Source: Subtercola boreus (GTDB lineage: Bacteria > Actinomycetota > Actinomycetes > Actinomycetales > Microbacteriaceae). From it: 64,000 bases of DNA. The position numbers and the translations under genes are program-made. Numbering within the stretch: the first letter of the stretch is position 1; each line of letters opens with the position of its first letter. The stretch is taken from NCBI RefSeq assembly GCF_006716115.1, contig NZ_VFOO01000001.1, forward strand, positions 3,844,001-3,908,000. Direction: 5' to 3'. This document shows positions 1-64,000 of the stretch, in pieces. The notes beneath the pieces were generated by a model that was not told where the DNA came from, did not search any database, and worked only from the letters and a program-made list of their open reading frames with translations.

Positions 1-145
1 TGTTCTCGAAGAATCCGTAGTCGGTGGGGTAGACGAAGCTCGTGAAGAGCACGCGGTCGAGGTACACACGGCCGGTGACGTGGTCGACCTCGTACTTGTT
101 GCGGCTCCCCTTGGGGATCTCGATGACGGCGTCGTAGCTGGCCAT
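1..145 (-). CDS. ppa: Inorganic pyrophosphatase, N-terminal part (runs off left edge)
   Basis: The first 48 codons of a soluble family I inorganic pyrophosphatase, which hydrolyses pyrophosphate to phosphate in the cytoplasm. The translation starts [20 protein letters not shown] and continues with the family's conserved stretch ending [12 protein letters not shown], where the lysine, arginine and tyrosine active-site residues of this family lie. The ATG is at 145-143 on the minus strand. The rest of the gene, including the main metal-binding aspartates, is outside the window. It is transcribed divergently from tilS across a 150-base spacer, as is common in related actinobacteria. Confidence 0.93.
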
Positions 146-280
146 GGGCGGGTGCTCCTTCTGTGTGGTGTCTGCGTGCGGGTGCTGGTCAGAGTGCTGG
201 TGCGGGTTCAGGTGCGCCGGTGGATGCCCGTCGGGCCGGTGCTCGCGTCGGCGACAGCGCCCAGCACGCTGGCGAAACTG

Positions 281-295
281 CAATAACGTTACTGG
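281..295 (+). promoter_or_regulatory. Probable -10 element for leaderless tilS
   Basis: TAACGT at 284-289 lies 6 bases before the tilS ATG, the spacing expected if transcription starts on or next to the start codon. The box is inside the palindrome TAACGTTA, so the same bases could serve as a -10 for the divergent ppa gene. The rest of the 146-295 spacer shows no other clear signal. Confidence 0.45.
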
Positions 296-1576
296 ATGCA
301 CCCTGCCGCCCGCCGCCCACGCCTCACTCCGGCCATGGCGGACGTTCGCCGGGCCGTGCGCGAGACGCTCCAGGCGCTGCCCGAGTCCCCCGCGGGCGCG
401 GCTCTGGATGTCGCGGCTGCACCCCCGCGAAGCGCCCCTCCTCCCGCCGCTGCCGCTGGCGCCTCCACCGCGCCGCCCGCGCCCACCGCTGCGCCCCCCG
501 CCCCCGCCGCCCCGGCGCCCGTCGCCGCGACCGCCGCCGCGACCGCCGCCGCCGCCACCCCCGCCGCCGCCGCTGCGCCGCCCGCGCCCGCCGCTGCGCC
601 GCCCGCGCCCGCCGCCGCTCCCGATGCGGCGCCCGTCGCCGCCACGCCGCCCACCACGCCCGCGGCGCCGCTCGTGCTCGTCGCCCTCAGCGGCGGCCCG
701 GACTCCCTCGCCCTCGCCATCGCCACCGCCTTCGAGGCGCCCCGGAACGGGTTCCTGGCAGGCGCCGTCGTGGTCGACCACGACCTGCAGGCCGGGTCCG
801 CCGCCGTCGCCGAGTCCGCTGCCGCGCAGGCTCGTGAGCTCGGCCTCGACCCCGTGGTCGTCGTCCGCGTGCGAGTTGATCCTGCGAGCCCCGACGGCCC
901 GGAGGCCGCCGCCCGCGCCGCCCGCTACGCGGCGTTCGACGAGGTACTCGGCGCACCGACCGGCGCCACCCGCATCCTCCTCGGCCACACGCTCGACGAC
1001 CAGGCCGAGACGGTGCTGCTCGGGCTCGCGCGCGGCTCCGGGCCGTCGAGCCTGTCGGGCATGGCCGCCGTGAACGGAGCCTTCGTGCGGCCGCTGCTGG
1101 GCATCCGGCGCCAGACCGTGCACCAGTCGGTGGATGACGCGGGCCTGGTCCCCTGGCGGGACCCGCAGAACCTCGATCCGGCGTACAAAAGGGTTCGGGT
1201 GCGCGAGACCGTGCTTCCACTGCTCGAATCCGAGCTCGGGCCTGGCATAACGGAGGCACTCGCCCGCACGGCCGACCAGTTGCGCGAAGACGATCAAGCT
1301 CTGGATGCCCTCGCCGCCGAATGGGCGGCCGAGATCGTCGAGCACGCCGAGGCCGGCATCGCGGTCGATGTGCACGGACTGAGGGCGAATCCGCCCGCGC
1401 TGGCGCAGCGCATCGTGCGTTTCGTCGTCGCGTCGGAGTTCGGGGTGAACCTCAGTCGCAGCCAGACCCTCGCGGCCCTGCGGCTCGTCACCGAGTGGCG
1501 CGGACAGCTCGGGGTCGATCTGCCGGGCATCCGCGTCACCCGCGCCGGCGCGCAGCTCGTCTTTGCCCGCCGCTGA
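296..1576 (+). CDS. tilS: tRNA(Ile)-lysidine synthetase with long Ala/Pro insert
   Basis: TilS changes C34 of tRNA-Ile(CAU) to lysidine, using ATP and lysine, so that the tRNA reads AUA. The N-type ATP pyrophosphatase loop SGGPDS is near residue 132, followed by VVDHDLQ and the [19 protein letters not shown] core. The product of 426 residues is longer than usual because residues about 40-125, before the P-loop, are almost only Ala and Pro. The ATG at 296 is favoured by a -10-like box 6 bases upstream and by the conserved RPRLTPA segment after it; the alternative ATG is at 335. It precedes hpt and ftsH, the usual actinobacterial order. The insert is probably a disordered linker. Confidence 0.9.
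413..670 (+). repeat. GC-rich low-complexity tract coding for Ala/Pro in tilS
   Basis: Runs of GCC, CCC and CCG codons with near-repeats of a GCGCCGCCCGCGCCCGCC type encode roughly 85 residues of Ala and Pro between the N-terminus and the ATP-binding loop of TilS. Such DNA is prone to slippage. Similar expansions occur in several other genes of this window. Confidence 0.75.
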
Positions 1577-1783
1577 ACCGCCCGCCCGCCCGCCGCTGAC
1601 CCGCCGCACGCCCGCCGCACCCCGCGTTGCGGCGCCGCTCGCGCGGCCGGCCGCTGACGCGTGTGTACCTGCCGCCGGCCGCGCCCCGCGCTCGCACCGC
1701 CCCGCGCCCGCACCACCCTCCAACAAACCGCGCGGTGCGCACAGCTGCGCCGCGCCGGCCGGCTTTGCGCCCGGCGCATTCCT

Positions 1784-1848
1784 GCCCGGGAGGAGCTGAG
1801 TCGATCTGGCGCTCCATACGGCTCGGATCGCCCCAGCTCCTCCCGGGC
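1784..1848. repeat. 15-bp perfect inverted repeat between tilS and hpt
   Basis: GCCCGGGAGGAGCTG at 1784-1798 is matched by its exact complement CAGCTCCTCCCGGGC at 1834-1848, with a 35-base loop. It lies in the 368-base tilS-hpt spacer. There is no T-run, so a classic terminator is not evident. The remainder of the spacer is C-rich and shows no gene. Confidence 0.7.
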
Positions 1849-1932
1849 GGTCTCCGCCGGTGGTTTCAGGCCGATTGGGCCTGCCGTGAGCCCGGCCAGC
1901 CAGCCCGGCCGGCCGCGGACGGCCACCTTCGG

Positions 1933-1944
1933 TAGGCTCGACGC
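1933..1944 (+). promoter_or_regulatory. Probable -10 element for leaderless hpt
   Basis: TAGGCT at 1933-1938 ends 6 bases before the hpt ATG at 1945 and no Shine-Dalgarno sequence is present, which fits a leaderless transcript. Confidence 0.45.
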
Positions 1945-2496
1945 ATGGATTCCAGCGACGTCTCAGGCGACCTCACGAACGTTCTCATCACCGAAGCCGA
2001 GATCCACGCGAAGATCGCCGAGCTCGCGCGTCGCATCGAAGCCGACTACGCCGGGCAGGACGTGCTGCTCGTCGGCGTGCTGAAGGGCGCGGTCATGGTG
2101 ATGGCGGACCTCGCCCGCGAACTCCGTCTGCCCATCACGATGGACTGGATGGCCGTCAGCTCGTACGGCACGAGCACCCAGTCGAGCGGGGTGGTGCGTA
2201 TCCTGAAAGATCTCGACAGCGAACTCGAGGGGCGCACCGTGCTGATCGTCGAGGACATCATCGACTCCGGCCTCACCCTCTCCTGGCTGCTCGGCAACCT
2301 GCGGTCGCGCGGGCCGGCATCCGTCGAGGTGTGCGCCCTGCTCCGCAAGCCCGATGCCGTGCGCATCGAACTCGACGTGAAATACGTGGGCTTCGACATC
2401 CCGAACGACTTCGTCATCGGCTATGGCCTCGACTACGCGGAGAAGTACCGCAACCTGAAGGACATCGCCGTCCTCGCCCCCCACGTCTACAGCTGA
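1945..2496 (+). CDS. hpt: Hypoxanthine phosphoribosyltransferase
   Basis: Cytoplasmic purine salvage enzyme that converts hypoxanthine or guanine plus PRPP to IMP or GMP. At 183 residues it has the family length. The PRPP-binding loop [14 protein letters not shown] is near residues 93-106, [10 protein letters not shown] precedes it, and [20 protein letters not shown] is the conserved C-terminal signature. It sits between tilS and ftsH as in most Actinobacteria, although here the MFS/TetR pair separates it from ftsH. Its stop codon is followed at once by a 26-bp perfect hairpin. Confidence 0.96.
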
Positions 2497-2501
2497 ACAA
2501 A

Positions 2502-2557
2502 CGAGTGGGCGGTTTGGGCCCCAAAACCGGAGTTTTGGGGCCCAAACCGCCCACTCG
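2502..2557. repeat. Perfect 26-bp palindrome (hairpin) after hpt; copy 1 of a pair
   Basis: The left arm at 2502-2527 (CGAGTGGGCG, then TTTGGGCCCCAAAAC) and the right arm at 2532-2557 are exact reverse complements around the 4-base loop CGGA. It lies between convergent hpt and the MFS gene and could end both transcripts, although no T-run follows. A close relative lies at 37373-37434 after clpC, so this is a dispersed repeat family rather than a single terminator. Confidence 0.85.
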
Positions 2558-2593
2558 ATGGAGAAGCGCGCGGGCGCCGGGAGGCGCGCCGGG

Positions 2594-4141
2594 TCAGTGG
2601 GCTACGACGGGCTCCGGGAGGTCGTCCGAGGCCGAGGCGGGCGCCTTGGCGTTCGCCGAGACCGCGGTTCCGGATGCCGCGGGGGTGCCGGGCGCGGCGG
2701 CGACAGGCTTCCGGCGGAACAGCAGCACCGCGAGGATGCCGCCGAACGCGAAGAACCCGGCCCCCCACCAGTACGCCGTCGCGTAACTCGCCACCGCGGC
2801 ATCCGCGGCCACAGCCGCCGACGCCGGCAGGTGCGACGCCACGTACCCGGTCGCAGCCGACGCGGCCAGCGTGTTGAGCAGTGCCGTACCGATCGAGCCA
2901 CCGACCTGCTGGCTCGTGTTCACCATCGCCGAGGCGACCCCGGCGAACCGGCGGTCGACGCCGAGCGTCGCGGTCTGGATCGACGCGGGCATGATCGTGC
3001 CCATACCGAACCCGAGGATCATCAGCGGCGGCAGGATGTCGGCCGCATAGGTGCTCGTCGTGTTCAGATGCGTCAGGTAGATCATGCCGATCGCGCCGAG
3101 TGCCATGCCGATGGGCACAAGCACCTTGGGGCCGAACCGCGGCAGGAAGATGTTGTTGCCGAGCTGAGCCGCGAGAACGAGCATCAGGATCATCGGCAGG
3201 AACGACAGCCCGGTCTGGATGGGGGAGTAGCCGAGCGAGGCCTGCAGGTAGTAGGTCACGAACAGGAAGATGCCGAACATCCCCGCGCCCGCGATCAGTA
3301 CCGACGAATAGGCGGCACCGCGGTTGCGGTCCAGGATGATCGCCAGCGGCAGCAGCGGATGGGCGGCCTTCCGCTGCCAGAGCACGAACGCGACCAGCAG
3401 TACGACGGCCGCGGCGAGGAAGCCCCACGTGAGCGGGGAGTCCCAGCCGTCCGTCTCGGCGTTCGAGAACCCGTAGACGAGGCTGAACAGTGCGCCGGAG
3501 ACGAGGATGGTGCCGGGCACGTCGAGCTTCGGGCGCGGCCCTTCACGCTTGGCGTTCACCACGAAGACGACGGCGCCGATCACGGCGATGACGGCGATGA
3601 AGACGTTGATGTACAGGTTCCAGCGCCAGTCGAACCTCTCGGTGAGGAATCCGCCGAGCAGCAGGCCGATTGCTCCGCCGGCACCGGCGATCGCGCCGAA
3701 GATTCCGAAGGCACGCGAGCGTTCCTTCGGAATGGTGAAGGTCGTGGTGAGCACGGCGAGGGCCGTGGGGGCGAGGAGAGCGCCGAAAGCACCCTGCAGA
3801 GCGCGGGCGAAGACGAGCATCCCGAAGCTGTCAGCGGCACCACCGAGCGCGGAGGCCGCGGCGAAACCGATGAGACCGATGATGAAGGTGCGCTTGCGGC
3901 CGATGAGGTCGGAGACGCGACCGCCGAGCAGCAGCAGGCTGCCGAAGGCGAGGGAGTAGGCGGTGACGATCCACTGGCGGTCGCCGTTGGAGAACTGCAG
4001 GTCCGCCTGGGCGGCGGGGAGGGCGATGTTGACGACGGTGGAGTCGAGAACGACCATGAGCTGGGCGAGCGCGACGACGGTCAGCGTCCACCAGCGGCGG
4101 GAGGAGACCGCGACAGGCGCGGCTTGAGAAGTCTGGGACAT
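2594..4141 (-). CDS. DHA2-type MFS drug/cation exporter
   Basis: A 515-residue integral membrane protein of the 14-helix EmrB/QacA (DHA2) group of the major facilitator superfamily, expected to export drugs or other toxic compounds with proton antiport. Signatures are VVLDSTVVNIALP in the first helix, the loop motif GGRVSDLIGRKRTF, and the motif-C-like GAIAGAGGAIGLLLGG. The start chosen is the ATG at 4141 (MSQTSQAAP); a -10-like TATAGT lies 7 bases before it, and residues further upstream look non-coding. The C-terminal 35 residues are Ala/Pro-rich. It is divergent from a TetR-family regulator, the usual arrangement for a drug-inducible pump. The substrate cannot be told from sequence. Confidence 0.9.
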   Translation of the reverse strand: MSQTSQAAPVAVSSRRWWTLTVVALAQLMVVLDSTVVNIALPAAQADLQFSNGDRQWIVTAYSLAFGSLLLLGGRVSDLIGRKRTFIIGLIGFAAASALGGAADSFGMLVFARALQGAFGALLAPTALAVLTTTFTIPKERSRAFGIFGAIAGAGGAIGLLLGGFLTERFDWRWNLYINVFIAVIAVIGAVVFVVNAKREGPRPKLDVPGTILVSGALFSLVYGFSNAETDGWDSPLTWGFLAAAVVLLVAFVLWQRKAAHPLLPLAIILDRNRGAAYSSVLIAGAGMFGIFLFVTYYLQASLGYSPIQTGLSFLPMILMLVLAAQLGNNIFLPRFGPKVLVPIGMALGAIGMIYLTHLNTTSTYAADILPPLMILGFGMGTIMPASIQTATLGVDRRFAGVASAMVNTSQQVGGSIGTALLNTLAASAATGYVASHLPASAAVAADAAVASYATAYWWGAGFFAFGGILAVLLFRRKPVAAAPGTPAASGTAVSANAKAPASASDDLPEPVVAH

Positions 4142-4241
4142 GTTCTGAACTATATACGGTACTGTCGAGTATCGGAACCAATCAGTTCCTGAATTAACAC
4201 TCACGTAACCTAGATGTCGCAGACAGCAGAAAGGAGCCGCA
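4142..4241. promoter_or_regulatory. Divergent promoter region with candidate TetR operator
   Basis: The spacer between the exporter and tetR contains the imperfect palindrome CGGTACTGTCGAGTATCG at 4157-4174, which overlaps the minus-strand -10-like TATAGT of the exporter (plus-strand ACTATA at 4149-4154). A repressor bound here would block exporter transcription. AAGGAG at about 4231-4236 is a ribosome-binding site for tetR. Confidence 0.5.
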
Positions 4242-4907
4242 ATGACGCTGCTCGAACCTGAAACCTCGGAACAGCTCGCAGAATTCCCGGTCCGGCCGGG
4301 GCGGAAGCGCGACCACACACGTGATCCCGAGATTCTGGATGCCGCACTCGCCGTGCTCGCCGAAACCGGCTACGACGGCATGACCATCGACATGGTCGCC
4401 GCTCGCGCCAAGGCAGGCAAAGCCACGCTCTACCGCCGCTGGCCGTCGAAGGCCGAACTCGTGATCGATGCGGTCGCCTGCATGAAGAAGGTCGACCTCG
4501 ACCCGGCCGCTCTGCCCGACACCGGTACGCTCCGCGGTGACATGATCGCTATGATCAAGCCGCACTCGATCGAGGACAGCGAGCGCAAGATGCAGATCAT
4601 GGCCGGCCTGATGTCGATGATCTCGCGTGCCCCCGAACTCGCCGACGCCGCGAACACCGCGATCATCGAGCCGCGTGCCGCCGTCAACCGGCTGCTCATG
4701 CGCCGGGCCGTCGCCCGCGGCGAGATCTCCGCGGACTGCGACATCGAGACCGTCGCGATGATCAGCCCCTCGATGGCGACGTACCGCACGCTCGTGCTGA
4801 AGAAGCCCGTCGACCGCGACTTCCTGGTCTCGCTCATCGACGGGGTCATCCTGCCGGCGCTCGGGCTCGGCGCGAAGCCAGCGCACGTCGAGCCAGCCGC
4901 AAGTTAA
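4242..4907 (+). CDS. TetR/AcrR-family transcriptional regulator
   Basis: A 221-residue one-component repressor. An N-terminal helix-turn-helix of about residues 27-75 (ILDAALAVLAETGYDGMTID, then KATLYRRWPSKAELV) is typical of the family; the all-helical C-terminal half binds the inducer and forms the dimer. It is divergent from the DHA2 exporter and probably represses it through the palindrome in the shared spacer. The inducer is unknown. A clear AAGGAG ribosome-binding site supports the ATG at 4242. Confidence 0.9.
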   Translation: MTLLEPETSEQLAEFPVRPGRKRDHTRDPEILDAALAVLAETGYDGMTIDMVAARAKAGKATLYRRWPSKAELVIDAVACMKKVDLDPAALPDTGTLRGDMIAMIKPHSIEDSERKMQIMAGLMSMISRAPELADAANTAIIEPRAAVNRLLMRRAVARGEISADCDIETVAMISPSMATYRTLVLKKPVDRDFLVSLIDGVILPALGLGAKPAHVEPAAS

Positions 4908-4988
4908 GCCCACGGGGAACACGCAGGCACCGTCCAGCCCGGCACGGGTAACCTTGCCGAGTACTTGGTGACCAGAAAGGTGCCGGCT

Positions 4989-7025
<2,037 letters not shown>

Positions 7026-7040
7026 GGCGGCTTCGGCGCT

Positions 7041-7676
7041 GTGGCAGTGGACAGGCGACGCGTCGAGGCTGCGGTGCGGGAACTGATCGCAGCCATCGGT
7101 GAGGACCCGTCGCGGGAGGAGCTCGAGAGCACTCCCCGACGGGTCGCCGAGTCGTACTCCGAGTTCTTCTCGGGCGTGGGGCGGGATGCCCGACTCGAGC
7201 TCGGCGAAACCTACCCGGTCGTTGCCGGGTCGGAGCCCGAGCCTGTGCTGCTGAGGGACATCACGTTCCGGTCGGTGTGCGAACACCACCTGCTGCCGTT
7301 CCGGGGCACGGCGCACGTCGCCTATGTGCCCGGGCAGCGGCTGGTCGGCCTCGGCCGCATCCCCGCGGTGGTCGACGTTCTCGCGAACCGCCCGCAACTG
7401 CAGGAGCGGCTGGGCGAGCAGATCGCCGCGACCCTCGATGAGGCTCTGGATGCCCGGGGGGTGCTCGTCGTGCTCGAAGCGTCGCACGGCTGCGTCACCC
7501 TCCGCGGACCGCAGCAGGCCGCAAGCACGACCGTCACCGTGGCGTCGCGCGGAACGCTCCGCGAGCCGGCCGCCCGTGCCGAGCTGATGGGGCTGATCGG
7601 GGGCCGGGCCGCTGCGGCGGCGACCGCCGCCGCGCCCACCACCACGAACACGACCCCGCACGAGGTGGCCCTGTGA
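7041..7676 (+). CDS. folE: GTP cyclohydrolase I
   Basis: First enzyme of folate synthesis: GTP to 7,8-dihydroneopterin triphosphate, a homodecameric zinc enzyme in the cytoplasm. CEHHLLPF holds the zinc-binding Cys and His residues; AYVPGQRLVGLGRIP and the C-terminal SHGCVTLRG are also family signatures. The 211-residue product starts at GTG 7041 and ends in an added Ala/Thr tail of about 20 residues. Its TGA overlaps the GTG of folP by 4 bases, so folE-folP-folB-folK are translationally coupled. Confidence 0.96.
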   Translation: MAVDRRRVEAAVRELIAAIGEDPSREELESTPRRVAESYSEFFSGVGRDARLELGETYPVVAGSEPEPVLLRDITFRSVCEHHLLPFRGTAHVAYVPGQRLVGLGRIPAVVDVLANRPQLQERLGEQIAATLDEALDARGVLVVLEASHGCVTLRGPQQAASTTVTVASRGTLREPAARAELMGLIGGRAAAAATAAAPTTTNTTPHEVAL

Positions 7677-8566
7677 GCGAGGTCGGGGCAGCCTTCTCCC
7701 GGCGGCGTCGTGCCGAGCGCAGCGAGCCCGTCACCTCGCCCACCTTCGCCGGGCTGCCCCGGGGTCGCACGCTGGTGATGGGCATCCTCAACGTGACGAG
7801 CGACTCCTTCAGCGACGGCGGGCGCTGGCTCCGCACAGAAGCCGCCGTGTCGCACGGGCTCGAGCTGGCTGCCGCCGGCGCCGACATCGTCGACGTCGGG
7901 GGAGAGTCGACGAGACCCGGGGCGCTCCGGGTCGCGCTGGCAGAGGAGCAGGCGCGGGTGCTGCCGGTCATCCGGAGCCTCGCCGAGCAGGGGGTGGCGG
8001 TCAGCGTCGACACGATGAACGCCTCCACCGCGCGGCTCGCCGTCGAAGCCGGGGCTCTCATCGTGAACGATGTGTCGGGCGCGCTCGCCGACCCGCAGAT
8101 GACCGACACGATGATCGACCTCGCCGTGCCCCTCGTCGTCTCGCACTGGCGCGGCCACAGCGACGTAATGACCTCGCGCGCGACCTACAACGACGTGGTC
8201 GCCGACGTCGTGCGCGAACTCGAGTACCGCGTCGCGGAGCTCATCGTGCGCGGAGTGGACCCCTCGAACATCCTCGTCGACCCGGGCCTCGGGTTCGCGA
8301 AGAACTCCGAACACAACTGGAAGGTGCTGGGGCACCTCTCCCGTTTCACCGATTTCGGCCTGCCGGTCGTCGTCGGCGCCTCACGCAAGGGTTTCGTCGG
8401 CGAGCTCGTCGAAAAAGGAGCGCCGATGGATGCCCGGGACTTCCCCTCCGCGGTGATCGCCGCTCTCGCCGCCCAGCAGGGCGCCTGGGCTGTGCGGGTG
8501 CACGACGTCGCCCTGACGAAGTCCGCTCTCGTCGTGGCGGAAGCGTGGAAACGGGGTGCCGAGTGA
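7673..8566 (+). CDS. folP: Dihydropteroate synthase
   Basis: Joins 6-hydroxymethyl-dihydropterin diphosphate to para-aminobenzoate; it is the sulfonamide target. The 297-residue TIM barrel shows MGILNVTSDSFSDGG, VDVGGESTRPGA and DPGLGFAKN, the three classical signatures, and ends with the phosphate-binding GASRKGF region. The start is the GTG at 7673 overlapping the folE stop as GTGA; about 30 poorly conserved residues precede the barrel, so a slightly later start is possible. It is the second gene of the folate operon. Confidence 0.96.
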   Translation: MSEVGAAFSRRRRAERSEPVTSPTFAGLPRGRTLVMGILNVTSDSFSDGGRWLRTEAAVSHGLELAAAGADIVDVGGESTRPGALRVALAEEQARVLPVIRSLAEQGVAVSVDTMNASTARLAVEAGALIVNDVSGALADPQMTDTMIDLAVPLVVSHWRGHSDVMTSRATYNDVVADVVRELEYRVAELIVRGVDPSNILVDPGLGFAKNSEHNWKVLGHLSRFTDFGLPVVVGASRKGFVGELVEKGAPMDARDFPSAVIAALAAQQGAWAVRVHDVALTKSALVVAEAWKRGAE

Positions 8567-8973
8567 CGGGTGCGGTGCCGGCATCCAGTAATCTCACCAG
8601 AGTGCCAGACGAACTCGACTCCCTCACCCTGACCGGCCTGACCGTGCAGGCGAACCATGGTGTCTACGACCATGAGCGGCGTGACGGGCAGCCGTTCGTG
8701 ATCGACCTGACGGTGTGGCTCGACACGGCCGCCGCCGCGGCATCCGACGATCTCGACCAGACCCTGAACTACGGGATCCTCGCGAAGTCGGTGCACGATG
8801 CTGTCGCGGCCGACCCGGTCGACCTGCTCGAGACGCTCGCTGAGCGAGTCGCCGGGGTGGCGCTCGCCTCACCGATCGCCGAGCGCGTGCGGGTCACCGT
8901 GCACAAGCCGGAAGCTCCCATCACGGTGCCGTTCACCGACGTGTCGATCACCATCACGAGGAGGCGCGCGTGA
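8563..8973 (+). CDS. folB: Dihydroneopterin aldolase
   Basis: Cleaves dihydroneopterin to 6-hydroxymethyl-dihydropterin and glycolaldehyde. GLTVQANHGVYDHERRDGQP holds the conserved substrate and catalytic residues near the N-terminus, with LNYGILA downstream; the fold is a small T-fold that forms an octamer. I chose the GTG at 8563, which overlaps the folP stop by 4 bases; a second in-frame GTG at 8602 would remove 13 weakly conserved residues and may be the true start. It is the third gene of the folate operon. Confidence 0.94.
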   Translation: MTGAVPASSNLTRVPDELDSLTLTGLTVQANHGVYDHERRDGQPFVIDLTVWLDTAAAAASDDLDQTLNYGILAKSVHDAVAADPVDLLETLAERVAGVALASPIAERVRVTVHKPEAPITVPFTDVSITITRRRA

Positions 8974-9494
8974 GGCGCGAGAAGCTGCGTGTGACCCTGC
9001 CCGCCGTCATCGCCCTCGGCAGCAACCTCGGTGACCGTGCAGAGACCCTCCGCGCGGCCATCGCCGAGATCGGGCAGCTCGACGGTGTCTGGGTCGACGA
9101 GGTGTCGAGCTTCTACGAGACCGACGCGCTGAAGCCCGAGGGCATCGACCTGGATGCTCCCGCGTACATCAATGCGGTCATCCTGGTGCGCTCAGCGCTG
9201 CCGCCCCACGAGCTGCTGCTCGCGCTGCAGGCCATCGAGGAGGCGCACGACAGGGTACGGGTCGAGCGCTGGGGCGACCGCACCCTCGACCTCGACATCG
9301 TGACGTTCGCGAGCCTCGTGCAGCACGACGAGACGCTCACTCTGCCGCACCCGCGGGCCTTCGAGCGGGCGTTCGTGCTCGCACCCTGGTACGAGATCGA
9401 CCCGGGAGCCGAGATTCCGGGTCGCGGCCCCATCGGGCCGTTGCTCGCGGCCACCTACGAGAGTCCGCGGCTGTTCGCACGGTGGTCGTCGTGA
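8970..9494 (+). CDS. folK: HPPK, 6-hydroxymethyl-dihydropterin pyrophosphokinase
   Basis: Transfers pyrophosphate from ATP to 6-hydroxymethyl-dihydropterin, giving the folP substrate. Signatures are ALGSNLGDRAETL near the N-terminus, ETDALKPEGI, and the Mg-binding/catalytic stretch DRTLDLDIVTFA followed by LPHPRAFERAFVLAPW. Length is 174 residues. The start is the GTG at 8970, overlapping folB's stop as GTGA, and its own stop overlaps the next gene. It is the last enzyme gene of the folate operon. Confidence 0.96.
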   Translation: MRREKLRVTLPAVIALGSNLGDRAETLRAAIAEIGQLDGVWVDEVSSFYETDALKPEGIDLDAPAYINAVILVRSALPPHELLLALQAIEEAHDRVRVERWGDRTLDLDIVTFASLVQHDETLTLPHPRAFERAFVLAPWYEIDPGAEIPGRGPIGPLLAATYESPRLFARWSS

Positions 9495-9976
9495 GACGAA
9501 CCCGTCCGCTGACGCTCGTGCTGCTCGCCGTCGTCGGAGGTTTCGCGGGCTTCGTCATCGAAGTCGGCCTCGCCTCCTCGGGGCGGCCCATCATCGCGCT
9601 TCCGCTGTCGCTCTCGATCACCCTCGTCGCAGCAGGCGCCATCGTCGTCTCGCTGGCGGTGCCCATCGCGCGGGCGATCCGCGGCACCAACCAGGCCCCG
9701 ATCAACCCGTTCCGCGCGATGCGCGTCGCCGTGCTCGCGAAGGCGTCGAGCATGGTCGGGTCACTCATCGCGGGCCTCGGGGCCGGGGTGGTCGTGTACC
9801 TGCTGTCGCGCGCCGTCATCCCGGCCGTCGCCTCGCTCTGGCTGAGCATCGCGGGAGCCCTCGCGGGCGTGGTCTTTCTGGCCTGCGGGCTCGTCGCCGA
9901 GAAGCTCTGCACTCTGCCGCCCGACTACGGCGACCCCGATCGTCCGGAACCCCTGCCCGACCGCCGGCGGAGCTGA
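9491..9976 (+). CDS. DUF3180 family membrane protein
   Basis: A 161-residue protein with four predicted transmembrane segments (LTLVLLAVVGGFAGFVI, LPLSLSITLVAAGAIVVSLA, MVGSLIAGLGAGVVVYLL, LWLSIAGALAGVVFLACG). Proteins of this kind follow folK in many Actinobacteria; their function is unknown. The GTG at 9491 overlaps the folK stop as GTGA; a GTG at 9482 is also in frame. The conserved NPFRAMR segment lies in the cytoplasmic loop between helices two and three. Confidence 0.85.
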   Translation: MRRTRPLTLVLLAVVGGFAGFVIEVGLASSGRPIIALPLSLSITLVAAGAIVVSLAVPIARAIRGTNQAPINPFRAMRVAVLAKASSMVGSLIAGLGAGVVVYLLSRAVIPAVASLWLSIAGALAGVVFLACGLVAEKLCTLPPDYGDPDRPEPLPDRRRS

Positions 9977-9980
9977 CCGG

Positions 9981-10610
9981 ATGACCGACGGCGGAGCTGA
10001 TCGGATGACCGACGGCGCAGCCGACGGGGTGACCGACGGCGCAGCTGAGGTGCCCGGGTCGGCGGCGCCTGCGGGTTCGCTGGGGGCGCCGATCTCGCCC
10101 GTGACGCCCCCGGCCGCACCCACCGCGAAGTCCCGGCGGCTCGACTACGACGGGCCGTGGCGGCGCGTCAGCAGCAAGTACGTCGGCGTGGTGGTCGCCG
10201 AGTCGATCGTCACCGGGGCCGTGCTGGCAGCCATCAGCCTCTTCTTCGCGCTCGTCATCGGGGCCTGGTTCGGCTGGTGGATGCTCGGGGCTGCCGTCAT
10301 CGTGACCATTGTGCTTCTCGTGGTGGCCCCCCGGCGGGCCCGCGCGATCGGATTCCAGCTGCGGACGGATGACCTGCTCTACCGGCAGGGGATCATGTTC
10401 TTCCGCATCGTCGCCGTGCCCTACGGCCGCATGCAGCTCATCGACGTGAACCGGGGGCCACTTGCGCGCGCACTCGGTCTCAGTGACCTGAAGTTCGTGA
10501 CCGCCGCGGCGTCGACGGGGGTGTCGATCCCGGGGCTGCCGGAGGCGGAGGCCGACGAGCTCCGCGACCGGCTGGTGGCGCTGGCGGAGTCGCGCCGGTC
10601 GGGGCTGTGA
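9981..10610 (+). CDS. Bacterial PH-domain (bPH2, YdbS-like) membrane protein
   Basis: A 209-residue protein. The first ~50 residues are a low-complexity tail containing three near-repeats of M/V-TDG-(G/A)AD. Then come SRRLDYDGPWRRVSSKYVGV, two transmembrane helices, and a bPH2 domain (TDDLLYRQGIMFFRIVAVPY, RMQLIDVNRGPLARALGL) ending SIPGLPEAEADELRDRL. The role of this pair of proteins is not known; homologues in Firmicutes have been linked to envelope stress or bacteriocin sensitivity. It overlaps the next, larger PH-domain gene by 4 bases, and the two proteins probably act together. Confidence 0.85.
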   Translation: MTDGGADRMTDGAADGVTDGAAEVPGSAAPAGSLGAPISPVTPPAAPTAKSRRLDYDGPWRRVSSKYVGVVVAESIVTGAVLAAISLFFALVIGAWFGWWMLGAAVIVTIVLLVVAPRRARAIGFQLRTDDLLYRQGIMFFRIVAVPYGRMQLIDVNRGPLARALGLSDLKFVTAAASTGVSIPGLPEAEADELRDRLVALAESRRSGL

Positions 10611-12574
10611 GCGGGACGGGGGAGCCGGGCGCTGAGGCGCCCTCGCCCGCGTCGGACGCTCTGCCGGCGGCGCCCTCCGCCGCGCCTCCCGTTTTGCCGG
10701 CCGTGCCTTCCGCTGCGCCTCCCGTTCTGCCAGCGGCGCCCACTGCTGCGCCGCCCGCGGTGCGCCGTGCCGTGCAGCAGCTCACCGACGGGGAGTGGCA
10801 CCGGCTGCACTGGGCGTCGCCGCTGCTGAAGGGCGGGATCGCCTTCGTCGCGATCCTCGCCTTCGTGCTCGCCAACCTGCGCGAGCGCCTCGTCGAGCTC
10901 GTCATCGGCCAGACCGGCGGTCCGGGCGGCGGCGGCCAGCCGGGCGACGGCACCGGGGGGCAGAACGGCGGCCGTTTCGACGGCGACCCGCTCAACGCCA
11001 TCTATGAGACCGGCTTCACCGGTGTCGCCATCCTGATCACGCTCGGGGTGCTCCTGATCGCTGTCGCCCTGTTCGCGGTGGCGTGGCGGATGCACACCTT
11101 CCGTATCGGCACCGACGCCGTCGAGGTGCGGAGCGGCGTGGTCTTCCGCCACAACCGGCAGGCCCGGCTCGACCGCATCCAGGGCATCCACATCACCCGG
11201 CCGCTGCTCGCCCGCGTCTTCGGCGCGGCACGGATCGAACTGACCGTCGCCGGGCAGGATGCGAAGGTCGAGCTGTCGTACCTCGGCTCCCGGCAGGTGG
11301 ACGAGCTCCGCCGTGAGCTGCTCCGGCGCGCGTCGGGGGTGCAGCGGGCGGAGGCGGCGGCGCGCGCGGAGGCGGCCGGCACTGCCACTGTCTCCGCCGG
11401 GACCTCAGCCGGAGCCGCCGGGACTACCCCCGCCCCCGGGACGGCCCCCGCCCCCGGAACGGCCCCTGCCGCCGGGACGGCACCCGACCCCGGGACGGCA
11501 CCCGACCCCGGCACGGCACCCGACCCCGGGACGGCTCCCTCCCCCGGCGCGGCTTCCGCCGCCGGCGCCACCCCAGTCCACGGCGCGGCCCCCGCCCCCG
11601 GGACGGTACCCGCCGCTGAACAGGCCCGCGAAGCCGGCATCCTGAACCGGCGTGTGCACGAACTGTTGGGCCCGGAACTCGACCTCGACGCAGCACCGCC
11701 CGAGTCGGTCGTGAAGATCACTCCGCTCCGCATCCTCGGCTCGCTCGTCGTCAGCGAGTTCACCGTCGTGCTGCTGCTGGTCGTGGCGGCCCTGTTCTTC
11801 TCCACCTTCGTGCTGCACCGGTACTTCATCCTCTTCCTGCTGCTGCCCAGTGTGCTCGGTTCGCTCGGCTACTACGTGCGGCGTTTCTCGAAGGCGGCCC
11901 GCTACTCGATCGCCGCGACATCCGACGGCGTGCGCGTGGGGTACGGGCTGCTCAGCACCAGCAACGACACGCTGCCGCCGGGGCGGATCCACGCCATCGA
12001 GGTCACGCAGCCGATCCTCTGGCGGCCGATGGGATGGTGGATGATCCGGATCAACCGTGCCGGCCACGCCTCCGGTCGCGGTTCGTCGTCCGCGCCGCAC
12101 ACGCTGCTGCTGCCCGTCGGGCGGATCGCCGACGTCGAGAAGGTTCTGGCTCTGCTGCTGCCGGGACTTGCCGGCGCGGACACGCAGGGGCTCGTGATGG
12201 CGGGGCTCGTCGCCCGCGGGCGTGCGGCCACCGGATTCTCGCGGGCACCCCGGCGGGCGCAGTGCCTCCGCCCGTTCTCGTGGCGCCGCACCGGGCTCGC
12301 GCGCACTCACGACGCGGTGCTGCTCCGCACGGGGTTCTTCTGGCGGCGGCTCACCGTGCTGCCGCTTGCGCGCCTGCAGAGCGTGCGTGTCTCGCAGGGT
12401 CCGGTGCGGCGGATACTCGACCTCGCCGAGCTGCACTTCACCACGATCGCGGGGCCGGTGCGTGCCGAGCTCGGGGTGATCGATCGCGCGGCGGCCGTCG
12501 CGGTGTTCACGGATGTGTCGGCGGCGGCCGTCGAAGCGCTCCGCGCCGACGGCACCCACCGTTGGGCCGCCTGA
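10607..12574 (+). CDS. Multi-bPH2-domain (YdbT-like) membrane protein with PG-rich linker
   Basis: A 655-residue membrane protein starting at a GTG that overlaps the preceding stop. After a 60-residue Ala/Pro leader come two helices around residues 80-170 and a first bPH2 domain (GTDAVEVRSGVVFRHNRQAR, RLDRIQGIHITRPLLARVFG). A linker of about 90 residues rich in APDPGT-type repeats leads to two more helices, a second PH-like domain (SDGVRVGYGLLST) and a third (THDAVLLRTGFFWRRLTVLP). This matches the YdbT/YdbS pair architecture. The function is unknown; it probably sits with the preceding protein at the inner face of the membrane. Confidence 0.85.
   Translation: MSGTGEPGAEAPSPASDALPAAPSAAPPVLPAVPSAAPPVLPAAPTAAPPAVRRAVQQLTDGEWHRLHWASPLLKGGIAFVAILAFVLANLRERLVELVIGQTGGPGGGGQPGDGTGGQNGGRFDGDPLNAIYETGFTGVAILITLGVLLIAVALFAVAWRMHTFRIGTDAVEVRSGVVFRHNRQARLDRIQGIHITRPLLARVFGAARIELTVAGQDAKVELSYLGSRQVDELRRELLRRASGVQRAEAAARAEAAGTATVSAGTSAGAAGTTPAPGTAPAPGTAPAAGTAPDPGTAPDPGTAPDPGTAPSPGAASAAGATPVHGAAPAPGTVPAAEQAREAGILNRRVHELLGPELDLDAAPPESVVKITPLRILGSLVVSEFTVVLLLVVAALFFSTFVLHRYFILFLLLPSVLGSLGYYVRRFSKAARYSIAATSDGVRVGYGLLSTSNDTLPPGRIHAIEVTQPILWRPMGWWMIRINRAGHASGRGSSSAPHTLLLPVGRIADVEKVLALLLPGLAGADTQGLVMAGLVARGRAATGFSRAPRRAQCLRPFSWRRTGLARTHDAVLLRTGFFWRRLTVLPLARLQSVRVSQGPVRRILDLAELHFTTIAGPVRAELGVIDRAAAVAVFTDVSAAAVEALRADGTHRWAA
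11420..11620 (+). repeat. Tandem 18-bp units coding for APDPGT-like repeats
   Basis: Units of the form GGGACGGCACCCGACCCC repeat with small changes inside the YdbT-like gene, coding for about ten copies of a six-residue Ala-Pro-x-Pro-Gly-Thr motif. The tract links the first PH domain to the second pair of membrane helices and is likely to vary in length between strains. Confidence 0.75.
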
Positions 12575-12671
12575 CGCCCCCCTCGGCCCTCGTGCCGCCC
12601 GCGCCCGCCCCTCCGCCCGCGTCCGGCCCGCCCCTCCGCCCACGTCCGGCCTCCCGCCGCCCGTTGCGGCG

Positions 12672-13185
12672 ACAACGGACGAGCCTCAGCGAGCACGGTG
12701 CGCTCTGCGGCGTCGTCCCGGCGGAGGCTCGCCCATTTGTGCAAGGCCTCCTCGTCTGCCCCCCGCACCTCCGCCCGCGGCCACCCGCGTCCGGCCCGCC
12801 CGCAGCCCGCCGTCGCGACGAACGGACGAGCCTCAGCGAGCACGGTGCGCTCTGCGGCGCCCTGCCGGCGGAGGCTCGTCCATTCGTTTAGGGCGTCTCC
12901 GCCTCCGCCTGCGCCCCCCGTACCTCCGGCTGCGCCCGCCCTCCCGCAGCTCGCCGTCGCGGCGACAAACGGACGAGCCTCAGCGAGCACGGTGCGCTCT
13001 GCGGTGCCGTCCCGGCGGAGGCTCGCCCATTCGTGCTGGGCGCCTCCGCCTGCGCCCCCCGCACCTCCGCCCGCGGCCACCCGCGTCCGGCCCGCCCGCA
13101 GCCCGCCGCCGCGACAAACGGACGAGCCTTAGCGAGCACGGTGCGCTCTGCGGCGCCCTGCCGGCGGAGGCTCGTCCATTTGTGC
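12672..13185. repeat. Array of four ~72-bp imperfect palindromes, period ~147 bp
   Basis: Copies lie at about 12672-12742, 12818-12888, 12965-13036 and 13114-13185. Each has a left arm like ACAAACGGACGAGCCTC and a right arm like GAGGCTCGTCCATTTGTG, which are complementary apart from single changes. Between them is a conserved GC-rich core containing AGCGAGCACGGTGCGCTC that can form inner stems. The spacers between copies are also related (GCCCCCCGCACCTCCGCC type), so the whole ~147-bp unit is tandemly repeated. The array fills the 631-base gap between two convergent genes, where no coding potential is convincing. Confidence 0.85.
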
Positions 13186-13205
13186 AGGGCTCCCCTGCGG
13201 CGGCG

Positions 13206-14597
13206 TCAGGCGCCCTTGGGGGATACGGCCACTGGCGCCGGGCGGGCGCCCGACAGGCGGTAGAACAGGAACGGCACCGCCGACAGGAGGCAGCTGACCG
13301 CCGGCACGATCGTGATCGACAGGAAGATCGTGTTCTGCATCGCGGGCGTCACCTCCACCCCGCTCTCGTAGCCGGCGATCACGACGAACAGGCCGAACAC
13401 CAGCACGGCCAGCGAGTTCATGATCTTCGACACGAAGGTCAGGGACGCGAACGAGATCCCGTCGTTCCGCACACCGGTGCGGGCTTCCGCGTCGTCGACG
13501 GCGTCGGCGATCATGGTCGCCTGCACCACCCCGAAGACTCCGAGGGTGAGCCCGGTGAGGAAGATGAAGACCGCCAGGGCGAGGATGCTCTGGAACCCGA
13601 CGAGGTACATCGCCACGTAGAACACGGCCCCGGCGACGGAGCTGCCGACCATGAGGCGCCGTGCAGACATCCGGCGCAGCAGCATCGGCGTGAAGAACGA
13701 CGCCAGAACCAGGCCGAGGATGATCGCGGCCCCGATGAACGTGAAGAGCCCCGCGTTGCCGTAGGCGATCACGACGAACACCGCGCCGCCCGCCTGAACG
13801 ATGAACCGTCCGAAGCCGAGCACCGATCCGATCAGCACCATCAGCAGCGGGGTGTTGTGGAAGAGCTCCCCGAACAGCTTGCGGAAGGACAGACGCGGCG
13901 CCGCGACGGCCTGCGGCCGCTCCCGCCCGTACACGAAGGCGAACAGGTACAGCCCCATGCCGACGATCGCGACCAGGAAGACGGCCCGCGACCATCCGGC
14001 AGCCGTGGTCTGGTCGGCCGCGTCCGCCGAGGCGGGCGCGAAGCTCAGCGCCTGCGCGAGCCACGGCATGCCGAGCGTCGCGAGCCCGAGGGAGATGGCG
14101 CCGAAGGCTCGCACCCGCGAGATGACCCGGTTGCGGGCGACAGGGTCCGCGAACGCCGAGCCGATCAGCCCCCAGAGCGGCACATCGCAGACGGTGTAGG
14201 CGAACCCCCAGAGCACGTAGACGATGCCGAAGTAGACCAGCTGCGCGGGTTCGTCGATCGCCGGCACCGAGAACAGCAGCCCGGTCAGCACGGCGACGGG
14301 CGCCGCCGAGAACAGGATGAACGGGCGCATCTTGCCCCAGCGCGTGCGCGTCATGTCGATGATGCTGCCCATCACCGGGTCGCTGATCGCATCGAGGATC
14401 TTCGCGACCGAGATGATCGTGGTGACCACAGCGATGCCCGTGGTGGTGATGTGCGCGAACTGCAGCAGGTACACGAGCAGGAAGGTCGTGACCGTCGTGA
14501 GGATCGCGTTCTGCCCGAACCCCGCCACCACGATCGCGATGCCCTGCGTGCGGAGGGAGGGAGTGCGTGCAGCAGACGGCGCTGTCTGCGTGGTCAT
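13206..14597 (-). CDS. GPH-family sugar:cation symporter
   Basis: A 463-residue, 12-helix transporter of the glycoside-pentoside-hexuronide:cation symporter family (MelB/XynP-like). The family signature is seen in KILDAISDPVMGSIIDMTRT followed by RWGKMRPFILF, the cation-site region of the family. It is the downstream gene of a two-gene unit with the GH38 alpha-mannosidase, 3 bases apart, so it most likely imports a mannoside or oligosaccharide that the mannosidase then hydrolyses. The exact sugar is an inference from this neighbour. Confidence 0.88.
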   Translation of the reverse strand: MTTQTAPSAARTPSLRTQGIAIVVAGFGQNAILTTVTTFLLVYLLQFAHITTTGIAVVTTIISVAKILDAISDPVMGSIIDMTRTRWGKMRPFILFSAAPVAVLTGLLFSVPAIDEPAQLVYFGIVYVLWGFAYTVCDVPLWGLIGSAFADPVARNRVISRVRAFGAISLGLATLGMPWLAQALSFAPASADAADQTTAAGWSRAVFLVAIVGMGLYLFAFVYGRERPQAVAAPRLSFRKLFGELFHNTPLLMVLIGSVLGFGRFIVQAGGAVFVVIAYGNAGLFTFIGAAIILGLVLASFFTPMLLRRMSARRLMVGSSVAGAVFYVAMYLVGFQSILALAVFIFLTGLTLGVFGVVQATMIADAVDDAEARTGVRNDGISFASLTFVSKIMNSLAVLVFGLFVVIAGYESGVEVTPAMQNTIFLSITIVPAVSCLLSAVPFLFYRLSGARPAPVAVSPKGA

Positions 14598-14600
14598 GTC

Positions 14601-17600
14601 TCAGCCTTCCAGGAGGATCGTCTTGATCTCGAACGGAGTGAACTCGAGCCGCGTGAGGTCGGCGATGCCGGTGGTGCGCTCGATCAGGTCGGTCTCGCTG
14701 GCCCGTGAGTGCCTGAGAGTAGTTCGGAGCGCCGCCCTCGCCGGTTCGCCCAGACTCTCGTAGAGCCGCACGATCACCCCGCGGCCGAGTTCGGCGGGCT
14801 TCAGGGTCTCGATCACGATTCCCGGATGATCGACCGAGGCCACGCTGTCGAACGAGACGCCCGGGGTGGTGATCAGCGGGTTGTTGAGGCGGTATCCATC
14901 GCGGATGACGTCGGCCAGGGCATCCGGAGCGAACGGACGGAAGGCGTACGTGAACGTGTGCGTGCCGCGGTCGGCAGTCTTGTCGGGGAACGTGGGGGAG
15001 CGCAGCAGGTTCAGGCTGATGAGGCCGCTCTTCGCCCGGTGCCCGTACTTCGCGTCGTTCAGCAGGGCGAAACCGCCGTCGGCGTCGGAGGTCGCGATCC
15101 ACTTGTGGGCGCACACCTCGAACTGGGCCGTCGACGGGGCGTCGAGTTCGGTCGTTGCGCGGTCGATGTGCCCGAACTGGATCTCGCACTTCGCCACGGG
15201 CCCGAAGTGCGTCGGCCGGAAGTCGGCGCGCAGCATCCGGTGCGTCTCCTGCCAGTCGACGCGGGTCTCGAAGCGCACCAGTTCGCTGCTCGCCTCGAGC
15301 ACGATGCGCTGTTCGACGGTGCCCCGTTTCCAGGTGAAGGTCTGGTTCCGGATGATCCGGGGGCCGTCGATCGTTGTGCTGACGCTCGACGGGCGGAGGG
15401 TCTGGGGCGTTCGCGCGGTGTACTTCTGGCCGATGTCCCAGGCGTCGAACGGCCACTGGTACGGGTCGCGGTGGAGGGTCAGGCGGTTGAGGCCACCGGC
15501 GGAGTGCTCTTCCCCGCGTGCGTCGAGGCAGGAGTCGATGGAGCCGTCGGCGGCGAAACGCAGGGTGAGGATGCCGTTGGCCATCGTGTCGGCGGTGTGG
15601 CGGAGCTCGGGGAAGGGTGGCGCGGTCGCGGCGGTGGTGGTGGCGGTGACGCCCGACGGGATCCTCGCGGCGGCGGTGGCGCCGGACGGGGCGGTCGCGG
15701 CAGCGGTGGTGGCGCCGGTCGGCGCGGTGACGCCCGACGGGGTAGTCGTCGCGGCGGTGGTGGCACCGGTCGGCTCGGTGACTCCGGTCGGCGTGGTGAC
15801 GCCCGACGCGGCGTTGGTGAGGGGCACCAGCGGCGCGGCGGCGTACGGACCGACCTCGGCCCGGTACCAGCGGCCGTCGACCTCGAGGAACTCGTCCCGT
15901 GCGAACGACGTCAGGTTGATGGCGGAGAGGGGCGCCGGCGCGGCGGCCGGCGTGGCGGTGCGCGCGGGGGTGGCCGCCACATCCGGAGCCGCTCGCCCAA
16001 CCGCCACCGCGCCCGGAGCGACCGCGCCCGGAGCCTCAGCGCCCGGCAGTCGCGCGACCAGCCCGGCGCTGTAGGCGTCGGCGGACGCCTCGATGCCCTC
16101 GTACGCCTCGACAGCCTCGCGGTTGACCCGCTCGATCGACGAACCGGGCAGGATGTCGTGGAAGTTGTTCAGCAGCAGCGCTCGCCAGTGCGGCTCGAGA
16201 ACCACGGTGCTGTCGTCGCCGACCATCGCCGCCAGAGCCTCGGCCTCGTGGAGTTTCCGGCCGGCCAGGCGGTCGTGCTTCTTGATCAGGCCCTGCGTCG
16301 TGTAGGTGCCCTGGTGGGTCTCGAGGTACAGCTCGCCGGTGTGGGTGTGGGGGAGGTCATCCACCTTCCGTTCGAGCCCGCGGAAGAAGTCGCCGGCCGT
16401 GCGGTACTCCACCCGCGGCAGCCCGCGGAGGTCGTGCTCCCGCCCGGTGACTTCGAGGTGCACCTCGTTCGGGCCACCCCCGCCGTCGCCCGAGCCGAAG
16501 ACGAGCAGCGCCGTGTTGATCGCCCGCTCGGGGTACTGCCTGAGCCCGGTGAGCAGGCCGTCGGCGGCACCGCGGCTGTTGTAGTCGCCCTCCGGCGGCA
16601 TGTGCACGAGCACGCTCGACCCGTCGATTCCCTTCCAGACGAAGCTCCGGTGCGGGAAGACGGTGACCTTGTTCCAGGCGAGTTTGATGGTCTGGAACCA
16701 GTCCATCCCGCTCTTCGAGATGATCTGCGGCAGGTTTCCGCTGTAACCGAAGGTGTCGGGCAGCCAGCAGAGCCGGAGGTCCTCGTCGCCGAGCCCGAAC
16801 TCCTCCTTCAGGAACCGCCGGCCGACGAGGGACTGGCGGATGAGCGCCTCACCGCCCGCCAGATTGGTGTCGGTCTCGACCCAGAACGAGCCCTGGAGCT
16901 CGATCCGCTTGTCATCGACGGCCTGTTTCACTCGTTCGTAGAGCGCGGGCTGTTCCTGCTTCATCCAGAGCAGCTGCTGCGGCTGGCTGGTGCCGTAGAG
17001 GTAGCCGTCGTGCTCCTCGATCGTGTTGACGGCGCGGATGTAGGTGCGCGCCGCCTTCCGGTGCGTCTCCCGGAGCGGCCAGAGCCACGCCATGTCGAGG
17101 TGGCCGTGACCGATTGCGCTGTAGACGAAATCGCTCTGGGAGCGCGCTTCGAGGGAGGGGGCGAGCGCGATCCGTGCCCCGCGCAGGTCGCCGGCGGCGA
17201 AGCGTTCGTACGAGGTGTGCAGGGCGCTCCGGATGCCCGTCTCGAGTTCTTCGTCTTCGGTCGCCCGGGCCAGCACCAGCAGCGTGAGGTAGTCGTAGTA
17301 GAGGGCGAACGCCTCGTCGTTGCGGGTCGCGATGTGGGCTCCGTGGTAGACACCGCGGCCGATCGCGTAGAGCAGGAGGCCGTTGTAGCTGACGTCGGCG
17401 AACAGCTCGACGGTGCCCTCGGCGTCGGGTTCGACGTGGTGGAGCGGTCGGTAGCGCGCCCCCGCATGCGGCAGGTCGCCCTGCAGGAACACGGTGCTGA
17501 CCGAGTCGATCACCTGGCCGCCCGCGTCGTGCACGAGCGCTTCGCCGCGGATGCCGAGCATCACCACTGTGCGGGGATCGTCTCGCAGCTTTTCGGGGAT

Positions 17601-17840
17601 GGTGCCCGTCAGTCGGAGCCAGGCGCAGTCGTGGGTGCGGCCCCACGAGGTTCCGGGGGCGGCCGGGGTGAAGGCAGCGCGGTCGAGGTCACCGAACGCG
17701 ATCGGTTCGGGGGAGCGGATGATCTGCGCCTCGAGCGGCGCGACGACACTGTAGATGCGGCGGCGGATCCTTCGCAGCTTGAGGTAGTCGCCGGGCTCCG
17801 TGGCGGCGATCCCGAAGAGCCAGGTCACGAGGTTCGCCAT
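14601..17840 (-). CDS. GH38 alpha-mannosidase
   Basis: A 1079-residue glycoside hydrolase family 38 enzyme that releases alpha-linked mannose. The N-terminal domain leads to the catalytic barrel with zinc ligands in GHGHLDMAWLWPLRET (His245, Asp249 by family analogy); LCWLPDTFGYSGNLPQI contains the nucleophile Asp362, which is also a zinc ligand. There is no signal peptide, so it works in the cytoplasm on imported sugar. A Thr/Ala/Gly/Pro repeat tract of about 75 residues (PTGVTEPTGATT type, roughly residues 690-760) interrupts the C-terminal beta-sandwich part; apart from this, the protein has the usual length. It forms an operon with the GPH symporter. Confidence 0.92.
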   Translation of the reverse strand: MANLVTWLFGIAATEPGDYLKLRRIRRRIYSVVAPLEAQIIRSPEPIAFGDLDRAAFTPAAPGTSWGRTHDCAWLRLTGTIPEKLRDDPRTVVMLGIRGEALVHDAGGQVIDSVSTVFLQGDLPHAGARYRPLHHVEPDAEGTVELFADVSYNGLLLYAIGRGVYHGAHIATRNDEAFALYYDYLTLLVLARATEDEELETGIRSALHTSYERFAAGDLRGARIALAPSLEARSQSDFVYSAIGHGHLDMAWLWPLRETHRKAARTYIRAVNTIEEHDGYLYGTSQPQQLLWMKQEQPALYERVKQAVDDKRIELQGSFWVETDTNLAGGEALIRQSLVGRRFLKEEFGLGDEDLRLCWLPDTFGYSGNLPQIISKSGMDWFQTIKLAWNKVTVFPHRSFVWKGIDGSSVLVHMPPEGDYNSRGAADGLLTGLRQYPERAINTALLVFGSGDGGGGPNEVHLEVTGREHDLRGLPRVEYRTAGDFFRGLERKVDDLPHTHTGELYLETHQGTYTTQGLIKKHDRLAGRKLHEAEALAAMVGDDSTVVLEPHWRALLLNNFHDILPGSSIERVNREAVEAYEGIEASADAYSAGLVARLPGAEAPGAVAPGAVAVGRAAPDVAATPARTATPAAAPAPLSAINLTSFARDEFLEVDGRWYRAEVGPYAAAPLVPLTNAASGVTTPTGVTEPTGATTAATTTPSGVTAPTGATTAAATAPSGATAAARIPSGVTATTTAATAPPFPELRHTADTMANGILTLRFAADGSIDSCLDARGEEHSAGGLNRLTLHRDPYQWPFDAWDIGQKYTARTPQTLRPSSVSTTIDGPRIIRNQTFTWKRGTVEQRIVLEASSELVRFETRVDWQETHRMLRADFRPTHFGPVAKCEIQFGHIDRATTELDAPSTAQFEVCAHKWIATSDADGGFALLNDAKYGHRAKSGLISLNLLRSPTFPDKTADRGTHTFTYAFRPFAPDALADVIRDGYRLNNPLITTPGVSFDSVASVDHPGIVIETLKPAELGRGVIVRLYESLGEPARAALRTTLRHSRASETDLIERTTGIADLTRLEFTPFEIKTILLEG

Positions 17841-18091
17841 GCGCGATCCACTCCCTCACAGGTGGGCCGCGGGGGCGTCGCTGCGGTGCGGCTCGCGGGG
17901 TGGCCAGTTTAGCGCGGGCGGGTTCGGCGCGGGTGGCGCGGCGGCCGGCCGTGTGAGGGCGGCCGCTGCCGGGTGCGTCAGCACAGGTCGGGCCGGCGGC
18001 GGGCGGCTGGCGGCCGCGGTCGCGAGAGGCTGGCGGGTGGCACCCCGCCGGGCGGCCGGCACTGTGCGCGGGCTGTGTGACACTGGTTCGC

Positions 18092-18820
18092 ATGGCCTCA
18101 CCGCAGCAACGTTCCGGACGACTCGGCATCGGCATCATCGGCGCAGGCCGGGTCGGGCCCGTGCTCGGGGCGGCGCTCGCCGGGGCCGGGCACGCGATCG
18201 TGGGGGTGTCCGCGGTGTCGGACGCGAGCCGCGACCGCGCCGAGGCGATGCTGCCCGGGGCGCCGATCCTCGAGATTCCGCAGCTGATCGAACGGAGCGA
18301 GCTGGTGCTGCTGGCGGTGCCCTCCGCTGAGCTGGGGGCGCTCGTGGAAGGGCTCGCGAACGCCGGTGCCTGGCAGGCGGGGCAGCTGGTCATCCACACC
18401 GCTGCGCAGTACGGGATCGGGGTTCTCGCGCCGGCGCTCGCCGCGGGGGCGATCCCGCTCGCGATCCACCCCGCGATGAGCTTCACCGGGTCGAGCATCG
18501 ACATCGCGCGCCTCGCCGGAGCCTACTTCGCCGTCACTGCCCCCGCCCCGGTGCAGCCGATCGGGCAGGCACTCGTGGTCGAGATGGGCGGCGAGCCGGT
18601 GATCGTCGCGGAGCGCGACCGGGCGGCCTACGCGGACGCGATCGAGACCGCCACCACGTTCTCGAGCTCGATCGTGGACCAGGCCACGGGCATCCTCGGC
18701 GGCATCGGGTTCGGGTCGCCGGGCCGGTTCCTCGCCCCTCTCGTGCGCTCGAGCGTCGAGAACGCCCTGCAGCGGGCCGTCGGCCCCGAGGACTCGCTCG
18801 GCCTGCCGCTGGGCTCCTAA
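18092..18820 (+). CDS. Rossmann-like and DUF2520 protein, panC-linked
   Basis: A 242-residue protein with an N-terminal NAD(P)-binding motif GIGIIGAGRVGPVLGAALAG and a C-terminal DUF2520 domain (LAIHPAMSFTG, then the helical IETATTFSSSIVDQATGILG). It resembles ketopantoate-reductase and 6-phosphogluconate-dehydrogenase type enzymes. It lies just upstream of panC, as in many Actinobacteria, which suggests a pantothenate-related dehydrogenase role; this has not been shown from sequence alone. I chose the ATG at 18092; the TTG/ATG upstream frame adds 5 residues. Confidence 0.85.
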   Translation: MASPQQRSGRLGIGIIGAGRVGPVLGAALAGAGHAIVGVSAVSDASRDRAEAMLPGAPILEIPQLIERSELVLLAVPSAELGALVEGLANAGAWQAGQLVIHTAAQYGIGVLAPALAAGAIPLAIHPAMSFTGSSIDIARLAGAYFAVTAPAPVQPIGQALVVEMGGEPVIVAERDRAAYADAIETATTFSSSIVDQATGILGGIGFGSPGRFLAPLVRSSVENALQRAVGPEDSLGLPLGS

Positions 18821-18864
18821 CCCCGGCGCCCACCTGCCCCCTCCTCCGCGCTCCCGCGCCCGCG

Positions 18865-18940
18865 CGAATCGATTCGAGAGGACGCCAACTGCTCCTCCAA
18901 CGCGGTTTCGGAGCAGACAGCGACACATCGAGTCGATTCG
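18865..18940. repeat. 76-base interrupted palindrome between DUF2520 gene and panC
   Basis: Two 31-base arms surround a 14-base loop. The outer 13 bases (CGAATCGATTCGA versus CGAATCGACTCGA on the other strand) and the inner 7 bases (CTGCTCC/GGAGCAG) pair, while the middle 11 bases of each arm do not. The symmetry of spacing suggests a real element. It could act as a terminator for the upstream gene or as a palindromic repeat. Confidence 0.6.
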
Positions 18941-18992
18941 ACGACAGGGTCGGGCAGCAGGAGGAAGTGCAAGGGCCGCGGCCCAACACGGG

Positions 18993-18998
18993 TAACAT
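18993..18998 (+). promoter_or_regulatory. Probable panC promoter -10
   Basis: TAACAT at 18993-18998 is a good actinobacterial -10 and lies about 85 bases before panC. An AAAGGAGAT ribosome-binding site at 19071-19079 precedes the GTG start. Confidence 0.4.
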
Positions 18999-19081
18999 TC
19001 TGGGGGCGCACCGAGTGCACGAGCATCCGGAGCACGGTTGGCCCACGCGGAGAACCACGTCCGCGCAGTAAAGGAGATCCA

Positions 19082-19963
19082 GTGCCGACACTCGCTGTCA
19101 CGATCGCTGAGGTGCGCGCACGGATCGCCGCCGCGAAGTCGGATGCCCGGGTGCGCGGTGCGGCCGAACCGACCGTCGCCCTCGTGCCGACGATGGGCGC
19201 CCTGCACAAGGGCCACCTCGCGCTGGTGCAGCGGGCCGCGGAGGTCGCGGACATCGTCGTCGTGTCGGTCTTCGTGAACCCCCTGCAGTTCAGCGAGTCC
19301 GAAGATCTCGACCGCTATCCGCGCGACCTCGACGCCGACCTCGGTACCCTCGCCGGCGACGCCGCCGGTGCCGGCGCCATCGTGTTCGCCCCCGCAGCGG
19401 GCGAGATGTACCCCGACGGCAAGACGCAGACCAAGGTCACGTCCGGCAACGTCGGCAACCTGCTCGAAGGCCGCAGCCGGGCCGGGCACTTCGATGGCGT
19501 GCTCGTCGTGGTGTCGAAGCTGCTGAACATCGTGCAGCCCGATTTCGTGCTGTTCGGGCAGAAGGATGCCCAGCAGGTGTTCGTCGTCAGCCGCATGGTG
19601 CGCGACCTGAACATCCCGGTCACGGTCGAGGTCGTGGAGACGGTGCGGGAGGATGACGGGCTGGCCCTCTCCAGCCGCAACCGTTTTCTCGACGAGCGTG
19701 AGCGTCTCGCGGCCCGGGTGCTCTCGCGCACCCTCGAAGCCGCAGACTCGGCCGCCGACGGAGGCATCGACTCGGTGATCGCGGCGGCGCAGTCCGCGGG
19801 CATGGGCGAGCCGCTCGTCGACCTCGAATACCTCAGCGTGGTGAACCCGACGACGTTCCTCCCCGTCGACGACGGCTACCACGGCAAGGCGATCGTGCTG
19901 GTCGCGGCCCGCGTCGGCGCCACCCGCCTCATCGACAACGAGACGGTCTACCTCGGCGGTTGA
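19082..19963 (+). CDS. panC: Pantothenate synthetase
   Basis: Condenses pantoate and beta-alanine with ATP to give pantothenate. The 293-residue protein has the HIGH-like motif TMGALHKGHLALV, the FVNPLQF loop, the pantoate-binding GQKDAQQ region and SSRN near residue 198. The start is a GTG at 19082 with a strong AAGGAGAT 4-5 bases upstream. It ends 16 bases into the convergent unknown gene. panD, often the next gene in relatives, is not here. Confidence 0.96.
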   Translation: MPTLAVTIAEVRARIAAAKSDARVRGAAEPTVALVPTMGALHKGHLALVQRAAEVADIVVVSVFVNPLQFSESEDLDRYPRDLDADLGTLAGDAAGAGAIVFAPAAGEMYPDGKTQTKVTSGNVGNLLEGRSRAGHFDGVLVVVSKLLNIVQPDFVLFGQKDAQQVFVVSRMVRDLNIPVTVEVVETVREDDGLALSSRNRFLDERERLAARVLSRTLEAADSAADGGIDSVIAAAQSAGMGEPLVDLEYLSVVNPTTFLPVDDGYHGKAIVLVAARVGATRLIDNETVYLGG

Positions 19964-20460
19964 CCGGTTTCGCCGACGATGATCCAGTAGCCGTGCTCCT
20001 CGGAGGAGACGGCCGAGTAGTGCACGCCGTCCTCCGAGAGCGCAACGAATTCGTCGATCTGATCGCTCGGCAGAAGAGTCTCGGGGGTCAGCATCACTCG
20101 GGCCCAGCCGAGATCAGGGCCATCCGTCGGCACGGAGATGAGAAACGAACCGTCGGCCGCCACCACCGCCAGCTCGCTGGACAGGGCCAGCCATTCGCGG
20201 TGGGCCGCCGCGCGCGCCTCTGCGACTTCATCGGAGGGGATCATCCGCAGGGGCACGACGGACGAACTCGCCATCAGCCGCCAGACGTTCCGCTCGGCAG
20301 GAAGGGCTGGACGGTGGCCCGCGCCGTCCGTGCCATCCGTACCGCCCGCGCCGAGTTCGGTGAGGAGTCGCACCCCGCTCGCCTCGAGCTGCTTCCGCCG
20401 GAGAGCCGACCGTGTCGCGGGTGTGGTGAAGATGAGCCGCAGCTCCTGACGCTCGGACAT
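19948..20460 (-). CDS. Conserved-looking hypothetical protein, 170 aa
   Basis: I do not recognise the family. The reading frame has normal high-GC codon use and no signal or membrane segment. The N-terminal third (MSERQELRLIFTTPATRSAL) is basic. Two short runs, ELAVVAADGSFLISVP and HEGYWIIVGE-like EEHGYWIIVGE, have the alternating pattern of beta-strands. A TATACT -10-like box lies about 15 bases before the ATG, and the gene is divergent from lysS. Its stop overlaps the end of convergent panC by 16 bases. A cytoplasmic protein of unknown role is all that can be said. Confidence 0.6.
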   Translation of the reverse strand: MSERQELRLIFTTPATRSALRRKQLEASGVRLLTELGAGGTDGTDGAGHRPALPAERNVWRLMASSSVVPLRMIPSDEVAEARAAAHREWLALSSELAVVAADGSFLISVPTDGPDLGWARVMLTPETLLPSDQIDEFVALSEDGVHYSAVSSEEHGYWIIVGETGQPPR

Positions 20461-20509
20461 ATCTGATCAATGCTCAGTATAGCCGAACGGGACGTCTACC
20501 GTGCCCGCG

Positions 20510-20515
20510 TAAACT
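20510..20515 (+). promoter_or_regulatory. Probable lysS promoter -10
   Basis: TAAACT at 20510-20515 lies about 30 bases before the lysS ATG, followed by the ribosome-binding site CGAGGAG at 20529-20535. Confidence 0.45.
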
Positions 20516-20545
20516 GGGGGCGACTTTCGAGGAGCGCCCGACCCC

Positions 20546-22117
20546 ATGACTGAACATCCCAAGCACGCCCAGCCCGAGCAGCCCGCCGACGCGATCGACC
20601 TCGCCGCCGTGAAGGCCGCCGAGGAGCAGGACGCAGAGGCCGCCGCAGCGGACGCCGCCGCGAACGAGCAGCAGGTCATCCGCATGGCGAAGCGGGAGCG
20701 GATGCTCGAGACCGGCCTCGAGCCGTACCCCGTCGGTGTCGCGGTCACCACGACGATCCCGGCCGTGCGCGCACAGTACGGCGAGCTCGCGGCCGACGAG
20801 ACCACGGGCGAGATCGTCGGCCTCGCCGGGCGGATCGTGCACCTCCGCAACACCGGCAAGCTGTGCTTCGTGAGCCTGCAGTCGGGCGACGGCACGCGCA
20901 TCCAGGCCATGGTTTCGCTTGGAGCGGTGGGGGATGAGTCACTCGCCGCCTTCAAGGAGTTCGTCGACCTCGGAGACCATCTCTTCGTAAAGGGCGAGAT
21001 CATCTCGAGCCGCCGCGGCGAGCTGTCGATCATGGTCTCCGAGTGGAGCATCGCGTCGAAGTCGCTCCTGCCGCTGCCGAACCTGCACAGCGAGCTGAAC
21101 GAGGAGACGCGGATGCGCAGCCGCTACCTCGACCTCATCGTGCGCGACGACGCACGGAAGATGGTGCGCACCCGCGCCGCGGCCGTCGCCAGCATGCGGA
21201 AGACGTTCGCCGACCGCGAGTTCATCGAGGTCGAGACCCCGATGCTGCAGACCATGCACGGCGGAGCGGCGGCCCGCCCGTTCTCGACCTGGAGCAACGC
21301 GTTCGACACGGAACTCTTCCTCCGCATCGCGCCGGAGCTGTTCCTGAAGCGCGCCGTCGTCGGCGGCATCGACCGGGTGTTCGAGATCAACCGCAACTTC
21401 CGGAACGAAGGCGCCGACTCGACGCACAGCCCCGAGTTCGCGATGCTGGAGGCCTACGAGGCGTACGGCGACTACAACACGATGGCCGAGCTGACGCAGA
21501 CGCTCATCCAGAACGCCGCGATCGCGGTGGCGGGCGGCACGACGGTGACCTGGGCCGACGGCACCGAGTACGACCTGGGAGGCGACTGGGACCGCATCAG
21601 CATGTACGAGTCGCTGAGCGCGGCCGCAGGCATCCAGATCACGCCGGCCACCACGATCGACGACCTGAAGGCGCTCGCCGACCGCGAGGGCATCGAGATC
21701 CACCTGCCGAACCACGGCAAGTACGTCGAAGAGCTGTGGGAGCACTTCGTGAAGGGTTCGCTCGTCAGGCCGACCTTCGTGATGGACTTCCCGCTCGAGA
21801 CCAGCCCCCTCACCCGCGCGCACCGCAGCATCCCGGGCGTCGTCGAGAAGTGGGACCTCTACATCCGCGGATTCGAGCTCGCGACGGCGTACTCCGAGCT
21901 GGTCGACCCGGTCATCCAGCGTGAGCGCTTCATCGAGCAGGCCCGTCTCGGCGCGGCCGGCGACGACGAGGCGATGCGGCTGGATGAGGACTTCCTCCGT
22001 GCGCTCGAATTCGGGATGCCGCCCTCCGGCGGCCTCGGCATGGGCATCGACCGGCTGCTGATGGCGTTGACGGGCCTCGGGATCCGCGAGACGATCCTGT
22101 TCCCGCTGGTGAAGTAG
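20546..22117 (+). CDS. lysS: Lysyl-tRNA synthetase, class II
   Basis: Charges tRNA-Lys with lysine. At 523 residues it includes an acidic/Ala-rich N-terminal extension of about 45 residues, an OB-fold anticodon-binding domain ([20 protein letters not shown]) and the class II catalytic core: motif 2 region [20 protein letters not shown] and motif 3 [16 protein letters not shown]. It is preceded by its own promoter. The downstream 52-residue membrane protein follows 68 bases later. Confidence 0.97.
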
Positions 22118-22185
22118 GGTCCGGTTCCGGATGCTCGCCAGCACCGCGGCCGACTGACAGGTTCGGCAGGTATCCTTCAACCACG

Positions 22186-22344
22186 ATGAATGACGTGATC
22201 CTCGCCCTGGGCGCCCTGCTTCCGACCGTGGCGATCGGCCTGCTGTTCTGGTTCGTGATGCGCGCGATCATGCGCTCCGACAAGAGCGAACGCAAGGTGC
22301 TCGCCCGTATCGAGGCCGAAGAGCGGGCGAAGCGCGGCCTGTAG
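22186..22344 (+). CDS. Small membrane protein (52 aa) after lysS
   Basis: A short gene with the product MNDVILALGALLPTVAIGLL followed by FWFVMRAIMR and a highly charged tail rich in Arg, Glu and Lys. It has one N-terminal transmembrane segment of about 25 residues and a basic cytoplasmic helix, the pattern of small unnamed proteins found after lysS in related actinobacteria. TATCCT lies 9 bases before the ATG. The last codons (Arg-Gly-Leu-stop) belong to the first unit of a 31-bp direct repeat. Confidence 0.75.
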   Translation: MNDVILALGALLPTVAIGLLFWFVMRAIMRSDKSERKVLARIEAEERAKRGL

Positions 22345-22408
22345 CCGAATCGGCCGCTCCCTGCGCGGCCTGTAGCCGAATCGGCCGCTCCCTGCGCGGC
22401 CTGTAGCC
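22332..22408. repeat. 31-bp direct repeat, 2.5 units, overlapping a stop codon
   Basis: Units start at 22332, 22363 and 22394 (the third is cut to 15 bases). Each is GCGCGGCCTGTAGCC, then GAATCGGCCGCTCCCT, and contains the inverted pair GCGGCC/GGCCGC able to form a stem. The first unit contains the stop codon of the 52-residue membrane protein gene, so the 3' end of that gene has been duplicated. Confidence 0.85.
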
Positions 22409-22486
22409 AGCACACCCCCTCCGAACCGATACGGTAAGAGGTGGCAGGTCGGCAGGCGAAGGGAGCCCCTCATCAGCGGAGTCCAG

Positions 22487-23944
22487 ATGACGGAGATCGT
22501 CATCGTTCTGCTCTTCCTCTTCGATTTCGGGGTTCGAGTCACAGCGATCATCGTCGTGCCCCGCAACCGGCGGCCGAGTTCGGCGATGGCATGGCTGCTC
22601 GCGATCTTCCTGATCCCCTACCTCGGCCTGGTCGTCTTCCTGCTGATCGGCAGTTACAAGCTGCCGAAGAAGCGGCGTGAGAAGCAGCAGGCCATCAACG
22701 ACTTCATCATCGAGACGACGGAGGGCATCGAGCAGGTCTCGAACGATCATCCGTGGCCCGCCTGGCTCCGGTCCGTTGTCGAGCTGAACCGCAACCTCGG
22801 CGCGATGCCCCTCGTCGGTGGCAACAAGGCCCGCCTGATCGGGGACTACTCCCAGTCGATCGCCGAGATGACCGCCGACATCAACCAGGCCACGAAGTTC
22901 GTGCACTGCGAGTTCTACATCATGTCGTACGACTCGGTGACCGCCGACTTCTTCCTGGCGCTCGAGAACGCGGTGAAGCGCGGCGTGATCGTTCGGGTGC
23001 TGCTCGACCACGTGGCATCCTTCCGGTCGCCCGGCCACCGCAGGACGTTCCGCAAGCTCAGGCAGATCGGCGTTTCCTGGCATTTCATGCTTCCGGTGCA
23101 GCCCCTTCGTGGCAAATGGCAGCGCCCCGACCTCCGCAACCACCGCAAAGTGTTGGTGGTGGATGGCCGGGTGGGCTACATGGGTTCGCAGAACCTGATC
23201 GACCGGAGCTACAACAAGCGCGTGAACCGCCGCCGCGGCCTGCAGTGGCAGGACCTGATGACGCGCGTGCAGGGCCCGATCGTGAACGGGATCAACGCGA
23301 TCTTCATCACCGACTGGTACAGCGAGACGAACGAACTGCTCGTGCGCGAGACCGAGGCCATCACCCCCGGTGTCGTCTTCGAGTCGGAGGACGCGCTCGA
23401 CTGCCAGATCGTGCCGAGCGGCCCCGGGTTCGATGGCGAGAACAACCTGCGCCTCTTCCTCGCGCTGCTCTACTACGCCCAGAAGAAGATCATCATCACG
23501 TCGCCGTATTTCGTGCCCGACGACTCGATGTTGTACGCGATCACCACGGCCTCCCAGCGCGGGGTCGAGGTGCAGCTGTTCGTCTCCGAGATCGGCGACC
23601 AGGCGCTCGTCTATCACGCGCAGCGTTCGTACTACGAGGCGCTGCTGCGTGCGGGCGTGCAGATCTGGATGTACAAGGCCCCGTACATCCTGCATGCCAA
23701 GCACTTCACCATCGACGACGAGGTGGCGGTGATGGGGTCGAGCAACATGGACATCCGCTCGTTCCAGCTCAACATGGAGGTGTCGATGATGGTGCGCGGG
23801 TCGGCTTTCGTGCAGCAGATGAGAGCGATCGAGGACGGCTACCGGGCATCCAGTCGCGAACTCACGCTCGCCGAATGGGAGCGCCAGCCGCTCCGCTCCA
23901 CCGTGCTCGACAACCTCGCCCGCCTCACTTCCGGCCTCCAATAG
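22487..23944 (+). CDS. cls: Cardiolipin synthase (two HKD motifs)
   Basis: A 485-residue membrane-bound phospholipase-D superfamily enzyme that makes cardiolipin from phosphatidylglycerol or, in some actinobacteria, other phosphatidyl donors. Two N-terminal transmembrane segments (IVIVLLFLFDFGVRVTAIIV; MAWLLAIFLIPYLGLVVFLL) are followed by two PLD repeats: NHRKVLVVDGRVGYMGSQN near residue 215 and LHAKHFTIDDEVAVMGSSN near residue 405. Both HxK(x)4D motifs are intact. It is convergent with a nucleoside hydrolase gene, 13 bases apart. Confidence 0.93.
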   Translation: MTEIVIVLLFLFDFGVRVTAIIVVPRNRRPSSAMAWLLAIFLIPYLGLVVFLLIGSYKLPKKRREKQQAINDFIIETTEGIEQVSNDHPWPAWLRSVVELNRNLGAMPLVGGNKARLIGDYSQSIAEMTADINQATKFVHCEFYIMSYDSVTADFFLALENAVKRGVIVRVLLDHVASFRSPGHRRTFRKLRQIGVSWHFMLPVQPLRGKWQRPDLRNHRKVLVVDGRVGYMGSQNLIDRSYNKRVNRRRGLQWQDLMTRVQGPIVNGINAIFITDWYSETNELLVRETEAITPGVVFESEDALDCQIVPSGPGFDGENNLRLFLALLYYAQKKIIITSPYFVPDDSMLYAITTASQRGVEVQLFVSEIGDQALVYHAQRSYYEALLRAGVQIWMYKAPYILHAKHFTIDDEVAVMGSSNMDIRSFQLNMEVSMMVRGSAFVQQMRAIEDGYRASSRELTLAEWERQPLRSTVLDNLARLTSGLQ

Positions 23945-23957
23945 CACCCCGGGGCGG

Positions 23958-24899
23958 TCAGGGGAGGCGGGCGATGAGGGCGAGGAGCGCGGTGTAGAAG
24001 GCGGGGGCATCCACGGTTCGGGCGTAGAAGATGTTGCGGGGCAGGTCGGTGATCTGCCACCAGTCCGCCGCGAGCATCCCCATCGTCAGTTCGCTCGAGA
24101 TCTCGACCCGTGCGTTGATCTGCCGCCCGCCGAACAGCTCGGGGTGCAGGCAGTAGAGCGGCACGACGGGCCCGTGCAGTGGTGCCCCGTCGGTGCCGTA
24201 CTTCGCCAGGTCGAACGTCTCCGAGAAGGTGAGCAGAGCATCCACCACCCGGCCGCACTGGTTGCCGAGCGCCGAGAACCGGTCGAGCCGCTCGCGGGTG
24301 TTGTGGAGCTGGTGCGTCACGTCGAGGGGCAGCATCACGATCGGAACCCCGCTCCGCAGCACGATGTCAGCCGCGTGCGGGTCGACGTAGATGTTGAACT
24401 CAGCGGTCGGCGTGATGTTGCCGACCTCGAAGTACGCCCCGGCCATCATGACGATCTCGCGGATGCTCGCCGCAATGTCGGGCGCCTCGACGAGCGCCAC
24501 GGCCAGGGTCGTCATGCTGCTGAGCTGCATCACGGTGACCGAGTGCGGCTCGGCTGCCCGCAGGTGCCGGATGATCGCCTGCACCCCGGGCTCATCGGAC
24601 GGCTCGAGGCGGGGTTCGTGCAGCGGGTAGCCGTCCATCCCTGTCTCGCCGTGCACATGCGCCGCGGTGACGAGCTCGCGCACCAGGGGTCGCGGGCATC
24701 CACGGTGCACGTGAATGCCCGTTCGCCCGGTGAGCTCGACGACCTGCAGGATGTTCCGCACGGTGCGGTCGAGTGTGGTGTTGCCCGCGCTGCCGACGAT
24801 CGCCAGCACCTCGAACTCCTCGGGTGAGGCGAGTATGACCATGAGGGCAGCGGCCTGCTCCTGGCCGGGGTCGGTGATGACGATCGTCGGTCGCATCAC
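23958..24899 (-). CDS. Nucleoside-hydrolase family protein with altered metal motif
   Basis: A 313-residue member of the inosine-uridine nucleoside N-ribohydrolase family. The usual N-terminal calcium motif DxDPGxDD is here ITDPGQEQAAA, so the first and last Asp ligands are replaced by Ile and Gln and the catalytic-base position by Glu. Other family features remain: VGSAGNTTLDRTVRN, EIVMMAGAYFEVGNITPTAE with FNIYVDPHAAD, and the LPLDVTHQL segment. It may be active with altered chemistry, or act as a binding protein. It overlaps the upstream BMP lipoprotein gene by 4 bases (ATGA), so the two are translationally coupled. Confidence 0.85.
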   Translation of the reverse strand: MMRPTIVITDPGQEQAAALMVILASPEEFEVLAIVGSAGNTTLDRTVRNILQVVELTGRTGIHVHRGCPRPLVRELVTAAHVHGETGMDGYPLHEPRLEPSDEPGVQAIIRHLRAAEPHSVTVMQLSSMTTLAVALVEAPDIAASIREIVMMAGAYFEVGNITPTAEFNIYVDPHAADIVLRSGVPIVMLPLDVTHQLHNTRERLDRFSALGNQCGRVVDALLTFSETFDLAKYGTDGAPLHGPVVPLYCLHPELFGGRQINARVEISSELTMGMLAADWWQITDLPRNIFYARTVDAPAFYTALLALIARLP

Positions 24900-25993
24900 G
24901 GGGCCGAAGGGCTGTCGATCGTGATGCTGCCGTCGATGATCGACGCCTGGAGGGCATCGATCTCGCCCTGCAGGGCCGGGTCGACCTTGCTCTCGAAGTC
25001 GTGGAACGGAGAGATGGCCACGCCCTTGTTCGCGAGGGTTCCGACGAACGCGGTGTTGTCGAAGCTCCCGGCGGCGTCCTTCTCGATCACCGAGGAGATC
25101 GAGAGCGGCATGTCGCGCGCGATCGAGGTGAGGAACAGGTCGGCGTCGGTCGGGTCGCTGACGGCCATGTCGGTGTCGACGCCGAGCAGCGCCTCACCCT
25201 TGCCCGAGTCGCGGATCGCGGCGACCGTGCCCTGGTAGATCGGCCCGCCGACCGGCAGGATCAGGTCGGCAGCCTGCTCGATGAAGCCCTGGCTGAGCAC
25301 CTTCGCGGCGTTGATGTCGGTGAAGTTGCCGGTGAACGCGCCCTGCTGGGTGGCGAAGTCCCAGCCGAGGATCTTCACGGACTTGCCCTTGTCGGCGTTG
25401 TACTTGGCCACGCCGAGCGCGAAGCCGTCCATGTAGAGCGTCACCGGCGGAATCTGCGCCCCGCCGTATGTCGCCACGATGCCCGACTTCGAGTAGCTCG
25501 CCGAGGCGTAACCGACGAGGTAGCCCGACTGGGAGGTGTCGAACACGATCGACTTGACGTTCGGCAGCGTGATCGAGGTGTCGTCAATCATCAGGAAGTT
25601 CACGTCGGGGTTCGCCGTGGCGGCAGCCTTGGTCGCGTCGGCGAGCAGGTAACCGGTGGCGACGATGGTCGTGCAGCCCTGGGCGACGAGGCTGTCCATA
25701 TTGGGCTGGTAGTCGCTCTCGCCCTCCGACTGCACCTTCACGTACTTCACGCCGAGCGCGGTCGCCGCGTCGGTGACGCCCTGGAGGCCGAGCGCGTTGA
25801 ACGACTTGTCGTCGAACCCGCCGGAGTCGGAGACGATGCAGGGCAGAAAACCGTCGGTGACGGTCGGCGCGGCACTTCCGGCGGCGGCGGTGGTTCCGGT
25901 CGAGGCGGGGGCGGATGCGCAGCCGGCGAGCAGCAGCGCGGCAGCGGCCAGGGCGGCGGCGCCGGTCGAGAGCCGGCGGGTGGTGGTGTTCAT
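24896..25993 (-). CDS. BMP family (PnrA-like) nucleoside-binding lipoprotein
   Basis: A 365-residue lipoprotein. The signal peptide ends in the lipobox LLLAGCAS, so the mature protein is anchored on the outer side of the membrane. The mature domain (DSGGFDDKSFN, YQPNMDSLVAQGCTTIVATG, GVDTDMAV) matches the basic-membrane-protein family of purine nucleoside and related substrate-binding proteins of ABC importers. An AGGAGGAACC ribosome-binding site supports the ATG at 25993. No permease or ATPase gene is next to it, so the partner must be encoded elsewhere. The context (nucleoside hydrolase, amidohydrolase) fits purine nucleoside uptake. Confidence 0.9.
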   Translation of the reverse strand: MNTTTRRLSTGAAALAAAALLLAGCASAPASTGTTAAAGSAAPTVTDGFLPCIVSDSGGFDDKSFNALGLQGVTDAATALGVKYVKVQSEGESDYQPNMDSLVAQGCTTIVATGYLLADATKAAATANPDVNFLMIDDTSITLPNVKSIVFDTSQSGYLVGYASASYSKSGIVATYGGAQIPPVTLYMDGFALGVAKYNADKGKSVKILGWDFATQQGAFTGNFTDINAAKVLSQGFIEQAADLILPVGGPIYQGTVAAIRDSGKGEALLGVDTDMAVSDPTDADLFLTSIARDMPLSISSVIEKDAAGSFDNTAFVGTLANKGVAISPFHDFESKVDPALQGEIDALQASIIDGSITIDSPSAP

Positions 25994-26109
25994 GTGGTTC
26001 CTCCTGATGGTGGGCTGTGCGGGTGTGGATGGTGCGGGATGGGATGGTGCGGGCGGTGCAGGTGCAGGCGATGCGGGCGGTGCGGATGGCGCGGGTGGTG
26101 CGTCCGACG
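25994..26109. repeat. GGTGCGGG/GGATGG-rich spacer before the BMP gene
   Basis: The 116-base spacer consists largely of short repeats such as GGTGCGGG, GATGGTGCGGG and GCGGATGG. Read on the minus strand it would code for Pro/Ala/Ser-rich sequence, but no start with a ribosome-binding site is seen. The BMP ribosome-binding site is at its left end. Confidence 0.5.
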
Positions 26110-26799
26110 TCATCGCGGCGTCTCCACCCAGGCGTAGATCTCCCAGATGTAGCCGTCGTGATCGACGAAGTAGGTCGAGCGGGCACCCCACTCGAAGACC
26201 TGCGGGGGCCCGGATGCGACCAGGCCGAGGGCTCTGAGCTCGGCAGCGAGGGCATCCACCTCGGGTCCGGTCTCGAGCTCGATCGCGAGCATGACGTGCC
26301 CACCGGCGCCGCCGGAGGCGAGGGCAGCGACCGGCGCGCCCGATCCGCCGTGCAGCACGATGGTCAGCTCGACCGCTCCCGCGCCGAACGTCATCGAGTC
26401 GGCACCGGTGCCGGTCACGGCGAATCCGAGCGCGCCGAGGAACGCGGCCGACCGCGCGAGGTCGGTCACAGCGAGGGTGGCGGCGGCGAGCCGGCTCTGC
26501 CCGGTGGGCGAGGGCTTCCGGATGATCGTGAACCCGTCGGGGTCGGTGAGAGTATCGCGCGCCGCGCCCGGCAGTTCGAGGGTGACGGTGAACGGCATCC
26601 CGGAACCTGTCGGATACGCCGCGCCCACGGTCTCGGCGATGCTCCACTCCTCCCACAACGCGAGGCGTGCCCCGTCGCCCAGCCGGAAGTCGGCGAACCG
26701 CACATTGCGCATGCGCGGCTCGAGCGCGACCTCGCCCGAGTAGAACGCGTCGGCGCGGTCTATGTCGGCGACCACCAGGCAGATGTCGTCGATCCTCAT
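26110..26799 (-). CDS. VOC (glyoxalase/bleomycin-resistance) two-domain protein
   Basis: A 229-residue protein with two vicinal-oxygen-chelate domains. The first starts IDDICLVVADIDRADAFYSG and the second LAAATLAVTDLARSAAFLG; the second ends STYFVDHDGYIWEIY, a common VOC ending. Such proteins are metal-dependent isomerases, dioxygenases or resistance proteins, and the substrate is not evident. It overlaps the amidohydrolase stop by 4 bases (ATGA at 26799-26796), so it belongs to the nucleoside/nucleobase island transcript. Confidence 0.85.
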   Translation of the reverse strand: MRIDDICLVVADIDRADAFYSGEVALEPRMRNVRFADFRLGDGARLALWEEWSIAETVGAAYPTGSGMPFTVTLELPGAARDTLTDPDGFTIIRKPSPTGQSRLAAATLAVTDLARSAAFLGALGFAVTGTGADSMTFGAGAVELTIVLHGGSGAPVAALASGGAGGHVMLAIELETGPEVDALAAELRALGLVASGPPQVFEWGARSTYFVDHDGYIWEIYAWVETPR

Positions 26800-28406
26800 C
26801 GGGAACCCTCCTCCTCGGGCCAGGAGCCCTGCTGCACGCGGTCGTACACCCGCGTGATCGCCTCGCTGTAGGCGCCGCGGTTCTGGGCGACGGTCTGCCG
26901 GTGACCGGCGAGGTACTCTGCCGCCAGCTCCCGGAACTCCGCCAACACGGCCCGCTCGTCGATCCGGGTCAGCCGGCCGTTCTCCACGACCCGCTCGCCG
27001 TTCACCCAGACCTCGGCGATCGAGGAGCCGTTCTCGCTGAACACCAGCTGCCGGGCCGCATCGTTCAGCGGGGTGAAGTTCGTGCTGAGGGTGAGGTCGA
27101 ACACGACGAAGTCGGCGCGCTTGCCCACCTCGAGGGAGCCGATGGTCTCCGCCTGGTGGACGGCCGCCGCACCTCCGCGCGTCGCCGCCCGGAGCACCTC
27201 GTCTGTCGACGGCCAGGCCGCGAAGTCGGGGCCCGACACGGTGTGCAGCAGGGCCGCGGACCTGACGGTGTCGAGCATCCGGAGCGAGTCGTTGCTCGCG
27301 GTGCCGTCGGTGCCGAGAGCAACGGTGGCGCCCGCGTCGTGCAGCCCGCGCCAGGCGAAGACGCCGGAGCCGAGCTTGAGGTTCGAGACCGGGTTGTGGA
27401 TGATCGTGGCCGGCGACTCTCCGAGCATCCGGATGTCGCCGGCGCCCAGCCAGATCGCGTGGGCGAGCGCGGTGCGGTCGGTGAGCAGCCCGAGGGTCCT
27501 GAGGTGCTCGACGATCGTGGTGCCGTACCGCTCGCGGCCCATCACGGCCTGCAACCGGGTCTCGAGCAAGTGCAGGTGCAGCACGGAACCGTGTTGGCGG
27601 GAGAGGTCGTCTGCCGCCAGCAGCAGCTCGTCGGTGCTCCGTTGCGGGGCGCTCGGCGCGATCGCGTACGACAGCCGCCCGCCCGCGCGGCCGTGCTGCG
27701 TGCGGAAGGCCCGCTCACTGAAGTCGACGAACGCGTCGATGAGCTGCCGGCTCGGTGGCATCGCTCGGCGGGAGGCGGCGATGCCCTCCGCCGACAGGAG
27801 TTCGGTGGAGAACGGCAGCCGGTCGGCAAAGGCGACGTCGGCGATGCCGCCGGTGCAGGTGGCGCGGATGCCGATGTCGTCGTAGGCGTCGAAGACGGCC
27901 GCGAGGGTCTCCTCGGTCTGCGCCGGGAGTTCGCCGACATCGTCGAGCACGGCCGTCGTGCCACCCTTCAGGGAGTCCATGGCGGCGACGAGGGTGCGGA
28001 GGTAGACCAGCCGCGGCGACATCGGGGCGACGCCGCTGATCGGGTAGGTCTCGAGGGTCCAGAGTTCGAGGGGGAGACGCTCGCTGGTGCCGCGGAACAG
28101 GGACTCCCAGGAGTGCATGTGCGCGTTGACGAGGCCGGGCACGATGAGGAGGCCGGTCGCGTCGACGACCTCGCAGTCGGGGTTGGCGTCGGAGGCGGTG
28201 CTGGCGCCGGGGGCGGCGCTGGCGATGCGGGCGGGGCCGTCTGCGGTGGCTGTGGCGGCGGTTGCCGTGCCGGGCGCAACGACCGTGCCCCTGTCGCCGA
28301 CCGCGACGATCGTGTCGCCGTCGACGAGCAGGTCGCCGCGGAAGACGGCGCTCGAACGCGCGTCGTCCATGGTCATCAGCAGGGCATTCCGCCAGAGGGT
28401 CTTCAT
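26796..28406 (-). CDS. Amidohydrolase (deaminase/chlorohydrolase-like)
   Basis: A 536-residue metal-dependent hydrolase of the amidohydrolase superfamily, close in layout to guanine/SAH/5'-methylthioadenosine deaminases and AtzA/TrzN-type enzymes. The HxH motif is in VNAHMHSWES; HLHLLE, a later HNP (IIHNPVSNLKLG) and the metal-ligand aspartate in LGTDGTASND follow. An Ala/Thr-rich insert of about 40 residues interrupts the N-terminal beta domain. With the nucleoside hydrolase and BMP lipoprotein downstream, a purine-base deaminase is the best guess, but the substrate is unproven. AGGGAA precedes the ATG. Confidence 0.87.
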   Translation of the reverse strand: MKTLWRNALLMTMDDARSSAVFRGDLLVDGDTIVAVGDRGTVVAPGTATAATATADGPARIASAAPGASTASDANPDCEVVDATGLLIVPGLVNAHMHSWESLFRGTSERLPLELWTLETYPISGVAPMSPRLVYLRTLVAAMDSLKGGTTAVLDDVGELPAQTEETLAAVFDAYDDIGIRATCTGGIADVAFADRLPFSTELLSAEGIAASRRAMPPSRQLIDAFVDFSERAFRTQHGRAGGRLSYAIAPSAPQRSTDELLLAADDLSRQHGSVLHLHLLETRLQAVMGRERYGTTIVEHLRTLGLLTDRTALAHAIWLGAGDIRMLGESPATIIHNPVSNLKLGSGVFAWRGLHDAGATVALGTDGTASNDSLRMLDTVRSAALLHTVSGPDFAAWPSTDEVLRAATRGGAAAVHQAETIGSLEVGKRADFVVFDLTLSTNFTPLNDAARQLVFSENGSSIAEVWVNGERVVENGRLTRIDERAVLAEFRELAAEYLAGHRQTVAQNRGAYSEAITRVYDRVQQGSWPEEEGSR

Positions 28407-28708
28407 GTGTTCCCTGCGCCTTCGGGCGCGGTTGAGAGACCCCGGTGAAGGGGTCGACGAATAAGGATCGGGTGCGGTGATGGCGTCAGCGGTGGTGTCC
28501 GGCTGCGGATGCCGCTGCGGGAGGGGTCAGCCGGTCATCCGGAGACCCGCAGCGGGCAGCGCGGCTGCTGGCGCCCAGGGGAGTGCGGCGGCGAGGCCCG
28601 GAGCCGGCGGCAGGTCGAGCGGGCGACCGGCGGGGCGGGAGGCCTGCCGAGTGGGCAGCCTGCCGGGTGAGCGACCGGCGGGCAGACCTCTCCCGCGGTG
28701 CGGAGCGG
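28407..28708 (-). promoter_or_regulatory. Leader region of the amidohydrolase operon
   Basis: This is the right place for control of the nucleoside/nucleobase operon. GACCCC...GGGGTC, at about 28437-28454, forms a 6-bp stem with loop TTCACC on the minus strand about 35 bases before the gene. GCGCCCGAAGGCGC forms another small stem close to the ribosome-binding site. No convincing gene or known riboswitch is visible; the rest is GC-rich. Confidence 0.3.
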
Positions 28709-28807
28709 CTATCTGCCGAGCGAGAAGACGGAGACGTTGTGCGCTCCGCTGCGACGGCGCAGGCAGAACCAGGGCAGGAACCCTCTGGTTGCCGAATCGG
28801 TCGTCAT
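28709..28807 (-). CDS. Candidate 32-aa leader peptide
   Basis: A short frame encoding MTTDSATRGFLPWFCLRRRS, then GAHNVSVFSLGR and a stop. A TACCGT box lies 7 bases before the ATG, which would give a leaderless transcript as for several genes in this window. It lies about 300 bases upstream of the amidohydrolase in the same direction, a position where an attenuation leader peptide could act. The arginine triplet and the composition, unlike the surrounding GC repeats, are suggestive, but there is no proof that it is translated. Confidence 0.3.
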   Translation of the reverse strand: MTTDSATRGFLPWFCLRRRSGAHNVSVFSLGR

Positions 28808-28952
28808 AGCGGCAACGGTAGCGCGCGAATGTGACGCGCAGATTTCGCGGCCGCTACAAATCGGTTTCGCGTCGGCCGCCGCCTTCTCTCAGCCCAGAAC
28901 TCCCCAGTCGATTGCCGCGGGGGGCCGGGGCCGAGGAGGGGGGAGTGGGCGG

Positions 28953-30038
28953 TCAGTCTCGGGGGCGGAGACGCACCGACGGGAGTTCGGGCGCGGGCAG
29001 CGGCGCGCCCTCGTGTTCGCGCGTTGCGCCCGCGACGCGCGCGGTGAAGAGCTCCTCCGTGCCGGGCGGCGGCGGCCCGCCGACCCCGACCGCCTCGGAC
29101 TGCCAGGCAGCTCGGTACCCCACCACTTCGTCGTGGCTCCGTCCGACGAAGTTCCACCACATCAGGATGCTCTCACCGAGCGGTTCGCCTCCGATGAGCA
29201 GCACCCGCACGGGCGCGTCGCCCGCCTCGAGCCGGAGGGTGCGGCATCCGGTCGCGAGGTAGGCGAGCTCGTGCGCCTGCACGGTGGTCGTCGCATCCGG
29301 CCCGCCCGTCGCACCGGGCCCGCCCGCAGCAGCCGGCCCGCTCGCCGCCTCGGCCTTCGACCCCCGGATGCCCACCGCGCCCGAATCGACCAGAACCCCG
29401 TATTCGAACCCGTCGTCGACCTCCAGCACCACCACCCCGCCCGCCGGCAGATCGAGCTGCGCCGCCAGGAGCGGGCTGAAGACGGTGGCGTCGGCCGTGA
29501 GGCCGGCCAGCGTCCCCATGAACACCTGCACGGCCGCATCACCGAGCTGCACCCGACGGGACGCCTGGCTCTCGAAGGCGGGGGCCATCTTCCGCGAGCC
29601 CTCCGGCAGTGCGACCCAGAGCTGCGCCCCGTGCAGAACGTCAGTAGAAGGCGTCGACACTTCGGAGTGGCTGATCCCGCGCCCGGCGGTCATCAGGTTG
29701 AGCTCGCCCGGGCGCACGATGGCATGGCTGCCCACGCTGTCGCGGTGCTCGATCTCGCCTTCGAACAGCCAGGAGACGGTCTGCAGACCGGTGTGCGGAT
29801 GCGGCGGCACGCGCATTCCCCCCGACGAGGCGACCGGCTCCGGCCCGTAGTGGTCGAGGAAGCACCAGGCCCCGATCAGGCTGCGTTTTCTGCTCGGCAG
29901 GGTGCGGCGCACGGTCATCGCGCGCGGTCCGCCGAGCGGCACCTCGCGCGGCGTGAGGATCTCGATGCGCGGGCTCTTGCCAGCATCACCGTTCGAGCAT
30001 TCGAGGATCTCGGCGGGGTCGGATTCGAGATTGCTCAC
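28953..30038 (-). CDS. Pirin family protein
   Basis: A 361-residue bicupin of the pirin family, iron-binding proteins with roles from redox regulation to quercetinase-like dioxygenase activity. The metal motif is in RVPPHPHTGLQTVSWLFEGE, followed by HRDSVG and the family's MTAGRGISHSE. A Gly/Ala/Pro insert of about 25 residues lies before the C-terminal cupin, and the C-terminus extends beyond the usual length. The GTG at 30038 is preceded by TAAACT with 6-base spacing, which suggests a leaderless transcript. It is divergent from the first DUF4214 gene. Confidence 0.92.
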   Translation of the reverse strand: MSNLESDPAEILECSNGDAGKSPRIEILTPREVPLGGPRAMTVRRTLPSRKRSLIGAWCFLDHYGPEPVASSGGMRVPPHPHTGLQTVSWLFEGEIEHRDSVGSHAIVRPGELNLMTAGRGISHSEVSTPSTDVLHGAQLWVALPEGSRKMAPAFESQASRRVQLGDAAVQVFMGTLAGLTADATVFSPLLAAQLDLPAGGVVVLEVDDGFEYGVLVDSGAVGIRGSKAEAASGPAAAGGPGATGGPDATTTVQAHELAYLATGCRTLRLEAGDAPVRVLLIGGEPLGESILMWWNFVGRSHDEVVGYRAAWQSEAVGVGGPPPPGTEELFTARVAGATREHEGAPLPAPELPSVRLRPRD

Positions 30039-30128
30039 GAACGCAGTTTATGCGTCGGTAGGACCGTTGCAGTGTGATAACTTTCGAGGGGCCGCGGGGC
30101 GGCACACAGCTGTGCATCAGGGGGAATC

Positions 30129-31607
30129 ATGAAGAAGTTCACTGCGGTCATCGCCGCCATCGTCATCGTCGGTGCGGGGTTCGTTGCCACGCCGGCCTAC
30201 GCCGCAGAGTCGCCGGATCCGCGCCCCGAGGTCGCCACGGTCGCGCCTCCCGTCGAGGTCACGCCACCTCATGCGCGCGAGATCCAGGCTCACACGCCCG
30301 CCCAGGCTGATGCCGGTGTGCAGGCTGCCCCGGATGCCGCGAGCGATGCGTCGATCTACGGCCAGGTCAGCGACGCCGACGGGTTCGTCAGCGGGGTCAT
30401 CGTCACGGCCTTCCAGTTCGACGCGAAGGGCAAGCTGACCTTCCAGAGCGCGAGCGTCACCACCGATGGCACGGGCGCCTACACGATCGAGGGTCTCGCC
30501 GCAGGCAACTACTGGCTCGAGTTCGAAGAACACCGCAACCCCGACATGCCGTCGTGGCAGTGGTGGGGGTCCGACACCTTCAACCCGTACGGCAACTGGT
30601 TCACAGTGCCGGCGCACGCGGGCGTCCGCACCGACTTCACCCTCGCCGACCTGGCCGGCGTGAAGGGTTCCGTCACCTGCGAGACCTGCGCCGGGGCACC
30701 GGATCCCAGCCTCGTCACCATCTATGTCGGGGCCTACAACGGTTCGACCGACACCTACGACTTCATCGACTCCGAGCATCCGGGTGCCGACGGCAGCTTC
30801 GGGTTCGACTCGCTGTTCCCATTCGACGACTACCGCATCTTCGCCCGCTACACCGGCACCGGCCCGTTCAACGAGTACTCGAACTCCGAGCAGTTCGCCA
30901 TGACGGCCGACACCTTCGCGGCGACCAGCGTGAACATCACGCGACACGTCGACCCCGTCTCCGGCATCCGGCCGTCGGTCAACTCCAACGTGAACGCGTT
31001 CTACTGGGACTACCTCACCCGTCTCCCCAGCTCCTCCGACGTGTCGTTCTGGGGTGCACAGATCCAGCGCGGGGCGAACCTGAGCATCATCGCAGCCGGC
31101 TTCGTGTCGAGCGACGAGTACCGCTACATCCGGATCGACAATGCGTACCGCACGATCCTCGGCCGTGAGCCCGACGCCGCGGGCCGCCTGAACTGGCTGA
31201 CCGGCATGCGCGGCGGGGTGCTCACCACCGACGACATCGAGACCACCTTCTACGCCTCTGACGAGTACTACCTCCAGCACGGCAACTCGAACCGCGGTTT
31301 CACCGAGGCGATCTACCGCACCCTGCTGGGGCGCGACGGCACCTCGAGCGACTACGACTTCTGGAGCAACCTCGTCGTCAAGAACGGCCGGTCCTGGGTG
31401 ATCCACCAGTTCTGGGACTCGCAGGAGACCATCAGCGCCCGCGTCTCCGGCATGTACAAGCTCTACCTCGGTCGCACACCGGATGCTGCGGGGTTGGCGA
31501 ACTGGGTCGGAATCGCCCTGCAGATCGGCGACTCAGGGCTTCGCGCGGGCCTCAGCGGCAGTGACGAGTACTTCGTGCGTTCGCAGTTCCGGTTCCGCGA
31601 GGAGTGA
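30129..31607 (+). CDS. Secreted DUF4214 protein, paralogue 1
   Basis: A 492-residue secreted protein. The signal peptide (MKKFTAVIAAIVIVGAGFVA) ends at TPAYAA. A prealbumin-like/carboxypeptidase-regulatory type domain follows (residues ~75-190: TDGTGAYTIEGLAAGNYWLE), then a second beta domain introduced by SVTCETCAGAPDPS, and about four DUF4214-type helical repeats (IRIDNAYRTILGREPDAAGR, then LNWL). DUF4214 domains occur in surface and S-layer-associated proteins of unknown role. It is the first of three tandem paralogues separated by 0-2 bases, so they are co-transcribed. A GGGGGAAT ribosome-binding site precedes the ATG. Confidence 0.85.
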   Translation: MKKFTAVIAAIVIVGAGFVATPAYAAESPDPRPEVATVAPPVEVTPPHAREIQAHTPAQADAGVQAAPDAASDASIYGQVSDADGFVSGVIVTAFQFDAKGKLTFQSASVTTDGTGAYTIEGLAAGNYWLEFEEHRNPDMPSWQWWGSDTFNPYGNWFTVPAHAGVRTDFTLADLAGVKGSVTCETCAGAPDPSLVTIYVGAYNGSTDTYDFIDSEHPGADGSFGFDSLFPFDDYRIFARYTGTGPFNEYSNSEQFAMTADTFAATSVNITRHVDPVSGIRPSVNSNVNAFYWDYLTRLPSSSDVSFWGAQIQRGANLSIIAAGFVSSDEYRYIRIDNAYRTILGREPDAAGRLNWLTGMRGGVLTTDDIETTFYASDEYYLQHGNSNRGFTEAIYRTLLGRDGTSSDYDFWSNLVVKNGRSWVIHQFWDSQETISARVSGMYKLYLGRTPDAAGLANWVGIALQIGDSGLRAGLSGSDEYFVRSQFRFREE

Positions 31608-33190
31608 GTCGCATGGGCGGTCGGTTCTTCGCCGGGGGCGCCGGTCGCCGGATGATCGCGGCCGGCGCGGGCTTCGCCCTCGTCGCGTCGGTGCTGGTCG
31701 TGGCGGGTCCGGCTGTGGCAGGTGAGGCTGCGGAGCTCCCGCGCGCCGCTCCGGTTGCAGCTGCCCAGGCCAGCGTCGTAGCCGCGTCACCTGCCCCCAC
31801 CGCGCCGCCGCTACAGCCGGTGTTGCACCCCCTCGCCGTCGAGCCGGGTCCGGCGGAGGGCTCCGCTGCCAGCCCGTCGTCATCCGATCGCGGCGCCTCC
31901 CCACAGGCCGTCGGGGTCGCGGCCTCCGCCATCACGGGAACGCTCAACTACGCGGAACGTGACGGCGGTCCGGAGGTCCTCCCGGGAGCAACGGTCACGG
32001 CCATCCGGTTCGCCGCCGACCAGTCGGTGCTGTTCCAGAAGTCGGTGACCACGGCCGACGACGGCACGTTCGCGCTGACAGGCCTGCCCGCAGGCGACTA
32101 CTACGTCGAGTTCACGGCGGCGGTGGACGGCGAGCCTGCCGCGAGCGATTGGTACGGATCCACTTCGCTGAACCTCTACGGCACGGTCATCCGCCTCGCC
32201 GACTCGACAGAGCAGCGCATCTACGGCTTCTTCAGCCGGGCATCCATCATCACCGGACACATCAGCTGCGAGCAGTGCGACAGCGCTCCCGACCCGGCCG
32301 ACGTGACACTCGAACTCACCGCGAGCCACCCCGATCCGATCGGTATCGCCACGGTGAGGCCCGAAGCCGACGGAAGCTACACCTTCACACTTCGGACCAG
32401 CGAACTCTGGGGCGGTTTCGCGATCTACGCGCTCTACAGTGGCAGCGAAGATCTGTCGGCCGTGTCGCAGAATCCACGCGTGTTCCCCGAATACGGCGGC
32501 ACGGCGGAACAGGATCTCCTTCTGGCACGGGATGTGCAGGTGCAATGCTCGAACGTCGGCACGGTGCCGTCGGTGCACGCGCTCTACTGGGACTACCTGC
32601 ACCGGTCGCCGACCGAGTCGGATGTGCGTTTCTGGTGCTATCCCGCCGCCCGAGACGGGCTCGGTGTGATCTCGGCGAGCTTCGTGAACAGCGACGAGTA
32701 CCGGCTGATCCGTATCGACAACGCCTATCGCACGATCCTCGGCCGGGCTCCGGACGCCGGCGGGCGACTCGCCTGGCTGCACGGGATGCAGGGCGGCGTG
32801 CTCAGCACCGACGACATCGAGACGACGTTCTACGCCTCGGAGGAGTACTTCCTCCAGCACGGCGGCACGAACACCGGCTTCGTTGCGGCTCTCTATGCGA
32901 CGCTGCTGCACCGCTCGGGAACGGCGTCGGAGTACGCCTTCTGGGCGAAACTCGTGACCCAGCACTCCCGCGCCTGGGTGGTCGCGCAGTTCTGGGACTC
33001 GACCGAGACGATCAGCGAACGGGTCTCGTCGATGTACCAGCTCTACCTCGGCCGGATCCCCGACCCCGGAGGCCTCGACAGCTGGGTCTCCGTCGCCCTG
33101 CAGGTGGGCGACTCCGGTCTCCGCGCGGGTCTCACCGGCAGCGGCGAGTACGCCTCCCGGGCCGAATACCGTTACCACGAGGTGAACTGA
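31604..33190 (+). CDS. Secreted DUF4214 protein, paralogue 2
   Basis: A 528-residue paralogue of the neighbouring genes with the same layout: signal peptide (GAGFALVASVLVVAGPAVAG), a longer Ala/Pro-rich spacer of about 70 residues, a prealbumin-like domain, the Cys pair in GHISCEQCDSAPDPA, and DUF4214 repeats (IRIDNAYRTILGRAPDAGGR; STDDIETTFYASEEYFLQHG). The GTG at 31604 overlaps the stop of paralogue 1; an ATG at 31613 would also give a good signal peptide. The repeated part is the most similar to paralogue 1, which points to local duplication. Confidence 0.83.
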   Translation: MSRMGGRFFAGGAGRRMIAAGAGFALVASVLVVAGPAVAGEAAELPRAAPVAAAQASVVAASPAPTAPPLQPVLHPLAVEPGPAEGSAASPSSSDRGASPQAVGVAASAITGTLNYAERDGGPEVLPGATVTAIRFAADQSVLFQKSVTTADDGTFALTGLPAGDYYVEFTAAVDGEPAASDWYGSTSLNLYGTVIRLADSTEQRIYGFFSRASIITGHISCEQCDSAPDPADVTLELTASHPDPIGIATVRPEADGSYTFTLRTSELWGGFAIYALYSGSEDLSAVSQNPRVFPEYGGTAEQDLLLARDVQVQCSNVGTVPSVHALYWDYLHRSPTESDVRFWCYPAARDGLGVISASFVNSDEYRLIRIDNAYRTILGRAPDAGGRLAWLHGMQGGVLSTDDIETTFYASEEYFLQHGGTNTGFVAALYATLLHRSGTASEYAFWAKLVTQHSRAWVVAQFWDSTETISERVSSMYQLYLGRIPDPGGLDSWVSVALQVGDSGLRAGLTGSGEYASRAEYRYHEVN

Positions 33191-33192
33191 GG

Positions 33193-34641
33193 ATGCCCGG
33201 AAGGAAGCTGCCCGTGACGAAACTCATCCTGCGTGCGGGGGTCGCTGCTCTCGCGACAGCCGCGCTGGCTCTCGGTCCGCTGGCGCCGGCCTGGGCATCC
33301 ACACCGACGCCGACACCGGTGCCCGTGCCGACACCGACGCACACGGCCCCCGACAATCCCTGGGCCTCCGAACCGGGCACCGGCCAGATCCTCGGCAATG
33401 TGTACACGACGGTCGCAAGCAATCCGTGGGTGCAACAGCCTGTCGCTGGGGCGACGGTCACGGCTTACACGATCAACTCCGCCGGGAAGGCGACCGCTCA
33501 GGCCTCGGTCCTGAGCGGTCGCACGGGCGACTACCTCTTCACGAACCTCCCGGCAGGCACCTACTATCTGAAGTTCGACAAGCTGCCTGCCTCCGCCGGC
33601 CGTGTTCCCCAATGGCTGATGCAGACCGCACTCGCCCCGCACGGCCGGAGCACCGCCGTCGCCGATCAGGCGTCCGTGCAGGAATACGCCGAAGAGCTGC
33701 GGATCCCTATCGTCTTCTCGGGCTCGGTGAGCTGTGAGCTCTGCACCGCACCACCCGACCCCGCGACAACGAGTGTTGAGCTCTGGGCATTGGACTACGG
33801 CACCACGATGACCCGGCTGCAGGCCGTTCGCCCCAGCGCTGCGGGGCGGTACTCCTTCGCGAGCGTGTTCCCGGCGGCGAACAGCTACGAGGTGCATGTC
33901 GTCTACACAGGTCGGGACTCCTTCGCGAAGCTGTCGAGTGTCTATGTGGGCTACGCCCCCGGGTCGACGTACCCGCTCGACCTCATCGAGGCCCGACAGG
34001 TGTCGAAGGTGGCGGGTGTGGACCCCTTCTTCGTGGCGCAGCTGCACGCGAACTACGCCGACTTCCTGCACCGTGCCGCGACCGATACGGATGTCGCCAA
34101 CTGGTCCCGAGCGTCGGAGGGCTACGACGGCCGGGCGGCCTATCTGATCGCGACCAGCGATGAAGCCAGACTCATCCGGATCGATGCGGCCTATTCGAGC
34201 ATCCTGAACCGTACATCCGATGCCGGTGGGCGGCTCAACTGGCTGAACGCGATCAGGTCGGGTGCGCTCCGGGCGGACGACCTGTTCATCTCGCTCTACG
34301 GATCCCAGGAGTACTTCCAGGCGCACGGCGGTACGAACACCGGATATGTCGCCGCGCTCTACAAGGCGCTGGTGGGCCGGACCGGAACGCCCTCGGACTG
34401 GTCGTTCTGGGCGGCACAGATCGCCCAGCATGGGCGGGCGTGGGTTGCCGGCCAGTTCTGGAACACTCCCGAGGCGACGCTGGTGCGGATGCAGGCGGAC
34501 TACACCTACTTCACCGGGTCCCCCGCACGGGGCGACGAGATCGACGAGCAGCTCACCGAGCTGGCAGTCTACGGCGAGGAAGAGTTCCGTGCGAGTCTGG
34601 CCACCAACGGCCGGGCGACGCTGCGGTACCACGTCGGCTGA
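33193..34641 (+). CDS. Secreted DUF4214 protein, paralogue 3
   Basis: A 482-residue paralogue, more divergent. The signal peptide (LRAGVAALATAALALGPLAP) ends at AWAS and is followed by a PTPTPVPVPTPTH spacer, a prealbumin-like domain (TGDYLFTNLPAGTYYLKFDK), the Cys pair in GSVSCELCTAPPDPA, and DUF4214 repeats (IRIDAAYSSILNRTSDAGGR). The ATG at 33193 lies two bases after the previous stop; a GTG at 33214 with AAGGAAG upstream is a possible alternative. It closes the three-gene unit; clpC follows with its own promoter. Function unknown, probably cell-surface. Confidence 0.82.
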   Translation: MPGRKLPVTKLILRAGVAALATAALALGPLAPAWASTPTPTPVPVPTPTHTAPDNPWASEPGTGQILGNVYTTVASNPWVQQPVAGATVTAYTINSAGKATAQASVLSGRTGDYLFTNLPAGTYYLKFDKLPASAGRVPQWLMQTALAPHGRSTAVADQASVQEYAEELRIPIVFSGSVSCELCTAPPDPATTSVELWALDYGTTMTRLQAVRPSAAGRYSFASVFPAANSYEVHVVYTGRDSFAKLSSVYVGYAPGSTYPLDLIEARQVSKVAGVDPFFVAQLHANYADFLHRAATDTDVANWSRASEGYDGRAAYLIATSDEARLIRIDAAYSSILNRTSDAGGRLNWLNAIRSGALRADDLFISLYGSQEYFQAHGGTNTGYVAALYKALVGRTGTPSDWSFWAAQIAQHGRAWVAGQFWNTPEATLVRMQADYTYFTGSPARGDEIDEQLTELAVYGEEEFRASLATNGRATLRYHVG

Positions 34642-34756
34642 GGCCGCGCTCCGCAGGAAGTATCTGCTCACGGCGAACAGAGCAGTTTCCCGGTGGCTCC
34701 GTCGTTAACATTTATCTACCGGTTACCGTCACTGCCCCGGTGCCTGAGGAGTCAGC
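34642..34756 (+). promoter_or_regulatory. clpC promoter region
   Basis: GTTAACATTTATC at 34705-34717 supplies a TAACAT -10 about 45 bases before clpC, and TGAGGAG just before the ATG is the ribosome-binding site. No CIRCE or clear HAIR element is visible. Confidence 0.35.
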
Positions 34757-37252
34757 ATGTTTGAGAGATTTACCGACCGTGCCCGTCGCGTCGTCGTTTT
34801 GGCCCAAGAAGAGGCCAAGATGCTCAACCACAACTACATCGGCACTGAGCACATCCTGCTCGGGCTGATCCACGAGGGTGAGGGTGTCGCTGCCAAGGCG
34901 CTCGAATCCCTCAACATCTCGCTCGACGCCGTGCGCGAGCAGGTGCAGGACATCATCGGCCAGGGCCAGCAGCAGCCCACCGGCCACATCCCCTTCACGC
35001 CGCGTGCGAAGAAGGTGCTCGAACTGTCGCTCCGCGAGGCGCTGCAGCTCGGCCACAACTACATCGGCACCGAGCACATCCTGCTCGGGCTCATCCGCGA
35101 GGGCGAGGGTGTCGCAGCCCAGGTGCTCGTGAAGCTCGGCGCCGACCTGAACCGCGTGCGCCAGCAGGTCATCCAGCTCCTCTCGGGCTACCAGGGCAAA
35201 GAGGCGGTCGCCGTCGGCGGCAACGACCAGGCACCCGACAAGGGCTCGCAGATCCTCGACCAGTTCGGGCGCAACCTCACGCAGGCGGCGCGCGACAACA
35301 AGCTCGACCCGGTGATCGGGCGCGAGAAGGAGATCGAGCGGGTCATGCAGATCCTGTCCCGCCGGTCGAAGAACAACCCCGTTCTCATCGGTGAGCCGGG
35401 CGTCGGCAAGACAGCGGTCGTCGAGGGCCTCGCCCAGGCGATCGTGCGCGGCGACGTTCCCGAGACCCTGAAGGACAAGCAGCTCTACACGCTCGACCTG
35501 GGCTCACTGATCGCCGGTTCGCGGTACCGCGGTGACTTCGAAGAGCGCCTGAAGAAGGTCACCAAGGAGATCCGCACCCGCGGCGACATCATCACCTTCA
35601 TCGACGAGATCCACACCCTCGTCGGCGCCGGTGCAGCCGAGGGCGCGATCGACGCGGCGTCGATCCTCAAGCCGCTGCTGGCCCGCGGTGAACTGCAGAC
35701 CATCGGTGCGACCACGCTCGACGAGTACCGCAAGCACTTCGAGAAGGATGCGGCGCTCGAGCGCCGGTTCCAGCCCATCCAGGTCGCTGAGCCGAACCTG
35801 CCCCACACGATCAACATCCTCAAGGGGCTCCGCGACAAGTACGAGGCGTTCCACAAGGTGTCGATCACTGACGGCGCCATCGTCGCAGCGGCGAACCTCG
35901 CCGACCGGTACGTCGCCGACCGTTTCCTCCCCGACAAGGCCATCGACCTGATCGACGAGGCGGGCGCACGCCTCCGCCTCTCGATCCTGTCGGCCCCGCC
36001 GGAGCTCCGCGAGTTCGACGAGCGCATCGCGACCGTCCGCGGCCGCAAGGAGGCTGCGATCGAGGAGCAGGACTTCGAGAAGGCCGCGTCGCTCCGTGAC
36101 GAGGAGAAGAACCTCCTCGGTGAGCGCCTGAGGCTTGAGAAGAAGTGGAAGTCGGGCGACGTCAAGGCGTCGGGCATCGTCGACGAGGGGCTGATCGCCG
36201 AGGTGCTGGCCCAGGCCACGGGCATCCCGGTCTTCAAGCTCACCGAAGAGGAGTCCTCGCGGCTCATGTTCATGGAGAAGGCGCTGCACGAGCGCGTCAT
36301 CGGGCAGGAGGAGGCCATCGCGGCTCTCTCCCGCACGATCCGCCGCACGCGGTCGGGCCTGAAAGACCCGAAGCGCCCCTCGGGCTCGTTCATCTTCGCC
36401 GGCCCCACGGGTGTCGGAAAGACCGAGCTCGCCAAGGCGCTCGCCGAGTTCCTGTTCGACGACGAGAACGCGTTGATCTCGCTCGACATGAGTGAGTACG
36501 GCGAGAAGCACACCGTCTCGCGGCTGTTCGGTGCCCCTCCCGGGTTCGTCGGCTTCGAAGAGGGTGGGCAGCTCACCGAGAAGGTTCGCCGCAAGCCCTT
36601 CTCCGTGGTGCTGTTCGATGAGATCGAGAAGGCGCACCCCGACATCTTCAACTCGCTCCTCCAGATTCTGGAAGAGGGCCGGTTGACCGATGGCCAGGGC
36701 CGCGTGGTCGACTTCAAGAACACCGTGATCATCATGACCACCAACCTCGGTACGAAGGACATCACGGGATCGCCGATCGGCTTCCAGTCGCAGACGAACG
36801 TGTCGACGTCGTACGACCGCATGAAGGGCAAGGTGAACGAGGAGCTCAAGAAGCACTTCAAGCCCGAGTTCCTGAACCGGGTCGACGACACGATCGTGTT
36901 CCCGCAGCTGTCGAAAGAGGAGCTGCTGCAGATCGTCGATCTGTTCATCGGACGCCTCCGCGACCGCCTGCTCGACCGCGACCTCACGATCGAGCTGTCG
37001 GTTCCGGCCAAGGAGCGCCTCATCGAGGTCGGGTTCGACCCGTCCCTCGGTGCCCGTCCGCTCCGTCGCGCGATGCAGAACGAGGTCGAGGACAGGCTCT
37101 CCGAGCGCATCCTGCAGGGCGAGCTCAACGCCGGCAATCACATCAACGTGGACTTCGTCGACGGTGAATTCACCTTCAAGACGATCTCTCCCGAGCCGCT
37201 CGCGGCGATCACCGCCGAGGGTGCTGGCGCCGTCTCGATCGACAAGATCTAG
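34757..37252 (+). CDS. clpC: ATP-dependent Clp protease ATP-binding subunit ClpC
   Basis: An 831-residue class I AAA+ unfoldase that feeds proteins to ClpP. Order of domains: two Clp-N repeats (residues 1-145, with the repeated [13 protein letters not shown]), AAA-1 with Walker A GEPGVGKT, a UVR-type middle domain near residues 430-465, and AAA-2 with Walker [10 protein letters not shown] and Walker [13 protein letters not shown]. The C-terminal domain is intact. It is essential in many actinobacteria and is the target of cyclomarin-type peptides in Mycobacterium. It is followed by a hairpin terminator and a copy of the GGGCCCCAAAAC palindrome. Confidence 0.97.
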
Positions 37253-37286
37253 CGCGGGCCGGGCCCAACCCGCCCGCTCCCGCACT

Positions 37287-37320
37287 CGAAGGGCCGTCCA
37301 CTCCGGTGGGCGGCCCTTCG
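37287..37320 (+). terminator. Hairpin terminator after clpC
   Basis: CGAAGGGCCG at 37287-37296 pairs perfectly with CGGCCCTTCG at 37311-37320 across a 14-base loop. A C-run rather than a T-run follows, as is common for actinobacterial terminators. Confidence 0.65.
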
Positions 37321-37372
37321 CCCCCCCCCCGTCCCTGCCCTCCTCGCCGCCCCCAACCTCGCCCCCATCCTG

Positions 37373-37434
37373 AATCGAGTGGGCGATTTGGGCCCCAAAA
37401 CGGCCGTTTTGGGGCCCAAGCCGCCCACTCGATT
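37373..37434. repeat. 62-base palindrome after clpC; copy 2 of the GGGCCCCAAAAC family
   Basis: AATCGAGTGGGCG, then ATTTGGGCCCCAAAACGGC, pairs with its mirror image around the centre ACGGCCGT, with two non-Watson-Crick positions. The inner and outer arms match the palindrome at 2502-2557 almost base for base (CGAGTGGGCG, TTTGGGCCCCAAAAC), although the loops differ. Both copies lie just after the end of a housekeeping gene. Confidence 0.85.
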
Positions 37435-37543
37435 GACAGGGTGGGGCGGGAAGTGCGAGGCGGGGGCGCGGGACGGGGCGAGGGCGCGGGACGGGGTGGG
37501 GCGGGCGTTTTTGGGATCAGGGATGGGTGCGGGAGGATGGAGC

Positions 37544-38113
37544 ATGACCGAGACGACGCCCGCAACCTCCAACGCCGCACCCGCAACGGGGACGGGCGTG
37601 GGCGCGAAGCGCGGCAGCGTCACGGTGCGACGGGCTCGCACGAGCGATGTGCCGTGGATCCAGAAGCTCACCGAGCCGCTGGTGCAGGAGCGCGTGCTGC
37701 TCGGCAAGGACTCCGTCGTGCTCTACGAGGCGGTGCAGGAGTTCCGCATCGCCGTCGACGAGCACGGCACCCCGGTCGGCTGCGGCGCGCTGCACGTCTT
37801 CTGGGAAGACCTGGGTGAGGTGCGCACCCTCGCCGTCGACCGGGAGTACCTCGGCAAGGGTGTCGGCCATGCGCTGCTCGAACGCATCGAGGCGGATGCC
37901 CGGGAGCTCGGCCTCAGCCGCCTGTTCTGCCTCACGTTCGAGGTCTCGTTCTTCGAACGGCACGATTTCGTCGCCTCGCCGCTCTCGCTCGTCGCGCCCG
38001 AGGTGTACGCCGAGCTCGTGCGCTCGCCCGATGAGGGTGTAGCCGAGTTCCTCGACCTCGCCCGTGTGAAGCCGAACACCCTCGGCAACACGCGCATGCT
38101 GAAGCACCTCTAG
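37544..38113 (+). CDS. Amino-acid N-acetyltransferase-like GNAT protein
   Basis: A 189-residue GNAT acetyltransferase that uses acetyl-CoA. After a variable 25-residue N-terminus comes VTVRRARTSDVPWIQKL, then GALHVFWEDLGEVRTLAVDR and the acetyl-CoA-binding EYLGKGVGHALLERIEADAR and LFCLTFEVSFFERHDF. This layout matches the ArgA-like stand-alone N-acetylglutamate synthases used in arginine synthesis by many actinobacteria; that specific role is an inference. GGGAGGATGG precedes the ATG. A NUDIX gene starts 2 bases after its stop. Confidence 0.82.
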   Translation: MTETTPATSNAAPATGTGVGAKRGSVTVRRARTSDVPWIQKLTEPLVQERVLLGKDSVVLYEAVQEFRIAVDEHGTPVGCGALHVFWEDLGEVRTLAVDREYLGKGVGHALLERIEADARELGLSRLFCLTFEVSFFERHDFVASPLSLVAPEVYAELVRSPDEGVAEFLDLARVKPNTLGNTRMLKHL

Positions 38114-38115
38114 CG

Positions 38116-38670
38116 GTGGCGGCAGTGGCGCCGGAGCCTGAGCACGTGGCCGGTTCACCCGGCGGGCCGGTCGCCCCCGGGCATCCGGTGCCGTACCAGG
38201 TGTGCGTCTGCTACCTGCTGCGCGAGCGAGCGGATGGTCGAACCGAGGTTCTGCTCGGCCGGAAGCTCACCGGGCTGGGCATCGGCAAGCTCGTCGGTCC
38301 GGGCGGCAAGATCGAGAAGGGGGAGACCGCGGTCGAGGCCATCGCTCGCGAGATCGAGGAGGAGACGGGCATCCGTGTCGCCGCCTCCGACCTGCACGAG
38401 GTCGGCTTTCTCGACTACGAGTTTCCGCACAGGCGCTCGTGGAGCCAGCAGTCGACCGTGTTCACGGCCATGCGCTGGGAGGGGGAGCCGGTCGCGTCCG
38501 ACGAGCTCGCGCCGGAATGGTTCGCGGTCGACGCGATCCCGTTCGAGCTGATGTGGGACGACGCGAAGCACTGGCTGCCCGGCGTTCTCGCAGGCGGCAG
38601 CGTGCGCGCGTGGTTCTCGTTCGCGCCCGACAACGCGACCGTCGCCGAGAGCGACCTCCCACTCGCCTGA
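38116..38670 (+). CDS. NUDIX hydrolase, MutT/MTH1-like
   Basis: A 184-residue NUDIX pyrophosphohydrolase. The NUDIX box GX5EX7REUXEEXGU is complete in GGKIEKGETAVEAIAREIEE followed by ETGI. The LLGRKLTGLGIGKLVGPGG lead-in and HRRSWSQQSTVFTAMRWEGE are like 8-oxo-(d)GTP diphosphatases of the MTH1 type, so nucleotide-pool cleaning is likely. The start is a GTG at 38116, two bases after the GNAT stop, which makes the two a pair. It is convergent with the fruA remnant. Confidence 0.87.
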   Translation: MAAVAPEPEHVAGSPGGPVAPGHPVPYQVCVCYLLRERADGRTEVLLGRKLTGLGIGKLVGPGGKIEKGETAVEAIAREIEEETGIRVAASDLHEVGFLDYEFPHRRSWSQQSTVFTAMRWEGEPVASDELAPEWFAVDAIPFELMWDDAKHWLPGVLAGGSVRAWFSFAPDNATVAESDLPLA

Positions 38671-38716
38671 AGCGCCGCCCGCTCGCCTGCCGAGCGGCGA
38701 GGCGCCGCCAACGCGA

Positions 38717-38768
38717 GCGGGCCCGGCGCCCGCCCTCCCGCGATGGGAAGCGCAGGCGCCGGGCCCGC
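38717..38768. terminator. Bidirectional hairpin, 14-bp perfect arms
   Basis: GCGGGCCCGGCGCC at 38717-38730 is the exact complement of GGCGCCGGGCCCGC at 38755-38768, with a 24-base loop. It sits between the convergent NUDIX gene and the fruA remnant operon and probably ends both transcripts. No T-run is present. Confidence 0.65.
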
Positions 38769-38788
38769 AGGGCGCCGAGCGGCGGGGA

Positions 38789-39022
38789 TCAGGCGTTGAC
38801 GGCCGAGGTCTCCTTGGCGTCGTCCTCTTCGAGCGAGTCGACCGGCTGCTCCGTCGCACGCTTCGGGTTCTTCGCCACGATCACGAGCAGCGCCGTCCCG
38901 ACGGTGCCGATCAGGATCGCCAGCACGTAGAGGAACGGCAGGCCAACGAGGGGCGTCACCCAGATTCCACCGTGCGGGGCGCGGAGCATGGATCCGGATA
39001 CGGCGACCAGGCCACCGGTCAC
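38789..39022 (-). pseudogene. Remnant of fructose PTS EIIC (FruA C-terminus)
   Basis: The frame encodes only 77 residues. The part MLRAPHGGIWVTPLVGLPFL, then YVLAILIGTVGTALLVIVAK, matches the last membrane segment of fructose-specific PTS permeases, where APHGGxFV is the signature (E. coli FruA ends in a similar way). A full FruA has about 550-700 residues, so the EIIA, EIIB and nearly all of EIIC are missing. It opens with a GTG that overlaps the stop of the esterase gene, so it is fused to the end of the foreign-looking operon. A functional transporter from this stub is unlikely. Confidence 0.75.
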
Positions 39023-40095
39023 GTGTGGGCGCGGAGGAACCTCACGAGGTCGTCGGTGGCGCGCCGGGAGACGGCCATGATGCGGGGGTAGGTGACCCAG
39101 CCGTGGGTCGCCTCCGGGTAGACGTGGACCTCGGTCAGCACCCGTGCTTCTACGAGGCGTTCGGCGTAGCGAATACCCTGGTCACGGAGCACATCGTGGG
39201 CCGCGAGCTGTACCAGCGCGGGCGGAAGTCCGCTCAGGTCTTCGGCGCGGAGCGGGGCCGCCCGGGCATCCGTACGCACCGGATCGGCGGGGTCGTCGCC
39301 CAGGTAGAGGTCGAAGAACCGGCGCATGTCCGTTTGGTGCAGAACGGGTTTCTCGGCGTTCTGGCGCATCGACCGGTCATCGAGATCGGTGTCGGTCACC
39401 GGGTAGATGAGGCCCTGCGCGCCGATCACCGGGCCGCCCCGGTCGCACGTGAGGAGGGTGAGCACTGCGGCGAGGTTGCCGCCCGCGCTGTCGCCGAAGA
39501 CGGCGAGCCGGCCGGGGTCGCCGCCGAGGCTGCGGGCGTTCTCGGCGGCCCACTCGAGCGCGCTGTACGCGTCGTCGACAGCGGCGGGGAACGGATGCTC
39601 GGGGGCGAGCCGGTAGTCGACCGCGATCACGATGGCTCCGAGCTCGGCCGCTACCTGGCTCGGCAGCCAGTCGCACATATCGAGCGCGCCGAAGAGGGTC
39701 CAGCCGCCGCCGTGGAAGTAGAGGGCGACCGGGAGGGTCGAGGTGTCGCGGGTGGCCGGGGCGGCGGCGGCGGTGGGCGGGGCGCTGCGTGTGGGTCGGG
39801 TGGGCGCGGGGCGAGCGCGTGCGGTGCGAGCGGGCGCGGTGCGAGCGGGCGCGGTGCCCGGTTTCGGCCGGTAGATGCGCACGGGCAGGTCCCCGGCGGG
39901 AGTCGGGATGGTGCGATCATCCACCAGCACGCCCCGGTGCCGCGCGCCGAACAGCAGGCGGCGGGCGAACGCGGGCACGTGCTGCATCGTCTGGTTGTGC
40001 GCGATGTCCTTCGGCGTCATGGTGGCGACGTGCATGGAGGGGAAGCGGTCCATCACCCGGCCCCAGGCGAGCACGCGGCGGGGGATCGCGGTCAT
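39019..40095 (-). CDS. Alpha/beta hydrolase, hormone-sensitive-lipase family esterase
   Basis: A 358-residue cytoplasmic esterase. The oxyanion-hole motif HGGG is at residues 128-131 and the nucleophile Ser203 is in GDSAGGN; the catalytic Asp and His are probably in AAHDVL and ATHGWV near the C-terminus. A Pro/Arg/Thr/Ala-rich insert of about 35 residues (80-117) precedes the core. The ATG at 40095 overlaps the nitroreductase-like gene stop (ATGA), so it is the fifth gene of the tight five-gene enzyme operon. The natural ester is unknown. Confidence 0.88.
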   Translation of the reverse strand: MTAIPRRVLAWGRVMDRFPSMHVATMTPKDIAHNQTMQHVPAFARRLLFGARHRGVLVDDRTIPTPAGDLPVRIYRPKPGTAPARTAPARTARARPAPTRPTRSAPPTAAAAPATRDTSTLPVALYFHGGGWTLFGALDMCDWLPSQVAAELGAIVIAVDYRLAPEHPFPAAVDDAYSALEWAAENARSLGGDPGRLAVFGDSAGGNLAAVLTLLTCDRGGPVIGAQGLIYPVTDTDLDDRSMRQNAEKPVLHQTDMRRFFDLYLGDDPADPVRTDARAAPLRAEDLSGLPPALVQLAAHDVLRDQGIRYAERLVEARVLTEVHVYPEATHGWVTYPRIMAVSRRATDDLVRFLRAHT

Positions 40096-41630
40096 CGGCT
40101 GTGCTCGCGGGCGGGTGTGCCGGCGGTGCTGCGGCCGCTGTCGCCGCCGCGGCCCCCGCGGCCGCCGCTGCCGCCGCGGGGGCCGCCGCCGCTGGTGCCG
40201 CCGTGGGTGCCCGCGCCGCCGCCGCCCACATACCCGCGGTCGTCTGTCAGCCGGGGTGACCGGGGGACCTCGCCCGATGCCACTCCCGCGCTGAACACCG
40301 ACAGTGCCACATCGCTTCGGCCGAGGGACAGGCGCTTCCGCAGCAGTCCGTGCGCGAGCGGCGAGTCGATGAGTTCGGAGTGCGGCGAGACGACGAGGCC
40401 GAGCGTGTGGGCGTGCAGCCACAGGCGTTGCAGCACGCGTCCCGCCTCCAGGGCGTCGGGTTCCGAGACGCCGATCCGGCTGTCCATCGCGGCCGTGGTG
40501 CGCGGGCCGTCATCGAGCGCGGCCAGCCGGGCGTTCGCGACCAGCACCAGGTGCGTCGCCGACTCTGGGTCGCTCTCGCTGAGCGAGAGGGCGAGCGGGC
40601 GCAGGGTGCGCGCCCGTTCGAGCGACTCGGCGGCGCGGCCCACCACCCCGGCTGCCCCCACGAGCGGGTTCTGGATGCGCCGCCACCGCGTCGCGGGCGC
40701 AGCGAGCCGGGCCAGCGGGGCCGGGATGCCGAGCATCGCGTCGGTCATCCCGTCACGGGTGTAACGCGGATGGGCGGGGTCGAGCCGCAGCCACTGCAGA
40801 AGCTCCTTCGCCACACTCGGGCGCGACGCCGTGAACGCGATGCCGAGCCGGCTGAGGTACGCCATCGCCTTGTCGTCGAGCCGCCGGAGGGTGAGCCACG
40901 GCGGCAGGTCGACGTCGCTGAGCGTGTCCCAGGTGGCCGGATGCCCGACCAGCCGGCCCCGGAAAACCGCCCTGTCGCGCACGTCGGCGGACGTGAAGGG
41001 GTGCGCGCGGTGCGCCGGCGCGGTGCCGGGCGGGGTGCCGGTGGAAGCGGCGGGGGTGGGCAACGCGGTGCCGGGCGGGGCGACAGGTGGCAGGGAGGTG
41101 GAGCGCACAGATCCGGTGGCGGGCGGAGTCCCTGTAGGTGGGGGCGGGGTGCCGGCCGGGGTGCCGGTGGGGACGAGGCTGACCCGCAGCACGGGGCGTG
41201 CGCCGTCGGCCGGGCCGGTCAGCGGGAGTTCCTCGAGCCGTTCGAGCTGGGCCAGGGTTTCGACGCGGGTGTCGAAACCGGCCTCCGCGGCGCCGATCGC
41301 GAAGCTCTCGACCCAGGCGCCGAGCGCGAGCACGACGTCACGGAAGCTCGGATCCCCCGCAGGCAGCGTGCGGCTCGGCACGACGCACACCTCGATGGCT
41401 GCGCCACCTGCGTCGGCGCCGCTGGCCGCACCGCCACCGCCGGACGCACCGCCGGACGCGCCATCGCCTGCCGCACCGCCATCGGCCGCGCTGCCTGTCG
41501 CGCCGGCGACGGCATCCCCGCCACCTCCGACGATGTGCGGCGACCACGGCTGCGTGTTGTGCGGCGACGGCGCGCGTCCCGCCAGCGTGATCAGGCTCGC
41601 GAGCAGGTCGGCGGTGGGGTGGTCGGTCAC
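40092..41630 (-). CDS. Nitroreductase-superfamily (Acg-like) protein
   Basis: A 512-residue FMN-binding type protein. The N-terminus has APSPHNTQPW, a hallmark of the Acg/Rv3131-like nitroreductase group, and the C-terminal half carries a second nitroreductase-like segment (LWLHAHTLGLVVSPHSELID). Two Gly/Ala- or Pro/Thr-rich inserts (about residues 35-80 and 155-210) and a Gly-rich tail enlarge it. Some Acg-like proteins sequester flavin or lack turnover, so catalysis is uncertain. It overlaps both neighbours by 4 bases. Confidence 0.75.
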   Translation of the reverse strand: MTDHPTADLLASLITLAGRAPSPHNTQPWSPHIVGGGGDAVAGATGSAADGGAAGDGASGGASGGGGAASGADAGGAAIEVCVVPSRTLPAGDPSFRDVVLALGAWVESFAIGAAEAGFDTRVETLAQLERLEELPLTGPADGARPVLRVSLVPTGTPAGTPPPPTGTPPATGSVRSTSLPPVAPPGTALPTPAASTGTPPGTAPAHRAHPFTSADVRDRAVFRGRLVGHPATWDTLSDVDLPPWLTLRRLDDKAMAYLSRLGIAFTASRPSVAKELLQWLRLDPAHPRYTRDGMTDAMLGIPAPLARLAAPATRWRRIQNPLVGAAGVVGRAAESLERARTLRPLALSLSESDPESATHLVLVANARLAALDDGPRTTAAMDSRIGVSEPDALEAGRVLQRLWLHAHTLGLVVSPHSELIDSPLAHGLLRKRLSLGRSDVALSVFSAGVASGEVPRSPRLTDDRGYVGGGGAGTHGGTSGGGPRGGSGGRGGRGGDSGRSTAGTPAREHSR

Positions 41631-42895
41631 GGGGTGGCTCCCTCGGATGTGGGCGGTGGCGCGGCGGGCGGTGGCGCGGCAGCGGTGGGCCGCGCGGCGG
41701 TGGTCGGCGGAGGCGCGACGGCACCCCGGGCATCCGCTGAGTCGCCTGCGGCGGCAGCCCGGGCATCCAGAGCCTGCCCCTGCTGCAGCGGGCGCCGGTA
41801 GAACGTGTAGCCGTGCAGCGTCCGCCCGCCGAAGCGTGCGAACTGGGCTGTCGAGGCGGGGTTATCGCGGCCGACGTAGGTGCTCCGGAGCGCGCGGTAC
41901 CCGCCGGCGACCAGGTTCGCCTGCAACTGCCGGCTCAGCAGGCTGAGGATGCCCTGCCCCTGCCGCTCGGGATCCGTGCCTTGGATCACGAGGATCGCCT
42001 CGCGGCGGTACCGACCACGCGTCAGGAGCAGCTGCACCTGGTGGAGCGGCCCGAGCCGACCGCCGACCCGCTGCACGAACTCGGTGATGTCGGGTACGAC
42101 GAGCACGAACGCCACCGCCCTGCCCGACGCGCTGTCGCGGGCGAGCAGGAGCAACTGCTCGTCGAGCAGGAACGTGAGGCCGTCGGTCGCCGAAGCCATC
42201 TCGGCCGCGGAGATCTCGGTGTAGTACGGCAGCTGGGCGAACGACGCGTTGAGGAGAGTGAGCAGTTCGGGCACGAGCCGCTTCATTTCACGCTTCGAGC
42301 CGTGAGCCAAGGTCAGGCCGGCGGCCGCCCATTCGGCGGGCGTCGGTTCGGCTGCCGGGGCCGCGCCCATTTCGACGAGCCAGGTGTCGGCCTCGCCCCA
42401 GCGCTCGAAACCTTCCGCCTCGTAGACGATCGGCACGAATTCGTCGTTCCAGGCGGAGTCGACGAACCCGCGCTCGCCGAACCCGGAGGTGATGACGCCT
42501 CCGGCCTGGTTGGGCAGCAGCGAGACCGGTCCGAAGAGGGCGTCGGCGGAGCCGCCCGACCGCGCGCGTGCGCGCCGGTCGAGTTCGGCGAAGAGCGCGC
42601 TCGCCGCCTCCCCGTCACGGAACTCGGTCGCCCCGAACAGCTGCAGCCGCTCGCCGAATTTTGCGTCGAGCCGCCGGTCGGTGTGGGAGGTCGTGCGGCC
42701 GACGACGGTTCCGCTGCTGTCGCGGGCGAGCAGCAGGTCGATGGGCTCCGGATGCGGGCTCCGCCCGGTGAACCACGACCGGATGCTCGCCTCCAGCAGA
42801 GGCACCGCGAGGTTCCGCGGCTGGAGGCCGAGCGGCATCGCGATGAACTCGTCGAGTGCGGCGCGGGTGCTGACCTGCTCCACGGTGACGGTCAC
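41627..42895 (-). CDS. GNAT-like N-acyltransferase, 422 aa
   Basis: A large protein with GNAT features. The N-terminal half (FIAMPLGLQPRNLAVPLLEA, LLLARDSSGTVVGRTTSHTD) and second half (LLLLARDSASGRAVAFVLVV, ILVIQGTDPERQGQGILSLL, then YVGRDNPASTAQFARFG) resemble acyl-CoA-dependent N-acyltransferases, the RxGxG-type loop being RQGQGI. The GTG at 42895 overlaps the upstream stop (GTGA). The last 55 residues are Ala/Pro-rich. The acyl donor and acceptor are not known; an activated acid from the adenylating enzyme of this operon is a plausible donor. Confidence 0.7.
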   Translation of the reverse strand: MTVTVEQVSTRAALDEFIAMPLGLQPRNLAVPLLEASIRSWFTGRSPHPEPIDLLLARDSSGTVVGRTTSHTDRRLDAKFGERLQLFGATEFRDGEAASALFAELDRRARARSGGSADALFGPVSLLPNQAGGVITSGFGERGFVDSAWNDEFVPIVYEAEGFERWGEADTWLVEMGAAPAAEPTPAEWAAAGLTLAHGSKREMKRLVPELLTLLNASFAQLPYYTEISAAEMASATDGLTFLLDEQLLLLARDSASGRAVAFVLVVPDITEFVQRVGGRLGPLHQVQLLLTRGRYRREAILVIQGTDPERQGQGILSLLSRQLQANLVAGGYRALRSTYVGRDNPASTAQFARFGGRTLHGYTFYRRPLQQGQALDARAAAAGDSADARGAVAPPPTTAARPTAAAPPPAAPPPTSEGATP

Positions 42896-43890
42896 GGCGC
42901 CTCCCCATCGGCGCGTGGCGCGGGTGGCTCCGGGGCGCCGGGCGCCGGGGGTGCGGGGGTGGCGGGCGCCGGGTGTGCCTGGGCTGCGGTGGGCGCCGGA
43001 GGTGTGCTGTCCTCGGGAGCCACCGCGTTGTCGGCAGGTGCCTCGCCCGGCGCGAGGTGCAGGCGGATGTAACCACCGGTGCCGTTCCTGGTGTCGCGGG
43101 TGATCCATTGCATGAGAGTGCGGTGGGCCGGAAGCCTGGCGAATGACAGGAGATCGTCGCGCGTGGCGAAGAAGGCGAGGGTTCCGAGGGTGAAGGGCGG
43201 CTCCCAGTACACCGTGTGCCACACGTAGCCGCGGAGCGTCTGCATGCGCGCCACCATCGGATACCACGTGCGTGACAGCTGCACGAGCGCCCGCGGGCCG
43301 CGGTACTTGGTCGCCCCGATGAACATCGCGCGGGCATCCGTCACCGGTATCCCGCCCCCCTGCTCCTGAATCGAAACCCCGAAAGTTGTCGCTCTGGCTC
43401 GCGGATACCGACTACTTTCGGGGTTTCGATCGGCCGTGGCCGTGGCCGTGGCCGTTCCCGTGGTCGTGGGCCGGGCGACGGGCGGGCCGGCGGAGCCGCG
43501 CGCGGCCTCGACCGAGGTGGGGGTGAAGGTGGGGATGTGCGCCATCACGTTGCCTTCCGCGCGCCAGACGCCGTTGCTGTACCCGCTCGGGTCGGCGGCG
43601 AGTACGGCCGTGGATGTCGCGGCCCCCGTCCCCGCTCGGCCGAGTGCCTCGGTGGCGGTGTGGGCGTCGCGGGCGGTGGCGAAGCACGCGACGACACCCT
43701 GCGAGAACCCGCGGCGCGTGAACCGCTTGGACCAGATGTGGCCGTCCGCGCGCTGAAGCGCCGTGGCGATCTCGCCGGGGGACAGGGCGGATGCCTCAGC
43801 GCGGCCCCGCGACCCGCGGGCGACCTCCACCACGACCATCGCCTCGGCCTGCCCCTGCTTCGGCGCCCGCGAGAAGTCGGTGGTCCTCAT
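42892..43890 (-). CDS. Unknown protein, two heme-oxygenase-like halves split by a palindrome
   Basis: A 332-residue protein that I cannot assign firmly. Each half has the look of small alpha+beta-barrel (spheroidene-monooxygenase/DUF3291-like) domains: residues ~50-110 with KRFTRRGFSQGVVACFATAR and residues ~200-275 with WYPMVARMQTLRGYVWHTVY, then FFATRDDLLSFARLPAHRTL. Between them are a Thr/Ala run and 24 residues (about 151-174) encoded by a DNA palindrome at 43370-43440. The C-terminal 60 residues are Ala/Pro-rich. It overlaps the genes on both sides by 4 bases. Confidence 0.6.
   Translation of the reverse strand: MRTTDFSRAPKQGQAEAMVVVEVARGSRGRAEASALSPGEIATALQRADGHIWSKRFTRRGFSQGVVACFATARDAHTATEALGRAGTGAATSTAVLAADPSGYSNGVWRAEGNVMAHIPTFTPTSVEAARGSAGPPVARPTTTGTATATATADRNPESSRYPRARATTFGVSIQEQGGGIPVTDARAMFIGATKYRGPRALVQLSRTWYPMVARMQTLRGYVWHTVYWEPPFTLGTLAFFATRDDLLSFARLPAHRTLMQWITRDTRNGTGGYIRLHLAPGEAPADNAVAPEDSTPPAPTAAQAHPAPATPAPPAPGAPEPPAPRADGEAP
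43370..43440. repeat. 71-base palindrome inside a coding region
   Basis: ATCGAAACCCCGAAAG, then TTGTCG, at 43370-43391 pairs with 43419-43440 with one mismatch in 22, leaving a 27-base loop. It is read in frame within the unknown gene of the enzyme operon. Its A/T-rich arms differ in style from the flanking GCC-rich codons, which suggests an inserted palindromic element rather than chance. Confidence 0.75.
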
Positions 43891-45662
43891 GGCCCCTCGG
43901 CGCCCGCCGCGCCGCCCGCGGCACCGCTGCCACCCGCGGCACCGCCGGCACCCGCCTCGCCGCCCGCGGCACCGCCGCCCCCCGCAGCGCCACCCGCGGC
44001 GCCCGCCGCGCCACTCGCACCGGCTACCGGCGCGGCACCGCCGCCGCCCGCCGCACCGCGGTCCGCGGCATCCACCAGGTACACGTTCTTGATCTTCGAC
44101 GACCCGTGCTCGAACACTCCCGTGCCGTGGTCGTGCACCTCGACGCGCACGTCGGCGGCCGTCGGATCCTCCTCGAGCGACTGGGCGATGTCGCGCGAGA
44201 CGCTCGCGAGGTGGCGGAGCACGCCGGCGGCCGACGCCTCGCGCAGGGCCTGCCGGTCATCCGGAGCCAGCGAGGCACCGGCGCGCAGCTGCAGGTGGAT
44301 GACCGGCCGCTGCTCGAGCCCGCCGATGTCGAGCAGGCTGAGCTTGAACGACTCGATGTTCGACGCATAGGGATTGTCGAGGTACAGACCGTTCTCCACG
44401 TCGATCGGATAGATGTTGGCCCCCATGTAGGAGATCGTGGAATCTTTCCGCCCGAAGAGCAGCACGAACGGCAGCTTCATGCGCTGCGAGGAGAACGCCC
44501 GCTCGAAGGCGAGTGCAAGACGCGGGAACCGGCCCACGAGCGCCTGCATCTCGGGGAACGTCACGATCGCCGCCTCGTCACCGATGTTGTAGCGCACCTT
44601 CGGGCTCATGATCGCGGTCGAGTTGAGCGTCACGAGCAGTTCGCCCTCGGCGGTGGTCTCGAGGTAGGTCTCGAGCGGGTTGTACTGGAACACCATCGGC
44701 GTGCGGTCTTCGCCCTCGCCGAGCACGAGCTCGCGCAGATCGGCGTTCGCCACGAGGCTCCGGCGCAACCACACCGAGAGGTCGCTCTCGCCGGCCATGC
44801 CGATCGTGAGGTCGGAGGCGCCGTACCCCGAGTAGACCCGCACGAACCGCTTCTCGATGTAGTCGCGGAGCCCCTCGGTGAGCGCTTCGCCGCCGACGAA
44901 ACCGTTGAGTTCGTGGGCGTCCCAGTCGAAGCCGTCGGCGTCGAGGCGATCGCGCAGGTGCTTCAGGAAGGGTGGGTAGGCGCTGACGAGATAGGTGTAA
45001 CCCGGCCCGAAGTGCGCGAGAGTGTCGACGATCTTGTCGATGTCGGGCCCGGTGTTCTTCACCATCGCCACCTTCGACATGGCAAGACCCGTGTTCGTTC
45101 CGGTGGCCCACGCTCCCATCGAGAAGGCGTTGATGCAGAACAGCCGGCGGCTGCCGAAGAGCAGGGTGATGTAGCCCGCCACGTTCTTGTGCACCGTGTC
45201 GAGTTCGTCTTTCGAGCGCATCCAGTTGTAGGGGGTGCCGCTCGAACCGCTCGACTCGTCGACGACGGTTCCAATGGTGACGATCTCACCGTTCCAGCAG
45301 CGATCCTCCTCCGAGAAGCGGTCGACGTACTCCTTCTTCGACGTCGGCTGGTACGACGACAGGTTCCACCAGTCGAAGACGAAGTCGTGCTCGTCGAGGT
45401 AGCGGCGGTAGGCCGGTACGTCGAGGTAGGCCTGCTGGCAGATGGCCCAGGCGTTCCAGCGGGCGAAGCGTTCGAACGACGGGTGGTAGTGCCGGGCGGT
45501 GAAGCGCCACAGCACAGGGTGCAACCGGTAGACCCCGTAGAAGGCGGTGACGATCGCCGTCGAGAGGCGCAGCACGGCCTGCCGGAGCAGCCGAGTCGGG
45601 CGCGGCGTGGGGCGGCTCAGCCTGGACAAGCGATCTCCTCCCGGGGATGCCGCGTCGATCAT
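43887..45662 (-). CDS. PaaK/LuxE-like adenylate-forming enzyme
   Basis: A 591-residue member of the phenylacetate-CoA ligase/LuxE/coenzyme F390 synthetase group, which activates a carboxylic acid as acyl-AMP. The P-loop SSGSSGTP is at residues 137-144, YSGYGASD at 278-284, RYNIGDEA at 357-364 and the hinge GRKDS at 404-408. The C-terminal domain (IYPIDVENGLYLDNPYASNI) is present, followed by a Gly/Ala tail of about 60 residues. It lacks membrane segments. It leads the five-gene overlapping operon and probably supplies an activated acid to the acyltransferase. Confidence 0.8.
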   Translation of the reverse strand: MIDAASPGGDRLSRLSRPTPRPTRLLRQAVLRLSTAIVTAFYGVYRLHPVLWRFTARHYHPSFERFARWNAWAICQQAYLDVPAYRRYLDEHDFVFDWWNLSSYQPTSKKEYVDRFSEEDRCWNGEIVTIGTVVDESSGSSGTPYNWMRSKDELDTVHKNVAGYITLLFGSRRLFCINAFSMGAWATGTNTGLAMSKVAMVKNTGPDIDKIVDTLAHFGPGYTYLVSAYPPFLKHLRDRLDADGFDWDAHELNGFVGGEALTEGLRDYIEKRFVRVYSGYGASDLTIGMAGESDLSVWLRRSLVANADLRELVLGEGEDRTPMVFQYNPLETYLETTAEGELLVTLNSTAIMSPKVRYNIGDEAAIVTFPEMQALVGRFPRLALAFERAFSSQRMKLPFVLLFGRKDSTISYMGANIYPIDVENGLYLDNPYASNIESFKLSLLDIGGLEQRPVIHLQLRAGASLAPDDRQALREASAAGVLRHLASVSRDIAQSLEEDPTAADVRVEVHDHGTGVFEHGSSKIKNVYLVDAADRGAAGGGGAAPVAGASGAAGAAGGAAGGGGAAGGEAGAGGAAGGSGAAGGAAGAEGP

Positions 45663-45672
45663 CCCCGGGAAC

Positions 45673-45678
45673 AGTCTA
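45673..45678 (-). promoter_or_regulatory. Probable -10 of the enzyme operon
   Basis: On the minus strand TAGACT lies 10 bases before the ATG of the adenylate-forming enzyme, with GGGGATG at the start codon. It would separate the operon from the SnoaL gene upstream. Confidence 0.35.
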
Positions 45679-45737
45679 GGCGGTCAAGCCGCGTCAAGCT
45701 GAGAATTCGTCACCGCTCGATCGCGCTCGCAGAAATC

Positions 45738-46145
45738 CTAGGCGAGACCGAGTTGCTGCAGCATCCCGAGCTGGTCGCTGCTGCCCCAGCGTTCGACCAT
45801 CTTGCCGTTCTCGAACCGGCTGATCTGCAGGCCGCGGAAGGACACACTGCGGCCGGTCGCGTCGTGGCCCATCAGCGGGCCCTGGTGGGTGCCGGTCGCC
45901 GTGTAGGCGAAGGACACGTCGGTGTCATTTGCGACGAGCCTCTCGACCTCCAGCGCAAAGTCGGGGAAGGCCGTGACGAGCTCGGTGAACAGCGCCTTGT
46001 AGCCTTCAGGGCCGGCGACCTGGCCGGGGCCCGGGTCGTTGTCGACACAGTCGGCCGCGACGAGGTCGTCGAACGCGGCGAAGTCACGGTTGTTCACCGC
46101 TTCGCCGAACTTCTGCTGCACTTCGATGTTGGATTCCTCTGACAT
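45738..46145 (-). CDS. SnoaL-like ester cyclase/polyketide-cyclase-fold protein
   Basis: A 135-residue protein of the SnoaL-like NTF2 fold, with EAVNNRDFAAFDDLVAADCV near the N-terminus, then GPEGYKALFTELVTAFPDFA and WGSSDQLGMLQQLG at the end, the standard pattern of the ester-cyclase group. Many such proteins have no known substrate. It is 75 bases upstream of, and in the same direction as, the adenylating enzyme and could be co-transcribed. It is divergent from ptsI. Confidence 0.85.
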   Translation of the reverse strand: MSEESNIEVQQKFGEAVNNRDFAAFDDLVAADCVDNDPGPGQVAGPEGYKALFTELVTAFPDFALEVERLVANDTDVSFAYTATGTHQGPLMGHDATGRSVSFRGLQISRFENGKMVERWGSSDQLGMLQQLGLA

Positions 46146-46335
46146 GTCGTTGCCTTTCTGTCGCGGGGTACACGTCCGTGCCCCGTTCCGAGACTATGTT
46201 CACGGCCCGACTCCAGGCAGAGGGTTGCGCGGGGGCGGGGAAACCGACAGCCTCCGGGACCGGCGGGCCGGTCATCCACCGCACTATTCTGGAGACGACG
46301 GACGCAGCACAGCCTGCCGGTCGGAGGAGATCACG
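46146..46335. promoter_or_regulatory. Divergent region between SnoaL gene and ptsI
   Basis: CACTATTCTGG at 46283-46293 provides a TATTCT -10 for ptsI, and GGAGGAGA before 46336 is its ribosome-binding site. The SnoaL side has GAAAGG before its start. No known operator is recognised. Confidence 0.35.
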
Positions 46336-48054
46336 ATGGTGTTGAACGGTGTCGGAGTCGGACGATCGGTCGCCGTGGGGCCGACGCTGCGGATGCCCGA
46401 ACCCCTCTCCGAGCCGGTCGACGAGGTCGCCACAGAGCCGCAGCAGGAGGCGTTCGCGCGCGTGCAGGCCGCCCTCACTGCCGTCTCCGAAGACCTGTCG
46501 GCGCGGGGTGAGAAGGCCGGCGGGCAGGCGCAGGACGTGTTGAACGCCCAGGCGCTGATGGCCGCCGATCCGACCATCGTCGAAGACATCGAGGCCCGGC
46601 TCGGCGACGGCAAGACGGGTGAGCGCGCCGTATTCGAGGCCTATGCCGGCTTCCGCGACCTGCTCGTGCAGATGGGCGGCTACATGGCCGAACGAGCCAC
46701 CGACCTCGACGATGTCTCCCGCCGCGTGATCGCGCAGCTGAGGGGCGTGCCGGCGCCGGGCATCCCCGAATCGGACGCCCCGTTCATCCTCGTCGCCCAC
46801 GACCTCGCGCCCGCAGACACGGCGCTGCTCGACCTCGGGAAGGTGATGGGGTTGATCACTCGCGAAGGCGGGCCGACCTCGCACACCGCGATCCTGGCCC
46901 GGTCGAAGTCGATCCCCGCAATCGTCGGGGTGGAGGGTGCCGAGAACCTCGCCGACGGCACCCTGGTGGTTCTGGATGCCGCGGCCGGCACCGTCGACAC
47001 GTCGCCTTCAGAGGCCGATGTTCTGGATGCCCGGCAGCGCATCGCCGAACGCGCCGCCCTCGCGGCGGCCCCGCTCACGCCCGGTGCGCTCGCCGACGGA
47101 ACCCCGGTGCCGCTGCTCGCCAACCTCGGCTCGGCCGACGGTGCCGCCGAGGCGCTGGCGGCGGGTGCGGAGGGTGTCGGGCTCTTCCGTACCGAGTTCC
47201 TCTTCCTCGACGCGAGCGCCGCGCCGACGGTCGAGGAGCAGTACGTCGAGTACGAGCGGATGCTGCGCGCCTTCGTCGGCAAGAAGGTGGTCGTTCGCGT
47301 GCTCGACGCCGGCGCGGACAAGCCGCTGAGCTTCCTGAACGATGCGCCGGAGGAGAACCCGGCGCTCGGGCTCCGTGGCATCCGGGCGCTGCGGGCGAGC
47401 GAGCAGATCCTCATCGACCAGCTGACGGCGCTCGCGCGGGCGGAGGAGGCGGTGAACGGCGCCGGTGTGCTCGGGGCTGGGAGGCACGGCGGGGGTGGTG
47501 CGGGTGAGCGAGTCGACCTGTGGGTGATGGCCCCGATGGTGGCCGACGCCGACGACTCCGAGTACTTCACGACCGTCGCCCGGGAGCTCGGTATCCAGGT
47601 GGCTGGAGTGATGGCCGAGGTGCCCTCCTCCGCGCTCGTCGCCGACCAGATCTTCGAGACGGCCGACTTCGTCAGCATCGGCACGAACGATCTGACGCAG
47701 TACACCCTCGCGGCCGACCGCCTGCTCGGCTCTGTCGCGAACCTGCAGGATCCGTGGCATCCGGCCGTCTTGAGGCTCGTCGGGATGCTCGGCCGGGCCG
47801 GCCGTGACGCCGGCAAGCCGGTCGGGGTGTGCGGCGAGGCCGCGGCGGATCCGCTGCTCGCGGTGGTGCTGGTCGGACTCGGCGTCACCTCGCTCTCGAT
47901 GACCCCGGCCGCGATCGCCGACGTGCGGGCGGAGCTTGCACGGCACACGACCGTGGAGGCGGAGGCGCTCGCCCGGGCGGCGCTGAAGGCGACCTCGGCG
48001 TCGAGGGCCCGCACCGCGGTCAGCCGGCTCGCCGCCGCGAACGCGGTGGGCTAG
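46336..48054 (+). CDS. ptsI: PTS enzyme I (PEP-protein phosphotransferase)
   Basis: A 572-residue cytoplasmic enzyme that takes phosphate from PEP and passes it to HPr. The N-terminal part has the phosphorylated His183 in EGGPTSHTAILAR; the PEP-binding barrel has GVGLFRTEFLF, LDAGADKPLSFLN and VCGEAAADPLL. A Gly-rich insert (GVLGAGRHGGGGAGE, residues ~378-392) replaces a normal short loop. The ATG at 46336 has a strong GGAGGAGA. In relatives ptsI is usually divergent from deoR-fruK-fruA-ptsH; here those genes are missing except for a fruA stub 7.3 kb away, so HPr must be encoded elsewhere. Confidence 0.95.
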   Translation: MVLNGVGVGRSVAVGPTLRMPEPLSEPVDEVATEPQQEAFARVQAALTAVSEDLSARGEKAGGQAQDVLNAQALMAADPTIVEDIEARLGDGKTGERAVFEAYAGFRDLLVQMGGYMAERATDLDDVSRRVIAQLRGVPAPGIPESDAPFILVAHDLAPADTALLDLGKVMGLITREGGPTSHTAILARSKSIPAIVGVEGAENLADGTLVVLDAAAGTVDTSPSEADVLDARQRIAERAALAAAPLTPGALADGTPVPLLANLGSADGAAEALAAGAEGVGLFRTEFLFLDASAAPTVEEQYVEYERMLRAFVGKKVVVRVLDAGADKPLSFLNDAPEENPALGLRGIRALRASEQILIDQLTALARAEEAVNGAGVLGAGRHGGGGAGERVDLWVMAPMVADADDSEYFTTVARELGIQVAGVMAEVPSSALVADQIFETADFVSIGTNDLTQYTLAADRLLGSVANLQDPWHPAVLRLVGMLGRAGRDAGKPVGVCGEAAADPLLAVVLVGLGVTSLSMTPAAIADVRAELARHTTVEAEALARAALKATSASRARTAVSRLAAANAVG

Positions 48055-48176
48055 GGAGTCTCGCGGTCAGCGATTCTCCTGCACGCCGACGGCGTTTCGC
48101 GGCTCGCCCACGGCCGTTTCGCGGGCTCGCCCAGCGATGACACGGCCCTGTCAGACGCGACAGGTACCCTTTCCCC

Positions 48177-48854
48177 ATGACCACCCCGCGGCCCCGTCGA
48201 CACTCGCCGAAGGTGTACCGCCGGCGGCGGGCCGTCCTGCTGCTGGGGCTGCTGGCGGTTGTCGTGGTCGTGCTGCTGATCATCCTGAAGCCCGGTTCCG
48301 GCAGTGGTTCTCCGTCGGTCGGCAACCAGCAGGCGGCTGTGCCGAACGCGTCGACCTCGCCGACCGGTGGTTCGGCACCGGATGTCGCGGGCGCTGCCGC
48401 CCCGGAAGCCGCCGCCGGCGCGGCCACCGACGGTGCAGCGACCGACGGTTCCGCCGCGTGCGCCGCCGGGAACATCACCGTCACCGCCATCACCGACGCG
48501 AGCAGCTACGCAGCCGGTTCCCTGCCCCAGCTGTCGTTCAGCATCGTCAACACCGGATCCTCGCCGTGCACCATCAACGCCGGCACCTCGAAGCAGGTCT
48601 ACACGATCACCAGCGGTACCGAGGTCTACTGGCTGTCGACCGACTGCCAGAGCGACCCATCCGACACCCCCGCGATGCTTGAGCCCGGTGTCGTCGTGAC
48701 GTCGACGCCGTTCGCGTGGAACCGCGTGCGCTCTTCGCCGTCGACGTGCTCAGGCACCCAGGCCGCCGTGCCCGCAGGCGGCGCCTCGTACCACCTCACG
48801 GTCTCGGTCGACGGCATCGCCTCGGCGGCGACCACCCAGTTCATCCTCACCTGA
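48177..48854 (+). CDS. Membrane-anchored secreted protein, DUF4232-like fold
   Basis: A 225-residue protein with a basic N-terminus, one transmembrane helix (VLLLGLLAVVVVVLLIIL), a Gly/Ser/Ala linker of about 60 residues and an extracytoplasmic beta domain (TAITDASSYAAGSLPQLSFS, then IVNTGSSPCTINAG) with four cysteines that could form two disulfides. Similar proteins are widespread in Microbacteriaceae and have no known function. TACCCT lies 6 bases before the ATG, so the transcript may be leaderless. Confidence 0.75.
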   Translation: MTTPRPRRHSPKVYRRRRAVLLLGLLAVVVVVLLIILKPGSGSGSPSVGNQQAAVPNASTSPTGGSAPDVAGAAAPEAAAGAATDGAATDGSAACAAGNITVTAITDASSYAAGSLPQLSFSIVNTGSSPCTINAGTSKQVYTITSGTEVYWLSTDCQSDPSDTPAMLEPGVVVTSTPFAWNRVRSSPSTCSGTQAAVPAGGASYHLTVSVDGIASAATTQFILT

Positions 48855-48910
48855 CGCTGGGCCCCTGACCCACCGCGCCACGCGCTTGAGGGCGAGGTGC
48901 CCGGTCGCCC

Positions 48911-48935
48911 GAGTCCCCGTGGGAACGGGGGACTC
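48911..48935 (+). terminator. Hairpin after the anchored secreted protein
   Basis: GAGTCCCC at 48911-48918 pairs with GGGGACTC at 48928-48935 across a 9-base loop, 57 bases after the stop codon at 48854. No T-run follows. Confidence 0.5.
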
Positions 48936-48961
48936 AGGCGGCCTGAGAAGGGCCGACTCGG

Positions 48962-49181
48962 TGCTAGGAACACCGTGTGAGCCAGCAGCAGATTTCGGGC
49001 TGCGTCTCTACCATATTCCCCCCATCGCTGCGGAGGCCATCACCCAAAAAAGGGGGGACCCGTACAGGGGTGACACGCCGGTAGGGCTGCGTGCTGTACA
49101 AAGGTAGGGACAGCGAAGAGCAAGTTTCGGGTTGCTCGAGCTGATCGGGTGGGGTTTTCCGGCTGCTGTCTGCTAGGAACA
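48962..49181 (+). ncRNA. Candidate structured RNA bounded by TGCTAGGAACA repeats
   Basis: The 424-base gap between two genes holds a 220-base segment with the same 11 bases TGCTAGGAACA at both ends (48962-48972 and 49171-49181). Inside are the stem GTCTCTACC/GGTAGGGAC (49004-49012 with 49103-49111), the enclosed stem GTACAG/CTGTAC (49062-49067 with 49094-49099), and two hairpins with similar loops (GCAGC-AGATTTCGG-GCTGC at 48985-49003 and GAGCAA-GTTTCGGG-TTGCTC at 49118-49137). No coding frame fits. The strand is a guess, and it could instead be a worn mobile element. Confidence 0.35.
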
Positions 49182-49278
49182 GGCGACAGTCGGCCCCCGC
49201 CGCGGCGCGGCCGCTGTGTACTCCCAGGGGCCGCGCCGTCCTCGTTCTGACGGAACACCTCAAACGACTGGATGGATC

Positions 49279-49533
49279 TCAGGATGTCGGGGGGAGGGGG
49301 ATGGCGCACCGCAGCCAGCTGTTGCGGTGGATGACTCCCCAATCGATGTCGTGGCCGTGCTCGCGGCACACGTCCAGAGTCATGGGCGTGCCGCGGTGGG
49401 ACAAGGTGAGTCGTCGCGTCGCGGGTTCTGCGCAGTCGTCCATCCCACAGCGCTCGGTGTCGTCGGAGACAGGCCCGGGAGGGGTCTCGGCCGCTGGTGC
49501 GGCAGGGGTCGTCGGTTCGTGTGCGCCTGACAT
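49279..49533 (-). CDS. Small hypothetical protein with Cys/His cluster (84 aa)
   Basis: A short gene whose product begins MSGAHEPTTPAAPAAETPPG; the conserved-looking part is CGMDDCAEPATRRLTLSHRG followed by CREHGHDIDWG. The Cys-x4-Cys plus Cys-x2-His set could bind zinc. The first 28 residues are Pro/Ala-rich. The GGATCC-ATG context has AAGGCGGG upstream. The function is unknown. It is divergent from the carboxylesterase across an AT-rich spacer. Confidence 0.55.
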   Translation of the reverse strand: MSGAHEPTTPAAPAAETPPGPVSDDTERCGMDDCAEPATRRLTLSHRGTPMTLDVCREHGHDIDWGVIHRNSWLRCAIPLPPTS

Positions 49534-49633
49534 GGATCCCGCCTTCTCCGTGGTGTGGGATCTTCGTCGCGAAAACCCCGGGTGCCGGATCACTGGGTGA
49601 GGTGAGGGCGTGCGAGCTCCTTGTGGGAACAAT

Positions 49634-49724
49634 CAGTACAATATGACATATTAATACTCTGGTTTACCAGCCAGAGCCTCTCATTCGGCAGAGAGCGTTC
49701 ATCCGTCGCGGTTAGCATCACGGT
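49634..49724. promoter_or_regulatory. AT-rich control region of the carboxylesterase
   Basis: This stretch is unusually AT-rich for the window. It includes the near-perfect palindrome AATATGACATATT at 49640-49652, a likely operator, and hairpins CTCTGG-TTTA-CCAG and CTCTC-ATTCGGCA-GAGAG. TAGCAT at 49713-49718 lies 6 bases before the esterase ATG, which suggests a leaderless transcript. Confidence 0.45.
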
Positions 49725-51380
49725 ATGTCCACAGCGCGCCCTCGCAGACCGGCTTCCCCGCATGACCAGTTGACGGGGGGCGAGGGCTCCCTGCTCGAGG
49801 TGTCGACGGCCCAGGGCCTCGCCCGCGGCATCCGGGAGCACGGCGTCGAGACGTGGCGAGGGCTGCCGTACGCGCGGCCTCCCGTCGGCGAACTGCGGTT
49901 CCGGGCACCGTTCCCGCCCGAGGCCTGGCATGGCGTACGCGATGCGAGCCGTTTCGGGGCCGTCGCGCCGCAGTCCCGCGAGGGCAACTTCATCGGCGCA
50001 GCGAAGAACGCGCCGATGAGCGAGGACTGCCTCACGCTCAACGTGGTGCGACCGGCAGGCTCGCGGATGCCCGGGGCCGACGATTCCGGGCATGCAGAGC
50101 CTCTGCTGCCGGTGATGGTGTTCGTCCACGGCGGCGCGTACAGCGTCGGGTCTTCCGCTGAGGTGCCGCACAACGGGGACACGCTCGTACGCCAGGGGAA
50201 CGTCGTCTACGTGAGTATCAACTATCGCCTCGGAGCGCTCGGATTCCTCGACTTCACGGCGTATTCCACACCGGAGCGCACGATCGAGAACAATCTCGGT
50301 CTGAAGGACTGTGTGGCTGCCCTCGAGTGGGTGGCGGCGAACATCCGCGCGTTCGGAGGTGACCCTGACCGTGTGACCCTGTTCGGGGAATCGGCCGGCG
50401 CAAACGCCGTGACAACGTTGATGACGGTGCCCCGGGCATCCGGACTCTTCGCTCGTGCCATCGCGCAGAGCTCACCGACGAACGCGGTGTATCCGCCATC
50501 GCAGACGAGGCTGTGGGCGTCCGAGTTCGTCGAGCTGCTGAGCGCCCGCGTCGCGAACGACAGCGTGGAGAACACGAGTGCCGAGGATGCCGGCCAGTTG
50601 CTCGTGTCGGCTGACTGGCATGACCTCATTCGCGCGACGGATGCCCTCACGACGACCGCGCCGGACCTTCATCCCGGCACCATCGCACTGTGCCCGGTGA
50701 TCGACGGCGACTTCCTGCCCGAACGACCGCTCGATGCGTTCAAAGCCGGGCGGGCGCATCCCGTTCCACTCATCATCGGCACGAACGACCGCGAGGGGTC
50801 CCTGTTCAGCGGGCGGCTCGACATTCTCGCGACGACGCCGAAACGGATCCGGGCGATCTTCTCGAACACCAAGAAGAAGGCGCGGAAAGCGATCAAAGGA
50901 GAGTACCCGGGCCTGCCGGCAAAGCGTGCGGCAGCGGACTTCGGCGGCGACTACGCGTTCTGGTACCCGACGGTGAAGGTGGCGGAGCGGCACGCACGGT
51001 TCGCGCCGGTGTACTTCTACCGTTTCGACATCGCCCCGCGGCTGGTGCGGCTCGCAGGGTTCGACGCGACCCACGGACTCGAACTCTTCGCGCTGTTCGA
51101 CCGGATGGGTGGGGCCTTCGGGCGCACGATGACGGTGCTGGGTGGGCGGCGGGCGTTCCTTGCGGCGGGGGCGCGCATGCGCGAGTACTGGGTGAGGTTC
51201 GCGTACACCGGGTCGGTGGGTGCCGGCGGCGTTCCCGGCATCGCGAAGAGCGTGATCGAATGGCCGCTCTATGACGGAGAATCTCGTCAGACGCTCGTCA
51301 TCGACGAGTCGGACCGCATCGAACGGGACCCGCGAGCCTCCCGCCGCCTGGCCTGGCAGGCCTTCGTGCCGCACGTGTGA
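49725..51380 (+). CDS. Type-B carboxylesterase
   Basis: A 551-residue alpha/beta hydrolase of the carboxylesterase type B family. The oxyanion region VFVHGGAYSVGS, INYRLGALGFLDF, NLGLKDCVAALEWVAANI and FGGDPDRVTLFGESAGANA (nucleophile Ser in GESAG) are standard; the acid and histidine are expected in NDREGSLF and DATHGLEL. No signal peptide is seen, so it is probably cytoplasmic. Substrates of the family include p-nitrobenzyl esters and various carboxylic esters, and none can be assigned here. Confidence 0.92.
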   Translation: MSTARPRRPASPHDQLTGGEGSLLEVSTAQGLARGIREHGVETWRGLPYARPPVGELRFRAPFPPEAWHGVRDASRFGAVAPQSREGNFIGAAKNAPMSEDCLTLNVVRPAGSRMPGADDSGHAEPLLPVMVFVHGGAYSVGSSAEVPHNGDTLVRQGNVVYVSINYRLGALGFLDFTAYSTPERTIENNLGLKDCVAALEWVAANIRAFGGDPDRVTLFGESAGANAVTTLMTVPRASGLFARAIAQSSPTNAVYPPSQTRLWASEFVELLSARVANDSVENTSAEDAGQLLVSADWHDLIRATDALTTTAPDLHPGTIALCPVIDGDFLPERPLDAFKAGRAHPVPLIIGTNDREGSLFSGRLDILATTPKRIRAIFSNTKKKARKAIKGEYPGLPAKRAAADFGGDYAFWYPTVKVAERHARFAPVYFYRFDIAPRLVRLAGFDATHGLELFALFDRMGGAFGRTMTVLGGRRAFLAAGARMREYWVRFAYTGSVGAGGVPGIAKSVIEWPLYDGESRQTLVIDESDRIERDPRASRRLAWQAFVPHV

Positions 51381-51781
51381 TCCCTCCCGCCCCCGCCCGG
51401 ATCCGCGGCGGGAAGGGCGTGAAGTGGCTGGTCCCGACCCGGACGTGGCCGCGCGTGGCCGGACGTGGCCGGACGTGGCCGGACGTGGCCGCGCGTGGCC
51501 GCATGGCACCCTCGCGGTCCGAAGGGACCCGAATCGCGGCATGGCGGTCACGTTCGGACGATATGCGTCCCTTCGCCCGCGCCTGAAGGCGCGCGGGTTG
51601 CGCGCGGGGCAGAGGCGGCGCGGGGTAGAGGCGGCGCATAGTGCGCGGGTGCGGGTGCGGATGCGCGGGGCCGGGGGGCGGAACGGGGGTGCGGGCGCAG
51701 CCGTGACGCGGGCGTGATCGGGACCGGAAGCGCGGGGCCGGCCGGGCGGACCGCCGGCTGGGTGCCCGAGGTCGACGACTC
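51381..51781. repeat. Spacer with six 10-bp tandem repeats (GGACGTGGCC)
   Basis: Between convergent carboxylesterase and radA genes. Six contiguous 10-bp units run from 51441 to 51500 with consensus GGACGTGGCC, two of them reading GCGCGTGGCC. A few GC-rich near-repeats (GGGGCCGGG type) lie around 51640-51750. I see no gene in this 400-base stretch. Confidence 0.7.
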
Positions 51782-53110
51782 CTACGCCGCCTCGAAAGCC
51801 GTCGAGAACGCCTGGCGGATGCTTGTCTGGCCGGGGCCGAGGATGTTCGTGAAGCCCAGCCGGCGCGCCTCCGTCGCGCGCAGGTCGCTCGACGTCACCG
51901 GACGCACCTCGCCCGCGAGACTGATCTCCCCGAAGGCGAGGAAGTTGTGCGGCAGCGCCCTGTCGTTGTTGGCGGAGGCGATGGCCAGCGCGATCGCGAG
52001 GTCGGCCGACGGGTCGGTGAGCTTGACCCCGCCGACCGTCGACACGTAGACGTCTTTGTCGGAGAGCTTCACCTTCAGGCGCCGCTCGAGCACCGCCAGC
52101 AGCATTGACACCCGGGAGGAGTCGACGCCGTTCGTCACCCGCCGCGGGTTCGGTGCCGTCGTCGCCACGACGAGCGCCTGCACCTCGACGGGCAGCGCGC
52201 GACGGCCCTCGAGCGCGACGGTGACGCAGGTGCCGCTGACGGCTTCTACCCCGCGGCTGAGGAACAGCCCGCTCGGGTCGGGTACCTCGCGGATGCCCTC
52301 GCCGGTCATCTCGAAGCAGCCGACCTCGTCGGTCGGGCCGAACCGGTTCTTGAGCGTGCGAACGAAGCGCAGCGCGGTCTGCCGGTCGCCTTCGAACTGG
52401 CAGACGACGTCGACCAGGTGTTCCAGCACGCGCGGCCCCGCGATGGAGCCGTCTTTCGTGACGTGCCCGACGAGCAGCACCGGGAGCGACCGCTCCTTCG
52501 CCACGCGGATGAGCGCCGACGCAACGGCCCGCACCTGTGTGGGGCCGCCGGCGGCCCCCTCGATCTGTGAGCTGCTCACGGTCTGCACCGAGTCGACGAT
52601 GACGAGGTGCGGCATGACGGCGTCGATCTGGCCGAGGATCGTGGCGAGATCGGTCTCGGCCGCCAGCATCAGTGTGGGGGAGAGGGATCGGGTTCGCTCG
52701 GCCCGCATCTTGATCTGCCCGACGGACTCCTCGGCGCTGACGTACAGCACCCGCAGGTGTTCCTGCGCCGCGCGCGCGGCAACCTCGAGCAGCAGGGTCG
52801 ACTTGCCGACACCCGGTTCGCCCGAGAGCAGGATCGCCACCCCCGGCACGAGCCCTCCGCCCAGCACGCGGTCGAACTCGGTGATGCCGGTCGCCCAGTG
52901 CATCGCCGCATCGGTCTCGATCTCGGTGATCGGCCGTGCGATGCTCGCCTGGTCGATGTTGACGGCGCGCACCTGGCCCTGCAGCCCGGTGGACTCCGCC
53001 GCGGAGACGACGGTGCCCCACGCCTGGCACTCGCCGCAGCGCCCGGCCCAGCGGAGGGTCGTCCACCCGCACTCGGTGCACTTGAAGTTGCTGAGGGGTT
53101 TCGTCGGCAT
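51782..53110 (-). CDS. radA: DNA repair protein RadA
   Basis: A 442-residue RecA-like DnaB-type branch-migration helicase that works with RecA in recombinational repair. A CxxC-CxxC zinc finger (CTECGW, CGECQAWG) is at the N-terminus, Walker A GEPGVGKST near residue 100, the RadA-specific KNRFG motif, and a Lon-like C-terminal domain (TVGGVKLTDPSADLAIALAI). TAGGGT lies 6 bases before the ATG on the minus strand, pointing to a leaderless transcript. It is convergent with the carboxylesterase. Confidence 0.96.
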   Translation of the reverse strand: MPTKPLSNFKCTECGWTTLRWAGRCGECQAWGTVVSAAESTGLQGQVRAVNIDQASIARPITEIETDAAMHWATGITEFDRVLGGGLVPGVAILLSGEPGVGKSTLLLEVAARAAQEHLRVLYVSAEESVGQIKMRAERTRSLSPTLMLAAETDLATILGQIDAVMPHLVIVDSVQTVSSSQIEGAAGGPTQVRAVASALIRVAKERSLPVLLVGHVTKDGSIAGPRVLEHLVDVVCQFEGDRQTALRFVRTLKNRFGPTDEVGCFEMTGEGIREVPDPSGLFLSRGVEAVSGTCVTVALEGRRALPVEVQALVVATTAPNPRRVTNGVDSSRVSMLLAVLERRLKVKLSDKDVYVSTVGGVKLTDPSADLAIALAIASANNDRALPHNFLAFGEISLAGEVRPVTSSDLRATEARRLGFTNILGPGQTSIRQAFSTAFEAA

Positions 53111-53232
53111 GCCCCAACCCTAGGCTGGGCCACCGACACTCCCGGGAGCCGCGGCGGAACCGGTGGAGAAACACGAATGCCCGCCCCCTGTGGAGGAGAC
53201 GAGCATCCAGAACCCGGAAAGGGCAGCGTGGG

Positions 53233-54009
53233 TTACGCCTCGGGATCGACCGGGTCGGCGAGCTTCTTGCCCTGCGACGCGAGCGTGGCGGAGCGTTCGG
53301 CCAGGCGACGACGCACCTCGGCCTGGGCGTCTTCGATGACCTGCGGGTCGAGGGGCGGGTTCACGTTGTTCGATGCACCGTGGTACTTCTCGATGTAGGC
53401 GTCGAGCTCGGGGCCCGACTCCCACGATGTGATCAGGCAGTAGCGCGGCTCGGGGCCGACCTGCCAGACAGCGTGCCAGAAACGCTGGGTGTCGACGATG
53501 ACCTGCGCACCGGCGGGAAGCGGGATGCGCACCTCGGTGTCGGGATTGAAACGGTCTTCGCGAAGGATCAGCACCGACGACGGGTCATCCGACAGGTTGA
53601 AGAAGCCCCGCACGATCCATCCGGTGCCCTCGGGGTTCAGCCGGTTGTTGTCGTCCTGGTGCAGGTTGTAGATGGCGTTCGTGTAGTCGTTCGGCTGCAG
53701 TTCGATCACGCGGCAGCGGCCGATGTTCGCACCCGGCTCCTCGGCGCGGGCCTTCAGGATGGGCGCGACATCCACATTCGCCTGCACCCAGACGCCGTCT
53801 TTGTCGGTGCGCGGGGGCGTGTGGTTCCAGAACCCGTTGCACTCCATCTCGCCGAACGCGCTCGCGAGGGGGGCGAAGCGGGTGACGCCGGATGATTTCC
53901 AGTCGACGAACTCTAGGTCGAGCCATTCTTTCGGGTCGGCGGCCTGGTCGTAGGAGTCGAGGACGACGTAGCCCTTTTCCGCAAAGGCGGCCGAGGTGAT
54001 GAAGCTCAT
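53233..54009 (-). CDS. Putative Fe(II)/2-oxoglutarate-oxygenase-like protein
   Basis: A 258-residue protein with an HxD...H...R pattern: YNLHQDDNNRL, FWHAVWQVGPEPRYCLITSW and the intervening VLILREDRFNPDTEVRIPLP, which fits a double-stranded beta-helix oxygenase with iron ligands His, Asp and His and a 2-oxoglutarate-binding Arg. The family name is not certain. The ATG at 54009 (MSFITSAAFAEKGYVVL) is chosen because earlier codons are non-conserved. An iron-box-like site overlaps its probable -10, so it may be induced by iron limitation. Confidence 0.65.
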   Translation of the reverse strand: MSFITSAAFAEKGYVVLDSYDQAADPKEWLDLEFVDWKSSGVTRFAPLASAFGEMECNGFWNHTPPRTDKDGVWVQANVDVAPILKARAEEPGANIGRCRVIELQPNDYTNAIYNLHQDDNNRLNPEGTGWIVRGFFNLSDDPSSVLILREDRFNPDTEVRIPLPAGAQVIVDTQRFWHAVWQVGPEPRYCLITSWESGPELDAYIEKYHGASNNVNPPLDPQVIEDAQAEVRRRLAERSATLASQGKKLADPVDPEA

Positions 54010-54061
54010 TTGGGGAAATGTGCCCTTCTTGTCAGAGACCGAGCGCGTTTGTACAGGGTCC

Positions 54062-54080
54062 GGTAAGGCGAGCCTAACAC
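54062..54080 (-). promoter_or_regulatory. Candidate DtxR/IdeR iron box and -10
   Basis: On the minus strand the sequence GTGTTAGGCTCGCCTTACC contains TTAGGCTCGCCTTA, which agrees at 11 of 14 positions with the right part of the DtxR/IdeR consensus (TTAGGCTAACCTAA) and is nearly palindromic. TAGGCT inside it can serve as the -10 of the oxygenase-like gene. The left part of the 19-bp consensus is weak. Confidence 0.4.
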
Positions 54081-54115
54081 TCGGCGCCCGCCGCGTTCCG
54101 GGGAATCCGGCCCCG

Positions 54116-54904
54116 TCACAGAGTGGGGAATCGTCGGAAGACTTCTGTGTCTGCGACGGTGTGCCGCTGCCCGCCAGAGAGCACGATGTCACCCCCGTCG
54201 ACCGTCAGCTGGGTCGAGTGCGCGGCGAGGGCGGCGAACTTCGAGGCTCGCTGGGGGCCGAGCGGTACGACGACGTCGCTCCCACCAAAGGGTGCATCCC
54301 CGTCCCAGTCGGCGACCACCCTATAGAGAGGTATGCCCGTCGCCTTCGACACCGCGACGGCGGCGTCGTGCATCCGCACGTGGTCCGGATGCCCGTACCC
54401 ACCCCTCTCGTCATAACTGACCAACAGGCGCGGCGCTACATCCCGCACTACGACGAGGATGTCATCGACGATCTCGTCGATCGGGGCGAGGCTCAGTGCG
54501 TCGAAAGGAGCGTCGTCGGCCGCAACGGCCGTGCCGTCAGGACCCCACTGCATGCCCGAATCGGCATATATGCGAGGGGCCGACCCGACGGCCCGCGCGC
54601 TGTGCGCCTCCGTCGATGCCCCGGCCCCGAGGAAACGATGGTCGGCGACTCCGAGCGCATGCATCGCCGCTGCGAGTTCGGTGACGCGGACTCCGGCGAG
54701 TTCCGGGGTGCCCTCCAGAGACTTGAGCGGCCCCGGCACCACCTCTCCACGCTCACCGCGTGTTCCGGTGACGAGTACCACGCGACATCCATCCGCCACC
54801 AGCCGTGCCATCAGCCCGCCGGTGGCTAGCGTCTCGTCGTCGGGGTGGGCGTGCAGCAGCACCACGGATGCCCCGGGGTGGCCTTCGAGTTCGGGGAACA
54901 GCAT
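54116..54904 (-). CDS. PIG-L family deacetylase
   Basis: A 262-residue zinc hydrolase of the LmbE/PIG-L family, which includes MshB and Mca of mycothiol metabolism. The zinc motif is HAHPDDE near residue 18; GGYGHPDHVRMHDAA holds the third His ligand. The exact substrate (N-acetylglucosaminyl-inositol, a mycothiol S-conjugate or another) cannot be chosen from the sequence. The ATG at 54904 is supported by a TACGCT box 6 bases upstream. It is divergent from the alpha/beta hydrolase gene. Confidence 0.88.
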   Translation of the reverse strand: MLFPELEGHPGASVVLLHAHPDDETLATGGLMARLVADGCRVVLVTGTRGERGEVVPGPLKSLEGTPELAGVRVTELAAAMHALGVADHRFLGAGASTEAHSARAVGSAPRIYADSGMQWGPDGTAVAADDAPFDALSLAPIDEIVDDILVVVRDVAPRLLVSYDERGGYGHPDHVRMHDAAVAVSKATGIPLYRVVADWDGDAPFGGSDVVVPLGPQRASKFAALAAHSTQLTVDGGDIVLSGGQRHTVADTEVFRRFPTL

Positions 54905-54990
54905 GCCTCTAGCGTATTGCGCCCGCTTAGGGGATGCCGCGGCGGCGATGGGCATCGGGCCGCACGGCGGCGGCGCGCTACCCTTGGGGG

Positions 54991-56064
54991 ATGGCATCCC
55001 GCATCCAGGTCGACGTCAGCCGCGTGTATTCGGCGAAGCGCGACACGTATGCCCGCGTCAACACGATCGGCACGACCGGCGTGCGTCCGTTCGTGCTGGT
55101 GCCCGGGATCGGTGTCTCCTCAACGTACTTCGAGCGACTCGCTCCGAACCTGAACGAGTTCGGCCCGGTGCACGCCCTCGACCTGCCCGGCTTCGGGGGA
55201 GTGCCGCACCCGGACGACGCCATGACGATCCGCCAGTACGCCGACCTCGTGGGCAAGGTCATCGACGACCTCGCGTTGAACGATCCCGTCATCGTGGGGC
55301 ACTCGATGGGCACGCAGATCGTCAGCGACCTTGTCTCACGCCGGCCGGAGATCTCGACGGTGGTGCTGATCGGGCCGGTCGTGAACCGCCATGAACGGTG
55401 GATCGCCCGCGCAGCCGTCCGCTTCCTCCAGGCCGCCTGGCATGAACCGTTCAAGGTGAAGTTCCTCGCGATCAGCGCGTACGCGCTCTGCGGCTTCAAA
55501 TGGTTCTCGCGGATCCTGCCGAAGATGATGTCGTACCCGATCGAGAGGGCGCTGCCGAACATCCAGGCGCACACGCTCGTGATTCGCGGCGAATTCGATG
55601 CGGTTGCGCCCCGGGACTGGGTCGAGGAGGTCGGTCGTCTGCTGCCGAACTCGCGACTCTGGGAGATGCCGGGCGCCGCGCACTCGGTCATGCACGCGCA
55701 CGCCGAAGAAGTCGCACGGCTCTGCGTCGAGCACGCGGAGCAGGCGACGAGTGGTGAGCCGCTGCGCGACTCCGACACCCTGCGCGTCTACGACACCGAT
55801 GCCGACGACATTCCCGATGCGCCGCCGCCGGTGTCGGTTCCGGATGCCCTGGCCGCCGTCAAAGGCCGCCTGGTCGAATCCGTGGGAATCGCGCGCGGCG
55901 ACGACGATCTGATCGCGCGCGGCAAGACACAGCACGCTGAAGCAATGGAGCAGGCCGGTGATGCGTCGCGCGTGTCAGCCTCGGAGCGCGAGCGCGTCGG
56001 CGAAGAGGCGCGCGCGGCGGCAGCGGCTCGCGGCGAGACGGGCCCGACCAGCGGCACCGACTGA
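54991..56064 (+). CDS. Alpha/beta hydrolase fused to a CsbD-like tail
   Basis: A 357-residue protein. Residues 1-265 are an alpha/beta hydrolase: FVLVPGIGVSSTYFERLAPN, nucleophile in VGHSMGTQ, acid in GEFDAVAP and His in PGAAHSVMHAH. Residues about 290-330 (KGRLVESVGIARGDDDLIAR, then GKTQHAEAMEQ) match the CsbD-like stress-protein pattern (KGxxxExxG...GDDxLxxxGKxxQ). This fusion is unusual. TACCCT lies 6 bases before the ATG. The substrate is unknown. Confidence 0.82.
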   Translation: MASRIQVDVSRVYSAKRDTYARVNTIGTTGVRPFVLVPGIGVSSTYFERLAPNLNEFGPVHALDLPGFGGVPHPDDAMTIRQYADLVGKVIDDLALNDPVIVGHSMGTQIVSDLVSRRPEISTVVLIGPVVNRHERWIARAAVRFLQAAWHEPFKVKFLAISAYALCGFKWFSRILPKMMSYPIERALPNIQAHTLVIRGEFDAVAPRDWVEEVGRLLPNSRLWEMPGAAHSVMHAHAEEVARLCVEHAEQATSGEPLRDSDTLRVYDTDADDIPDAPPPVSVPDALAAVKGRLVESVGIARGDDDLIARGKTQHAEAMEQAGDASRVSASERERVGEEARAAAAARGETGPTSGTD

Positions 56065-56116
56065 CTCACCCGGGCTCGATTGGCGCGCCGTCTCAGGGTG
56101 CCGTAAAGTATCCCCC

Positions 56117-56206
56117 GGTACCGTGTCCGAGCGGCCGAAGGTGCAACTCTCGAAAAGTTGTGTGCTTGAAAGAGCACCGTGGGTTCAAATCCCACCGGTA
56201 CCGCCA
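56117..56206 (+). tRNA. tRNA-Ser(CGA)
   Basis: A 90-base tRNA with CCA encoded. The acceptor arms GGTACCG and CGGTACC pair fully and the discriminator is G. The anticodon stem CAACT/AGTTG encloses loop CTCGAAA, giving anticodon CGA, and the long variable arm GTGCTTGAAAGAGCAC marks it as a serine tRNA. The T arm contains GGGTTCAAATCCC. The element starting with the integrase gene sits directly at its 3' end. Confidence 0.95.
56180..56206 (+). other. Probable left attachment site (attL) in tRNA-Ser 3' end
   Basis: Tyrosine-recombinase elements commonly use the 3' half of a tRNA gene as attachment core. The T arm and acceptor stem of tRNA-Ser lie 38 bases from the integrase stop codon. The matching direct repeat (attR) would be to the right of the window, so this cannot be confirmed here. 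Confidence 0.55.
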
Positions 56207-56213
56207 ACCAAGA

Positions 56214-56256
56214 CCCCCTGACTTTCCAGCAAACAAGCGGAAGTCAGGGGGTTTTT
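56214..56256. terminator. Rho-independent terminator between tRNA-Ser and integrase
   Basis: CCCCCTGACTT at 56214-56224 pairs with AAGTCAGGGGG at 56241-56251 and is followed by TTTTT. It serves the tRNA on the plus strand; the arm also contains the stop codon of the integrase on the minus strand. Confidence 0.85.
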
Positions 56257-57377
56257 GCATTCCCGCTGACCTGATCCGGCAACGTATTGGCAACATCCGA
56301 TGAGTTCTTCGCGTGATCGAGCGCCGTCGCAACAGCATCAAGATCGTCGTCAAACAGGTCTGCGTAGGTATCCAGGGTCATTGCTGCAGACGCGTGGCCG
56401 AGCATTCTTTGCACCGCCTTCACGTTCGCGCCGGCGCTGATCGCAAGGGAAGCGGCCGTGTGCCTGAGGTCATGCACAGTCACCCGATCGAAGGACTCAT
56501 CTTGGGCCTGAGTCCGCTTGACCGCAGCGGTGAACCAGCCGCGCAATGAGTGCGGAAGGTGCATGTAGTTGACGCCGTCTCCGAAGATGAGTTGCGTCCG
56601 ATCTTTCCCCTCGCAAAGGCGCGCTAATGGATTGGACAGGAAGGCCGGGTACGGAACGGATCTCGAGAGGTGAGACTTTGGCGTCCCCACGATGATCTTG
56701 CCGCTAACTCCTACCGCGTTCTCCGACACCTGAGCACGCCGCCTGAGGGTGTCGAGGTCGCCGACACGAAGTGCTGTCGCCTCGCCCCACCTGAGGCCCG
56801 TGTAGGCAAGGAACAGGACCATGGTGCTGTTCTCTCGTGCGTTGTCGGCCAACGCTTGCACCTGGTCGTGAGAGAGGTATACCCGCTTCTTGCCGGTCTT
56901 GCGAGGGAGGTTAACCCCTCGTGCAGCGTTTGCGGTGACCCGCCGATCGCGGACTGCTACGTCGAGGATTCCAGCGAGGACTCCGTACGCTCTCAGCACA
57001 GTCGTCGCACCCTTGGCCCGGCTCATCTCAGACACCCATGTCTGAATCTGACTGTGCCGGATCTCACCGACGGACCTCGCGCCCCAGACAGGTTCGACGT
57101 ACAGCCGCCACGCGATTTCGACCGGTCGATAGGAAGAGGCCTTGAGCTGCGTTTGTGAGGCGAGCCATTCGGCGCCCAATTGGGAAACGGTGGAGCGGGC
57201 GGCAGCAGCGTCGATGAACTCGCCGCGGTTCTTTGCGTTCTCCACCGAGTGTAGGAACTGCTCCGCTTCACGCTTCGTCTTAAAACCGCGCTTCTGAGCC
57301 TGAGCGTGATCAGGCTTCCGGTAGAGCACTCGGTATCGTTTGCCCGCGGCCGACTCATACGGATAAACGCTCCCCAT
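56244..57377 (-). CDS. int: Tyrosine recombinase/integrase
   Basis: A 377-residue phage-type integrase that catalyses site-specific integration and excision. An Arm-DNA-binding N-terminus (SAAGKRYRVLYRKPDHAQAQ, KRGFKTKREAEQFL) is followed by a SAM-like core-binding domain and the catalytic domain with all expected residues: Arg in AYTGLRWGEATAL, HDLRHTAAS, LGHASAAMTLDTY with the nucleophilic Tyr. I chose the ATG at 57377, which shares one base with the repressor stop (TGATG). Located 38 bases from tRNA-Ser, its presumed target. Confidence 0.95.
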   Translation of the reverse strand: MGSVYPYESAAGKRYRVLYRKPDHAQAQKRGFKTKREAEQFLHSVENAKNRGEFIDAAAARSTVSQLGAEWLASQTQLKASSYRPVEIAWRLYVEPVWGARSVGEIRHSQIQTWVSEMSRAKGATTVLRAYGVLAGILDVAVRDRRVTANAARGVNLPRKTGKKRVYLSHDQVQALADNARENSTMVLFLAYTGLRWGEATALRVGDLDTLRRRAQVSENAVGVSGKIIVGTPKSHLSRSVPYPAFLSNPLARLCEGKDRTQLIFGDGVNYMHLPHSLRGWFTAAVKRTQAQDESFDRVTVHDLRHTAASLAISAGANVKAVQRMLGHASAAMTLDTYADLFDDDLDAVATALDHAKNSSDVANTLPDQVSGNAKTP

Positions 57378-57964
57378 CAGATTGCGGTCTCGTGTGCTTC
57401 TGCTGGATCCCATCCCACTGCGGCAAGAGTGCGCCGAGCATCGGAGTTGTTCAAGAGTTCCTGCCAAGACGTCGCATAGGCCTGGATCCCGTCGAATAGC
57501 GCAAGTGATTCAAATATCACGGACTGAGGCACCCGGGCGCCGTCGCTGTTCGCCGCCCAAGCAGTGGGGTGCTCTGCGTATCGCCGAACTGCATGGACGT
57601 ACTCGTCTCGAATCGCCCTCAGAGCGCGCATACTGTCGGCCATATCAAACAGCTCTTCCCCGAAAGTCCTGCCTGCCTCCTTGACGTTGTTTGCAAGGGA
57701 CTCGGGGGAATCAGGGAATCGATCTGCCAGCGCCTCGACAGGAAGTCCAACCAGACTCGCGAGCTCGACGCCCTCCCCGACCGTGACTCGCCTTCTACCG
57801 TTCTCAATCTTGTAGACGGTCTGCTGGTGAAAGTCGTAGTTGCGCATAGACATGTGACGCGCAACATCGTCTTGGGTCAGCCCCTTGGCCTCACGAGCGA
57901 CTCGAAACATCGAGGCGAAGGCTTCGTCGCCGCTTTCAAATATTCGTTCGCTGTCATTTGCCAT
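57377..57964 (-). CDS. XRE-family repressor (immunity repressor-like)
   Basis: A 195-residue regulator. An N-terminal HTH_3 domain (MFRVAREAKGLTQDDVARHM, then QTVYKIENGRRRVTVGEGVE) lies at residues 19-75; the C-terminal part is helical and has no recognised peptidase motif. Co-directional with and coupled to the integrase. It is divergent from the excisionase-like gene, the normal layout of a lysogeny switch, and TGGTGTT half-sites lie in the shared spacer. Confidence 0.85.
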   Translation of the reverse strand: MANDSERIFESGDEAFASMFRVAREAKGLTQDDVARHMSMRNYDFHQQTVYKIENGRRRVTVGEGVELASLVGLPVEALADRFPDSPESLANNVKEAGRTFGEELFDMADSMRALRAIRDEYVHAVRRYAEHPTAWAANSDGARVPQSVIFESLALFDGIQAYATSWQELLNNSDARRTLAAVGWDPAEAHETAI

Positions 57965-58102
57965 GGGCCCACCCTAACCAACTTGGCGTGCGAAAAGCCA
58001 TTCAGATAATTCTTTCTGGTGTTTTACCCCTCCAACAGACCCCACCTGTGCAAGACTTATGGTGTTAGAAATACCGATTCCGAACACCAGAATGGAGACC
58101 CG
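57965..58102. promoter_or_regulatory. Divergent switch region with three TGGTGTT half-sites
   Basis: TTCTGGTGTT (58014-58023) and its exact complement AACACCAGAA (58083-58092) form a long-range inverted pair, and a third TGGTGTT lies at 58060-58066. They are candidate operators for the XRE repressor. GGAGA at 58094-58098 is the ribosome-binding site of the rightward gene. Confidence 0.5.
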
Positions 58103-58342
58103 ATGACAATCCCGCTCACTTCGCGACTTATCGCGGATCAGCCCGAGTACCTTTCGCCCGACGAAGCAGCCGCGATGATCCCTGGGATGACCAAAGGCGC
58201 ACTCGCCGGCTTGCGATTCACCGGCAAGGGTCCGAAGTATCGCAAGCCGACTGCGAGAACAGTCATCTACGAGAAATCCGAAGTCATCGAATGGATCGAA
58301 GCAAGTGCCAGGCGTGGGACCGCTCAGGACGCCGTCGCCTAA
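58103..58342 (+). CDS. Excisionase-like helix-turn-helix protein
   Basis: A 79-residue protein: YLSPDEAAAMIPGMTKGALA, then GLRFTGKGPKYRKPTARTVI and YEKSEVIEWIEASARR. This is the AlpA/Xis winged helix-turn-helix pattern (recognition of a site, wing with a GPKYR turn, final ExxxWI helix). It probably controls excision or early transcription of the element. The ATG at 58103 has GGAGA upstream. Confidence 0.8.
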   Translation: MTIPLTSRLIADQPEYLSPDEAAAMIPGMTKGALAGLRFTGKGPKYRKPTARTVIYEKSEVIEWIEASARRGTAQDAVA

Positions 58343-58350
58343 GCGCCATC

Positions 58351-58650
58351 GTGACCAATTTCGGCCGAGCTGACGCTGCGCTCGACTACAACTCCTTGAC
58401 TTACCGGGACCAGACGGGAGAGCGCGCCATGCGCAACCTCGCCCCTGGCCAGTACCAAATCACTCACGAGAGCGGCTTGCGCTTCTGGATCGACGCAGAT
58501 GAACTGCGGCCGCTCCTGAGCCAGTGCTACGTGACCGAATCCCGACGCAGCGGCTACCAGCGGCTGCACCTCAAGAAAAATGCCCCCGAATCTGCGTCAA
58601 CAGACCGAGGGCAGCAATCCCAACCGAACACTCACGAACCGAAGGAATGA
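58351..58650 (+). CDS. Hypothetical protein of the element (99 aa)
   Basis: No family recognised. The product starts VTNFGRADAALDYNSLTYRD at a GTG (58351); an internal ATG at 58429 is an alternative that would give 73 residues. The middle, PGQYQITHESGLRFWIDADE, looks like beta-strands, and the last 25 residues are polar and probably disordered. It follows the excisionase-like gene by 8 bases. Confidence 0.5.
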   Translation: MTNFGRADAALDYNSLTYRDQTGERAMRNLAPGQYQITHESGLRFWIDADELRPLLSQCYVTESRRSGYQRLHLKKNAPESASTDRGQQSQPNTHEPKE

Positions 58651-58654
58651 CAAG

Positions 58655-59305
58655 ATGTCAACCACTATTCTCGCACACCGCCCCACCGTGCAACTCGTCA
58701 AATACGTTCCCGTGGCCGAGTTCGAAGGAAAGATCTACAAGAACGGCCAGGCAATCGGCGAGTCACTGTGGACGCGCTCCTACGATGCTGATGGGCTCGA
58801 GTTCGAACACACTGTCGCGGATGAGACAGCAAAGGCCCTCCTGCGCGGATGGGTGGGTGACAGCATCACTGACGATGCCGGCACCCACGTCTTCGACGGA
58901 AGATACTCGGCTGAGGAGGTGGTCGAGATTGATGGGGAACGTATGGTGCGCCTGCAGTTGTGGGGCTGGTATCCCTGCCCCGACTTCGAATGGTGCGTCG
59001 GACACCAGGCGCACGGCAGCGTACTTCCGCTCACGGAGCTTGTGCACGAGCGCCGCCTCGGTGTCATCCAAGATCTAGGCTTCGCTCCCACTGCCTGCCA
59101 GCAGAGCGGGGTGGAGGCTTGGGTGCAGCAGGAGGGCGAGACGGGCACTCCCTTTCTGGGCGTGGACATCACGGTCGATCGAAGCTTCGCGCTCGAAGAC
59201 ATCGCACCGTTCGTAGCAAGTCTTCGCTCGGTCGCCGACAAGCTCGAACGAATGAAGTCGGCCGTCTCCCTGGCGGGCATCGGCGCCGATCTCGCGACGA
59301 TCTAG
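58655..59305 (+). CDS. Hypothetical protein of the element (216 aa)
   Basis: No family recognised. A soluble acidic protein with several strand-like stretches (MVRLQLWGWYPCPDFEWCVG; VEAWVQQEGETGTPFLGVDI) and a helical C-terminus (ASLRSVADKLERMKSAVSLA). AAGGAATGACAAG precedes the ATG at 58655. A rho-independent terminator follows 34 bases after its stop, so it ends the first rightward transcription unit. Confidence 0.65.
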   Translation: MSTTILAHRPTVQLVKYVPVAEFEGKIYKNGQAIGESLWTRSYDADGLEFEHTVADETAKALLRGWVGDSITDDAGTHVFDGRYSAEEVVEIDGERMVRLQLWGWYPCPDFEWCVGHQAHGSVLPLTELVHERRLGVIQDLGFAPTACQQSGVEAWVQQEGETGTPFLGVDITVDRSFALEDIAPFVASLRSVADKLERMKSAVSLAGIGADLATI

Positions 59306-59338
59306 AGGCACCTCGACAACAGCCCCAGCAGCGGGCGC

Positions 59339-59365
59339 AAAGGCACTCCATCCGGGGTGCCTTTT
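59339..59365 (+). terminator. Rho-independent terminator
   Basis: AAAGGCAC at 59339-59346 pairs with GTGCC-TTT ending in TTTT at 59358-59365, with CTCC/GGGG nearby extending the stem. It lies in the 104-base gap between the hypothetical gene and the replication-type gene. Confidence 0.65.
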
Positions 59366-59409
59366 GTCGTACCCCGGGCAACAACTTCACAGAGGTAGAA
59401 AGGCCAAGA

Positions 59410-60291
59410 ATGGCTGACGCAAGACTCAATTCTCAATGGCTCAACCATCCGCGGTTCGATGACCTGTCTGATGCTGCCTGGCGAGTGTTCACGGGCGCTC
59501 TCATGTGGTCCAACGGCCGAGGCACTGACGGTCATGTTCCCACCCGCTACGTGCGTCTACTGCACCCTGACGGGCCGCAAGCCGACGCCTGCAAAGAGAT
59601 CGAAGAGGCTGGTCTTTGGGAGACGGCCGTGGACGGCTATGTCCTTTTTGGATGGGCCGGTGACCTCGGTCAGTCGACCGCGGCGCAGGTGGAGCAGACG
59701 AAGGAGAACAATCGGCAGCGTCAACAGCGTTTCCGAGATGAGCAAGCCAAGCGGGCATCTGAAATCACTCCGAAGTCTCGCCCTGTGGGTGACGTAACGC
59801 GTTACGGAACACGTGATGAAACGGCATACGTAGGACAGGACAGTGATAGGACAGGCTCAAGTTCAAAGCCGGTCTCGAAGCACCCCAAGCCGCCGCCTGT
59901 CAGCGATGAAGAGTTCGACAGGTTCTGGGATCACTATCCGCGCAAACAGGCTAAAGCCGTCGCGCGAACGGCCTTCTTGAAAGCTCGAAAGACAACGTCG
60001 CTCGAAGTGCTGCTGAACGGCTCGCAGTCATACGCGCTCATGAGCATCGGCACCGATAAGTCGTATCTCAAACTTCCTGCCGGCTGGCTGAACGATCGCC
60101 GTTGGGAGGACGAAAGCCTTCCAACCGTCCCATCGCGACAGACGCCTGAGCGATACACGCAAACATTCGCCCCAAGCCAGGGAGCGATCACCCTCGATGA
60201 GACGTACTGCCCCAAACATGCGGGCTACCCCATCACGCCATATCGACCCTGCGCAGCGTGCGCTGAAGTTCCTGAAGGGAATCCATTTTGA
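59410..60291 (+). CDS. Phage-type replication protein with C-terminal zinc-like cluster
   Basis: A 293-residue protein. The N-terminal 90 residues (LNSQWLNHPRFDDLSDAAWR, VFTGALMWSNGRGTDG) resemble the winged-helix starts of phage replisome organisers. A charged linker follows, then FDRFWDHYPRKQAKAVARTA, the helical segment common in phage and plasmid replication initiators, and a C-terminus with CPKHAGY and CAAC. GAGGTAGAAAGG precedes the ATG. It probably recruits host DnaB or primase; this is an inference. Confidence 0.7.
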   Translation: MADARLNSQWLNHPRFDDLSDAAWRVFTGALMWSNGRGTDGHVPTRYVRLLHPDGPQADACKEIEEAGLWETAVDGYVLFGWAGDLGQSTAAQVEQTKENNRQRQQRFRDEQAKRASEITPKSRPVGDVTRYGTRDETAYVGQDSDRTGSSSKPVSKHPKPPPVSDEEFDRFWDHYPRKQAKAVARTAFLKARKTTSLEVLLNGSQSYALMSIGTDKSYLKLPAGWLNDRRWEDESLPTVPSRQTPERYTQTFAPSQGAITLDETYCPKHAGYPITPYRPCAACAEVPEGNPF

Positions 60292-60506
60292 GAGACAACA
60301 GTGAGATCGACCGCGGCGTGCGCTGCGAAAGCCACGTCGGCGAAGCCTTTCCTCCCCGATGCCGCGACTGTGTAGAGCTATCAGCCGATAACGCGTCTGC
60401 TGCGGCACCCGTGGTGCCCCTACACGAGTGGGACTGCTCAAACGGAATCCACAAGCCCGACGTCGGCGGATGGTGCGTTCTCTGTGGCGCTGGGGGTGCA
60501 GCATGA
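60288..60506 (+). CDS. Small Cys-rich protein (72 aa)
   Basis: Starts at a TTG overlapping the previous stop (TTGA), with GAAGGGAA 7-10 bases upstream. The product has two likely metal clusters: CESHVGEAFPPRCRDC and CSNGIHKPDVGGWCVLCG. Tiny zinc-ribbon proteins are common in phage early regions. Its stop overlaps the next start (ATGA). Confidence 0.55.
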   Translation: MRDNSEIDRGVRCESHVGEAFPPRCRDCVELSADNASAAAPVVPLHEWDCSNGIHKPDVGGWCVLCGAGGAA

Positions 60507-60796
60507 GCCTCCTCACCAGCGCGCAGACGCAGGAGATCGTCGTGAAGCTTGTGCAAGCCCACCTCGAACACACCGCCGGCAACATGTTCCACGAGCTCGT
60601 CACCGAGTGCGTCGGAGAGACCCCATTTGAGACGCTGCAAAACGTTTCCAGTGTCGCGACGGCGGCCATCATCCACATCAGCTACATCCTGACCATCCCA
60701 GGGGGGCAGGGGACGGCCGATGCCCTCCACATCCTCTCAATGGCACCTATGTGGGCTGCCCTCAACGACATAGAGCAGGAGATGCCGCGTGAGTGA
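60503..60796 (+). CDS. Hypothetical protein of the element (97 aa)
   Basis: No family recognised. A mostly helical protein (TSAQTQEIVVKLVQAHLEHT; TAAIIHISYILTIPGG) that overlaps both neighbours by a few bases, as expected for a compact phage-type operon. No signal peptide or clear membrane helix. Confidence 0.6.
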   Translation: MSLLTSAQTQEIVVKLVQAHLEHTAGNMFHELVTECVGETPFETLQNVSSVATAAIIHISYILTIPGGQGTADALHILSMAPMWAALNDIEQEMPRE

Positions 60797-61445
60797 CAAT
60801 CGACAGACCGGCCTCGGGCCGACGAAACGCGTGCCGTGGATTCCGCTCACCGACACCGAGATCACCCGGGCGAAACAACGGGCCATGCTCGCCGTGGACG
60901 TCGACCAGGCGTTGACGTGGCACCAGACGATGCTCGACCTCATCGCCGAGGAACTGGACGACCAGGACTTCACCACCAGGCGAATGACTGCGCTCACGAT
61001 CTCCAACCGTGAACGGAAACGAGCGCAGGCCCGACTGCACTACAAGTTCGACCCGAGACGCCGCAAAGCGAAGCTCATTTCCGCCGACATCGCTGCACTG
61101 CGCGCGAAGATGGAGAACCAGGCCAAGCTCTGGCGCGAACGATTCACACCCGAGGTCATCGCAGCCACCGCAGCCGCCGTCGAGCGCCCCGCAACACCCA
61201 AGCCGAGGGTTCGCCCGTCTACGCGTAAAGCCCCCGTTAGGCGGGAGCCTATGGATGAGCCAGCCGTATTCACCCGGACACTCGACGGCATCGACCCGAT
61301 CGACATCCGCATGATCAAGGCCGATACCAGACTCGACCTCGAGAGCGCCACCGACGAGATGGTGAAATCCGCCTACCTCGCCAAGGGCACGCCGGCCGAT
61401 GTGGCCGACCAGTACGTCGCCCTCCTGAACGGGGCGAAGTCATGA
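60789..61445 (+). CDS. Hypothetical protein of the element (218 aa)
   Basis: No family recognised. GTG start at 60789 overlapping the upstream gene by 8 bases. The central part (ISNRERKRAQARLHYKFDPR, RRKAKLISADIAALRAKMEN) is basic and helical, suggesting nucleic-acid or protein contacts; the C-terminal 40 residues (DIRMIKADTRLDLESATDEM) are acidic and helical. The Arg/Pro-rich linker near residue 140 separates the two. Confidence 0.6.
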   Translation: MSDNRQTGLGPTKRVPWIPLTDTEITRAKQRAMLAVDVDQALTWHQTMLDLIAEELDDQDFTTRRMTALTISNRERKRAQARLHYKFDPRRRKAKLISADIAALRAKMENQAKLWRERFTPEVIAATAAAVERPATPKPRVRPSTRKAPVRREPMDEPAVFTRTLDGIDPIDIRMIKADTRLDLESATDEMVKSAYLAKGTPADVADQYVALLNGAKS

Positions 61446-61696
61446 CTGCGTTTCGCGTACCTGCGCGTCACGCGCGCGCGAGCAGCGTGAAGGCGAATGT
61501 TCACTGCCCGATCTTCATGTACACGCGTAGCGCGCGCGAGGTTCCCAAAAGGGCTTGTACTGAGACAAGCGGACCGTTTGGCCGGGTTTTGCAGTACACG
61601 CGTGTCACGCGGGCGCGCGCGCATGGTCTCGACCGGTCGACTGGTCGATTGAGTGCATTGACTGGTCAGCATCAACTCATCGGGGGTGTCTGGTGA
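61442..61696 (+). CDS. Doubtful small gene over GC-rich repeats (84 aa)
   Basis: The frame overlaps both neighbours by 4 bases (ATGA, GTGA), which favours translation, but the product (Arg/Ala-rich, MTAFRVPARHARASSVKANV) has no recognisable domain and the DNA beneath is dominated by ACGCG/GCGCGCG repeats. It may be a true coupled gene or an intergenic control region that happens to stay open. Confidence 0.35.
   Translation: MTAFRVPARHARASSVKANVHCPIFMYTRSAREVPKRACTETSGPFGRVLQYTRVTRARAHGLDRSTGRLSALTGQHQLIGGVW
61455..61670. repeat. Iterated ACGCG(T/C)-GCGCGCG motifs and GACTGGTC repeats
   Basis: Three GC-rich motifs recur: CGCGTCACGCGCGCGCG near 61465, TACACGCGTAGCGCGCGCG near 61519 and TACACGCGTGTCACGCGGG near 61592. 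They are followed by CTCGACCGGTCGACTGGTCG and TTGACTGGTCA. Iteron-like repetition in a replication module could mark an origin or regulator-binding sites. Confidence 0.4.
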
Positions 61697-62085
61697 GCGA
61701 GTTGGACGACTTGTTGCGTGGGGAGGTGGCGGAGTATGTCCGTCAGTTGTTGTTGCGTCAGGCGATTCAGCTTCAGAAGAGTGGGCGACCGGTTCATGAG
61801 GAGATTGTGAACCCGGTGGCTGCTGCGTTGAAAGTGGCTTCGGGACGGCCGATAAGCGGGTCCGTGGTGTCTTCGTTTGTACGGGCCAGACCAGAACCGA
61901 GTGGGACGGCGTGGATCACAGCGCAGGCTGCTGCGTTGAGCATCCATCGGTCTGACCGTCAAGTAAGGCGGATGGCTGCTAGCGGCGAGATCATCGCCCG
62001 CCGAGTTGGTGGCCACTCGTGGCAGATCGATCCTGAGTCGCTTAGGAACGTGCAGGCAAGGAAGCTGACGGCTCCGATCGAATAG
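61693..62085 (+). CDS. Helix-turn-helix DNA-binding protein (130 aa)
   Basis: GTG start overlapping the previous stop. The N-terminal 60 residues are helical (LLRGEVAEYVRQLLLRQAIQ). The C-terminal half, WITAQAAALSIHRSDRQVRR, then MAASGEIIARRVGGHSWQID, is an excisionase/MerR-type winged helix-turn-helix. Role unclear; a regulator of the late genes or a packaging-related DNA-binding protein are both possible. Confidence 0.65.
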   Translation: MSELDDLLRGEVAEYVRQLLLRQAIQLQKSGRPVHEEIVNPVAAALKVASGRPISGSVVSSFVRARPEPSGTAWITAQAAALSIHRSDRQVRRMAASGEIIARRVGGHSWQIDPESLRNVQARKLTAPIE

Positions 62086-62092
62086 GTGCCCT

Positions 62093-62141
62093 GCCCCGGG
62101 TGAGTTGGGCACACCCGGGGCGGACCGTCCGTTTGCGGACG
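62093..62141 (+). terminator. Two adjacent hairpins upstream of the next gene
   Basis: GCCCCGGGTG (62093-62102) pairs exactly with CACCCGGGGC (62112-62121), and CGTCCG (62126-62131) pairs with CGGACG (62136-62141). They lie in the only long gap of this gene block and may end the early transcript or form a leader of the following one. Confidence 0.55.
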
Positions 62142-62200
62142 CCCCCTCTGCAGAGTGTGGGAAGCGGCATGTGGCCGCGCATTCTGACTTGGAGAACCGC

Positions 62201-62944
62201 ATGACCGACTCGAACCCCACCCCTGCCCCTGAAGATGTGACCCAAGCGGACGTCGATGCAGCAGAAGCCGCAGCGAACGCCGCAACCGCTCTCGTTGCCG
62301 AGCTCGAGGGCCGAGTCATTGAAGGCGATGAGACGGTAACGCCCGACGACATCACCGCCCAGGAAGGCCGGTCTCGCTTCGCCCGTCTGTTCGTGGAGGG
62401 TGTTCGGCGTAGGGCCGAAGAGTCGAAGGTCGCGCGCCGTCTCAAGGCGCTCGAAGGACTGCGGGAGGAGATCGAGCTTTACGCGACCGGCAGCGGTCTT
62501 GAGTTCGCGACGTTGCTCCGCGCGGTCAAGTCGGCCGAGGAGGCCTTCACCTCGGCCGTGCAGAACCACAACGAGAATGTTCGCGGGTGGTATGTCAAGG
62601 CCGAACGGCTTGGCGCTTCCGTCACAGATGGTCGGCCGATGCCGCCGGCAGAAGACGGACGACTCGCGCTCGGGCGCAAGGTCGGAGATCTGCATGTGGG
62701 ACGCCGTTGGCTCTCCCACGTGGACGAGGTGCAGTTCCTTGAGACCTCCCGAACCACTTCCTCCCCCGACGCTCTGTTCTCGGAAATTGAGGCGATCGAT
62801 TCTGAAGTCCCAGAGTCCAACGCCTCGTACTTCTATCGCGGCAGTGGCGGTGCAGTGATCGCAATGGATCACCCGGCGAACGCTGATGAGATCGCGAACG
62901 GTGCGCTGGTGCAGATCTCGCGGAAGGACGCGTGGGGCGAGTGA
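62201..62944 (+). CDS. Unknown element protein, 247 aa, coiled-coil-rich
   Basis: No family recognised. Start at the ATG 62201 with GGAGA upstream. The first 110 residues are Ala/Glu-rich and helical (DVDAAEAAANAATALVAELE; RRAEESKVARRLKALEGLRE), the middle is helical too (LLRAVKSAEEAFTSAVQNHN), and the end is more globular. The position just before the tape-measure-like gene suggests a structural or scaffold-type protein, but this is only a positional guess. Confidence 0.55.
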   Translation: MTDSNPTPAPEDVTQADVDAAEAAANAATALVAELEGRVIEGDETVTPDDITAQEGRSRFARLFVEGVRRRAEESKVARRLKALEGLREEIELYATGSGLEFATLLRAVKSAEEAFTSAVQNHNENVRGWYVKAERLGASVTDGRPMPPAEDGRLALGRKVGDLHVGRRWLSHVDEVQFLETSRTTSSPDALFSEIEAIDSEVPESNASYFYRGSGGAVIAMDHPANADEIANGALVQISRKDAWGE

Positions 62945-63201
62945 GCGTCGTGCAAAAGAACGAGGTATGGCTGAAGGATGCCAGCCCGCAGCAGATCAGT
63001 GACGCGTACGACAATGGCGAGCTCGACTTCGCTACAGGTACGGTGCGGAACGCCGCGGGCCGGCCGATCACTGAGCCACCTATGGCTGACGCGGACTACG
63101 CCGCGGAGCTCGGCATTACGGTCGAGGAGTACGGGCACATCAACAGCCTCGATGTGATCGAGAAGATTGTCGCCCATCACGAGAAGTTCGGTTTCCAATG
63201 A
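62941..63201 (+). CDS. Small element protein (86 aa)
   Basis: No family recognised. GTG start at 62941 overlapping the previous stop as GTGA; an in-frame upstream GTG at 62932 is less likely. The product includes MLKDASPQQ-like WLKDASPQQISDAYDNGELD and ends IEKIVAHHEKFGFQ. It overlaps the tape-measure-like gene start by 4 bases, a position where phages often encode tail-assembly chaperones, although no frameshift signal was seen. Confidence 0.55.
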   Translation: MSVVQKNEVWLKDASPQQISDAYDNGELDFATGTVRNAAGRPITEPPMADADYAAELGITVEEYGHINSLDVIEKIVAHHEKFGFQ

Positions 63202-64000
63202 CGACCGAGGGCCCCACCACTGTTGCGACCATCCAGGGCATCCTCGACATGGACCGTTCGCGGTGGATTGCTGCGATCGCGGCGACCCGTGAGGATGCGC
63301 AGTCGCTTGAGCAGATCCGGCCGACTGTCCGGGTGGACGCGAACGTTTCCGAGGCTCTCGCGGCGATCGAGTCCGTCCGTGCCGCTGAGGCTGGTCTTGG
63401 GGGGAACTCCACCGGCATTGCTGTTGGCGGGTCGGGGCCGTCCGCGGCGGATGTTGCTGCGACTGCGGCGCAGACCGCTGCGGAACGCCGCCACACGGAC
63501 GCGGCACGCGACTCCGCCGTGGCTGAAGTTGCTTTGGATGCCGCGCAGGAAGCGTCCACGAACTCTGCTCTCGAAGAGGCAGCAGCGCAGGAGACCGTCG
63601 CGAGGGCGACGAACCGTGCGAACACGGCGCACGCCACGAACGGTTCCCGTATCGGCAACATCGTCCTCGCGGTCGCCGCTCTTCTCCCTATGGCGGTCCC
63701 TCTCGCCGCTGGTGCGATCAGTATCGCTGGTGCTCTCGGAATGATGGGCGCCGCTGGTGTTCTTGCCATCGCGGGCATCAAGGCTCAGATGCAGCAGGGC
63801 ACCGCGGCGGGCGCGGAATACACGACCGGTCTTGGTCGTCTGAAGAGCATGCTCTCCACGCTCACCGCCACCGGCGCTGTCGCGATGATCGACAACTTCC
63901 GGTACTCGGTCGAGATCGCCAACGCGTCCATGCCGACCCTGACCCGGGAGACCGCAATCTTCGCGGGCCTCGCCGGTCACGCCGGCAACCAGCTGTTCCA
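63198..64000 (+). CDS. Phage tail tape-measure-like protein, N-terminal part
   Basis: The first 267 codons of a larger gene that runs off the right edge. The start, IRPTVRVDANVSEALAAIES, is the typical opening of tape-measure proteins, followed by a long Ala-rich coiled coil (ADVAATAAQTAAERRHTDAA), hydrophobic segments (NIVLAVAALLPMAVPLAAGA; AGALGMMGAAGVLAIAGI) and FRYSVEIANASMPTLTRETA. Tape-measure proteins set siphophage tail length. Presence without visible head genes upstream is unusual. Confidence 0.75.
   Translation, partial: MTTEGPTTVATIQGILDMDRSRWIAAIAATREDAQSLEQIRPTVRVDANVSEALAAIESVRAAEAGLGGNSTGIAVGGSGPSAADVAATAAQTAAERRHTDAARDSAVAEVALDAAQEASTNSALEEAAAQETVARATNRANTAHATNGSRIGNIVLAVAALLPMAVPLAAGAISIAGALGMMGAAGVLAIAGIKAQMQQGTAAGAEYTTGLGRLKSMLSTLTATGAVAMIDNFRYSVEIANASMPTLTRETAIFAGLAGHAGNQLF

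Follow-up and report, generated by a model that had tools for sequence, protein, structure and literature searches.

The Vibrio cholerae satellites PLE1, PLE4 and PLE11 belong to a group that was shown in 2026 to put its own tape-measure protein (TMP) into helper tails (PMC12987554). According to this source, the TMPs enter the PLE virions, deletion of tmp lowers transduction by 96-99.9%, and putative tmp genes occur in some cf-PICIs (Extended Data Fig. 10 legend). PICIs are described in PMC6092414 as elements of 12-15 kb with the order integrase, regulator and replication module, with phage structural genes absent and attachment sites that prophages never occupy. The cf-PICIs and the Streptomyces satellites MulchRoom and MiniFlayer supply some virion parts themselves (PMC10690885), namely capsid, portal and terminases; as described, cf-PICIs and probably MulchRoom take helper tails, and MiniFlayer shows short tail fibres. 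AH14b, a 16.8-kb Pseudomonas prophage seemingly parasitic on AH14a, is presumed to use a helper capsid and encodes one tail-assembly protein, TAPI (PMC4936722).

The window (the whole stretch of 64,000 nucleotides of Subtercola boreus DNA that was analysed) holds the left part of an integrative element of 15,655 bp, which has a 26-bp tRNA-Ser repeat at either end. The runner-up repeats of the scan measured 13-14 bp. The attL/attR pair defines the limits of the element, with attR lying 15.7 kb from attL beyond the end of the window. With this distance and no downstream head gene, the reading as a piece of a larger prophage was rejected. A search for a clean empty site in other genomes of the genus and three Subtercola loci yielded none, as the right flank was not alignable in full; three genus genomes have additional partial repeats close to the tRNA-Ser site. 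We consider it probable that the element is a complete phage satellite whose own TMP would go into helper tails, a function deduced from sequence.

The integrase, XRE repressor, excisionase-like and replication-type genes of the original prediction were all recovered in PHROG searches, the integrase with Pfam as well (Table 1). The HTH_17 match of the excisionase-like protein is under the Pfam cut-off, and relatives of this protein were found by in-box profile search in five further islands and one prophage locus. The replication initiation protein has relatives in four other islands and four prophage loci. The HTH_17 protein upstream of g11 resembles a small terminase family of PHROG, but below the threshold (E 0.051). 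The TMP gene is followed by a 164-aa gene and a gene for a membrane-like protein of 552 aa, as well as by small ORFs and another integrase. No terminase, portal, capsid, tail-tube or lysis gene was recognised in the element by the profiles used, nor a small terminase or fibre, so the absence of head genes predicted from the window holds over the full element to attR; a head module downstream of the TMP, which would have spoken for a prophage, was looked for inside the element and not found. The PADLOC defence search of nine proteins of the element gave no match. In the own genome, no strong match to the phrog_2 terminase was found (best E 4.9e-4), which indicates no resident helper of the phrog_2-terminase type.

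Table 1. Features of the Subtercola boreus element, numbered from the first nucleotide of the window
Feature	Coordinates	Strand	Evidence
tRNA-Ser(cga), integration site	56117..56206	+	ARAGORN
attL core	56181-56206		Exact 26-bp repeat, 3' part of tRNA-Ser(cga)
Tyrosine integrase, adjoins attL	56244..57377	-	phrog_1 E 6.8e-63; PF00589 (Phage_integrase) E 5.4e-20
XRE-type repressor, abuts integrase start	57377..57964	-	phrog_3 transcriptional repressor E 5.6e-7
Small excisionase-like HTH protein, divergent from repressor	58103..58342	+	phrog_66 excisionase E 0.0017
Gene without family match	58655..59305	+	ORF; PHROG and Pfam searched
Replication initiation protein	59410..60291	+	phrog_270 E 1.7e-20
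Small gene	60503..60796	+	ORF; no relative among loci examined
Gene with relatives in islands G114 and G373a, none in prophage loci	60789..61445	+	In-box profile search
HTH_17 protein	61693..62085	+	PF12728 E 2.1e-4, under cut-off
g11, upstream of TMP	62201..62944	+	Islands only; N-terminal part predicted mainly helical
g12, small gene linking g11 and TMP	62941..63201	+	Islands only
Tape-measure protein (TMP), 915 aa	63198..64000 in window, to 65945 (G000:C1:3909945)	+	ORF and homology
attR	71836-71861, outside window		Exact 26-bp copy of attL core

The TMP is called a tape measure through homology. As a single query it gave no significant PHROG or Pfam family and no match to phage records by tblastn at 1e-5. 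A profile built from it and five relatives, aligned with reference proteins that PHROG calls tape measures at 9e-85 to 1e-97, gave an hhalign probability of 99.8 (E 2.5e-30) over 446 columns, corresponding to the C-terminal half of the TMP profile. In addition, a relative in G007 with 51% identity has TerL, portal and capsid genes upstream of it. Both results support the tape-measure-like assignment made from the window. Peptide patterns of TMP, g11 and ccB found no relative in viral_contigs.

On inspection, 40 related TMP loci were classed as 20 small islands, 17 prophage structural operons and 3 remnants. Twelve of the 49 TMP-matched genomes are absent from this set (G063, G120, G139, G221, G244, G255, G280, G281, G321, G339, G365 and G367), of which G120 and G221 were read at places other than the TMP match via the g11/ccB searches. 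The prophage label of G347, G205, G250, G234, G202, G155 and G151 and the island label of G114, G004 and G278 come from reading of the gene maps, for which genes were called by a simple in-house caller that leaves small genes uncertain. As a positive control, the identical in-box search recovered TerL and portal in ten prophage loci, at 8-13 kb ahead of the TMP. Flanking repeats of 21-55 bp were found in 13 of 19 islands, at tRNA genes in 11 of the 13, and these repeat-bounded islands span 9,858-18,280 bp with a median of 15,297 bp. The order integrase, regulator, replication gene and TMP recurs in about 20 islands of 13 genera, so that the gene order sought elsewhere exists as a general plan and a satellite is favoured over a single decayed prophage.

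Each island might instead be an independent deletion derivative of a prophage that retained integrase and TMP by chance. Remnants do occur in the same set (G140, and G385 twice), some TMPs are broken (G077, G120 and G239), and one TerL, one capsid gene and two scaffolding homologues are present among the islands. However, the exact flanking repeats, the recurrent gene order and the two gene families seen in islands alone argue against this explanation, and random decay would not supply genes that are missing from prophage loci. We therefore regard it as very unlikely. The recurrent islands, 13 of them with repeats, their full-length TMPs and their genes unseen in prophage loci support the originally suggested satellite with its own tail-length gene.

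The islands are further marked by the families g11 and ccB, both upstream of the TMP, whose members all fall in islands (9/9 and 8/8, respectively), as do all five g12 members; the g11 and g12 counts include the window copies. One g11 query matched none of 50,697 phage records, and one ccB query likewise matched no phage record. Neither g11 nor g12 of the window has a PHROG or Pfam match to a tail assembly chaperone or baseplate hub, and the single-sequence AF2 model of g11 (pLDDT 43) was too poor to use. Searches with g11 and ccB yielded 23 new loci, a count outside which lie the g11 matches with E above 1e-6 (G715, G419, G485, G430 and G707, the first three of which were retrieved) and also G128 (E 3e-4). 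The TMP was found in only six of the 23 (once in two pieces), with remnants in two more, so the TMP is optional. Many g11/ccB islands without a TMP would fit a conventional PICI-like element carrying the TMP as accessory cargo with no role in transfer, and size and general organisation match the PICIs of PMC6092414. However, in the 16 islands of the first set with either gene on the contig of the TMP, the TMP starts 1.0-4.7 kb downstream of g11/ccB, and the TMPs were exchanged repeatedly yet stay full-length, which suggests selection on tail function. The cargo explanation is thus extremely improbable.

Pfam searches of the island proteins, with TMPs and recognised tyrosine integrases set aside and the bulk scan starting from 114 aa, revealed few head genes. 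Among 49 of the 50 proteins with 250 aa or more (E 1e-3; one protein split across loci excluded), one Terminase_6N (TerL, G295), one Phage_capsid (G313) and no portal were found; one protein of this set is a ClpP-like SDH_protease. Among 145 of the 153 proteins of 114-249 aa (1e-5; eight excluded, one of them split), two small terminases and one S74 fibre chaperone were found, and none matched a family of capsid, portal, tail-tube or lysis proteins. These absences rest on the complete Pfam lists, while the PHROG results cover the best 25 of 43 and 48 families. Small terminase genes are present in nine islands, five by PHROG among the matches listed and four by homology, as relatives of the gene adjoining TerL in prophages. 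Several islands carry fibre, spike or minor tail genes beside the TMP (by PHROG in G103, G109 and G114), G373a has matches for a tail assembly chaperone (E 5e-8) and a neck-type protein, and in G105 and G258 a head-scaffolding homologue occurs with no capsid gene alongside.

In the TMP tree, island and prophage TMPs are intermixed, with 12 label changes of which at least eight are forced, and the labels show no clustering beyond shuffles. Judged from this tree, TMPs have moved repeatedly between islands and phages, whichever way the transfers went; the pairing of the window TMP with that of G007 is weakly supported (89/66). The island TMPs have 794-1293 aa and the prophage TMPs 800-1428 aa, with medians of 913 and 965 aa (Mann-Whitney p 0.03, uncorrected for kinship). 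Six island/prophage sister pairs differ by +6, -6, -165, -37, +418 and +14 aa; shortening of the TMP as an aim is unsupported, as the differences go in both directions. Full-length, phage-like TMPs could also compete with the helper TMP as a weapon, namely a dominant-negative mimic that is produced while the helper infects, poisons helper tail assembly and protects the host or favours the satellite without entering particles of its own, and tail assembly is described as a defence target (Tai, PMC11364771; Rta, PMC12987554). However, the TMP of sister islands comes with fibre and spike genes, small terminases and, in one case, a tail assembly chaperone, which fits particle building better, and the TMP lengths stay phage-like. 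We consider the weapon explanation unlikely.

Compared with the described systems, the element resembles PICIs in its size of about 15 kb, the terminal integrase, the regulator, the replication gene and their order, and the flanking repeats; its length and the island median agree with the published PICI size. As with PICIs, some islands have a small terminase and no lysis gene was recognised, whereas PICIs as described differ from the element in its TMP and from some sister islands in their fibres. The element has no recognised TerL, portal and capsid genes upstream of the TMP, as a complete temperate siphophage has, nor the set of capsid, portal and two terminase subunits that cf-PICIs or MulchRoom encode themselves. 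To these and MiniFlayer, the last two also from actinobacterial hosts, it is nearly a mirror image, with a tail part present and the head missing. AH14b is similarly small, but it is a single example with TAPI rather than a tape measure. The original prediction considered a satellite with a TMP and no head module unusual, which is only partly right given the TMP genes of PLEs and, putatively, of some cf-PICIs. PLEs share the satellite-encoded TMP, and for them chimeric helper/satellite tails have been demonstrated. Their hosts belong to a different phylum, their virions have contractile tails, and they are described with a recognised tail assembly chaperone, and PLE11 with a baseplate hub, whereas here a chaperone is found in G373a only. 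We read the actinobacterial islands as a family separate from the PLEs, the likeness being one of described features.

Based on these gene contents, we propose a cycle for the satellite. During growth of a helper siphophage, the satellite would excise, replicate and supply its own TMP. The g11 or g12 protein, or ccB in sister islands, may serve as chaperone or scaffold, and the helper tail tube would assemble around the satellite TMP, resulting in chimeric tails that would join helper capsids filled with satellite DNA. TMPs acquired from phages would maintain compatibility with local tail proteins. In sister islands, a small terminase may add a choice of what is packaged, head-scaffolding genes possibly one of capsid, and fibres and spikes one of host, besides a tail assembly chaperone. 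More tentatively, and at slightly less than an even chance, the islands may form an undescribed group of actinobacterial satellites, defined by the island-only g11/ccB and an exchangeable tail module of tape measure, fibre and spike, often with an own small terminase. Such satellites would repeatedly take up TMPs from phages and travel in helper heads, with tail length, ejection and host range chosen by the satellite and g11/ccB forcing helper assembly around the satellite TMP.

It was only in 2026 that one satellite family was shown to manipulate the tail rather than the head (PMC12987554). If the actinobacterial islands are an independent family of this kind, tail manipulation would be a general strategy. 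The repeated TMP exchange would provide natural experiments on which parts of the TMP need to match the helper and on the role of the TMP in injection compatibility, and on the means by which a satellite imposes its own TMP on helper tails. Since many members of the Microbacteriaceae are harmless and can be cultured, the question is directly testable.

An exact copy of the 26 bases that end the tRNA-Ser region occurs downstream, and the element between the two copies spans 15,655 bp, with a GC content of 60.2% compared with 67.5% and 63.3% in the short flanks. For a host gene nearby, the best matches are three Subtercola records (82-88% identity), and 22 of its 23 matches carry names of Microbacteriaceae. 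The original prediction described a tape-measure-like gene without head genes, and this description held after extension to attR: no gene for terminase, portal or capsid, and none for tail tube or lysis, was recognised across the element. A second integrase at the right end differs from the first and may be left over from another element or serve as a second module for recombination. The tRNA-Ser site (56117-56206; L166-L175) has a clear match in 11 of the 12 genus genomes searched, its own included; the match in genome G395 covers 28 bases only. Further partial repeats lie 4-13 kb from this site in G723, G286 and G007, which suggests from sequence that the site is an integration hot spot.

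Coordinates of the element and of features in related islands (extended window coordinates unless a locus is named; TMP, tape-measure protein)
Feature	Position	Strand	Remark
Window	G000:C1:3844001-3908000		4.2-Mb genome
tRNA-Ser site	56117-56206		
26-base repeat, first copy	56181-56206		end of tRNA-Ser region
26-base repeat, second copy	71836-71861		
Integrase, XRE repressor		minus	left end
Excisionase-like gene, unknowns, replication initiator, small genes, HTH protein, g11, g12, TMP			in this order after the repressor; TMP 915 aa
164-aa gene, 552-aa membrane-like protein, small ORFs, then second integrase			3' of TMP
Second integrase	70042-71484 (L002:15042-16484)	minus	480 aa; ahead of attR
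Head-scaffolding homologue	L032:11723-12088		PHROG; G105 island, without capsid gene
Head-scaffolding homologue	L098:16840-17286		PHROG; G258 island, without capsid gene
Cargo gene	L111:3228-4982		G011 island

On its own, the TMP of the window had no significant match in PHROG or Pfam, nor did tblastn at 1e-5 link it to any phage record. As a control, the TMP of the G105 island matched 1,070 phage records by tblastn, and among the twelve listed the annotated ones bear the name tape measure. One of the six members of the TMP family alignment A1 matched a PHROG TMP family at 1.5e-14. Comparison of the family profile with three proteins called tape measure by PHROG (9e-85 to 1e-97) gave a probability of 99.8 and an E-value of 2.5e-30 over 446 columns, all of them C-terminal (column 384 onward). 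Relatives in G007, G248, G240, G227, G327 and other genomes lie downstream of TerL, portal and capsid genes, the TMP position in siphophage operons. The profile alignment and these operons bear out the earlier reading of the 63198 gene as tape-measure-like.

Among the 398 genomes searched from the bacterial family, the TMP profile had matches in 49, and an earlier search had contributed G109 as well. Inspection of 40 loci from 38 genomes revealed 20 islands, 17 prophage-type structural operons and three remnants. The similar organisation that the original prediction proposed to look for in relatives does recur, as the islands are spread over 13 genera. The G114 island is split across two contigs and was left out of the counts on 19 islands. 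Flanking direct repeats of 21-55 bp were found in 13 of these 19, 11 of them at tRNA genes; these 13 islands span 9,858 to 18,280 bp (median 15,297). In the remaining six, repeats are absent or reach at most 15 bp, a chance length in the repeat scan. A transitive search within the set of loci placed TerL and portal in order 5' of the TMP in ten prophage loci. In the 19 islands, the same search recovered nothing beyond a G295 TerL and a G313 capsid gene, both confirmed by PHROG. Among 49 island proteins with a length of 250 aa or more, Pfam at E 1e-3 recognised Terminase_6N once and Phage_capsid once, and a portal not at all. In 145 smaller proteins at E 1e-5 it matched small terminases and a single S74 fibre chaperone; families for capsid, portal, tail tube or lysis were absent.

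A probable small terminase is encoded by nine islands, in five of them of the P27 type (PHROG terminase small subunit, best 5.6e-20). Those of G103, G295 and G319 are related to the gene adjoining TerL in G007, and the single gene of this group tested had no match in PHROG; that of G055 is related to genes that adjoin TerL in eight of the prophage loci. PHROG supports fibre, spike or minor tail genes in G103, G109 and G114; elsewhere such genes were assigned by motif or Pfam. By PHROG, the G373a island encodes a neck-type protein as well as a tail assembly chaperone. The scaffold homologues of G105 and G258 are candidates for altering helper capsid size, by inferred analogy with the capsid-size factors of known satellites (PMC10690885). 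The 9.9-kb G313 island (L119) combines capsid gene, small terminase and TMP, with neither portal nor TerL recognised. The G011 cargo gene matches AriA (E 5.5e-20), GajA and others in PADLOC and is possibly an anti-phage ATPase.

Profiles seeded in islands found three genes 5' of the TMP at island loci only: g11 at nine loci (9/9 islands), g12 in 5/5, and ccB, a different protein 5' of the TMP, at eight loci (8/8). Both g11 and ccB look coiled-coil-like by eye; the structure model of g11 was too poor for use. One query of each matched none of 50,697 phage records. Relatives of the replication and excisionase-like genes, unlike those of g11 and ccB, were also found in prophage loci. In the 16 g11/ccB islands that have the TMP on the same contig, its start lies 1.0-4.7 kb 3' of g11 or ccB.

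To avoid selecting on the TMP, g11 and ccB were used as queries. g11 was found in 12 of 359 family and 9 of 347 order genomes, some matches being weak, and ccB in 21 and 5, respectively. An integrase or serine recombinase lies within about 9 kb in 22 of the 23 new loci counted at E 1e-6 or better, the exception being G221. Such islands frequently, but not always, hold a TMP: six of the 23 have one (G705, G035, G159, G439, G239 in two pieces, and a second G347 locus, upstream instead of downstream) and two hold remnants (G077, G120). Fibre-like genes without a TMP occur in G640, G191 and G250, PHROG-supported in G191 and judged by eye in the other two. No tail gene was recognised in gene maps of G411, G097 (twice), G084, G468, G119 and G106, the last two of the serine-recombinase kind; the last five of the remaining 12 loci were examined by TMP and head searches alone. 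Broken or fragmentary TMPs occur in the ccB islands L150 (G120), L155 (G239) and L149 (G077), where the tail module decays or is replaced and the island-only gene remains. G705 (L143), from another bacterial family, repeats the G295 (L082) order of small terminase, TerL, HTH, g11 and TMP, and the two possibly form a sub-lineage equipped with a packaging motor of its own as well. The serine-recombinase islands L088/L089 (G278), L149 (G077), L155 (G239), L140 (G119) and L027/L028 (G114) adjoin genes that look Tad pilus-like by eye, and insertion there might change a phage receptor.

When 19 island and 17 prophage TMPs were placed on a maximum-likelihood tree, the two labels required 12 changes, no different from shuffled labels (mean 12.2; no more than 12 changes in 269 of 500 shuffles). 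Well-supported branches forced at least eight. Six island TMPs pair with a prophage TMP, four pairs being well supported and OWN (the element of the window)/G007 (89/66) and G331/G205 (86/93) not. The pairs OWN/G007, G319/G373b and G295/G327 each fall within one host genus. Pair identity is 43-56%, and three of the six are clearly most similar in the first half. In G373, a full prophage and an island coexist, and their TMPs are related. TMPs are common to islands and prophage loci, whereas island-only genes lack counterparts in the prophage loci. The simplest reading of the sequences is that long-lived islands repeatedly captured phage TMPs, phage to island being the presumed direction.

Titles and abstract starts in the open-licence literature, with preprints and subscription papers largely outside the search, contained nothing describing a TMP-island family; PMC10448857 uses both terms, phage satellite and tape measure. 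The principle of a satellite-encoded TMP is already known, and the island family, island-only genes and repeated TMP exchange appear new within that literature.

In phage tails, the TMP fills the tail tube, determines the length of the tube and exits ahead of the DNA. An element that has a TMP and lacks tube, head and portal cannot form particles on its own. The PLE satellites of Vibrio cholerae are the nearest case that has been tested: PLE11 virions contain the satellite's TMP and lack that of the helper, and deleting tmp in three PLEs reduced transfer by 96-99.9% (PMC12987554). The main rival, that the TMP poisons helper tails, seems to us rather unlikely. We propose instead that, as in PLEs, the satellite TMP of these islands would be built into helper tails in place of the helper TMP, and we infer that g11/g12 or ccB may serve as its assembly partner.
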